This document shows positions 1 through 64,000 of a stretch of DNA of 64,000 bases, piece after piece. The stretch is from Setophaga petechia (taxonomy: Eukaryota; Chordata; Aves; Passeriformes; Parulidae), in NCBI GenBank assembly GCA_024362935.1, contig JANCRA010000003.1, positions 35,711,291-35,775,290 of the forward strand, written 5' to 3'. A model generated the notes under the pieces. The model was given only the letters and a program-made list of their open reading frames with translations. It did no database searches and was not told the DNA's origin. Every line of letters begins with the position of its first letter. Position 1 is the first letter of the stretch. Both the position numbers and the translations under genes were made by a program.

Positions 1-3000
1 AAGGATGCTTGGAAACTTTTAATCAGCATCCAGCATCAAAAATAAATAAATAAAAGCACAACTGCTTTTATTTGTGTCAACTGCTGCAATAAGATCTGGC
101 TTGTTTGAGATTTCCCATGACTGCTGTACTAATGCTGGGAGAATAAAAGCTTAGATTCCCTTGATTAGAGAAGCTAAACACAAAGCAAGCCCAGTGCCAA
201 TCACACACATGAAAGGACAGCTTTTTGAAGGATGAAAAAAAAATCTAGGTAAGGTTACCACTATATTATAGCTGTCAAAAATCAGCACATACCTCAATTT
301 CAGAGCTTAAGCTCTATACCAGGAAGAACTTGGCCTTTTGATGAAGGCATGTTTTGCTCAGTTTCCTGTAAGCTATACAGCTCTGTTTTATATAAGTACA
401 AACACAACACACATATCCCCATACACACAGTTCTCAACACTGGACAACTTAAACCACAGACATTACTGCCAGCGTTGCTTGAATACAAATACTGACTTCT
501 CTGAGGATAAATCTGAAGGACTGGCAGTCATAAGGGTTTTTCCATATCTACTGGAAAAATTCCATTTAAGACATGACACTGCTTTCTTCCTCCACATCTT
601 AAAAATAACTGATCTTAGCTTGAGCTATATAAAAATACCTCATCCTTCATGGCTCAAATTCAACATGGCTGTATGATTATCTGATGAAATGGGAAAGGTG
701 AATATAAACTGCAAGTTGTGATAATAGTATGTGGTAGTCACACCACAATTAAACAAGACTGAAAATAAATTAACATGAAAAAATCACTGAAAGACATCAA
801 AAAGAGTTATTTATTTCTTCTTGGTAAACATCTGGAATAGCATTCTATTCTCTACAGTATGAAGCCAAACTTCTATCCATGATTCCCTACCAACATTAGC
901 ATCCTGGAATATGCACAGCCAGCTCCCACTTTAATTTCTAAAGAGCATTCAAAATTGTTCCTAATGAAAAAAAAAAAAAGAAGCCAAATCCCAGATACAA
1001 ATTACAGCATTTGAAAGCCAAGGGACACTACAGTATATTCCTAACACAGCCTACTATTTAGTCTGAAAAAAAAAAAAAAAGACACATAATTTTCCTACCT
1101 CCAGGCATCTAAGAAACTATTCAATATATCTGCATAATTTACAGACAAAGATTAAAGGAAAAGCTGGCTGAAGATTATCTGCCAGCAAATTGTTTCTATA
1201 GAAAATGTAAGACCTTTCTAGTTTAAAAGCCAGATGTTCCTACTGTATTGTAAGATACATTTAATACAGTCATTAAAACAGGATCTAGATTTCTAAATTC
1301 CAGTATCAATATTATGATTTGACCTTGTATAAGTTATTTACATATCTACCTACTCATCAGTAAAATGGATACAAGACCAAGGTGTATTTACTATTCTATT
1401 TAATATACTCACATGCAAACGACTACAGCAATGCAGTGTATTTATGCTATATAGATAAATGCTAAACTTGTAATACTTTCAACAATTAAAGGGGGCAAAC
1501 ACAGCAAGCAGCTTTGATAAGAAATGTGATGTGGTACAGACTAAACAGCAGCAAAGAGGAAGCACACACAGTAACAAAGAAAGAGTGCAACACCAGGAGA
1601 TCATGCTTAATCATCCATTTGTCTGCAGCTAACAGTTTCATATGCATGACAGAGTATTTTCAAATATTCTTTCTAGAAGTACATGCCTTTCCAATTTCTG
1701 GATCATCTGGCTTATCTGTAGTCTACTCAAGTTGTGTATAGCAATCTGCTAAGGGTATCCACGCAACATGATACAGACTCTTAAAGCACAGATTCTTAAA
1801 ATCTAATCTGAAAACCAAAATAAAATTGTCTTAGAATAGCATAATTTTCCTCTTACAGTTAAGTTTAACCTTTTACTGTTTAGAAGCTGCCAATGTAGAT
1901 ACAAAAGCAACCCAAATGTATCCTATAAAAATTATACATAGAAGTGCTGATTGGTCTCAAATTTCAGAGCTCTTTCTCAGAGATGCCACGAAGACAGTTT
2001 TCTTCATTCTGAAAAACAACAAGGCAGGATAGACAAGAAGAAAAAAAAAACTAGGATAAGGATAGTCTCTGCAACAACTGAAGGGAGAGGGGAGCAATGA
2101 AGGTCTCATATATAAATGCCAAGGATTCTACAACTCCCATGGTGATCCTGGCAGTAAGCCAGGAAAAAGTTTTTTTCTTTCCTTTGCTGTTTGCAGCAAC
2201 AAATCTTTCCTCTGGGGGAGGGGTGAGAGGGCTGGAACTAACTTCACTGCATCTGATAAGATGGCAAATTGTCCAGGCCTGACATTTATGGGGGACCCAG
2301 AGCTTCACTGAAGCACTCTGGGAGGATTAAAGCAGGGTTAGGCTCTGCAGTCGCACTCCTTAAAATGCTACAAATGGCAGACAGATGAAAGTTTTCCTAA
2401 ATTTGATAATGATGATTCTACAGAACCCAGAGACAGAAGCTGTCCCCTGTCAGGGAAAGAACTGCAGCTGTACATTTAATATTCTCATTAAAAGGACTTG
2501 TAAAAGCCTAAGTATGCTCAAAGAGCATCTAGTGTCCAGATATTGAAATGAATTTCTGTTTAATTGGTTAACAAGAACTAAATCCCATCTCTTTCATGTA
2601 AGCTGCACCACCCACAGGAAAACTCCACCACCCATTTGCTTTAACTCTATCCAAGACCATTTCACTGCAAGAATGGGATGTTTCACACGCTGGCAGTGAT
2701 TGCCTGGAGCCAGCAGAAAGGCTCATATAGCTGTCAGCAAGCTGATAAGAGTTGAAATTACTCTACAGAGCCCTCTTTAAAGAAGAGCCAAAGAAGCACA
2801 TTAAATGAAAGGGAGGAGGGTCAGAAAAGCCAGCCACTCATGTTGTTTTAATGTGGCACTAAAACAAGTCATTGATTTATGCTTGTGTCTTCAGCTCTGT
2901 TTGACCTGGAGTCTGAACTTCTCTTCAGCTCAGGGCTGAGGCACATAGGATGTGCCCAAGAAAAACCACAACAGGTATTCTAACTGTGGGAACAAACACT

Positions 3001-6000
3001 GCAAACTACACGTTTTCTATCCACAAATTTTACCCTGAATTTACATCCTGTTTTAGCCTTCAATTGTGCACTCGGGCTAAAAAACACAAGAGGTTGTGAT
3101 TATCTAAAACTTTAATTAGTTTTAGAAAAGCAAGAATGGTACATGGTCAACTATTTGAGAGGGTACCTTGTGGAGCTTCAGGAAAATGAATTACACATTC
3201 ACCCAAAGAAGGAAACTATACATCACTTCCAATAGTCTCCCACTGAAGTGTTTGGCAGCCAGCATAGTAAAGATGCATTTTAAAATCTGACAACGTTATT
3301 ACACAAGGCATTATAATACTAAGGTCTTTCATAAACATGAGTCCTGAAGCTGCCAGGTCTGACCAAATGGCCTTCTGTTCCCATATTCTCCCTCTGACAG
3401 CTTCACAGCAGGTACCTTAGGAACCCCCCTCCCACAGACACAACAGGCACCACTTCCTCAAAGTACTCTCCAGCTTCCAGAAGTCTGCAATGCAGGAACT
3501 TTTAAGCCAGAGGGTATATCTTTGCATTCATCTCTGACATATTTTCCTTCTCTGGATTTCTTCATTCTGCCTTTTATGTCAATAAAACCCCTTCACAAAC
3601 ACAAAATTATGAAGCAGTGATTCTCACAGACTGCCTCTTATTTCTGTGAGATCATCTCCTTTTTTTTTAGACCAGATTCCAAATAACAAAAGTACTGTGA
3701 GACATCAAATGAAATTGTATCCAACAATATAGTCACATCCAGTCACTTTTTCATTACCTTCTTATTTTTTAGTACTGTATTATATTCCTGCTTCATCATC
3801 ACAAATCATTCATTTTCAAGATGAAGAGTGTTACACTATTTCATCAGTCTCCTCTTGAAACTTTTCATCACATTTGTTCTATTACATAACTTTCAAGAAG
3901 GGAGAACCATAACTACAGACTGTATTCATGATGCAGACATACAACAGATATACATGGTGGCACAGTATTTTCCATCTTGTTCTCTCTTTTCTAAAAAGTC
4001 TTTGTATTTTTTTAACATAACTGACTATGGAATTTATACTTTCACATAACTATTTATTACAGCTCTCAAGAATTCTTTTCCAAGTGATTGGAGCTAGTTG
4101 AGAGGCCAAAACTGCCTATGAAAAGGCTGTTTTAAATTGCATATACACCCCTTTGTATACTGAATTTCATTTATCACTCCATCATTGGGCCATTTTGTAC
4201 CTGAATTTCTGTGGCCTAAGGTGGGCCAGTTCCAAATAAAACCTTTCGCAAAGCAGATATTCATAATGGATAAATGCAAGTGGTTTTCTATAACTGTTAC
4301 GTCAAGCTACAAAGTTTCTCTTAAAGGCCATGTTATTCCGGGCTACTTAACCCCTACACAGGTGCCCAGCTTCAGGGAATTTCTTATCTCCAACCTCTCC
4401 ACTTCTCTGTAAGTTTGGCTGAAATTGGGCACTAACAGAAATCAGAAGAGAAATCAGCATGCACATTTTATGCGATCATACACATTTCCCTAGAAAACCA
4501 GGATGAAAAGAATTCCCACACTTGAGAACACCAGCTCATCATCCTTGCGCCATCAGGGCATACAAAGTCATCCAGACTTCCAGAACAGATATGATTTCAG
4601 AAGTTTTATTTCTGGGAGATGGGGAGTGTTACAAACTCAAAAAGGAACAGGCACACAAAGCCACTCTTTGAAAATAAACTCCTTACCTAAAATCTCTTCA
4701 GGGAGAAAGAATACCTAAATAAACAAAAGAATGAGTCCTCTATTCCCACTACATAGTACTTCTGTATTCTGATTCTATGCCTTAATGAGTCTATCCACGC
4801 TAAAAAAGTTCTAAGTATGTTGGTATTAAGTGAAGATAAATACTTACAAATGCCTGTATATTCATATAGACAGATTCACCTCACAGAAAGAGGGTGAAAA
4901 AAGCAGAGTGGCTGAGATATAAGCTGAGGAAAACTTTCACACTAGTTAAAAACATTTATATATCAACTACAGTGTTGAAAAATGTTTCTAGAGACTAACA
5001 GGGTTCCAGAGCAAAACTTTCAAAACAAAAAAAAAGTACAAACCCAAAACCTGTTGCAAGGGAAACTATAAATGGCATGAGACAAGGTGATACCAGCAAA
5101 ATTTTGTTTAGCTTTTTTTCTTTTATCTATTTCACTCTGCAGGAGCAAGACAAAAATTCAAATTTTACTCTCTATCATACAGGCCCATAACATCTACTTC
5201 TTCCCCTCCACTTCTAGAACTTTGCTACTACCTGGATGCTGGTTAGAGGTGCAGATAAAATGAAAGCATAGGATGCAGCATCAAGTCTGTGCAGCTAAGC
5301 TGCTTATCAACTTGCCTCTGGTTACTTCTGACAGTGTTTCAGATTCCATATGGAACTATTTGTGAGAGGGGGACGGATCAAGGAAGCTTCAAAGAAAATG
5401 AGAATGACAACATTACTGTAGAAAACAGACAAGACAGCAATCCCAGAGATACATAAGTTTTATCCAGACTGCTATTAATTTTAGCAACTCAATCAGCAGA
5501 GGCTGGTTTTGATAGTCAAAATGTTGCAGCTTATAAGAACTATTATTATTATTATATTTATTATATATTATTATATGCGAGAATCTGGTTTTCAGGGAAA
5601 TAGGCAGTACCTGCAGTATTGAAAATATGTATCAATTTTTTACAACTGTGTAGACCATGTACAAGCACAGAAACTACTCCCTTTTGTGAGGACAGACAGG
5701 AAACTAGAGTGGCAATAGTTGACAGCAAACTGCAAGTTTGAACAATAAAAGCATAATTTAATATAGCTGGTCTCCAGAGATCTCAGTGCAATCAGGATGA
5801 TGTAGGACAGTAGAATTAATTTTGATTTCCTACACTCAAGCTCTGCTCAAACCAATGAATCTCTTTTCCAGTTTATACCATGTACTGTCTGTTAAAAAGC
5901 TGAGCAAAATAAAACTGTGTTGTAGTAAATCACAGCTGAGGTCATACCAGCCACCGAACCTAGCAGATGATGTCTCCAAAACTGAAACTCCTGTATTTCA

Positions 6001-8541
6001 TCCTCTTCATGACAGTATTATGTGATTTCCATGACAAGTGTGCAAACTGGAAGAACACACTTTCAAATATGAGTTCTTATATATAACTTAAATGTAATGA
6101 TTTCTCTCTAAAAGACTTCTTTCCTCTCTTACCCAGCTGATGTATAGCTAGAAGTATCTCCAGAAACAAAGAAAAAAAAAATCATGGAGAAAATTTTACT
6201 CATTAAGCAGACAACCTGCAAAAAATTATATACAGGTATATGTAGGCGTGTGCTTATATGTTTATGTCTACATTTTAAGCTGGATGCATGACGTTCAGAG
6301 AATCTCCTGTTATAAAACACTGCAAAAAAGTACAAAGTAGTAATCAACAAAGAAAACTGGCCAGCTAACATTTACCATAATACTTGTTTTAATTTTGATG
6401 TTTTCCAAATAAGGAAAAGAATTATATCATAAGACAACAACTGAAACCAATGCAGTCAGACAGCAGGCTCCAATCCCACAAAGGTCATCAGACCCAAAAA
6501 GTCTGACACAATAAATGCATGTTTCAGCAAGGAGAAACTCAGAGCAAGGATTTGTTCTATTTGCCTAGAAAAATATGATCTCAACCATACATGTCAGGTT
6601 ACTGGCAGTCCACACAGTTTCAGGCATTTAGTACTTTTCACCGTTCTAGATGGCTAGAACACAGAACACCGATCAGCAAGGGAACTTCAGAGACACACAG
6701 GGATTTTGCCTTGTAAATAAAGCTGACAGGACATGAAATGTATGGATAACATGTTCAAGTGTCCTCAATAAACAAACAGATAAATTTACAAAGATGAAGA
6801 CCTTGTGATTTCATTCTGTTACTTTCACTATCAAAACACACTGAAAAAAAGCAACAAGATGTGAGAAGAAGCTTTAGAAAAACACATCATACCTTCAGTC
6901 AACAGAACCACATTTTCCAATGATGTTCAGTGATGTTTTAACCCAGTGACAATGACTATTGCAAACCATGTATAATCCAACAAAATTCACTCTGAATAGA
7001 AACTATATCTGTATTGAGAGCACTAAAATATCATTTATTTTAGGTTAATTGTATAGAGCTACAGGTAATATAGATAATGTATATATAATCCAAATTAAGG
7101 GGGTTATTGTTGGTTTGTTTCGTTGTGAATGTTTACGGGGTTTGCTCCTTTGTCTTTATTTTGTTGGCTTTTTTTTTCTTTTACAAATGAGTTGCCTGAT
7201 TTCATACTTTAGTGTTTAAGGCGTCCATAATGTCATGTGCATTGTCCATAGCTGGAGAACACTATCCTGAAATATTATTTTGCATTATCAGTGAAATAGT
7301 CAACAAGAAAATTATTGCACACTTTGACAGACTATTAATATCAGTTTTAAAGCTTTATTAGGCAAAACTCCTTAGTGTTGACATCTCTAAATCAAAAATC
7401 ACATTTCTAGGAGTTGTAATACCAAGGTTACTTTCTCACCTCCTGGTTTTGGTGGCACATTGGTGCTGCCAGCAGGCCTCATCAAAATTCATTTGTGTGA
7501 AGGCACTAAAGAGAAAGGAGACCCCTGATGGCTGTTGTGGTATTTGCAGACTCAGAACAGAATGAAGTGAAGATGGCAACACAATTAAGGTATGAATGAT
7601 ATTTGCATCTAAATTTGAGAATCTATTTTATCCCCATATATCACTATTAATATACACTGTGCTGATTTTAGCACTGCCTAAGTAGAAATAACTAGAGTGC
7701 TGTAGGCTACATTCTGAAAAAATGTCTTGGGTCACTTTTTACAAGGACCATGCAAAGGACCACTTTGTCACTAAGATTGTGTAAGAGAATTTCAGACACA
7801 TGACTTCACAATTCTTGCAGAAATTTGACTACAGAAATTCCATGCATCTTGAAAAGTCACTTGAAATCAGATGGTTAACTTTGTCCTTAAATACCTAGCT
7901 CTTACTTCCTCTGTGATTTTCCTGATGAGGAACTGAGGCAATGATAAGAGTACTATCTTGCCTGGTGACAATATATGCTCAGGTACAATAAGATGTCAAG
8001 GATGAAATATCCTAGATACAAGTAAGTGTACATTACATGTTAATATCTTCTTTGCTGACCTGACAGTTCAGGGTCTCAGCTCTTGCAGTCATCAAATAAG
8101 AAAAATCTCCCTCTCTCAGAGAAATTGTCAATGTAGATAAAATATTTAAAATATTTTGGACTTAATGCTCCCCTCACATTTTAAGTGACTAAAATTTTTC
8201 TACAAACCAAAGGTTCCTTTGAAATAAACACAGACTCTTGAACTTCTTTACTACAATTTAAATACCATGTAGAAACACAAACATACACCGTGATTTCATC
8301 AGAAATATGTTAATAGAGGTCAGTAGGCAGTACACTCAGGGAGAGCTTCCATCCCACTGAAAAGTCATGGCAAATGCAGATGTTTAGCATAAAGAAATAA
8401 CAGGGTCAAATAATACAAATACTAACATGACAGTACAGCGGATATTTCTGTATTCCAAAGCTTTCAGAGCAAGGCAGGTGTATGAACCTACACCCAACAG
8501 TAAAGCAAGGACAACAATTTGATCGTGGTACATTGCTTTAC
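1..8541 (-). other. EXT2 intron (part), no exon recognised
   Basis: AT-rich intronic sequence downstream of the last EXT2 exon in the window. I looked for the next expected EXT2 exon (human ARWFWEAYFQSI) and the GT64-domain exons and did not find them. It contains the ATT microsatellite at 5540 and a T/G-rich patch near 7100-7180. All open frames here are short and unconvincing. Confidence 0.7.
5540..5577. repeat. AT-rich (ATT)n-type microsatellite
   Basis: Short imperfect ATT/TATT repeat inside the EXT2 intron, left of the last coding exon present in the window. Confidence 0.8.
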
Positions 8542-21650
<13,109 letters not shown>

Positions 21651-21674
21651 AATGGCATCAATTATCTCTTGTCA

Positions 21675-23149
21675 CTACAAAACAGAGAGAGAGGTTTTAG
21701 GAGGAACTCTACAAAACAGACACAGTTATCACGATGCAGAGAAACATGCAGTTACTCCTTTCAGGAAAGGGTCTTTGCCTCAGCAGATTGAAGTAGGCTT
21801 TCTTCAGATGCTCATGAGTCCCACTGGAACACAGGATGCCAACCAGGCCTGCCACTTGGCAGGCAACAACTGAGGCTGATCTGCTGGGCCTGGCTGGAAT
21901 GAAATGATGTGGGCCAATCAACAACCACTAGCCAGAAAAAAGCACAGCTTGGGCAGAGAGAGGGAGAGGGAATCTCAGACACCGCAGAAGTGGTGAGGCC
22001 TCGTAAGTCTCACTACACCCACAACAAAGCATAGTCAGAGGGAGTGCTAATAAAAAACCAAAATGCTTATCTACAGGAGAAACAACCTGGATACCTACAA
22101 AGGGCTTATAATGGGGCATCACACACAACTTAGGACCATGATACTGCTTCTAAGGTAAAGGTGCTTCTAAACAGAATTTCACAGGAGTCCCACCATATCT
22201 GATTAAAATGATGGCAAACTACTTCTGACAAGAAAAACGAATTAATTTGTCATCTTTGTAAATGTGCCTTGTGGGGCACAAAAGTGTTCTATGAGCTGCC
22301 ATTGCAGCCACATTGAGAAAAGCATTTAAACAGTTCACTACAGCCTGAACTACAGCTGAAATGAAAAACATGATGGAATATAAAGTATCACAAACTACTT
22401 TTATCTCTGATATTTCTTACAAGCTTCTGTACAAAGAATTGTGGTTCCTGCAAAAGACAATTTACATTTACTACAGACTGAAAAATCAGCAAGCAACAAC
22501 TTGCTTAGGTTTTCAGCTAAAACTTTCAATAATAAGTAAATTCAACCTGAATTCTCCATAATGAGAACTCTGTAAGAGTAGTAAGCATGTTTTCCAGAAA
22601 AAGAATGTGAACACTATAATTATGTGTTTTTCTTTTGGAAAAATGGGATGTTTTCTTGCTCTGTGAGCTAGAAAGAAAGCCTGACATGTCAACTATCCAG
22701 TAGACATCAAATATGAATACAATAAGTATAAATGAACAAAAGAAGCATTAATTTCATTATTAATCAAATGATGCAACAAATTGCATTATGTTTATTTTGT
22801 GTTCTTAACAAAAGACTTTTAGGATGGGGTGGCAAATGCATGACTTGACTGTACTTACACACAGTAGCACTAAAATAATCTCAGATGCTAATAAACATTC
22901 CGCTTTTAACGGTTCTTCTCATCACTTTATGTCCACAATCTCATTCTGGAGGAAGCCTCTAAAATCTCCTGTACAAGGCAATACACGTGTCCTGCTGTTA
23001 TCAGGACAGAAACCAGAATGCTACATTACAGTCAGCTTTACAACTAAAAACTTCCCATATGCTTCCGACTGTTAACCACGTCCTTTATTCCTCCTTTCTG
23101 ACACAGCACCAGAACCAGCTACGTGATGACACTATCCAGCGAGCCTTTC
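21675..23149 (-). other. EXT2 first intron, mostly unremarkable
   Basis: Intron between the candidate non-coding exon 1 and the first coding exon. It rises in G+C from about 22900 towards the CpG island. No coding frame or repeat recognised. Confidence 0.6.
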
Positions 23150-23755
23150 AGTCATTCGGCAAACCTGAACACCCGGGGCCCGGCTGGAAGAGCCCTCAAT
23201 GGAAGGCACCTCTCCATCCACGGAAACCTTCCCTCTAACACAGCACACAATCCACCTGGGCAACTGCAAGCACGGCACAAGCCGTACGCGCTTGAAGTGC
23301 GGGAAGTAACGGGAGCAAGAAGCGGTACACAGAGAGGTGGCAACAGCGTGATGGGCCGCAAGGGCCGAGGCACGGGCCGGGACGGAACGGGCCGGGCTGC
23401 CTTCCGAAAGGCGCGGGGGGCGGGCTTAAGCCAGCACGGAACCCGGCCGGCAGCAGCCGGGCAGCCACCTCGCTGCGGCTCCCGCAGCCCCTGCTCTCCC
23501 GCCCACCCGCCGGAACCGCACAGGCCGCCCCCGCCGCCCGCACTCACCGCCTCCCGCACTCACCGCAGCCCGCAGTCGCCGGGGCCGCCCGGCCGCGCCC
23601 CGCCCGCTCCGCGCGGGGCCCGCCCGCACCGCCGCCCCCGGCCCGGCCCCGCCCCGCCGGTGCGCACGCGCGGCCCCGCCGGCCCAGCGCCCCCTCGCGG
23701 CCGGAGGGCGGGCGTGCAGCGAGACTCGGCCCGCGGGGTCTCCCTACAGAGGGGA
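23150..23755 (-). promoter_or_regulatory. EXT2: CpG-island promoter of EXT2
   Basis: A sharp rise in G+C and CpG starts near 23150 and peaks at 23390-23720. It has many GC boxes (CCCCGCCC type, about 23625-23660), no TATA box that I can see, and an exact NRF1-type site, TGCGCACGCGC, at 23661-23671. It lies upstream of the EXT2 first coding exon. The transcription start cannot be placed exactly; it should be to the right of the candidate exon-1 donors at 23548 and 23564. The (GGGAT)n array abuts its upstream side. Confidence 0.8.
23548..23640 (-). other. EXT2: Candidate non-coding exon 1 of EXT2 (5' end uncertain)
   Basis: On the minus strand, two copies of GCGGTGAGTGCGGG lie 16 nt apart, giving strong donors after 23564 and after 23548. 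Either would splice to the acceptor before 21674, giving a 5' UTR intron of about 1.9 kb. Human EXT2 also has a non-coding first exon. The right-hand boundary given here is only nominal. Confidence 0.5.
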
Positions 23756-23914
23756 GGGATGGGATGGGATGGGATGGGATGGGATGGGATGGGATGGGAT
23801 GGGATGGGATGGGATGGGATGGGATGGGATGGGATGGGATGGGATGGGATGGGATGGGATGGGATGGGATGGGATGGGATGGGATGGGATGGGATGGGAT
23901 GGGATGGGATGGGA
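23756..23914. repeat. (GGGAT)31 pentanucleotide microsatellite
   Basis: Thirty-one uninterrupted copies of GGGAT fill 23756-23910, followed by GGGA. The array directly abuts the CpG-rich EXT2 promoter on its upstream side. Because 5 is not a multiple of 3, all frames through it stay open and give spurious repetitive proteins. The plus strand satisfies the G3-N2-G3 quadruplex pattern throughout. Confidence 0.97.
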
Positions 23915-24293
23915 GCTTCTCCCGGCGGAGCGGCACGGGGAGCACTTCAGCCATCATCTGCGTGTGAAACACTTGTACCCATGAACTGCCGGCAGCCTGC
24001 TTTCCAACACATCTGCATTGTCCAGTCCTGTGTGCCTTTCCAAAACTGTACTGAGCTTTCTCATTGACCGAGGACCTTTGGGTCATGTGTCACTTTCTGC
24101 TGGATCACACTACTTCAGTAAGGTGACATCCTAAATCTACACCTTCGCCAAACCCTTCATAAAAGTCACTGGAAATTTCTTCTAATAGAAGATAGAGAAG
24201 GAAAATTTGTTGCACAAAACTCCAGCTGTGTGGGAATCAGAGACATTGGTTTCATTCCCAAAAATGGGAGTTGACTTGGTCTGTAGGCCAAAT

Positions 24294-24456
24294 AAAACCC
24301 AAAACAAAACAAAACAAAAGAAACCAAAAAATTTAAAAGAAAAGAAAAAAAAGCCAACCAACCAACCAACAAAACACAACAACCCCACACACACACACAA
24401 AAAAGGCAAAAAAGAAAACAACAACAAAAACCAACCAAACAAAAACCACTCAAGTA
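24294..24456. repeat. A/C-rich, nearly T-free low-complexity tract
   Basis: The plus strand is built from CAAAA, CCAA and CA short units with very few T and few G residues for about 160 nt. It sits immediately beside the 3' end of the minus-strand CR1, so it may have grown from the CR1 tail or target. Confidence 0.8.
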
Positions 24457-24461
24457 GGTAA

Positions 24462-24830
24462 GATCATAGAATGGTTTGTGTTGGAAGAGGCCGTCAAAAA
24501 GATCATCTATTTCCAGCCTCTCTTTTGTAGGCAGGCACTCATTCCAGCTGACCAGCTTGCTCAAAGCCCCTCCAACCTGGCCTTGAACTCTTCCAAGGAT
24601 GGTGCATTCCCAGCTTCTCTGGGCCACCTGTGCCTCACGACCCTCACAGTGTAGAATTTCTTCCTCATCTGATCTAAAGCCTCTCTCAGTTTGAAGCCAT
24701 TCCCCCTTACTCTATCACTACATGCCTTTGTAACAAGTCCCTCTCCAGCTTTCTTGTAGGCTCCCTTCAAGCTGCTCTGAGGTCCCCACAGAGTGTTCTC
24801 TTCTCCAGCTGAACAATCCCCAAGTGCTGC
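24462..24830 (-). mobile_element. CR1 LINE, 3'-end fragment
   Basis: The minus strand ends with the CR1 3' signature (AACCATTCTATGATCT). Read on the plus strand it has the familiar CR1 antisense phrases CCAACCTGGCCTTGAACTCT, GAATTTCTTCCTCATCTGAT, GAAGCCATTCCCCCTTACTC, TATCACTACATGCC and CTCTCCAGCTTTCTTGTAGG. It is 5'-truncated, as most CR1 copies are. This is strong evidence for a bird or other sauropsid. Confidence 0.9.
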
Positions 24831-26427
24831 AGCTGAACCATGCACAGGGCAATGGTGCAATGGAGACATTCATGTTTCCGGGAAAGAAAACAGAAAGCAG
24901 CAGCATGGTGTCCCTCCCTGCGACACCATGTCCTTCATCCTTCTCTGCTCTCTGGGCTCAAACAGCAGACCCACGCTGACTTTGTATCTCTCACCTGTAA
25001 ACAACTTTCAGCTGTTAGGACTGGAACTGTTTCAACTGCTACAGTTTAACCATTAAGTTTTCAACTATTATGTCCAGCCACGAAAAGTTCTCCTGCTGCA
25101 GCCCCTTCAGCCCCCTGATCGCTGAGCCGGGAGCATTTCCAGTCTTTCTGCCTCCTGGGAAAAAATGCAGAGCAGCTCTGCTTCTATCTTGTAATCCTTG
25201 GTGCTTTAAAAGACTTTTACCATGTGTATCTCATGTCAGTTTCAGCTTTTGTATTTTTCCCCTTTTCAATTGTTCTTGTAGTCATTTTTATAGATTTGTA
25301 TCTTATGTACAATGATGATGTGATGGTGTGCTATCCCATAATGTGTGTTTGTGAAAGGATGGGGGTTTGCACCTATCCCTGCTCTAAGCCTCTAAACTGA
25401 ATCTCTCTATCACACACACAGTACAGTGTCCTTAAACAGCCTTGACTGGCAGCAACAGATTAGTTCTCTTTCACTTCACCTGCCCTTGGGAAAACTGCTT
25501 TCTGCAAAGCCATCCACATGCATGCACAGACAGCTCGGTGCTCCCTCAAAAAAGGCAGAACACTGTCACTGCAGTGCTTTCTCCTCCTCCTTTCAACTTC
25601 TCCTTACACACGTGGCATTGCAGGTGATGTAGCATTCTCCTCAGACTCACTGCTACCTTCTTCATTTTATGAATGTGACATTCAAACCAACAACAGACAG
25701 CACTCAAAGATCTCAAAGCAACTTGCTGAGATGAGGTACTGGCTTTTTCCTCTGGTACTGGCTTATTCCTTCCCCTCAAGTGCAAGTTACCGGGGTTTGT
25801 CACAGCACTTAATGTTTCTGGGCGTAACCCATCAGTTTCCAATTGCCGCAAGCAGCCCCATTCATAAATCAGAGGCAGGAACCTTCCTTCGGGAGGATGG
25901 TTCCGCGTCTGGTTTTTGTGAATTGGAAGGCGCCCCATTCACGCGTTGGGGCTGCTCGGATGAGCGCTGGATCTCTGCAGTTATGGGATTCAGCAGCATG
26001 AGCAGTGCCTGGATGCGCCTGAGCCAAGGAGAGGGGATCCCAGCCCTGTCGCGTGACAGGGACACTGGCTGGGCCACGTGCAGCGGCGGGGAGGAGGGAG
26101 GGGGTCACCGAACCAGCCTGCGCCAGCCCACGCACTGCCCGCAGGCGCCTCCTCCGCCTCCCTGCTCCGCCAGGGAGAAGAAAGTGCATCGAATCAATTG
26201 CGGCTGAAATATTCACGGAGACTTGATGATCCTTTTATCCCTGTAGGAAAATTTGAAAATCGATGCAATTTTATTAAAAGCTGTATTAAACACATTCAAG
26301 AGGCATCAGCTATGTAGCAAGAAAAATGGAGGATGTAGTCTGTCTTGATAGAGATTTCCCTGAAACCACACCAGGCAGCCTGTTTATATTCTAGTGATGT
26401 AGCTAAGCCAGACAAGTCTGCGGCACA

Positions 26428-26437
26428 ACATCTATTT
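26428..26437. promoter_or_regulatory. MEF2-like site (CTATTTTTAG)
   Basis: Exact match to the MEF2 consensus YTA(A/T)4TAR. It lies in a 26200-26560 block with an unusually ordered mix of TATTCA, ATTCATCA and AT-rich palindromic words. Two further MEF2-like sites are 1.2 kb to the right. Function is inferred from the motif only. Confidence 0.35.
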
Positions 26438-26785
26438 TTAGACTCCAGGTTGCCATTTATAGCTTGTGAAAATATTCATCAGCATGTGGATAACCAGCTA
26501 TCAATTTTTATAAATGCACAGGAGAAATCAGCTATTTCACTTCTCTTTGCTTTGCCCTTTTATGTCCTGCCTTATGTGGTTCTTTGAGATCATTTGGAAT
26601 TTAAGGGCTTTACTGTGTCACCATACATTTGCCTGCTGTCGCATACAGCATCCTGCATTTTCTGCTGGGTTGATCAGTGTACAGAAGAGAACCTTTTGCT
26701 AGCTACTGTGTCTCCACGTGTAAAGAAGCTGCATGAGAGATTATGGTGCACCTTGTGCAGTGATGGAAGCAGCACATTCTGCCTC

Positions 26786-26813
26786 CATCTTGTATGATTA
26801 CAATGAGTACAAG
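26786..26813 (+). repeat. 28-nt direct repeat, copy A
   Basis: These 28 bases, beginning CATCTTGTATGATTAC, recur exactly at 28964-28991 about 2.2 kb away. The flanks on both sides differ. The sequence does not resemble CR1 or a simple repeat. Confidence 0.9.
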
Positions 26814-27451
26814 GAGATAATTTTAAAAAGCAAATATGAAGAGGAAATCTAATGGTTTGAGGACATCTTTTCAACCTTATTTTCTACCTATGGCATAACA
26901 ACAAAAAACTCGTGATTCAGTTCATTAGTCTGAAAATTTTGTTATTGGCTACTGCCAATACATAAGGTACTGAACTAAATTAAAGCGTTTCTATTATAAG
27001 AGAAAGAAGGATATTGTAGCAGCCAGGTCCTTGTTTTGGTTCACTGTTCTGGTTAAAGTCTTACAACCAAATGGTACCCTCATTTATATCAGTTTTTAAC
27101 TAGTCTGATCAATAAACTATCTAGCAGCCAATTGCATGGGTTTCTGTCTTGATCCAGTCATCATACACTTCCAGTGCTACTGGTTTGTGATGGATGGCAC
27201 TGGTCAAAACAGTGATTTGACTTATGTTTGTAACATACTTTCTCTACTCCCTTCCTGAACTGAAAGGAAAAAGGGGTGCAAATATACTTAGAAGGGGTGC
27301 TGCAATAGCTCCCACTGAGGGATAAAAGACTCAAGGAAATTCAGTTAGGCGAGAGTTCCCTTAAAGAAACTATTAATGTGACAGAAAGATGCAGATAGAA
27401 ACAATCTGCCAGTGTGTGTTCCCCCCTCCCTAAAGCTTTCAGCTGTCACGG

Positions 27452-27496
27452 TCTGCAGAGGCATTAATCTTTAATCAATTGAATGCCTTCTGCAGA
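27452..27496. repeat. Imperfect inverted repeat (hairpin-capable)
   Basis: The left arm TCTGCAGAGGCATT pairs with the right arm AATGCCTTCTGCAGA through one single-base bulge, around a 16-nt AT-rich loop containing TTAATC and CAATTG. It is embedded in a stretch rich in homeodomain-like and MEF2-like sites. Confidence 0.85.
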
Positions 27497-27611
27497 GAGG
27501 CACCCAGGGAAAGGACAGGTCATAACAAGCACTCGCCTAGAATAACTAAGCAGTCGTGCATGAGCTGTGCCATCAGACCTTGCTGGATAGCAGCAGGGAA
27601 TAGACAGAGAG

Positions 27612-27699
27612 CTAAAAATAACCTTTCCTTGCAGTGTTTTTCCAGACTATTTTTGATTCTTCATTTTGATAAGGTCGACTGGCTATTTGCTAAAAATAA
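27612..27699. promoter_or_regulatory. Pair of MEF2-like sites (CTAAAAATAA, twice)
   Basis: CTAAAAATAACC occurs at 27612 and again at 27690, in the same orientation 78 nt apart. An E-box-like CAGCTGTCA lies about 170 nt to the left. Together with the site at 26428 this is a cluster of three in about 1.3 kb. Enhancer function is a guess. Confidence 0.35.
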
Positions 27700-28792
27700 C
27701 CAACCTCGGCAAACTGAGGACAAAAAGTAGAGTATTTATAACCTTCTCAGACTCTTTAGTCCATTTGCTGGCTGCAAATAATCTAGGATCTTGTCATCAG
27801 TCAGTTACCAGTGTTTTATGTAAGTCAGTAATAAACAAAGAATTAATTGGAATGGAAAATGAGTCTATCTTGCCACTCTGATTTTCTCAGATGGAACACA
27901 TATCATTCTGTATATAATCCTTGTAGGTTACCTTGCCCTATTCTTCATTATGTGGTCTGAATTGCTTCAGAAATAACCAAAAAAACTTCTTGTTAGGTCA
28001 GCCCATCTTACAAAAATAGCTGCATAAGTAATTAAAGTGCAAAAGCAGTTTTGTATGCCTGATACTTCAGATGCAGAAATTTTCAGGGGTACGATTCACA
28101 TGGCTTCCTCCATGAGAGGTTTTTTAGTATAGAGCCCCTGTGTGCCACTATCTCTCTGATGAAATGAAATCACCACTCTGCCAGCAGGATGAGAGCAACA
28201 GAGGGATTTTGTAACCAAGTAACTGGAGGAGGACTGCAAAGAAATTGTCAGTATAAATGATAGTTTGACCCCAAGGCAGGTTACAAGGAACTGAGTCATT
28301 ATGGGGATGGGGGAAACACACAGCAGTCAGCCCAACTGTGTGACCTGTTGGATGTTCCAAGATAGAAAGGCAACAATTAAAGGATTAACATTTATTTAAA
28401 AAAAAATATAGTCTATCACACAGTACATTTGAGCAACTTCCTTTCTTCAGTTAAGGTGGAAAACTCTTAAGTTATCAGTGAATATTTTCCCTTACAGGTA
28501 TTTTGCTTAGGACCTATTGAATTTCTGTAAGGGAAAACTTACTTTCACAGATTCTTTCTGTAAGTATGCATGATTTTTCATAAATACTTATCTTGAATGG
28601 GCCCCGCTTATGTTGTCTGCTTAACTGCAATGTAACACGGGTTAATAATTTTGAGATTTACAGATTTTTTTCCTTCCCAGAAACATGAAATGTCAAGTGC
28701 ATACCTGAAATGTATGTTATGGAAGCTTCTATGACAGAGAGCAGCCCTGGACAGGAAATTCCCACCTCTACCCTAAAAGTATTGAATATTTC

Positions 28793-28866
28793 CCTGGAGA
28801 AGAGAGACAGAATGGGCAAGGGGGCAAAGGAGGGGGAGAGAGAAAGAGTGGGACAGAGAGAGTGAC
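28793..28866. repeat. Polypurine (GA-rich) tract
   Basis: The plus strand is almost entirely A and G for about 70 nt (runs such as GGAGGGGGAGAGAGAAAG), with only scattered pyrimidines. It lies in the ACCS-EXT2 intergenic region. Confidence 0.8.
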
Positions 28867-28963
28867 TGGAACATGGCAAGAACCTTGAAACCATCTAGGA
28901 TCCTTTCTGTGCTAAAATGAATGATAACTGGAATATAAATATTGTATGCAAAGTGGATTTGAT

Positions 28964-28991
28964 CATCTTGTATGATTACAATGAGTACAAG
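28964..28991 (+). repeat. 28-nt direct repeat, copy B
   Basis: Exact partner of 26786-26813 in the same orientation, with unrelated flanks. It lies about 100 nt from the end of the polypurine tract. Confidence 0.9.
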
Positions 28992-29337
28992 CAATGAAGG
29001 CACAGTGTTATACTCATTTTGATGGCATTTCTTGTTTTAGATGAAATGCAGAAGTTTTAAAAACAGATCTGACTGGCTTCATTTGAAGTGCTGCTCTCTT
29101 TGCCTATCACTTGACACACAGGTCAAAAAAAAAAAGTGAGGGCAGGGACAGCATGGGAGAATCCTTAATCTTTTCTTGATTAAGGATTGTTTGTCTGTAG
29201 AGGTTTGCCACAAAGAAAAAGAAAAGGCCATTAATGAGAACTATGAGATACATCAAGCAGAGAAAACATCTAACATAAAGGTAACAGAAAGAACAAACAA
29301 TTTGTACAGGCAGAACCTGTGCTTTTCCTCTCAGGGT

Positions 29338-29364
29338 AATCTTAGAGCAAATCTTAGAGCAAAT
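29338..29364. repeat. Tandem duplication of a 12-nt unit
   Basis: AATCTTAGAGCA occurs twice in a row and is followed by a partial third copy (AAT). Probably replication slippage; no other feature is attached. Confidence 0.85.
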
Positions 29365-30954
29365 AGGAATTGATTTAGTTTCTATATACATATGCACAGG
29401 ACTTTCTACATGTTTACCACTTCCTGTAAACCAGTTAAGGCCATTTACAAAATTTATGGGGTTTGCAGAGTCAAAAAACCCCATTTTTTTCCCAACAGCA
29501 GTCTCAACACCATGTTTCTCTCCTGCCTCATTTCCAGTTATATTTATATTTTCTGTGACCAAACTGACATTCCTCAGTGGAGAGGTCCTAAGGCAAGTGT
29601 TAAAATTGAAAATAACATAGAAAATACTCTATGTGTGTGTTCTGTTGAGTTACAGCAAGCTCAGATGTGACTGTCAGCCATACTCTACCAGCTGTGAGGA
29701 TTCTGAAAGCACATCATACCCTCTTTCCTGCACAAGCATGCTTTACTAGCTGAATCCACACAGAAACAGTACAAGAAACCTGCTTCCTGAGCAGTAAATA
29801 TGTATAGGTGAAAAGTATTATATAAATTGTTACTTTTGTATACTCATATACTCCAACAGAAAGAATGACTAGAACAAGAGAAAATTAGGAGTAATTAATG
29901 GGTTGAATTTGCTACAGGGATTCCCTAAAATATCACTTTAACTAATGTCTTACCTTATTCTTGATTTCAAAGAGCTTGATCCCTAAAATTCTGTTGCTCA
30001 TGTCCTCCTTGGGGTACATAAATAAGAGGGGGAAAATCAGGAAGTCCATTTGTAATTTGGCTGTACATCGCACTTCCCATTCCATTAACGACACCTGTCT
30101 TCTGCTCTAGCTTTCTTTGTGGACTTGGAAATATTGTCCATGGACAAATGCCAAACTAGCTAGCAAATACCCTGTTTACAACTGTCCCTTCTACTGATCT
30201 TACCTGTCACCTCACCAGCCTGGCCTCAGCACTGAAGGAGAAGCTGGTTACTGCTTCATCTTCTCTTCAGCCATCGCTCAGACTTTCCTTCCCCTGTCCA
30301 AGCAGCTCTCTGCCATCACCACACAGCAAACTGTAGTTGCATTAATTGCCTATGCTTTGGTAATTTGGTTTATGATGCAGATGTGCTTTTGTCACTCATG
30401 CCCATCTGCCAAAATCTATGAGGAGGATGCACTTCTATTCATTTTTCATGAGCAATTTCCTTCAACTCTTGATTAATATGTATGCAGAAAAACAAGCTCT
30501 AATTCCTTTAGGATACCTAAATTTTATAGTACCAGAAGTTAAATAGTTTTTTATCTGTGAAAGAGGCTTTCCAGTTGAAATACTCTATCACCAGCATACA
30601 GAAAACAGTTTCTTAAAATGGGAAAGAGGAAGAGACAGAAGAATAGTATTTAGTAATAGAAAAATTACCCTGCAAACTGAGAAACACATGAAAAAAATTG
30701 CATTCAATATTGTGATAAGGGTGGAAGGTGCATCCTTGGATGCCTGTGGTAGGTGACAGAAGCAGCTGTACCTGCAGGTACACCTAACACAATGGCAGAG
30801 GCATTCTCTGCACTCTTTTGCCAATATATGTTGTTGTTAACCACAAGGGATGGACTTCCAGGAATAGAAAAATGCAAAAACAACAACTACTTTCTATTGC
30901 CTCTCCATTTGTAGCTCTTTTCTGGACATTCTGCCAAAAGGCCAATGAGTGCAT

Positions 30955-30960
30955 TTTATT
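30955..30960 (-). other. Candidate polyadenylation signal for ACCS
   Basis: This is the first exact AATAAA on the minus strand after the ACCS stop, about 670 nt downstream. No closer AATAAA or ATTAAA was found by eye, so the 3' UTR may be about 0.7 kb. No transcript support is available. Confidence 0.3.
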
Positions 30961-31630
30961 TATAGGAATATAAAAAAGAAGAATAGAAACAAAACCAGGC
31001 ATTTCACCATCCAAGGGCAATGGATACTGTCTGATCTGAGGTCAGACTGGAAACCAACTTCAAACGAAATGATTTATAGAACTCAGTCTAGATGACTATG
31101 GTCCTAAGAGCCTCAGTTATGAAGATGAATCTATGCATATGTTAATTTACCCTTAGCTAGGGCTAAGCTAGGGCTGACACTAGATTCTATCTCCCAAAAA
31201 CACCTCTTTGAGACAGCTGGCCCCCAAATAGTTATATCTGACCATCATTTAAGAAAAGGGAAACCTCACATAACTTAATCTAGAATCTGTTTTTGGAAAG
31301 TGTGAAGAATAAAAAATTACACCACAGGACCTTTTAAGAGAGTTAAGAGCATATTCATTAGAAATTAATTAAATATAAAATACAATGATGCTGCAGAACA
31401 GAGAGCAGCACACAAACAAGACACCCCCCCTTCCCTACCCTCACCCCAATCCAAGGAAACACAGCTATATAGTACAAATCAGAGATCTCAAACAGAGGGG
31501 AGAGGAGGAGGCCTACAAAGTAATTTTCTTGCTATACAGAAAATATATTATTTGCTGGAAGTCACTACTGAGTTGTTAGGGGCCCAGGGTCAGTTACTGT
31601 TCAGGAAAGCCCCTGCAGGCACACTGACCC

Positions 31631-31929
31631 CTACTGCTTCCCCACCAGTTTGCTGAACACATCATAGATCTCTGGCTTTTCCTGGGCAAACTGCTCAGCT
31701 GTGTTTTTCTGTAACCAGTCAGATGAACGCATCTGTTGCTGCAGGAGGCCAATGAGGTCACCAAGGCTGGAGCTACTGGCACAGAGAGGGTCCTGGTGAC
31801 GGGATACAAAAATGACTTCATCTGTGCTATCTGCTTTGCCATCCTGATCTGATTGACAAGGCTGCTCCTTCTCCTCAGCCAGTATCTCCTGCTCACGCTC
31901 CTCCAAAACCTTGCGTATCCGTTGCATGC
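31631..31929 (-). CDS. ACCS: ACCS last coding exon (residues 790-888 and TAG stop)
   Basis: This exon completes a Gly codon, then encodes MQRIRKVLEEREQEILAEEK and a polar tail ending VFSKLVGKQ before TAG at 31633-31631. The first ~15 residues match human ACCS (GMQRVQQVL). The rest has no similarity I recognise and looks Glu/Gln/Ser-rich, with a second possible helix (SLGDLIGLLQQQM). The acceptor ACTGCAG ends at 31930. Confidence 0.92.
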
Positions 31930-34900
31930 CTGCAGTGGTACAAGGAGGAGAAACACTGGTGGATTAATTTAAGCCACAAGTGTCTCCAAATCCATCAGAT
32001 CCAGGAAAGGATAATGGAGTAAGGAAGCAAAAAACAGAGAAGACAAGAGGATAATAATAGCCTAAGTTTAGGATTGAAAAGAGATGGGAATAGTGGTGCA
32101 GAAATTGTGGTGGGAGGAAAAAGAACATTACTCACCTAACTGCAGCCGGTGGGTCTTGTCAGAAAAGATGATGCGGAACCATCCAGGTTCACTGCACTCA
32201 AAGGCTTTTCCGCAGGACAGGAGGACCTTATTATCCAGAAAACGCTTCCAGAGCAGCAACTCCTCCTCAAATGTGCCTGTCTTAAGGTACTAGGAGAGTC
32301 ATCAGAAGGGCCAAAGGTTAGTACCATATAAACTGCATCACTGAGATCCTCATGAATTTGTGATTCCCATAAAGCCTGCAAAGGCCAAGGGAGACACCTT
32401 TTACCTCTGAAGTACAGCAGTTGTGATACAAAGGAAGAAATGGGGAAGGAAGTGGCTTGAGAGTAGTAAGATTCCTGCAAGAAGGGAAGTTCACAGATTG
32501 ACAAAAGGAAAAGAACAGACTGAAACATCTGGCAGTCCTTCCCTCTCCTCATCAGACGATAGATTTGTTGAAATAAAATGCTTGTCACAATATTAACTCT
32601 TCCTCTAGATGCAGTTGTACCACATGCCTGCCCTCACCCCAGGAGAAGCCTCACTTCCCGAAACTACCAACCTTTCGGAAATCAATCCAGACAAAGAAGC
32701 CTGCATTGCGGTTGAGAAAAGGAACCCCAAGTGTCTTCAGCTCATCTGTCACATACGTATGGGCAGCTTTTAGGCGAGCATGGTTGGCCCTCAGGTACAC
32801 CTGGTTGATCCAGTCTGACCAGAAGAAGAAGATAAAGTAAAGAATCACAAACTGAGGAAGTATTCAGATCTGTTGAAGCTTTGAAAACGCCCAGTTGTCT
32901 TTTTCTGCTTCACACTTTACCTCCTTTTGTTTTCTGTTTCCTCAAATAACAAAAGGACAGCCAAGAAGTATTTTGCAGTTTCATGTCTGTGCAGAAGAGT
33001 ATCTCCCTGACCTTCCTGAGGAAGTTTCCCTACATTTATAGTTCTTAGTCATCATGGACTGTTAGCATTCCACTCTGGGCAGAGTTTGAAGCCCATTTCC
33101 ATTTCCCTTGTCCTACAAGCCTGTATTCCTTGTTTCTGCTCATCTGGTTCTGGGTAACTCTGGCAATTTCCATATAAATAGCTACTATGCTTCCTCCAAG
33201 CTGCTCCTCTACTCTGCTGATCAGCTCTGCATAAATGCTTTTCTGCAGAGCTGTCAGCCTTGTGTTGCATGGGCAGCTTCAGGGTAATGGAAAACTGTCA
33301 ATTAATGTGTACAAAGAGGAGACCACTAGGGAAAGTAAGGGAAGGGGAGATATTCCAGGTACTAAGACACACAGAATGGCAGAAGATTGTACATGGAGCC
33401 TGACTCACCTCTGTCTCTAAGCAGCTGTGCAACCTTGTGCTGGACAGGTCCACAAACCCCATGGAAATAGCACAAAGAAGCCACTGCATTAGCAACATCT
33501 TGGTTCTCTGTATATAAAGTACCAAAACGAATCCCAGAAACAGCAAAATCCTGCAGAAGGCACAAAGAGACTACTTTATTACACTGAACAACTGGGATCC
33601 TATTACTACTAACTTGATCTTTCCAGCATGAGGAACCTGAGGAGCCCAGACCAAAACCTAGCAGCCACAAAGGCACAGCATGATAACTACCAGCACTCAC
33701 CTTGGTTATGCCCCACATCACGTGAGTCCGCTGTGGATCAGGCAATCTGTATGTAGAAGGATGCAGATGGGCAGTTAGTGTCATAGGTGCTGAAGCTTTT
33801 GGATCACCAGTGCAGCATTGCAGAAACAGAGAGGCAGCATTACACAATGACAGACAGTGCACCCCGAACAGCAGTCAAGCAGGGAAAATTCAAATGCGAA
33901 CTAACTATAGAAGCTAGGAACCCCTTGGAAGTAGCTTTAGACAAGTTTTTAAATATTTCAAAGACACAGATGCTTACAAGTGCTACATTTTACATGCAGA
34001 TTTCCTGAAGCTCGTACATTTAATTATAGAAATCAGGCTTCTGCCAATGTATTTTGTCAAGAATCAAAAGTGATGTTCTTTTACATCTAAGCCCAGCATG
34101 ACTGAGCTAACACTTAACCAAGTATATTTTATTTCCTTGCAACTGAGCACAAAAAGATAGCTAGCAGCACTGGTGATGACTAAAAATTAAAAAAAAACCC
34201 AAACAACTCAACAACACACCATATTTTAAAAAATATTTTAAAAGTTCTTCATCTCATTAAAACAATACCTAATGAAATCCATTATCCAGTCTGTAATACT
34301 ACTGTGATCTGGGACTACTCTATGGAAAATTAGGAAGTAAACAACAATAGAAAGTCTTTACAAGCATCAACAGAAACATGGGGAAAAGACGTTTAGGTAG
34401 GAAGAAGAGCATCACCTTCAACAAAAGAAAAATCTGCTTTCTGTTTTGGGAACTGTCATAACCAAGTACTGATGCACACACTGAGAAGTATACCACAATA
34501 AAAAGCTAGCTACCATTCTTTACTTGCTAGATTGTACTTGACAAAATGCATTTGCCATTCAGAAATTCCTAAAAAAGGGCATAAATCAATGTAAGGTGGA
34601 TTCAGAATTTACTAGCTCATGACTTAACTTCCAGTCACAAGTTCTCAGCAAGGCATCATGTTGAACTGTCACTGGAAGATGGCCAGGGAAGTAGGAGCTG
34701 CTTTTACCTGTCCATGCCTAGGACACTGTGAAACGTGGCTGATTCATCAAAAACTGACAGCATGTAGATCTCATCTACTATCACATGCAATTCATGTCTG
34801 CAAAAGGACAAAACAGAGATTACAAAAGAAGGCTGCTTCTGGTTTAACACAGATAAATTCAGGCCTCCAAATACTTGCTTTATACAAAGAAGAGGGGATG

Positions 34901-37900
34901 CCAAATTTTGCAGAAATAAAGCAACTTTTCTCAACTTAGATCTATTTTGTGTACATTGAAATGATTTGAGGTATATCCACTTGTCACCCACTGTAACCAT
35001 GTAACAAGACAAAGATTCTACCATTGCCAATGTGAAAATTAATTCCTATAAGTACTACCCATCCACTCAGCATCTCATAGAATCTGAATCTCAAACAGTA
35101 TTATGATCCATGATGAAACCATATTCATACACTTCTTTGTCTTTAGAGGTACTAGGAAAGTGGGAGGAAAAGAACTCAGCTTTTTACCAGGGATGCCCAG
35201 TGCTATAGTGTTTCCTCAGATCACTGAAAAATAAAACTTGCATTCCTTGATACAAGCTGCTTTGCCAGCCCAGATGACTGCAGGGTCCATGATCCCAGCA
35301 CTCCCCTCCCCTTTCTTAAGTCCATCAATGTGTATGAAGAACAGACTATTCGCCTGACTTAAAAGATATTCACAGACAAATTCAGGGACAGCAAGTAGTC
35401 CACCAGAGTGTGAAAGCTGCATCTGACTCAGGATATCTAGGCTTTCCAAAGTGACATACCTTTTAGCAAATTCCAGGTAATCCCGTAGCTCTGACAAGGA
35501 GTAGATGTCCCCAAGGGGATTTTGGGGATTCAAAAGAATTAAGGCCCTTACAGTGACACCCTGCAGAATACAAATATCATGGTATTAAGAGAGTGCCTAT
35601 CGTGGGATAAATTTTCAGTTCCTCTACTTGAGTAGTCCCTCACTTGAGTGTGACACAGGATTCCCCTGAAGCTTCCACTATGACTTTTCACCTCAAAGTT
35701 AAATTTGTATGAGAAAATTTTCAGCCACAAATCAACATTTTTTTGTTTACAATTAATTCATTTGCAAAGTGAAATGAGCAAAATATTATAGAATTATTCT
35801 AGGATTTTGAAAAGAGGGAATTGCCACTACCAAGTAATTGGTTGCCATCTGGTCAACCAATTAATGAGAAAGATGGTCTCACATGTTCTCAGTATGGAAG
35901 TACTTTTTCTGAGCTGCATTAGTAATTGGGAAATAATAAATTACTGAAGACTGCCCATAAGAGTGGCAAGAAAGATGAGAATTTGAGTTAGGTGGATGCA
36001 AAGTGTACTCATTTAAAGCATACTTGGCTGGAGATGTCAGAGCTGGTAACAATTCAAAGATGCAGCTTAACATATATGGGATTTAGGACAATGCCAAACT
36101 TACAGACTAACTCTTCAGAAAAGTGATATTCACTTGCATTTTATCGTCTAGAGTTCTCTCCTGAAAAAAACTTTCAGCATTCTTAGTGTATTCATCTGCT
36201 CTACTGTGTAGAGCAAACAGTTTAGGTAACTCAGCTGGCCTTTCTGAGGGGGAAATCCTGTGTAGTCCCAAATTTTAGTGCATGCCCAAGTACATCATTT
36301 TTGGTTATATGAATGGGTTCCAGTACTTTGTGAATTGTCTGGTTTATCCTTTTTTGCTGTGACCAAAACTGGACAGACACAACACTGAGGGATTCCCCCT
36401 AGAAGTGCCCCTGAGTTCACAAGCCATCATCTCAGATGATCTACAAGGACAACCAGAAAGCCAGGTGCTAGGTTTTGAAAATGCTTCAATCTTTAGGCCA
36501 CATCTGGGATGTGACATCTCCAATATATTGTAAACTTAGCTGGTAATGTGAAGCTCAGCTAAACTCACCTCTGCCTGGGCATCCTGTAAGCCTTTTTCCA
36601 GTTTTTCCACTGTAAGCTGAAAAGGCCGAGTACTTGTTCCAGAAATCTGAAAGACATAAAAAAGATTAAAAAGGCAAAGTTGTTTCAATAGAGACTGCCT
36701 TGAGCCAATCCACTGACAAATGTTCCCTGAAAGAAAATAAACCCCCAACAATAATGACCTAGCAACCATCTTCTTATCCTCTTATACTACAGAGAGAATA
36801 AATAAATCAATTAGTAAAATCAAAGAAAAGTCCATCACAGGCTGGCCAAAACCAGAATTTTCTCGCTACTCTTGAATATCTAAAGCAATGCAAGATCTTC
36901 ATCTGCTCTTGCACCATGAGACCACCTTCAGTAGGACACGTAGGATAACTTCTCTCTCCAAGGTTCAAAATGGTAATTTTTTTTCTTTCAAGGACTTTTA
37001 CTGGGAGTAAGATACAAGAAAAGTACAAAACTGGAATCTAGATTCATGGTCTCAAGTGACTTTCTTGTAAGCCAGGTGTCCATTTTCCCAGCAATAAACT
37101 GTGTAAATGTCCATTGGCTGTAGTGTACCCTTGTTCTGAGAACTGCTTGCAGAGATTCCCAAAGCCCAGCTTTCCAGTTTAACTACAGAGATTGTTATTC
37201 CCTTCTCCCAGATCTTACCTTACTGTCTAAATAGACATACACCAGCTTGACATTACCATAGAGGAAGATACTCTGGGTAATACCACCATAACAGGGAGTA
37301 GCAATCAGAATAGCTTCTGGAACCAGGAAAACAAAGTTAGTTACCAACAGGTCACAATCTTCTCTCCTAATGTGCTTTAGCTAAATATGAAAGCATTTTT
37401 ACAGCTGCGTCCCTTGGAAAAACTGCAATTCTACTCCCTCTTTCTCCACTTTATTTTTACATTAATTCTTTAATCTTCTGCAAGTGCCCAGGTAACCATG
37501 AGTATAGTCCATGTCTAGTCTGGCAAACTAAAAAAAGGGTACCACAAAAACAGTGAAGGCAGACAGGGCAGGCATCAAGTGTGAGTGCATGACATCTGCA
37601 GACCACAGAATTGAAGAATTTCACAGCACAACTTTGCAGGAAACAAGAACTTTGCAGCAGGCCAATGCAAATTCCACTACTTCACTTCTGTCTAACAGTA
37701 TTTAAACAAATTAACATTATCTCCAAGCAGAAAAAAACTAAAAAAACCAAAACTATGTTCCAACCATCCACTTACCCCCTGGATCACAAAGGACTGTAGC
37801 TAATGCAGAAAATAAAGAGCCACAACCATTTAAAACAATCACCTACAGAAGAAAGAGAAATGCTAGTGATAAATCCATACATAGAAAGTCAACACCATAA

Positions 37901-40900
37901 AGCAATATCACTGACAATATCATTAAAATAAATTTTCTCCCTAAATCTCCATTAGGATTTTCCTGCTGAAATTCCACTTCTACCAGAATAACTTTAATCC
38001 TGTTCTTTCACACTTTGTTCTAGTGCCATTTTTCATTCTAATAAGTAATTTAGAAAAAGAATAGGCTTAAAGTAGGGAAAAAGCTGGGGAGCAGTTCTGA
38101 GATCCTAGTAAATCAAAATACTTTTCAACAGTTAATATGTGTTATCATTTCTTCATGGTAACAGCAGCTCTGACCTCCTGCCAAACTTGTGCAAAAGTGG
38201 AAACTACTGTTTCGTACAGAAGCAGGTTTGACTCCCTCTTCTACAGGACAAATGCTCACAGGTACCATGAGTTTCATTCCAAGTATCAGGAAGAATCTGG
38301 TGCCTTGAAGAGGCAGTGATCAGCAATCTGATCAGTGGTAACCTCAGTTCACAGGAAGCATGGGGTTCTGTTGAATTGCAGCCAGAAAAGCAATGCCTGC
38401 ACCAGTTCCTGCTGCCTTCAGCACTCAGCAGAGACAGGAGCTCCTGACCTCCACAGGCCCCTTTGTCCCGGCTGTATCTCTCACAAGTCAGCAAGTCCTG
38501 CAGAGATTCAGGTCCTGATGTCTTTCTAGCAACACTGCCACAAATTTTGCAGGCTAAAACTAACTCTTGGTTCAATTGCAAATCTCTGTCTTGAGGTGTA
38601 ACAGAGGAATGCAATGACATGGAACTCAACTGAAACAGTGGGCACTCTTTGCCATGGTTGAGGGATACAGGCAGAGTAGGTCCCTGAGCTAAACAGGGAG
38701 ATCAAAATGTAAAGCCCCATTGAGAGTACCAGCAGAAGGAGTTGGCACACAGAAGTGAAACATGAGGCAAATATACAGTAGGCCAGAAGTGTTCAGGTGA
38801 AAGTGTGCATCAAAAGCGACTGAAAGGCAGAATCAACCTCATTTACATGATAACAGCTTGCATTCTTACCAAATCATTTGTTTAAGAAAACAGAATTTGA
38901 AACTTTTTCCCAACAAATTGCAATACATCAGAATAGACACCAATGAACACTGGGTTACCTACATTCTCTGCTTTGAGAGGTGCAGGGGCCTTGCAGTAAT
39001 AGGTCAAAAATCGAGCCACTTCTTCCCGTAAACTGGAAAACACACAAAAGCAAATACTGATTCAAATATTCTCCAAGAGTCTGGGCTTCCAGACCAGGTT
39101 GACATCTTAGGAAAATCAAGTCAGGGACAGTATAGTCTGGTGAAAATAGCTAGAAAACAGAATAGCTCTGGCCCATGGAACAGACATGATTTTTACACCC
39201 CACAGAGGTGCTGCAGATAATGTCTATAATGGTGCATACATTTCTGATGAGCTTTAATCTGGCACAGAAAAGAAGGATTAACAACCCCAAGTGTTCACTA
39301 TGTTTCAAAGAATTGTTTAGAGTTGCCCAATTTGTTAATGTATACAAGTGCTTTTAAAACTCTGCTTCAGAAAATTTGCATCTTCTCTCACATAAAAGGA
39401 TTTTTAACTGGATGAGCTGGTAGGCCAGCTAATGTAAAGTTTAGTACGAAAAAGATGATTTAAGTGACCTAGAAACATTTTAACTAGAGAATGTAGCAGA
39501 AGAAGTTTGTATTCATCCATTCAGTTTATTAAACAAGTAGTCAAAAAGAGAAGCGTTACAGAAAAGACTTACAACAGATGTCCCTTCCAGTCAGGATACT
39601 GAAGCAGTGAAGGGTCCATGACATTCATGTCAGCCTGTGTCAGCTGGGAAAAATGAGAAGAATCATTAAAAGCCCAGTTACTGATACGGAAAATATGGAG
39701 ATAGACAGGATCCTTGCACAGGCACACATCTGCACAGACACTTGTGCAATTTCAACAGTTGTAAAACTGGACTGGGAAAGCCACTGACCATCAAAATTAA
39801 TGCAGCCTAGAGAAGCAAGGACCAGCAAACTGATCTGTGATACCTTCAGGTTGTATGAACTACAGGTTTCTGCTAAGTTACTGCAGCCAAAACTTCTCTG
39901 CACAGAAATCTACAAAAAGGATGCAGAACAAGCAACATACAGTGCCCATAACCAAGGTGTCTGCAGAAGACTTTCTCAGCAAATGAAGCAAAACCAAGAG
40001 TGTTTTGCCCAAGCTTTGAGGACAACAGCTTTTGGCTGGAAAAATAAGTGCCAGTTGTGAAAGCTCAGGCCCAGACTGTCAGAAAGGGTTAGAAGGGAAT
40101 TTGAATTGGAGTCAGATATGCATTTTCTTAATTAACTTTCAATCTATTAATTTTTTTAAATGAATTACAGCTTTCATTTATGTCTCAGTTCAAAGTTATG
40201 GCAGATTCTTCAGATTTTATTTTTCTGATCAGTTTGGTAAATGTTGAAGTGTAACAGGAGCTTTCAAAAGACACGAGAAGATTGAAATTATCTTCCTAAT
40301 AATTATTCCCCAGGACAGGCACTTTGTTCCTTATAAGAAGTTCATTCTGATCTCAAAGACAGATTGACCTGAACTGTGGAGGTCCTTTTTAATATTTATA
40401 ATTAGATAAAGTGTGCACACTGCTTTTACCTAAATATTTTCAAGATTTTAAGTATCAGGGTTTCACATAATCCAGTTCTGTGAAGTTGTAAGGGAAAGCA
40501 CAGCATTGATACAGGCTGAGGGAACATTTTAGATAAACAAAAGGCAATAAACAAGTATTGTATACAATGCCCCTTCCAAACATTTAATAGCAACCAAATC
40601 TATGAGTTAATACTAAAAAAGTAAAGGTGGAGGTGAAACAAGTAGGTGGCAGAGCAAAGGAGGTGGGAAATTCCACATGCAGTGTGAAAGTTTCACACTT
40701 GATAACAAAACCATAACATTTTCTATAGGTGTTTTAATAACTGGTGACAAGCTTTGGAGTTTAAAGACAATGTCCTTATCCCATGCAGAATTACAACCTG
40801 ATAGTATAGGATAAAAGTTCCTTCATTCTGCTGTAGATGTTCTTGGAGTCTGTGTAGCTCCAAGAACTTGCCTCCTTACATCTCTCTCCTAAACTTATCT

Positions 40901-43900
40901 AGAGAATGAAACACCAAACATACCAGCAGACTTGACTAAAAATTACTCTGAATTAATAAGAGGAGAATCCCTAACAGTAATGTGTTCTCTAATTTAAGGG
41001 TCAGAAGTTGAAAACAGAAACTGGATACATTATTCAGTGGCAGCAGTAAGTATTTTTAATCCCAAATAGTAAAAAAACCATTTGCCTACAATCCCAGCTG
41101 ATGCTGCACCAGCTTCAGTGAATCCATACTGTTACTCAAGGCTGCAAGGACTGAGAAGCTGACAACAACATCTTTGTTCTGCTTGTTGCCACAAGCATGA
41201 ACACTGCACCTGACAAAGTCTCAACTCACTTTCATAGAAGGGCTAATTAAGATGCAGCTGACTACTGTCTCCTTCTACACTACTTACTGCAGACATGGTG
41301 TTAGTTTAAAGGAGAAGGGACAGTGAAGGAAGGAAGGCACCACCTACACAGCCTAGAAGACACCTTTCCTTGCAGGCAGCAGCTCTGCCTTACCTGTTCT
41401 TTTAGCTGGAAGGAGGAGTGGTGGGGTAGCATCCCCTGAGCCAGTGGAGTAGCAGCCAGAAATAAAACAGGGAACACTTTGAAGGTGGGAAGTGGTGGAA
41501 TGGGAGAAACCATGAACTTCAAACTGCTGAGACTGTCCAACTGTCCAGCCCTGAGGCACCTCCCTCCCCGCACACAACCACAGGTAGGAAAAGGTGCTAC
41601 CTGCTCTCCTCAAAGGCTGCTTGCCACGGGCAGTGATTTTAATGGAAATCTAGAAACATTCCTCTACAGCATAGTTCTCTTGCTTCCTTTCAACTTTTTC
41701 TACTTTTTCAGTTCTGCTATGTGTTGCATTTCTCTGCCTGGTGCAAAACCAGCAGGTAGCAGCTGACCCGCTCTGATTTTGAGAGATTTCACTGCTGCCA
41801 CACTTGCACATTTCAGGTGAGTTCAGAACCAGGTGTCCAAGTTGTGTGACTTTATAATGGACAGGTGTAAAGATATTCAAAATTAAATAGATTTCAAAAG
41901 TAATTTCAAAATATATGTATTAAATAATCTACTGCGAGCAAGAGAAAATAAAATTCATCTTATTTTCATCAAATTTTTTGAAATAAGAACATCCCCAGAG
42001 AGAAACTCATCATGAAGAGGAAGAGAAAAACACCCATGTTCCTATCCTCCTGGAAAAATAAAGTAAATAAATGTACAAGTAGTTGTATTCAAAAGTGACT
42101 TCCAACAAATTTAAAATCCACAATGAAAAACTTCACCAGAAACCTGAGCAGCAGCAGTAACTCTAGGAAAGTGCAAGCTTTGAAGAAGGACTGCACAGCA
42201 AATTCAGTGTTTTGTTTTGGAATAGAACTTACCCGCTTGGACATCAGGTCAAAGCAGAGCTTGTTCTCACTGGTGCCAAAGTTTATTATACCCTAGAAAA
42301 AGAAACAGTATTGTTTATAGACACATAAAACACGTGAATACATCACCTTAGCTATCACTTCACTGAATTGCCTTCAAAAAGCTTACCAAGGAAAAGTCAA
42401 AACACAGTTCACATAAACTTCACCATATAAAACTCAAGACGTCCATCTATGTGTGTACATTTCCATATATATCCCAAGCACTTGGCTTCTTAGTCAATAA
42501 AAATAAACTGTCGGTAAATGAGCATGTACTAATAGTTTATACTTCTTTACAGAACATGTTTAACCTTATCTTGAATTCACTCACTATTATTTGTAACTAA
42601 AAAAAGAAATTGTAAAACAACTCTGAAAAAAACAAGGTTAACACTTCAACAGCAGTTTTAAACAAAGTTTTGGATATGTTTCTTTATCTTAAAAGCATTT
42701 GTTTACCATTAATTACTATTCCACTCCACTAGTTTGCTCAAAAACCATATAAACATGTAGTCATGATAAGTAGTTAAAATCCTGAATTTTACAGTTGATG
42801 AGATGACCCTACAGTTCCAGGTTTATGATTTGGCCATATATGCTATGGCATTAGATCCTGAAGAGTTCAAATCCACTAGTACATTCTCATTATTAGAAGA
42901 GTTTGGGTAAATAAAATTTTAATATGTGAAAGAAAATTGAAACAACTATACACTTCTCATGTTATTAAAGTACAAGTCTAATTTTAGGTATTTGTTTAAA
43001 AAACCTACCTCCTACATAGACAACAGTTTGTACAAGCAAAACCCTGTACCTCATAATACACCATGTAACAAAAACTTCCCTGTGTATCTCTAGTTTAACA
43101 ATCTAATTTTCATCCCTGCAACACAGTGCAACTAAAGTCACGGCTAGTAATAGAATATTTTTAAAGTTTCAAGTAGTTAGTTCAGTTGTGAATGAAGGAT
43201 CTAAATAAAAGTAATCCACATATAAATTTGTGAGTAACAAAACCTGTATTTGTTACTCAGTAATAGTTTGCCATGAACTATTAATATAGCCTTTGTGCCA
43301 CAAGAGGGCTATGACGAGCTACTTAAAACCAAGCAGCTGAGTGTAAATGGGCAGAAAAAGTGCTGAGTGTTATTAACAGTAATTAAAAAAAAAATGCTAC
43401 TACTTAGTAGTTCTACTTCCTGCACACATCACCTGCAATAATCAGATATAATCAGATAATCAGAGATGGTCCTCAGGGGTCAATAGAAGTCATGAGGTGG
43501 AAGGACGAACATGAGCTCTGCTCCTGCAGATTTCTTACATCTTTCAAGGTCTGCTACTGCTATTACTACCCTGATATAAAAATCAGAGTGTGCAAACCTG
43601 AGCTGAATACAGCATTCATCCTTGGTATCTAGATGTTCCACAAAGCTACTTTTAATTTCTTTTCCTCAAACAAGCAGTTTTATTCACCTTGTATTACTGA
43701 GATCAAAAAAAAAACCCCACACTTTTAGCACATCTGCCAGCAAACTTCTAAGAAACTTTTCTTCCCTAGCAAGGAAGCCAGGAAAACACTTTGAGGCTCT
43801 TACTCACGTTGGGGTTCTTGTCTTCATCATACTTGTCAGCATGATAGGCATTGTACCCTTCCTCAGTGGAGCCCTGAAAAGCACTGGCAAAGTTGCCACG

Positions 43901-46136
43901 GGCAGAGAGGTAGGGGCTTCTCTGGAAGCTGGGGTTACAGAGGCTGTGCACGTCAACCCTCCTCTTGGCAAGCGGCCGAAGCCTCATCTCCTGCAGGTTG
44001 CTCCCTCTTCCTCCCATTCCCTCAATTTCGGACAGTGCCTGGCTGAAGTCCAAACCCTGAGGCATGGCAACACAGGAGGAGGAGCCACTATGGCTCTGTT
44101 TTAGGATGCTGAGCATTTGAGCAAAGACATTGAACATGCGAAACTCATGTTCCCTCTCCAGTTCAAAGCGGCGCTGCTCCAGTTGCATCCGGCGCTCCTC
44201 CACGTCCAGATCTCGCTGGAAGCGGCGTTCTTCCATCTGCAGAAAGCGCTCCTCCATGGCCCGCTGGGACGTCAGAGTCTTCAGGAGCAGATCATCCAGT
44301 GGGTCCCTCATGCGCTGCCCTTTCCGCTTCTTTCTCAGCCGATGCAAGGCAGAGAAGCCAGGCCGGGGAACAACGTTCTGGATCCGTGATGAGTTTGCCA
44401 TGTTTGGCTCACTGAAACCTGTGAATACACAAAAGCAACGAAGAAGAAGTGCAGCAAGCAAAGTGGCATGGGCATGCCCTGCTTCCTTCTCCTGCCTGCC
44501 GCAAGAACAACCTTTTATCTACCACAGAGTTTACAGAAAAAACAAAGTAAAACCTGTCAGGTACATCCTGAGGTTTGCAAACAGTTTTTAAGTTTGTTTT
44601 TAACATCACACACTGGGCACACCGTGATGCTGCCAGCCCCAGCCCCTTACATGGACTCTGCATTAACCTGAATAATCATCAGTTTCCTCCACTAGGCTAA
44701 CTATGCAAGCACCACAGCCAAGAGGACACACCATTTCTTCCTGACCTCAGACATTAACTTCACATTTGTTATCATCTCTTCTTCTCCAACAATTCATGGT
44801 CTTTCACCAGCCTTCCTAGACTGGTTTGAAATCCCCAGGATTCCCAGACTGTACCCTTCCTGGTAGCTAAGCAATGCCAACTGCATTTTCAGTGCAGGAA
44901 TCTCATCTCCTGTAAACAAATACTGTTTCTGCCAGTGACTTTCACAAACATCTTCTGTGCAAGTCCCACCAAATAGCTTAGAAGTCAGGCAATGGTTATT
45001 CCCAAGTATTCTTCACTGTTGAGTGGGCTAAAATATAAGATCTGGAACATATTTTAAAACAATGCAAGGACAGTTTACAGTGCAACCATGGCAGAAGAGG
45101 GTGTCATGATACAATTCAGCATGAGGACAGCAGACAGCTCTGGTTATGTTCAAGTGACACCAAATAAGCATGCAAATGGGTTTTTTACTGTCAGCCTTAT
45201 ATGCAGAAACCTAACTGGCCCAACTTATGGAGCTCTTTAGATTTCATACACAGTATTTCACCTAGCTCAGTAATTCTAGATTATATTTACCTGCAGTGAG
45301 ATACCTGCATTTTGGGAATGGCCAAAACACCATGAATTCAGATATCAGCTTTCTACTTTAAAGCTTTCTGGGACGTGGAAAAAGAAGGATCCAAATGTCA
45401 TTGAGAAAACCGGGTGTCTATCTCTGCGCCAGAAATAATCTTCTCTTTCTGGGAAAATGGGAAAGAACCTTATGCTGGAATGTAAAAGGCTATCCCTACC
45501 TGAAGGTGAAACACTGGTTTCAATGGGAATCTCCACCCTGGAGATGGGAGAGTCGTTTTGGGCCCTCTCCAAGAAGGCTCTCTCCATCTCCTGTTCTTCA
45601 GGGGAGCCCTGCTGGTAAGGCATGGCTTGTGGGGGCTCTGGGGTCAAGCTGTGGTCATCAGAGTTCACCTCCTCACATTTGATTTCCATCAGCTCAGGGT
45701 GCTGGGAGTGTCCGAAGGGCAGGGTGGAGGAGGTGAACTGGTGGTGGTAGCTCTCCACCATGCTGCCCTGCAGCACCTGCTGAGCCATCATGCTGCCGCT
45801 CAGGGAGCCATAGGCCAGGGCCGGCCGGCTGGTCAGCACCCGGTCCATCACCTCGTAGAACTTCCACGTCCGCCCACCCCGCGGGGCCTTGCTATTGTCC
45901 TTGATCCGCCGGTACTCCAGCTTCATCTTCTTGATCTTCTCCCGGCACTGGTCTCCCGTCCGGTGGATGCCCTTCTCCCGCAGCACCTCGGCGATGCGGT
46001 TGAAGACGTGCTGGTTGCGCAAGCAGCTCTCCAGCTCTATCTGCACCGACTCGTCGGCCCAGAGCTGCAGCAGCTCCACCACCTCGGGGTCCGACCAGTT
46101 ACTGCCGCGCTCGTACTTCTTCCCACGAAAATCCAT
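31631..46136 (-). CDS. ACCS: SANT/coiled-coil/ACC-synthase-like fusion protein (15 coding exons, 888 aa)
   Basis: Joined exons: 46136-45500, 44418-43808, 42292-42233, 39643-39573, 39032-38963, 37842-37776, 37316-37219, 36646-36569, 35560-35460, 34797-34708, 33746-33701, 33550-33409, 32814-32672, 32289-32136, 31929-31631. They total 2667 nt with compatible phases and no internal stop. Residues 12-102 are a trihelix Myb/SANT-like domain (W14, W26, W91). Residues 239-250 are basic (RLRKKRKGQRMR) and 253-315 a charged coiled coil. About 395-790 is the fold-type I PLP domain, with N578 (NPQNPLG), D606 and Y609 (DEIY), the PLP lysine K643 (ITKDF) and R777 (WFRIIF). A 98-residue tail follows. The enzyme part matches remembered human ACCS and ACCSL; vertebrate ACCS is reported not to make ACC. 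The symbol follows synteny and homology. The SANT fusion is inferred from splice phase. Confidence 0.85.
32136..32289 (-). CDS. ACCS: ACCS coding exon 14 (residues 739-790)
   Basis: This 154-nt exon encodes YLKTGTFEEELLLWKRFLDN, KVLLSCGKAFECSEPGWFRI and IFSDKTHRLQL. R777 in GWFRIIF is the expected substrate carboxylate-binding Arg. The acceptor CTCCTAG ends at 32290 and the donor GTGAGT starts at 32135. Confidence 0.94.
32672..32814 (-). CDS. ACCS: ACCS coding exon 13 (residues 691-738)
   Basis: This 143-nt exon completes an Asp codon and encodes WINQVYLRANHARLKAAHTY, VTDELKTLGVPFLNRNAGFF and VWIDFRK. It closely matches the C-terminal small domain of human ACCS. The acceptor GGTCAG ends at 32815 and the donor GTTGGT starts at 32671. 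Confidence 0.94.
33409..33550 (-). CDS. ACCS: ACCS coding exon 12 (residues 644-691)
   Basis: This 142-nt exon encodes DFAVSGIRFGTLYTENQDVA then NAVASLCYFHGVCGPVQHKV and AQLLRDR. SGIRFG carries the conserved Arg after the PLP lysine. The acceptor TTCTGCAG ends at 33551 and the donor GTGAGT starts at 33408. Confidence 0.94.
33701..33746 (-). CDS. ACCS: ACCS coding exon 11 with the PLP lysine (residues 628-643)
   Basis: This 46-nt exon encodes LPDPQRTHVMWGITK. The final residue, K643, aligns with the Schiff-base lysine of ACCS; human has Ser just before it, here Thr. The acceptor ATACAG ends at 33747 and the donor GTGAGT starts at 33700, so the catalytic lysine codon sits exactly at the exon end. 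Confidence 0.92.
34708..34797 (-). CDS. ACCS: ACCS coding exon 10 (residues 598-628)
   Basis: This 90-nt exon encodes HELHVIVDEIYMLSVFDESA then TFHSVLGMDR. D606 and Y609 in DEIY are the expected pyridine-nitrogen and PLP-hydroxyl partners. The acceptor TTTTGCAG ends at 34798 and the donor GTAAAA starts at 34707. Confidence 0.93.
35460..35560 (-). CDS. ACCS: ACCS coding exon 9 (residues 565-598)
   Basis: This 101-nt exon encodes GVTVRALILLNPQNPLGDIY then SLSELRDYLEFAKR. N578 in NPQNPLG is the expected PLP-ring-contacting Asn. The LGDIYS spelling is closer to remembered human ACCSL than ACCS. The acceptor TTCTGCAG ends at 35561 and the donor GTATGT starts at 35459. Confidence 0.93.
36569..36646 (-). 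CDS. ACCS: ACCS coding exon 8 (residues 539-564)
   Basis: This 78-nt exon encodes ISGTSTRPFQLTVEKLEKGL then QDAQAE, with the TRPFQLTVEKLE stretch nearly identical to human ACCS and ACCSL. The acceptor TCTTTCAG ends at 36647 and the donor GTGAGT starts at 36568. It is a whole number of codons. Confidence 0.93.
37219..37316 (-). CDS. ACCS: ACCS coding exon 7 (residues 506-538)
   Basis: This 98-nt exon encodes EAILIATPCYGGITQSIFLY then GNVKLVYVYLDSK. The family motif IPTPYYG reads IATPCYG here: Pro is replaced by Ala and the first Tyr of the pair by Cys, while the second Tyr is kept. The acceptor GGTTCCAG ends at 37317 and the donor GTAAGA starts at 37218. Confidence 0.92.
37776..37842 (-). CDS. 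ACCS: ACCS coding exon 6 (residues 484-506)
   Basis: This 67-nt exon encodes VIVLNGCGSLFSALATVLCD then PG, the glycine-containing PLP-phosphate loop region (human LNGGASLFSAL). The acceptor TTCTGTAG ends at 37843. The donor GTAAGT at 37775 follows the first base of a Glu codon. Confidence 0.92.
38963..39032 (-). CDS. ACCS: ACCS coding exon 5 (residues 460-483)
   Basis: This 70-nt exon completes the split Phe codon, then encodes LREEVARFLTYYCKAPAPLK and AEN. The acceptor TTTTCCAG ends at 39033. Frame requires the donor GTAGGT at 38962; a GTAACC four bases further in looks usable but would shift the frame. Confidence 0.9.
39573..39643 (-). CDS. ACCS: ACCS coding exon 4 (residues 437-460)
   Basis: This 71-nt exon encodes LTQADMNVMDPSLLQYPDWK then GHL, containing the LLQYPDW motif. 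The acceptor TTCCCAG ends at 39644 and the donor GTAAGT starts at 39572. It ends after two bases of a Phe codon. Confidence 0.92.
42233..42292 (-). CDS. ACCS: ACCS coding exon 3 (residues 417-436)
   Basis: This 60-nt exon encodes GIINFGTSENKLCFDLMSKR, the hallmark NLGTSENKL motif of ACC-synthase-like proteins with Phe in place of the usual Leu. The acceptor TTTCTAG ends at 42293 and the donor GTAAGT starts at 42232. It is a whole number of codons and too short to show as an open frame on its own. Confidence 0.93.
43808..44418 (-). CDS. ACCS: ACCS coding exon 2: basic stretch, coiled coil and start of the enzyme region (residues 213-416)
   Basis: The acceptor TTCACAG ends at 44419, and the two leading bases complete the Gly codon begun in exon 1. 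The basic run RLRKKRKGQRMR (239-250) looks like a nuclear localisation signal. Residues 253-315 are rich in E and R in heptad-like order (AMEERFLQMEERRF, DVEERRMQLEQRRFELERE). The exon ends with STEEGYNAYHADKYDEDKNP, homologous to the start of the human ACCS enzyme domain. An internal ATG at 44401-44399 (AACATGG, strong context) could start a 670-residue SANT-less form. Donor GTGAGT at 43807. Confidence 0.88.
44419..45499 (-). other. ACCS intron 1, joining the SANT exon to the coiled-coil exon
   Basis: This 1.08 kb intron has donor GTAGGG and acceptor TTCACAG. It shows no CpG island, TATA box or poly(A) signal by eye that would suggest exon 2 starts a separate gene. The coding frame of exon 1 continues 51 codons into it before a stop at 45345. 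Confidence 0.6.
45500..46136 (-). CDS. ACCS: ACCS coding exon 1: trihelix Myb/SANT-like DNA-binding domain (residues 1-213)
   Basis: The ATG at 46136-46134 has G at -3 and +4; the reading frame stays open upstream but I see no earlier in-frame ATG down to 46211. Residues 12-102 have the Myb_DNA-bind_4 (trihelix) pattern: NWSDPEVVELLQLWADESVQ, then QCREKIKKMKLEYRRIKD, then GGRTWKFYEVMDRVL. Residues 107-212 are a low-complexity Ser/Gln/Pro/acidic linker with a SUMO-type site (IKCEE, K153) followed by acidic residues. Donor GTAGGG at 45499 follows the first base of a Gly codon. If unspliced, the frame runs to a stop at 45345, giving a 263-residue SANT-only protein. Confidence 0.85.
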
Positions 46137-46930
46137 CGCTCCCGGGGCCGCGCCCGCCTCTCGCCCCGGGCTGCGCACCTGCCCCTGGCCCGCCGGGAGG
46201 GGCTTTCGCACCTCGGCCCTCGAGGGCGCCCGGGCGGCCCGGCCTCCCCCAGCCCCTACCGGGCTGCAGGGCCTCGGGCACGGCTCGGCACGGCTCGGCT
46301 CAACCCATCCGCTGGAGTCAGGCGGAGCGAGCTAGCGGGGAGCCGGGCCGGCATGTTCACATCCGGGGTGACGCACATGCGTGCAGCCTTATTCCGGGAT
46401 AACTTTATCCCGTGCCAGGCGCTTGTCGCGCTCCCGGGGCCGGGCCGGGCTCCGAGCGGCGCCGTGGGGTCCCTCCCACCCTGACTCTTTTCCTGCCTCC
46501 CTGCCTCCTGCCGCCCGTCACTCCGCACGCCCCGGCCCGGGAGGAGGCACCACCGGCCGTGCCGTGCCGCATCACCCCGTGCCGGGCCGTGCCGAGCCAC
46601 GGCCGCGCCACAGCCGCGCCCCCCCTCACGGCGCTCGGCACCGCGGCCCCGCCCCGCCCCGCCCGGCGCTACCAGGCACGGCCCGGCACGGCTTCGCCCG
46701 CAACACCCCCGGCTCCGGCCCCGGCGGGGCGGAGACCTCGAGAGCGGTGCCGCCGAATGCCGCCGGTGGAGCGGCCGGCCCAGCTCCCACCGCGCCCCCG
46801 GGCCCGGGTCACTGGCGGCGCCTTTGCCGGGGGCGGGCCTGGTGTGGCGAGAGCTGCGGGGGTCGGCGGCAGCCCCTGACAGCGGCCTTCCCCGCTGCTC
46901 CTGTGTCCCTCGGGGACAGCAGCGCTCGGG
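46137..46930 (-). promoter_or_regulatory. ACCS: CpG-island promoter of the ACCS-like gene
   Basis: The block is strongly G+C and CpG rich, and the island continues into coding exon 1 as far as about 45600. It has GC boxes (46650-46665) and no TATA box that I can see. Two short inverted repeats lie 235-280 nt upstream of the start codon: ACGCACATGCGT (46371-46382) and CGGGATAACTTTATCCCG (46395-46412). Long frames on both strands here are a side effect of base composition. Confidence 0.75.
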
Positions 46931-47642
46931 GACACGCACGGGGGCACTGCCCAGCGCTCCTGGACACCAGCGGAAGATCTGTGTCTCCAGCCTGGCCGTC
47001 CCGAGCGACCAGGCATTACACCAGCTGGGTCCTTTGTTTACACGCCACCGTCAGATCGAGTACGCACTCCGTCCTCTACCACATCTCTAACTGGGCTGAA
47101 GGATTGCAGAGAGTGAATGCAAGATTTCTTTCTTTTCCTCCAAACCACACCAGCTCGAATTCCCTGCAGGGATCTGTGATTGCGGAACTCAACTTCACAG
47201 AGCTATCCTGCCGCATCAGCCATGAAGGTGGCCTCGAGGCACGCTGCAGGACAGAGCTGGCAGCACCGTGCCACATCGGTGCGGAAATCTCAGTCCAGAC
47301 CCCAGTCCGGCAGGATAAGGACTGAGCCCTAAGACACCAAGTGCAAACATAAACCAGTAATTAATGAGGAAACCAGAATGACACAGTGTGTCCATATCCT
47401 GTATCACCTGTGGCCAACATAATGGTGGTGAAGCACATACTAAGTTTCTAATTTTCCTCTTAGACCAAGAGATCCACTTCATTGCAGCACTAGGTTTTTT
47501 TATCCAACTGTTATTACCTTCATTCTGGATTTTAATAAATCATTCACAGCCTCTATGATTCCATTTCTCAGTCTGTGAAAAGGAAACAGAAAACTTGATC
47601 CTGGCTAAATTTCACTAAATACTTTGTCTTGGGGGCAGGGGC

Positions 47643-47646
<4 letters not shown>

Positions 47647-47677
<31 letters not shown>
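47647..47677. repeat. Uninterrupted A31 run
   Basis: Thirty-one consecutive A residues on the plus strand, with an AATAAA near 47532 about 110 nt upstream. It may be the tail of a retroposed sequence or simple slippage. No parent gene is recognisable in the preceding few hundred bases. Confidence 0.9.
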
Positions 47678-47678
<1 letters not shown>

Positions 47679-48222
47679 ACCTTAGCTTTAAAAATCACAC
47701 TATCTTTCTTAATAAATGATGACTAGAGGGAGTAGTTTGGATTTTTTAGTGGTCTGCTGAACTAGAGTTTGTATTTCCACATGTCCATAAGACTGCTTTT
47801 ACTTTCCTGGCTTTTTTTCATGGGAATGGCACTCTATGGTCTACAAGTACATACTTAATTGCATAAGGACTTTTACATAGATTGTATACTGGACTACACA
47901 AAGACCAGGGCAACCATGAATAGAGTCATTGATGACAGAAGTTAAGTAGTAAATATAGATTAAAGGCAGCATGAAATAGCCTTTTAAAAAAGCTTTTCAA
48001 AGAAGCCTGAGAGCTTGGCTAGAACCTGTTATACCTGAGGGCCATAACTTAGCCAGGCATCAGCAGAGTATTCTCAAAAGTAACCTGTCATATATCCTGG
48101 CATCAGGAAAAGCCACAGTTTCAAAATGCAAACATTAAAAGGAATGGAACCTAGATATTATATAGAAAAAATATAATAAATATTGAACTAGTTTTCATGG
48201 CTCAGTTGTTTTCACTGATAAA

Positions 48223-48286
48223 ATAATAAATTATTTTGTTATTACATAGGAATTAATAGTAATAATAATAATAGTAATAATAACAA
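48223..48286. repeat. AT-rich (AAT)n-type microsatellite
   Basis: Imperfect AAT/AATAAT units with single G interruptions, most regular at 48257-48285. Confidence 0.8.
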
Positions 48287-51200
48287 AGCCTTAAAACCAT
48301 AAATGCCTTCATGCTGCAAAGAGGATGGCTCATACAAGCAGCGTGTGGGTTAGCATCTCTGCTGTCACACTGCTTCCCTCTCCCAAAGAACGTCCTTCGC
48401 ATCGCCTGCCAGCGGAGAGGCCATTTGGCCGCTCGCACCGCTGACACTGGCTGAGCCAAGGCTGGGCGCAGCAGGACCTCTCTGACCTTTCCGCTCCATC
48501 CGCCTTGGCAGCGTGGCGGGGCCGCGGTGGGCTGGGGCTGTCCCTTCCAGGCAGGCGTGGCGCGGTGACGGGAGGAAGGTCCCTGCAGAGGGTGCTCCTG
48601 CCCCAGCTACCTTCCTCTGCCTGCCACAGTGGGTGTGCGTGGAAACCTGGGGGTGGGAAGGAACATGTGGGGGACTCTGGCAGGCTGGGAGTGTGTTAGC
48701 GAGAGGTTTAACAGAAGGGCCAGTTGCCCAGCAGGCTCGTTTTCCAAAAGTTCAGTACATGGCTTTCCATGGTTGGGGGTAAAGGGAAGTTTCTGCTGCA
48801 GTCAAGTGAAACACAGGAGTGTCTGGCACGGGAAAGGGGCTGGGTTGGCTCTTACAGTGCTCTAGATCACAGGAAGGTTACTTCCCAGGATGTGTAGTGG
48901 CTTCTGGCAGCACTTAAGTAAAGCCCAGAAACACTGTGACCAAAACCACAACCACCTGATGCCCATTTACATACTGCCTTGGAACCAGAGAAGTTGAGCA
49001 GACTGAGGGCTATTTCCCAAGAGGTGACTCCAACAAAAATTCATTGCCATAATTGCAGTTTAAAATTAAAGTCCAAATCAACCACTGAGGCAAAAAACTT
49101 CATGCATCTCCCTAGTTTGGTAGATAGTTTAAATAAATAAATATAATATTTTGCCATGTTATCAAACAAATGGGAACAAGTTTAAACTCTCTTAATTCGG
49201 CTAGTTCCTCTGGATCTGAGCTACTGCTTGGGCCTGGGATGGTGCAGAAGAGCACCCCCAGGCACTCTCTGTTCTGCATCTGATTCCCCAGATAGCCAAG
49301 AGGCACTAAACAGCTGAAGCCAAAGCAGCCTTTATTTTTACATTCTTTAAAAACTGACCATTGTAAAGAAATTAAAAACACCCTTTCTGCTTCACAGACT
49401 TCCTAGTTGTAAATCTTATTAGTAATATTCATTATCCACTCAATTTCCTGCAAAACCCTTCAGGCCAGCCTCTGAAAACCACAAAATGCTGATTGAAACA
49501 AAGCACCTCAACCAAAACTAAGTCAGGATCTCATACGTACCAGGATCTTCTTTCCAAATGTATTACTAATTCTTCTATTTCTGTATGTTTATTTGGAGAC
49601 GAGTTTATTATAACTCACTGCCTTTCAGAACCAGTAAGACCAAACAGCCATTACAGTTGCCTTTCTTAGGCTTCTTATTGCATTGGCAGGCACATGAAGG
49701 GGTGGGGAGTTTACAATTGGCTTTGCTAAATTAAGGTATCACTTCAATAAGCAGCTGCAGCACATGGGCATGAGAGAAGAGAAGCAAAAGTTTCTGCGGG
49801 AGTCATATCCCAACGCATGCCCCCAGGGTTATTTAAGGTACTTCACAGTAAAGCCCACAGAGGGCAGTAGGACGGTCTTCAAAAATACTTTGTTAAGTGG
49901 AGTTGGACAAAGAAAACTGCAGAAGAAAAGAAGAGACAAGCTGTTCAGCTCCTAGATTTTATGGGACTGATTCTTCTTTTTATCCCAAGTGTCAGTTTTG
50001 TACACGATTAAACAGCACATTGCATTTCCAGCCAAATCCTGAGCAGACCCACAGGACTTGTCTCACTGCAAGCAGAGGGAGCTATTGGAAGTGCTGAGTG
50101 TTTTCCACCCTCAAAGTCAGTGTAACAGCTACACACACAATTAAGGATTTGTGGTTTATACACTTTCTGTGGAAATTACCTTGATAAGTCTGCTTACTCA
50201 TCCCATGCAAATATTTAATGGTATTCCCTGGAGCAGGAAGTGGTGGTTAGACTGGGGGTGTTTCAAGTACTGGCTAACCCTGTGACTAAAACCAAACAGA
50301 GATAAAGGGAATCTAAGTGTCTTAATTTTTTAGAGGGATTCAAGAGAAGAAATTGATTCGGATTCCTATAAACAATTGTCTTCTTCAAGATATCTAAATT
50401 TCTGTAGATTTAGCTGCCATAATATGATGTCTGTAAGTTGTGACTGAATAAGTGTTTATATTACAGATTAAATGGTGGCAAATTTCAGGGCAGGAGCAGA
50501 TTGCACTTCTCCTAAACTTATAAGCACACCACTAGTGAGTGACAGGTCCTTTTCTTCTTCAGGGTGAAGTAACACTGACTGATGCCACAGGCAAGAAATC
50601 AAACCAAATATATTTGTTAGCACAAATAAATTTAACTTTCCATATGACACTGACATTTGTCATCCTATATGCAGAGAAAGCTCTTGCAGTGCTTCACGCT
50701 CACCACTAAGGCTTGCCAGGCACTCAAAGCTAAGGCAAGCAAAGGCAACTCAGCACTTGCACATTCACACGTACATTTAAGTTCCTTACAGGGCTCATTG
50801 AAATTGTCATTTTCTAAACAACAGAAATTTTGCATTACTCAAGCAAAAAAAATCCTGAGAGGCTTCACCGTGAAGGATATGGTGTGGCATCTGACAAAGT
50901 GACCTCTGCTTGCAATTTCTTCATAGTCACTGATGGGGAAAGAGGACTGCAAGGAAAAACTACGTTCAAGGGAGTGGAGGTAAAGAAGAGCTACTGGCTC
51001 TAGCTAGAAAATGGGCACTAGAAGTTGCTTCCCTCTTAGCATATTGTTTATATTAGTCAGGCATGCATTTTTGTCTGTTTTCTTTCTTTTTTGGCCATCG
51101 CTGCTTCTTGGGCTGACTCTGGTCTGGGAGTTCTTTGCAAATGTTTTCTCCCTCTCTGCTGCCAGAGAACGAGGGTCATTTCAGAACCCACAGATACCAA

Positions 51201-53769
51201 GCCAAAAACCCCTCCTTTTTGTGGCCTCCAAACTCAGATTCACTGATCACTAAGGTAAATACAAGAGACAAAATTCCTTAAGTAATGACACAACAAGATC
51301 AGGTGTCATCCCGTTTATCTCCCCTGTGCCCTTCAGTTGCCATGATTTTTTTTTTTTTGTCTCTCTAGTTTTACGTAAGGCATATTCAGGATCTGTTGTA
51401 TTTGCCTTAAAAGAGAAAAGCCAGACTCAAGGAAGAGCAGGCTAACTGCCCTTATCTGATTCTAAAGATAGGCACAGAGACCTCCATGTTTGGTCTTATA
51501 CAATAAACAGTTGGAATTTAATTCCTATATAAAACCATGGGTGAGAATTCTTCTGTATTTTAATTTATAATAGTGAGGAGCTTATACTGCTTTTGCCTGA
51601 GTTAACTACATGACCTGAAACTGGGCTCTTGTTTCCTGTGGCATAACTAAAAGCCAAGCAGGATACTTCTAATGTGTCTCAAAAAGACCTGTTCATTCAC
51701 ACAGAGCCTTTTCTAGGGAGGGCTGATGGTATCAGTGCAGTTTTTTGAGGCCAGCCACTGCTACAGGTGTCCTTGGTTTTTACAGGGCTCTGCCAGTGCA
51801 ACTCAGTTCTGCCAGAGCTCCACAGCTTTTCTGCTCTAGCCTCACTGCACTGACAGCAGATCATCATCCTCACCCTGGCCTTCTTTTCTGCTCTGCCAGT
51901 CCTGAGAATAACAAATGGTGCTAACACTTACTGGTAACCTTGTGTCTGAGGCTGAGCCACAAAACTTGTAACTGCGCATAGAAAGCTACAGAGACAGCTC
52001 AGCTTCTGCTTTCCTGAGCCAAATATACTCCCCAAAAAGGAATGGTCCCCTCACATATTGTCATGCTTTCTTAGCAACTATTACTAAATACTCTTTCATT
52101 ATTTTTTGTCTTTTTAAGCTTTTCTTTGCAGTCAGTTCATGAGAGATAGAGACCTTTCTATTCTCCTTTCCTCGTTCTCCCTATCTTTCCCAAGAGCTTC
52201 AATCATGTTGCCCTTAAAAAGTCAGCAATTTCTCCCAGGAACATTATTGTCCTTGTGTAATTAGCAGTATCTCAGGAAACACCCTGAGACCCCGTGGGTT
52301 ACACTGCCTGGTGTAATGGCAACTGCCTGATCTGCACAACTCTTTGGTGTCTCATCCAGCTATGCTATCATTATCTGAACTTGATGTGGACCAAAAATAA
52401 AGTCCTGTTTTTAAAAATTATTTTAATGTAAACTTCTTGAGAACAGGCTGGGGGAACCACCACTGTCCAGCTGTGAAAGGGAGTGAATGAGAGGGAGGTT
52501 TTTGAGCTGCCTGAAATAAATTTCTAAGTAAGGCTGGCAGAAATTTTATGCTAATATTTAAATTAAAATAACCACACTGGATTGATTTCTGTCTGGAAAG
52601 AAGAGACAACCAGAAGTGGGATTAGCACAAGGTTTTGATAGCTGTAAGTAGATATTTGCCAATGCTTCTAAGAGCCTATCTTCCCTTCAAAGTAGTGCAT
52701 GGATGAAAAAAATTAGTCAGGAAAAGAAATGTAGAAGTGGTTGGGATGGAAGTCAAGTCTCCCAAGACTGGAAATCTTTCCAATTTCTCACATGGATCCC
52801 GAACCAGAACTTGAAATCCCTTTAAAACTAGTGCCCCCCAGATACTTGAATTTAAGCTGTGGAGAAGATCCTCCTTGTTCCAACAGTCGTACAACCTGTC
52901 ATTAGTATTTGCAGACTAAAATAAGACAGAAACAGCCAAGAGAAGGGTGCAGGTGGTGCTGTTAACTTTGTAAACAGGCTGACAAACACCTCTTTTCTTA
53001 CTGAGTAATTTCTCCTACCCTTGGCCTACACTGGCAGGGACTCTGTCTGGTCTGTTCCACAGTAAGATTACCAATAGCTTGAGGCTGGAAAAGAAACTTG
53101 CTTGCCCAAAGGCTTCTTGTGTTTGCATAGCTATCCTGTCTGGGTTCCCTGTTGTGATCTTGTTATTTACATCTCTACCTGTGGCCGCACTACCATGACA
53201 ATTCCTGGAAGATACAGAGCTTTTGAAATTTCACCTAAAACACTCCCAAACTCTCCTAAACAACTTAGTCAATGCTCTTCTACATTTGGAATGAGAAGAA
53301 CTTCCTAAAGGTTAGCCCTTATCTCTCCTGCTACAATGTAAGTTGTAAGAGAGAGTTCTTATCCTATCTAGCACTGACTCAGAAAATTGCTTTTCTTCTT
53401 TCACAACAAGCTGAGACGTTAGTGTACTACCTTGTCAACACATTGAAAAAATGGAGAGAAAATCTTCTCTAGACATCTAATTTCTTTTTCTTGTCTCAAC
53501 TCTCTTAAACTAAGCCATGGCTTTTGTGAAACCTGCAATCCACAGTTAGGCATAACACTCAATCCAAAACCCCCCCAAATGTGAAGCAGAGAAAGGAGGC
53601 TGTTTCAGAGACCATATTCATGTCTGTTTGTCTCAGGACAAGAATGGTCTCTTAACAGTAGCAAAGCACTTGAAACATTCATTTTGTGATCTCTTAAAAT
53701 CACTAAAACCTTCTTGCTGTCCTGCAAGCTGTCACCTATTTGTGCAGTAGATTTTTAATTCCTATTTTG

Positions 53770-54440
53770 TACCTCTTCATATTGAATTATATTTCATTTG
53801 ATCCTCTAGCACCTGAAGACCCCTTTGAATTCTGACCCTGCTCTCCCATGTGCTTGTATGCTCATCAGCATAACACCACTCTCACATCTGATAAGCATTA
53901 TCTCTGCTGCACCTATGAAGCCATTAAAGACAAGAGTCTTCCCATTGCTCCCTCCCATTTCATGCAAAGCTCCAAGGAATGTTCAGTGAATAAGTTTTTC
54001 CATGAGACTGTGACTGAAATTCCTGGAGTTTTACATGGGTTCGGAGTCCATAGCAGCCTTATGAGTATCATGTGAAGGAACATGGAAAACCTTAGCCAAG
54101 TCAGAATATAGGACATCTCCTTTTTCTTCCCTGGCTGGTTCCTCTGTCAAAAAACAGAGGGCAGGTGGCTCTGGTAGGATTTTTTCTTGACAGGTGTGTG
54201 CGCCTGCAACTTACCACTTTGTTATCTTCTATAGGCTTATGCACAGCTCATTCTTCCCACTTTTTCCAGAAATTATAACTGTGGTGTCTACTACCTAGTT
54301 TGTTCCACTTCCTTTTCTCCTTTCTTCAAATCTATCACTATCTACTCTTATCTTACACTTTGGAATCTCATCCCTTTCCTGTAATAGCTCAGAAATATTT
54401 CCTAATATTTCTCAGTCAGTTCCCTTGATGCTGGGCTTAT
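53770..54440 (-). mobile_element. Ancient CR1/L3-like LINE remnant
   Basis: The plus strand shows degraded antisense CR1/L3-type phrases in the expected order: TTGAATTATATTTCATTTGA, CTCATCAGCATAAC, CCTTAGCCAAGTCAGAATAT, GGTAGGATTTTTTCTTGACA, ACTTACCACTTTGTTATCTT and TAGCTCAGAAATATTTCCTA. I recall the consensus only approximately. Boundaries are soft and no coding capacity remains. Confidence 0.5.
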
Positions 54441-57400
54441 CAAGGGTGCATGAAAATGTGTATCTGAGCAGTGCCTGAACAATCCTAGGGTGTTGTGGAA
54501 CTACACAAATCCAGTTCCAGTCTCTTAGAGGCCCATTCCCTCTGACACTGACCATGAGCCAACCCAGTTCTTAAAGCACAACAACCACATGCGTGCATGT
54601 TGAGCCTGACCTCTTTATCTCTGCCAGACCCCACTGTTTCTTTTCACTAGTGCACGTTGCAGGGGTGCAGACCCATCCAGGAGACTTCCACAAAACTACT
54701 TAGATCTGCTGGTCCTGAGTCTGGTTTGGTTCAACATGCAGCTTCTCCATCCCAATAAACAGTGTATTCTTCCCTACCAGCCAAACAATGGTGAGTTGAC
54801 CATCATGCATCCCACTCCATTGGCACAGTTCCAAAAAGCTTAGCAGACGGAAATAATTATTCTTAAAAATACAGTTTGTGATCACCCAATCTCATTGTCT
54901 ACTATAGAATAGGCAAATGCCTTGTGTGTTTATGACTGCAACATTACAACAGAGTCATACAGCTTGTTTCCACTTTACAAAGAGAGGCAATTCAGTGACT
55001 TGTCACAGGTCAAAAGAAATACTAAGCAAAAATTTTTCTTGTGGAAAAGTACCAACAAAAGATGCTGGATGTCTTTTCAGAGTTCAGTGCCTCATGAAAA
55101 TAACAGTTTAATTTATCCAGAATTAGAACGCCCCAGAAATTAACTATACCCATTGTCTAAAGCAAACAAAAATAATTCTCCATACCTTACAGTTGAAGAA
55201 AAACACAACTGGAGGAAGATAGTAACAGTTTGCTCTTACCTGTAGACTTTACTGGAAGAGGAAATGGACTGACAGTCAGATGTTGCCTTATGATCCTGGA
55301 TACAGGTGCAGTTATAACTCTGGAAAAAGGCTGAGGAAATGCTCTCTTTGATGTTTATTTACTTTGTCAGGTACGTTCAACAGATTGCATCAAGGAGCTC
55401 CCATAAAGCATGTGTGAGAATCACACCCCCCCTTGGATGGTTTTCCCAATCAGAGGCCATGTCCTTGTACCCTTGATTTGAATTATGTGGCTTCCTTGCA
55501 GTACTTAAAGAGCAGAATGTGTGCAGGTTATCAATCATCAGGTGTATGCCTTCTAGGGTGGAAGGGAACATGCAGAATTCACAGCTATTGCTAGAAACTT
55601 CTGAAAATCTGGTTCTTTGGTGCTGACTGGTGTTTTATTACATTAGGAAAAAGAAAAGTGTGTTTTGCAGTTTCTGGCAAAATTTTTCTTTGAAAACTCA
55701 GTCTTAGTTTGAACTGTGTTTTGTTAAAATCATTTTAACTCTAAGATGTTTACTAAACAGTTTTTAAACAATGATTAATTCTAGAGAACTTCATAAAAGG
55801 TTCTAGAAACATATAAGAAAGTACTTCTAGGTCAACAAATGACAGGTGTTCATCTACTCACTTGTTGAGATGTTAATAACAATCAGATTGGTGCCTTGAA
55901 GAATGCCAATGCTTACTGTTTTTCAGCCTCTAACTTCAGAATTGCAAAGAGGGCTTCTGCAGAGATCATCTCCTAACCCAAGACTGTCACAGCAAATCCC
56001 CACCCCAGAGCCTGAGGGAATACTTGAAACCCCTCTTTCCAAAGCTGATAAAGCTCTGTCAAGCTGAGGCCCAGCACCCTTTGCAGGTGTGTGTCTCAAG
56101 CCTAGTGGGTCTCTGCTGCTCACATGTTGAGATCACTTTCCAAATGTGATACACTGTGGGAGCAAAAGAATTTCCTCTGGTTTAGTAAGCGGTTTCTTAA
56201 AATAGTAGGTAAGTGCAGTGATCTGAGTCAGGGTACTCATACCCTGAGTGCAGCCAGAAAGGGCATGTCATGCTCAGCCAACAAAGGAAGATTTCCCTGT
56301 GCGACTTGCCACCACTGCACAGCTTAAAACTGGTGGGTGACTCCAAGAGATAAAAGAATTTATTTCTATTTAAGCCTTCAAAGCATCTGGCAAGACTTCA
56401 GAAAGAGAACTGCTTTTGTGTCATGGGAGTTGTGCGGTGAAAAGTGAGCAGGGGCCAGTTCCACCTAAATCTCCCCTCCAGACTGCTGGAACATGTCCAG
56501 GATCATCACCACCCTTGCTGACAGACAGAAGGAAATAGAGTTCACCAGTATTAAAGATGTGAGCTGCTTGGCTTGAATTTGAGTCAGATGCCCATAACCA
56601 GACTGTAGTGGCAGCCTTCACCCTCTGTAAATCAAGAACAGGTGGGAGAGAGGGAACATGATCTCACCTACGGTACTGTCAAAGACTTACAAAGAAGAGT
56701 CTTCACATCATTTTCCCAATTTCTCAGCCTTTCAGTCTGTCCTGTCATCTGACTGTACACTCCTTGAGTATCCTCACCCTAAAGAGATTTTGTTTTAACT
56801 GAACCCAAACTTGAGTCTACCCTAAAGTTATCTTACTGATCACATTTAGTTCATGAGCCTTCACTCCTTCTTCTCTGCAGTTTTGCCTCCATAGCAGCTG
56901 AATAGGAAGGAAGTATGAAGGAATACACACATTAAATTTCAATTTGGAATGTGTGCATTATGGCCATCTTTCCTCTTTCTGCTTTCCTGTTTTTTCCTGT
57001 TTGAGTGAGGCTGCTTTCATTTAGAACTGACCAAAATTACAGAAACCTTTATGAAGGAAATTAGTTGCACTTCGAGTCAGTTATTTAGGAATGATGAATA
57101 CCTAACAGAAAAAACATTAAGTCTGTTGTTGGCCCAGAGGTCATGACTCAAGCAGGCTGTTTGTCCCACAGGGAACTTGCTTTCTTCCAAATAGAAGAAA
57201 GAAATATGTTGGCAAGTGAAGGCAGCATACATTGAAATGTGTTCTGCCTGTACCCAGGCTGCTTCAGTCTGATGGGATTTCATTTATTCTATCTTCATCA
57301 AACTCCTTAAACTTCACTCAATTCAAATATACAAAATGAGAGAACCAGGGTATAGTTATGTTCTGAAAGACGTCACAAATTTCCAAACCAGCTCCCTTCA

Positions 57401-60400
57401 TTAACATACTTTGAACTCCTTTGTCTGTAAACGGAAGGACATCTCTTTCAGAAAGCACCAGCATCTGTTTAAGCTAATATTAATCTCCTTTAGTAACAGC
57501 AGCTAGTTTTAAACCACTCCCCATTTCCTCTTCATTACTGACCATTGAAAGAGGGACTTTCCTAAATGGCAGCGGTCACTCAGTACCCCAGAGGCAGCGC
57601 TCTCTGTCACTTACATATCTCCAGGAGTGGAAGGCGTGGAAGACCTCAGGTGCCCAAGCTGGAGTCACCTTAGCCGTGTTGTTTCACCAGGCACTCTCTT
57701 GTGCTCCAAACCACTGGGGGAAGAGCAAGATTATTGCTGTCTCACTTCCAAACCCAGGTGCAAGCCTCATGCCTGTCCCACATAGAGAATATGCCAGATG
57801 CTCACAAGTGATGCTGGGGAAAAGGCACAGCTGATCCACTGATTAGGTGGTCAAGGTCTGGCCTCCGGTCTGAAACCAATCACAGTTATTTACAGAACAA
57901 TTTGCAAGGGGGGAGGAAGAAAAGAACTTTTATTTACATCTTTCATAGTTTGGGGTTTTTTCTCCATCAGGTGCTCAGCTAAAAGAAAAATACATATATT
58001 AATAGACACAAAAATGTGTAATTTCTCAATATTTGTGTATCCCTATTCCAATAAAAAATTAGAAATTAAACCAGCATCTATTTTCCATCAAAATATTGTT
58101 AGAAAATATTCAAAAATTATTTAAATAATAATAATAAATAAACATTGATCTCCATAAAGCTGGAGCATCAAGGAAAGCAAAAGCAACCACCAGATTGATA
58201 GAAAAATTCAGAGTTTGGCAACTCGGTGCTGGTTCACTTCTTCTCCCATTTGCAGTCAGTCAAGCCTTTGCCTTAGCTCTTCCCTCTTTCTCTCTCTTTT
58301 TCCTCCCTCTTATCCACTGGGAATATTTATTTGCATGTGACCAGTTTTAGATGTTTCCCATGAACTGAGGAGCTAAACTGAGAGCATTGCTGATGCAAAG
58401 ATACTGCACATCTGTGTAACCTGTAGCCCTGTCTCAACACTTGGTTGTAGCCCAGAATCAAATCCAATGACAGCACTGGTGTGGTTGAGTGCATTTTGGG
58501 CAGAGGCTGGAAGCAGGCATGCAGTGTTTGCATTCCCTCTCCAAACCATTTCAAGGCACTGTTCCAGCTGACAGGAAACTGATTAAATATGGTGTTGCTC
58601 TTACTGGATGAGAGAAGCTCTAAAAACCTTTACCATGGGCAGGAGGCAACTGGAGCATGCTCCAGTCACCAGCAGACAGAGCAAGCACAGTCAGGCAGCC
58701 AGTCATTGTCTCTCTCATGCATTTGGACATGAAGGATCCTCCATTTTGGGTTACTCCAGCACCACTGAGGATAAATTGGACCTCTTTCTCCAGAATCCCA
58801 TTTGCTTTCCATTTCCTCTACTGCCTTCACATCCAGGCCATGTGGCAGTCCAGGATATGTCTAGTCTGAAGGCTTGATTCATAGAAGCACTAAAGTCCAA
58901 AGAAGATACTCCAAATCTCTGGTACTTTTTTCAGACTTCATGCTTTGCTTCACAGCCTCTGTCAAAATTGGTTGCAACAGTATAAGCAAGGCAGACAGTC
59001 CCATCTGTATTCTTCACTTTCCTGCTGAAGTTCACCACTCCTATGGGTTGTGGTAACCTAGGGCAAACTTCTGCATCAACTTCTATGAGAAGTTTGGGAA
59101 TTTCAAAAACCTTTGCAGACCCAAGTTGCTGGTGTCAGGTCCAATTTATCTCATAGCAGTAGGTGATGTTTGTCTCAACAAAGGTGAGCAGTACAGTGCC
59201 TGTGCTCCAAACAAAGTGTGCTTGTCCATAATTCCTCTCCGTGTTCATAGAAAGTACTGAAAGATTAAAAGAGGAATGAGAGGAAACAGCATAAAGATGC
59301 TGATCTTCAGTGAAAGAGTCTCCAGCACACTGGTAATTCAGTGCTCTGGGGTTAGAAGTGAGTTGAGTATGGTGGTGTTTTACCTCTGATATCAGACTGA
59401 AGTGAGATGCTATGCTGATTACAATGATTCATGGTTTAAATATAAACCTTTCCTAATTTGATCCAAGATTTTACATAGAAATGGTGTGTTATTTCTTCTT
59501 CTGCACATACTAAATTATGAGGGATATTTAGAGCTTTTTGGTGACACAGATTTGTTGCTTTCTCCAAAATATTTAGCTGTGCAAGCTTATGCTGTTTAAG
59601 TCTGGAATGTCTCAAGATGGAAGAGGGAAATGAGACTGCCTGGAGCTGAGCCCAGCATTTCTCTGGCAAATGTGCATCAATAAAACAAAACATTTACACA
59701 AATAAAGAAGAGATCATGGGGGAAGAGGAGTGGGGAACCCAAATATCTCTCCCCTTATGTCCAGCTTTCACTCAAACACAAATATTAGAGATGGGGGAAA
59801 GGGAACAGAGGAAGAGGATAACTTGCTGGACTGAAAAGAATGTGAAAAAGTTGTATTCCAGCACAATCTAAAACTTTCCAGGGAGACAAATGGGAATAAG
59901 CAGGTAGTACTGTGTGGCCTTTTGTAGGAAGTCTTCCATTCATAGGAATTCTCTTCATTTCTCCTTGACCATATCTCACTGCTCTTTTTTCCCCACCATT
60001 TTCTGATTCTGGATTCATAGGTCCTCTCTACAGTTAACCACAGCAAGTATTTTGTGTACAAGTCACTTTGCATCTCACAGAGTTTTGGAGAAAAAACCTG
60101 AGAGAGACCTACCAAGGCAACCTCCTGAGCTTATAATTTACTTTAATAATAAAACAATCTCTTTTAAACCAGCATGTTTAAGGTAAGTGGAAAGGGATGC
60201 AATCTTTCATCTGCAGATCAGAAAGCAATGAACTCCATCTCTCCCCAAAACTTCACTTTCTGATATGATTTATGAGACAGAAGCTGTGGTGGTTTCTGTC
60301 TGGAACGGAACTGCCCCAGGGAACATGACTGAGACATGCCACTAAACAACACCAGGTGAGAGCCTGACTGCTATGATCTCAAGAAAGAGTCAAGAAGGTG

Positions 60401-63400
60401 ACAGAAGCAAAAAGATCATCCTTCATTCCAGGGCTGCCTTAAGATAACAAGGTTTTCATGGACTTTGACTCAGTCTGTTGTGCTCCTTCAGGGAATTTTA
60501 GCTTTAACTTACTTACTCTCCACGAAACCAAAACATCATTGTAGTCATAGTCCTTCTCGAAAGCAGGAATGTCTGAGAGTTACTTTCAGAGAGGCATAAA
60601 CAGGGTTCCCTAAAAGCAGGCGATATTGGGATAAGAATGCTCATGCAGATAATTTCAAAATACTCATTTAAGCAAAAATGCTGCAGGTGGGAATCTGGCA
60701 TAAGCAGTCATTTTTGGCATAGAGGTATCTGAACTGGGAAGCACATCATTTACCCCTGACATTAAGAAAAAGTGTTTCAGAAGGTCCTAACTTATTAAGA
60801 GAACTGGGCAAACTGCCTTTGCCGGTGTTTTAAGAACAAAATCAACACTTTCACTGAAATAACAGTGTTCATTATCCTTTTTCAGAAAAAATATCAAAAT
60901 AAAATTGAAATTTGTAAAGAGGCAACTAGAAAGATTTGAAAATCCATATAAAAACATAGAGAGGGATCTAGAGAAAAGGTTCTTTTACAAGCAAAAGAAA
61001 GCAGATGAGCAAGAATAGAAGAAGGTAGACATAAGCACACCTGTGTAAGAAATCATTTAGGCATCCCTAATGACCTCAGATTAAAACATAGCTCTACAGG
61101 AATTTGAAAGACATGGCCTTGTCTTGAGATCTTGCTTGCAAAATAGTGCTCACAGGAATGCAAAAGTACCCAGCAGAGATTTATGGACAGCAGAAGTACT
61201 CTTCATAGTCAAACATGGTTTTTGACATGGTGTTACCCAGTGGCTGTTTTAGTGGTATTTTGTGCTGTCCTCTGAAGCAATAAAAGATGGGCTCAATGAC
61301 AAACCTTTTGTGTAAGCCAGTGTGGCAATTCCTGTGCTAGAGTGCTGCACTGATAAGGTGCTGACATATGTTTCTTGTTCTAATCCACTAAGGGAAATCC
61401 ATTTTTCCTTTCTAGAAGTCACCGGTTTTGCTTCATTTTTTCCACTGAAAAAATCTCCCAATAATTTACCCGTATATTGCTCAAGAAAGTGCCTGCAAAC
61501 AGTGCTTGCTGCAGTACTGAACAAGAGGAGCCTCCTGTCTGACTTCTCTGAAGCAGCTGAATTTCTGGGGCCACAGGCTCACTTTTTCAAAAAAGACAGC
61601 CTCATATGCCAGGTCAGTCAGAGAGGCTGCCTCTGTTCACTGCTAAATTTGAATTAAGGATTTTTCTATTCTTTGTTGTTCAATGACTTTGGAATTTTAA
61701 AGAATAGAATAAATTGCAGTGGCCAAATTTCTGCATTCAAAACAAACTAGCACCAAGAAGGGAGTAATTAGTCAGATGAATTAGTCTGTGGAGAGGGAGT
61801 CAATCTGGGAATCACGTGCTTAAGAGAGCAATCACAGAGCTCTAGAGATAGACTCATGGGTGGGTTTTCCAGGGACTGGGGAAATTACTGAGGCAGCCAG
61901 ACCAGTAACAGCTGCTGTAACAAAAGCACAAATTAGATGCCAGGCCCTGTGAGCTCAGGAGGAAATACAAATGAGGATCTGACACTGAACTCAGGAGGCA
62001 CTGACGTCAACAGTGTTGCACCAGGAATGCTCTTGGCCCCTCTGCAAACCTAGCTCCACCAGAATTCCCCCTGCAAATTCCCTGGATCTCCCATCCAAAC
62101 CGTCTGCCCTTTGAAGCCACAGACCCCTTTCGTGTTTGTCTGTTGAGAACACGAGGGGTTGAAAGCCTGCTTTCCACTTTGCATCCCACCGCACAGCGTA
62201 CGGCGTCTGCAGCAATTAAACCCAACTGGCTGGGGCTGCATTGATCCCAGCTGCTGAGTGAAGCCCAGGCTGGAACCAGGCTATGAGCTCCTGCTTCAGG
62301 GTTTCACTGCAAGCTCTAGCGAAGGCCAGGTCTGCTCAAGTTCACAAATGATTTGACAAACCAGGTCATGCTTTAATCACATCTGACTGTTTTGAGAGGA
62401 AAAAATGTGCAGTGTGGAGAGATCAAGAAGGTTTTTGGGGGTTTTTTTGGTTTTGTTTCGGAGGTTTTTTAGGTTTTGTTTTTTTCCTCTGAGAAGAAAC
62501 CCGCTTTGTGTGTGAGAGCTCAATAAATATCCAGGCAGCTCAGGGCAGCCACAGTTGTTGGGAATTTCACTCCCATTTCCCTGGGTGGGCTGGGTTGTGA
62601 GCCAGGCTCCGAGCTGGAATTTTAGGCCACAATTTGGACAGGCATGTGAAAAATTTGATCTCAATAACAATGAGCAAGCAGAACATGCTCAAAGCCCCCT
62701 TCCAGAAACAACTGTGTTGGAGCAATAACAAAGACCTGCATGAGAGTTTTAACTTAGCAAGTTCAGCCCCATCTCGGAGAGCTGCCTGGTCTGGGGTAGT
62801 CTCTCTGGAAGGACAACTTTTCCTCTAAGGCTTTTAGCTTTCTAGATCCTGGTAAATATTGTAGAAGGTGGTACACCATGTACAGACTCACACCTCTGTG
62901 TCAGATCCCTAAAGACAACACACACTGAGAAGAACAGGTATCTTTCAAACCTACAGCTGTAACAAGCAAACACCTGGGCATTTTGTATTTTCAGAGGAGG
63001 TCTGAGCCAGTGGAGGTTTTGGCAAGAGGGAGCAGCTTTATGCCTGTTCGGTACAGCACAAGGCACCGAGTCACAAGGGATGTTTTATCTGCAGAGACTC
63101 CGTGTTTCAACAGGTCCCTTGCGTATGGCCCTGCGGAGCGTATCGCAGTACAAACAGGGAGCAGGTGGAGCCTCAGGAGCCCATGAGACTTTTCCAGCTG
63201 TGAGACTACACAGAGCCAAAGGGGAAGCCACAACAGCTGCTGTCCCATGGGGTCCTGCCAGACCCCCAGGTATCACCTGCAAATCTGGGAAGAGCTCACA
63301 TCTGGCTCTGATCATCCCCCTCATCACTCCTCATTTACTTTTTGCTAAACCAGGAAAAACTTCCCCTTTTCTACTCTATTCACAAACCAGCCTGCCTTCT

Positions 63401-63450
63401 GCCTGACTTCTAGTCCCCTTCTCCTTTGGTTTGGATTTCACCTATGTGTT

Positions 63451-63897
63451 TGTCATGGCTTAGGAATGCTACTCCCCAGTTCAGTGCCCCTACTGAGACT
63501 CTCAAATCACATGCCACTCTCTTGCTCCCCTTTCTCCTCCCCGTTCCTGCTCCGGTGGAATGGAGTGGAGAATTGAGACACAAAAGATGAAGATCATGGG
63601 ATGAGATAAGAACAATTTACTGGAAACAGCAATGATATAAGAAAAAAACAGTAACAGCAACAATGTTTATTACAAAAGTACACAAAAGAGAGGGTGATTC
63701 ACATGCAAAAATGCTCACCACAGACCCCAAGACAATGAAGAACGGTGGATGGCTTATCCTCCCCTCCTGCCCACCACATTTTTTTGGTCAGAAGCCACAC
63801 CCTTCTTTTACTAACCCAGAGAATTCCTTTCCTCCACCCTCAACAACCATGTGAGGTGGTATAGACTAACAACTGTCTCATGGCCAAAACTAGGACA
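63451..63897 (-). mobile_element. Solo LTR of an avian ERVL-like endogenous retrovirus
   Basis: Read on the minus strand it begins TGTCCTAGTTTTGGCCATGA and ends CCTAAGCCATGACA, a TGTC...GACA arrangement typical of LTRs, 447 nt long. An AATAAA lies inside it at 63671-63666, followed by a stretch resembling R-U5. The ending resembles avian ERVL LTRs in my memory. There is no adjoining primer-binding site or viral gene, so it is a solo LTR. The flanks (TATGTGTT and GAGATGCT) do not form a clear target-site duplication. Confidence 0.72.
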
Positions 63898-64000
63898 GAG
63901 ATGCTACTCCCTCACAAAAAATATCAAAGAGTGCATGCACTTTCCTGGGATAATGTGCAAGGGCAATTCTTACTCATCACCCATGTGCCTCAGCTTAAAA

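Follow-up and report, generated by a model that had tools for sequence, protein, structure and literature searches.

The window, by which we mean the whole 64,000-nt stretch of Setophaga petechia DNA that was analysed (assembly GCA_024362935.1, contig JANCRA010000003.1, positions 35,711,291-35,775,290), carries a gene of 15 exons running from 46136 to 31631 on the minus strand. We rebuilt this model exactly from the sequence, and the 15 exons, 2667 nt, 888 residues and absence of internal stops described in an earlier note were all reproduced, with GT-AG boundaries at 14 of 14 introns. Judged by its sequence, the gene is the one annotated in vertebrates as "ACC synthase-like protein 1", at the ACCS locus upstream of EXT2; the first coding exon of EXT2 (21069-21671) was observed on the same strand approximately 10 kb downstream. 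A CpG-rich, promoter-like region without assigned strand (45601-47000) extends over and upstream of exon 1, with a GC content of 0.63-0.80 and a CpG observed/expected ratio of 0.48-0.99 across six 400-base windows. At the other end, a scan located a poly(A) signal (AATAAA, 30955-30960, minus strand) 3' of the stop codon.

All exons and protein features described below are on the minus strand. Exon 1 (45500-46136) contains the start codon, a SANT/trihelix head and an acidic, proline-containing linker, and ends on the first base of the Gly213 codon. Its start, MDFRG, was common to shark, fish, amphibian, reptile and monotreme proteins among the rows read. Exon 2 (43808-44418) contains a basic cluster, a charged helix, a variable linker and the N-terminal arm of the ACC-synthase fold. 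The junction between these exons (45500/44418), described in the earlier note as splitting a Gly codon after its first base, was recovered, as was the following junction (43808/42292), which is in phase 0. The aminotransferase domain PF00155 begins in exon 3 (42233-42292). Positions aligned with plant ACC synthase residues were located in exon 4 (39573-39643; Trp455, 39587-39589, at plant Tyr85), exon 9 (35460-35560; Asn578, plant Asn202), exon 10 (34708-34797; Asp606 and Tyr609, plant Asp230 and Tyr233), exon 11 (33701-33746; its last codon, 33701-33703, being the PLP lysine Lys643, plant Lys273), exon 12 (33409-33550; Arg651, plant Arg281) and exon 14 (32136-32289; Arg777, plant Arg407), with exons 5 (38963-39032), 6 (37776-37842), 7 (37219-37316), 8 (36569-36646) and 13 (32672-32814) completing the series. 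Exon 15 (31631-31929) encodes the end of the enzyme fold, a variable stretch with DEVIFVS, a conserved C-terminal module and the stop codon TAG.

Domains of the fused protein and their conservation

The proposed trihelix Myb/SANT head was found as the Myb/SANT-like domain PF13837 at residues 12-99 (45840-46103; Pfam E 6.1e-21), where it covers profile positions 2-88 of 89 at 75.1 bits against a curated cut-off of 27. The single solved structure matched by the head was the GT-1 trihelix 2ebi (E 1.6e-4). A charge count of the expected third helix gave 8 basic and 4 acidic residues; a basic third helix is typical of DNA-binding SANT domains, in contrast to SANT domains that bind histone tails. 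Five cartilaginous-fish rows were identical to the bird head at 94-95 of 100 residues, while their enzyme parts were only 61-69% identical. Among 22 fused rows, mean pairwise identity was 92.2% for the SANT part (tree length 0.72) and 72.7% for the enzyme (tree length 2.74), each tree being taken on its own topology, and by these comparisons the SANT head is the most conserved part of the fused protein.

PF13837 was also observed at six other places in this genome, four of which match the head at 34-39% identity. In this genome the head query hit its own two exons together with four distant SANT exons, and no processed copy of the transcript was found. Since the enzyme query matched only the native exons at the window locus, no other PF13837 place adjoins a recognisable ACCS fold.

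Two features follow the head within exon 2. The NLS-like basic cluster RKKRK (residues 241-245, 44321-44335), located by sequence scan, was present in 71 of 84 fused rows and absent in two, the other 11 having no anchor motif and hence being unscored. The second feature is a charged helix (residues 251-320, 44096-44305) with a mean pairwise identity of 68.3% among the 22 fused rows. The earlier note had called this region a coiled coil; a conserved charged helix is indeed there, but its periodicity was no better than that of shuffled sequences, with 513 of 2000 shuffles reaching the observed hydrophobic moment near 100 degrees.

The PF00155 aminotransferase fold occupies residues 418-781, within exon 3 (residue 417 on) and the exons after it, and the N-terminal arm (SPYLSARGN...DKNPN), which stand-alone paralogues have as well, comes from exon 2. 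The earlier note's description of the enzyme as complete and ACC-synthase-like is borne out for the fold and for the PLP pocket. Over the whole fold the closest solved structures were those of tomato (1iax, E 1.6e-56) and apple (1m4n, E 2.5e-55) ACC synthases. The PLP lysine was kept in all 121 aligned rows and, in another alignment, in 83 of 84 fused rows, the remaining row having a gap. No replacement was observed among the 121 rows at the equivalents of Asn202, Asp230 and Glu47 (0, 3 and 3 gaps, respectively). Beyond this set, the Glu47 equivalent was Ala in one of eight ACCS rows, and among five ACCSL rows Asn202 was replaced by Lys in one and Arg281 by Cys or Gly in two. Two ray-type rows had lost both the Arg281 and the Arg407 equivalent (replaced by His and Ser), with the head still 94-95% identical.

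Tyr85 (apple numbering) is the active-site tyrosine of ACC synthase, with a role in the plant enzyme. Its position was occupied by Trp in 116 of the 121 rows and by Phe in one, with four gaps, which makes plant ACC synthase chemistry unlikely. According to a title cited in PMC2748086, the human homologue is without ACC synthase activity.

The C-terminal module (residues 847-888, 31634-31759), which has no Pfam name, was recognised by row comparison and had a mean pairwise identity of 70.5% among the 22 fused rows. Of the 84 fused rows, 74 had its tail motif, and even a relaxed version of the motif was missing from all 11 stand-alone paralogues and all 7 therian ACCS rows. A search of the module against solved structures (E up to 10) gave three weak matches, all viral fusion-helix constructs, with a best E of 0.0019 and 0, 1 and 0 stretches passing alone; we read these as chance helical likeness.

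Transcripts, distribution and history

Three single contigs of 2829, 3621 and 3666 bases (P0074, P0097 and P0100, by likeness frog-, sturgeon- and ray-like) encode 852, 921 and 902 residues and hold the whole fusion unbroken, including the junction of exons 1 and 2. Their source label, "lgn", presumably denotes an assembly of public reads. The contigs are too short to contain the introns and so point to spliced molecules, or less likely to retrocopies; from these contigs of other species, spliced fusion transcripts very probably exist. The earlier note had set against the fusion the case of no joined transcript and a separate end to the SANT exon; contigs of spliced length in other species contradict it, and a scan of intron 1 found no AATAAA or ATTAAA. 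Intron 2 contains one AATAAA and two ATTAAA, so that the locus may also yield a product of head and helix that lacks the enzyme. Annotations of turtles, a caecilian, Sphenodon and other animals include headless isoforms, so the enzyme part may also act alone.

A search of proteomes with the 888-residue model, combined with Pfam, found the fusion to be real, ancient and conserved, with both domains present from sharks to birds. An annotated full-length canary protein was 98% identical to the bird model, and this protein together with full-length matches carrying both Pfam domains and reaching sharks excludes a chance origin of the fusion. Among the best 120 of 453 matches, two-domain fusions annotated as "ACC synthase-like" proteins were observed in sharks, a chimaera, a ray, gar, Amia, coelacanth, lungfish, amphibians, reptiles, birds, monotremes and two marsupials. 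Of 324 distinct rows among the matches listed, 84 contained both the core motif of the SANT part and the enzyme motif SENKL. No lamprey, hagfish or invertebrate was named among the matches in three lists, two of which hold the best 120. Conservation from shark to bird spans over 400 million years. The gene is almost certainly the bird version of one that is ancient in jawed vertebrates and whose single protein product unites a trihelix Myb/SANT head with an ACC-synthase-like PLP fold and also has a basic cluster, a charged helix and a conserved C-terminal module.

The enzyme tree contained a clade of 43 rows (support 100/99) that included all 25 headed rows in the tree. From the trees we infer that a headed ancestor was duplicated in therian mammals, that the ACCS copy lost both the head and the tail module, and that in the ACCSL copy the head survived in marsupials but disappeared in placentals. 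The trees imply that the headless state of placental ACCS reflects a head lost there, not one gained in birds. The stem branch of headless placental ACCSL was long (0.49 and 0.54 in two trees), and an AU test, which we selected only after seeing the first tree, gave p 0.008 on 25 rows, among which the ACCSL branches are long. A decayed helix is kept in two placental ACCSL N-termini. There was no signal of a helix relic in placental ACCS N-termini (597 and 886 of 1000 shuffles reached the score) or in three stand-alone paralogue N-termini (113, 607 and 925 of 1000). The headless state of the ACCS rows comes in part from a search limited to proteins of at most ~488 residues, in which a missing head is no evidence by itself, so that we go by the N-terminal sequences of the rows used; one of the marsupial ACCS rows is labelled isoform X2. 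The eutherian ACCS rows examined were headless, in agreement with the earlier note's statement that human ACCS lacks the SANT head.

Candidate functions

We see even chances that the fused protein is a nuclear DNA-binding protein in which the PLP fold serves as a dimer and ligand-sensing module, resembling MocR in its working without being a MocR protein. Such a protein would sit in the nucleus and bind DNA, and its aminotransferase folds would pair, as class I PLP proteins do, so that a repeated DNA site would be read by two SANT heads side by side. The ligand, either PLP itself or an amino acid attached to it, would then determine how far apart or how active the heads are, as it does in MocR/GabR. 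To this mechanism of paired and ligand-set heads, drawn by analogy, we give slightly less than an even chance. A wider and more tentative proposal, which we hold to be possible but somewhat doubtful, is that jawed vertebrates own a PLP-sensing transcription regulator of MocR-like type that was built independently of bacteria, is found from sharks to birds and was dismantled in mammals, leaving human ACCS and ACCSL as headless relics of a regulator and not as failed enzymes.

A literature search found no description of a SANT-ACC synthase-like fusion. If the proposal is true, this would be the first animal protein known to combine a DNA-binding head with an aminotransferase fold. Human ACCS and ACCSL take their names from the plant enzyme, and the title noted above reports that activity to be missing from the human homologue. 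Had their ancestor been a DNA-binding, PLP-holding regulator, the question would move from the product of the enzyme to the target genes and the ligand that is read.

Most fused rows retain the equivalents of the catalytic Lys, Asn, Asp, Glu and Arg, as would be expected equally of a working enzyme. The SANT head may accordingly be pictured as carrying an active PLP enzyme to particular chromatin loci, where it would produce or consume a small metabolite (e.g. ammonia and a keto acid), the output being catalysis and not sensing; a 2025 paper (PMC12363045) lists mammalian ACCS as deaminating L-vinylglycine. We regard this as unlikely, given the loss of both arginine equivalents in the two ray-type rows with head and lysine kept, the replacement of Tyr85 in 117 of 121 rows (the other four being gaps) and a head tree about a quarter the length of the enzyme tree. 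The same ray-type rows, together with the reported lack of plant activity in the human homologue, would agree with an aminotransferase fold that serves solely to pair the SANT heads and has given up its need for PLP or ligand, yet a fold kept only for dimers need not retain the PLP lysine found in every one of the 121 rows, and we judge this improbable. It is very improbable that the locus instead yields separate products, a SANT-only protein whose end lies in intron 1, or one of head and helix that stops in intron 2, plus a headless helix-enzyme from an internal promoter, with the fusion minor or an artefact: although 64 of 324 distinct rows among the matches listed had the SANT core only, some with frames entering intron 1, and although headless isoforms and the signals in intron 2 point the same way, the SANT-only frames examined (e.g. 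P0122, P0123) look like simple read-through of the exon 1 donor site, intron 1 has no such signals, and the contigs hold the whole fusion in three lineages that are distant by likeness.

Comparison with known systems

The annotated "ACC synthase-like protein 1" is the same gene, but that name hides the SANT head. Placental ACCS rows differ from the bird protein in the absence of the head and the C-terminal module. The stand-alone vertebrate ACCS paralogue (~420-490 aa) shares the enzyme fold and its N-terminal arm and forms a neighbouring group in the tree; unlike the fusion it has no SANT domain, and all 11 of its rows are without the tail motif. It was not found in this genome.

The plant ACC synthases (tomato 1iax, apple 1m4n) are similar to the bird protein over the whole fold and have the PLP lysine and most pocket residues in common with it, whereas the bird protein has Trp for Tyr85 and adds a DNA-binding-type head and a tail. 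The head itself belongs to the same domain family as plant GT-1 and other trihelix (PF13837) proteins.

The MocR/GabR proteins, as described in PMC5320631, join an N-terminal DNA-binding domain to a class I aminotransferase-like domain. The bird protein has the same order of parts, with the head first (PF13837, residues 12-99) and the class I aminotransferase fold second (PF00155, residues 418-781), and it keeps the PLP lysine (Lys643). Its head, however, is of the trihelix/SANT type with no GntR Pfam match, in contrast to the GntR winged helix of MocR/GabR. The earlier suggestion of an animal counterpart is therefore borne out in the order of parts and the lysine but not in the head, and the bird protein is an analogue at most. 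It also adds long linkers, the charged helix and the C-terminal module, and it is found in an animal host; the different head, the extra parts and the host together suggest an origin separate from that of MocR/GabR.

Gene model and genomic setting

The 15-exon, 2667-nt stop-free frame proposed in the earlier note was rebuilt from raw sequence on the minus strand (46136 to 31631), yielding 888 residues with a single terminal TAG, GT-AG at all 14 introns and compatible phases throughout. The rebuilt model also reproduced the Gly codon described as split after base 1 at junction 45500/44418, and junction 43808/42292 was phase 0. Pfam placed PF13837, the SANT head, at residues 12-99 (75.1 bits, cut-off 27) and PF00155, the PLP fold, at residues 418-781 (199.3 bits, cut-off 19.7). 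Exon 1 and its upstream sequence form a CpG-rich region. Intron 1 lacked both AATAAA and ATTAAA, which occurred once and twice, respectively, in intron 2; a further AATAAA lay at 30960, 3' of the stop codon.

Downstream, the first gene recognised was EXT2, which shares the strand and has its first coding exon at 21069-21671 (Exostosin-2, E 3.4e-79), as in the arrangement of human ACCS and EXT2; we take 12929-13387, also on the minus strand, to be a further EXT2-like exon. Upstream of EXT2 a GC-rich stretch holds a near-perfect GGGAT five-base repeat (23752-23914, 32.8 copies). Elsewhere in the genome, three adjacent PF13837 exons on one strand (G000:C1:25323390-25340932 of this bird's assembly) shared 34-39% identity with the fusion's head. 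When the 1.22 Gb assembly was searched with the stand-alone ACCS paralogue of harpy eagle, the window locus was the only match. This headless paralogue is present in eagles, ducks and other birds, and is either lost in Setophaga petechia or missing through an assembly gap.

Spread and evolutionary history

A search with the 888-residue query returned 453 proteins at E <= 0.001, with names and domains taken from the 120 matches listed. Among the matches listed, two-domain proteins were observed in canary (98% identical to this bird's), ducks, turtles, crocodilians, lizards, snakes, salamanders, caecilians, frogs, platypus, echidna, Tasmanian devil, Dromiciops, coelacanth, lungfish, gar, Amia, sharks, a ray and a chimaera, usually annotated as ACC synthase-like protein 1. 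Annotation in these relatives indicates that the fusion is not a local accident. Because databases already show both domains on fusion proteins (matches listed), the architecture is on record, yet we found no discussion of it, nor any description of a vertebrate ACCS head, in the accessible parts of the open-licence literature on the fusion, animal ACC synthase, MocR, and Myb/SANT with Harbinger domestication; a paper could exist.

Among the matches listed from three protein searches, 84 of 324 distinct rows (the fused rows) combined the SANT core motif with SENKL, a motif of the enzyme, and 64 had the SANT core alone; several of the latter were short frames reading through the exon 1 donor site. 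Three rows that are teleost-like by likeness (P0142, P0144, P0145) carried head, helix and ACC-synthase arm joined together. Three other rows derive from contigs of 2829, 3621 and 3666 bases that encode 852, 921 and 902 residues; each of these has to be a spliced molecule or, with lower probability, a retrocopy. In turtle and caecilian rows (P0057-P0062, P0065, P0067, P0102, P0103) varied short N-termini adjoin the beginning of exon 2, so that the products lack the head but retain helix and enzyme.

In a tree of 56 enzyme domains, all 25 headed rows fell within a 43-row clade (100/99), with the stand-alone paralogue (~420-490 residues, itself grouped at only 83/70) as its neighbour. Two therian branches lay inside this clade: ACCS (100/99), headless in two marsupial and six placental rows, the short rows being drawn from a length-limited search; and a branch uniting five placental ACCSL rows with the headed gene of marsupials (99/93, and 96/93 in a second tree of 25 rows). 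Placental ACCS plus ACCSL as one group, a grouping chosen for testing after sight of the first tree, was rejected in the 25-row tree (p-AU 0.008). Since the head occurs in sharks, fish, amphibians, reptiles, birds, monotremes and one therian branch, its loss is the simpler reading of the headless state. Two placental ACCSL-type N-termini carry a decayed remnant of the exon-2 helix: against the Tasmanian devil segment, none of 1000 shuffles reached the best local score of Myotis P0105 (outside both trees, ACCSL type by likeness), and 1 of 1000 reached that of camel. The wallaby (Notamacropus) ACCS start matched the linker of that segment (1/1000), and the shuffle test gave no helix signal in the N-termini of two placental ACCS rows and three stand-alone rows.

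Conservation of the head and the enzyme pocket

The SANT head is the slowest-evolving region. Across 22 fused rows, with a separate FastTree topology per region, its tree length was 0.72 (mean pairwise identity 92.2%), against 2.74 (72.7%) for the enzyme, 2.56 (68.3%) for the charged helix, 2.47 (70.5%) for the C-terminal module and 4.42 (66.6%) for the ACC-synthase arm; two linkers (5.86 and 19.36) and the variable tail part (10.37) were far looser. Between this bird and five cartilaginous-fish rows, one assigned by tree position, 94-95 of 100 head residues were identical, compared with 61-69% over 388 enzyme residues. The conserved C-terminal module (31634-31759, residues 847-888) has no Pfam name, and its motif occurred in 0/7 therian ACCS and 0/11 stand-alone rows. 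An acidic-hydrophobic stretch, DEVIFVS (31802-31822, residues 826-832), resembles a SUMO-interacting motif; DEVI[FY][VI]S was observed in 58 of 84 fused rows, and in no fish, shark or marsupial (two) row among them.

The nearest solved structures were plant ACC synthases (1iax, E 1.6e-56; 1m4n, 2.5e-55), matching across the whole fold, and these enzymes supply the roles of the pocket residues. In 121 rows (this bird plus the 120 matches listed), the PLP lysine and the Asn202 equivalent were invariant, followed by Asp230 and Glu47 (each 118, gap in 3), Arg281 (118; His 2, gap 1), Tyr233 (116; Phe 1, Ser 1, gap 3) and Arg407 (110; Ser 2, gap 9), whereas the Tyr85 site held Trp in 116 (Phe 1, gap 4). 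Residue identities were verified in a second, apple-numbered alignment, where the lysine was observed in 83/84 fused (gap in 1), 11/11 stand-alone, 8/8 ACCS and 5/5 ACCSL rows. Cys514 of this bird (37291-37293), adjoining the conserved pocket Tyr, is Phe in 110 of 121 rows.

Proposed function and the MocR comparison

Reading of the DNA and annotation in relatives establish the single predicted polypeptide, its parts and their conservation. The protein would be nuclear, as suggested by its head and a basic cluster (71 of the 84 fused rows carry it and 2 do not, the anchor motif being missing in the other 11), and may bind DNA, judging from the domain family and the basic predicted third helix (8 basic, 4 acidic residues). 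By analogy with its fold family it is probably dimeric. A ligand-sensing regulator is our tentative preference, at somewhat under even chances; a tethered enzyme is less probable and a dead dimer scaffold improbable. The pocket is retained in most rows, and the residue counts, including Trp at the Tyr85 site, make plant ACC synthase chemistry unlikely. In the ray Hemitrygon (P0098) and its ray-like tree neighbour P0100, both arginine equivalents, expected to contact substrate and phosphate, are lost (His at Arg281, Ser at Arg407) despite retention of head and PLP lysine, which provides a natural test of the importance of catalysis.

The earlier note had suggested an animal counterpart of MocR/GabR. 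MocR proteins consist of a GntR head attached to an aminotransferase-like domain, and GabR forms a head-to-tail dimer (PMC5320631). The fusion protein shares the plan of an N-terminal head on an aminotransferase fold, but its head belongs to another family (PF13837), so that the likeness would be one of plan and not of descent.
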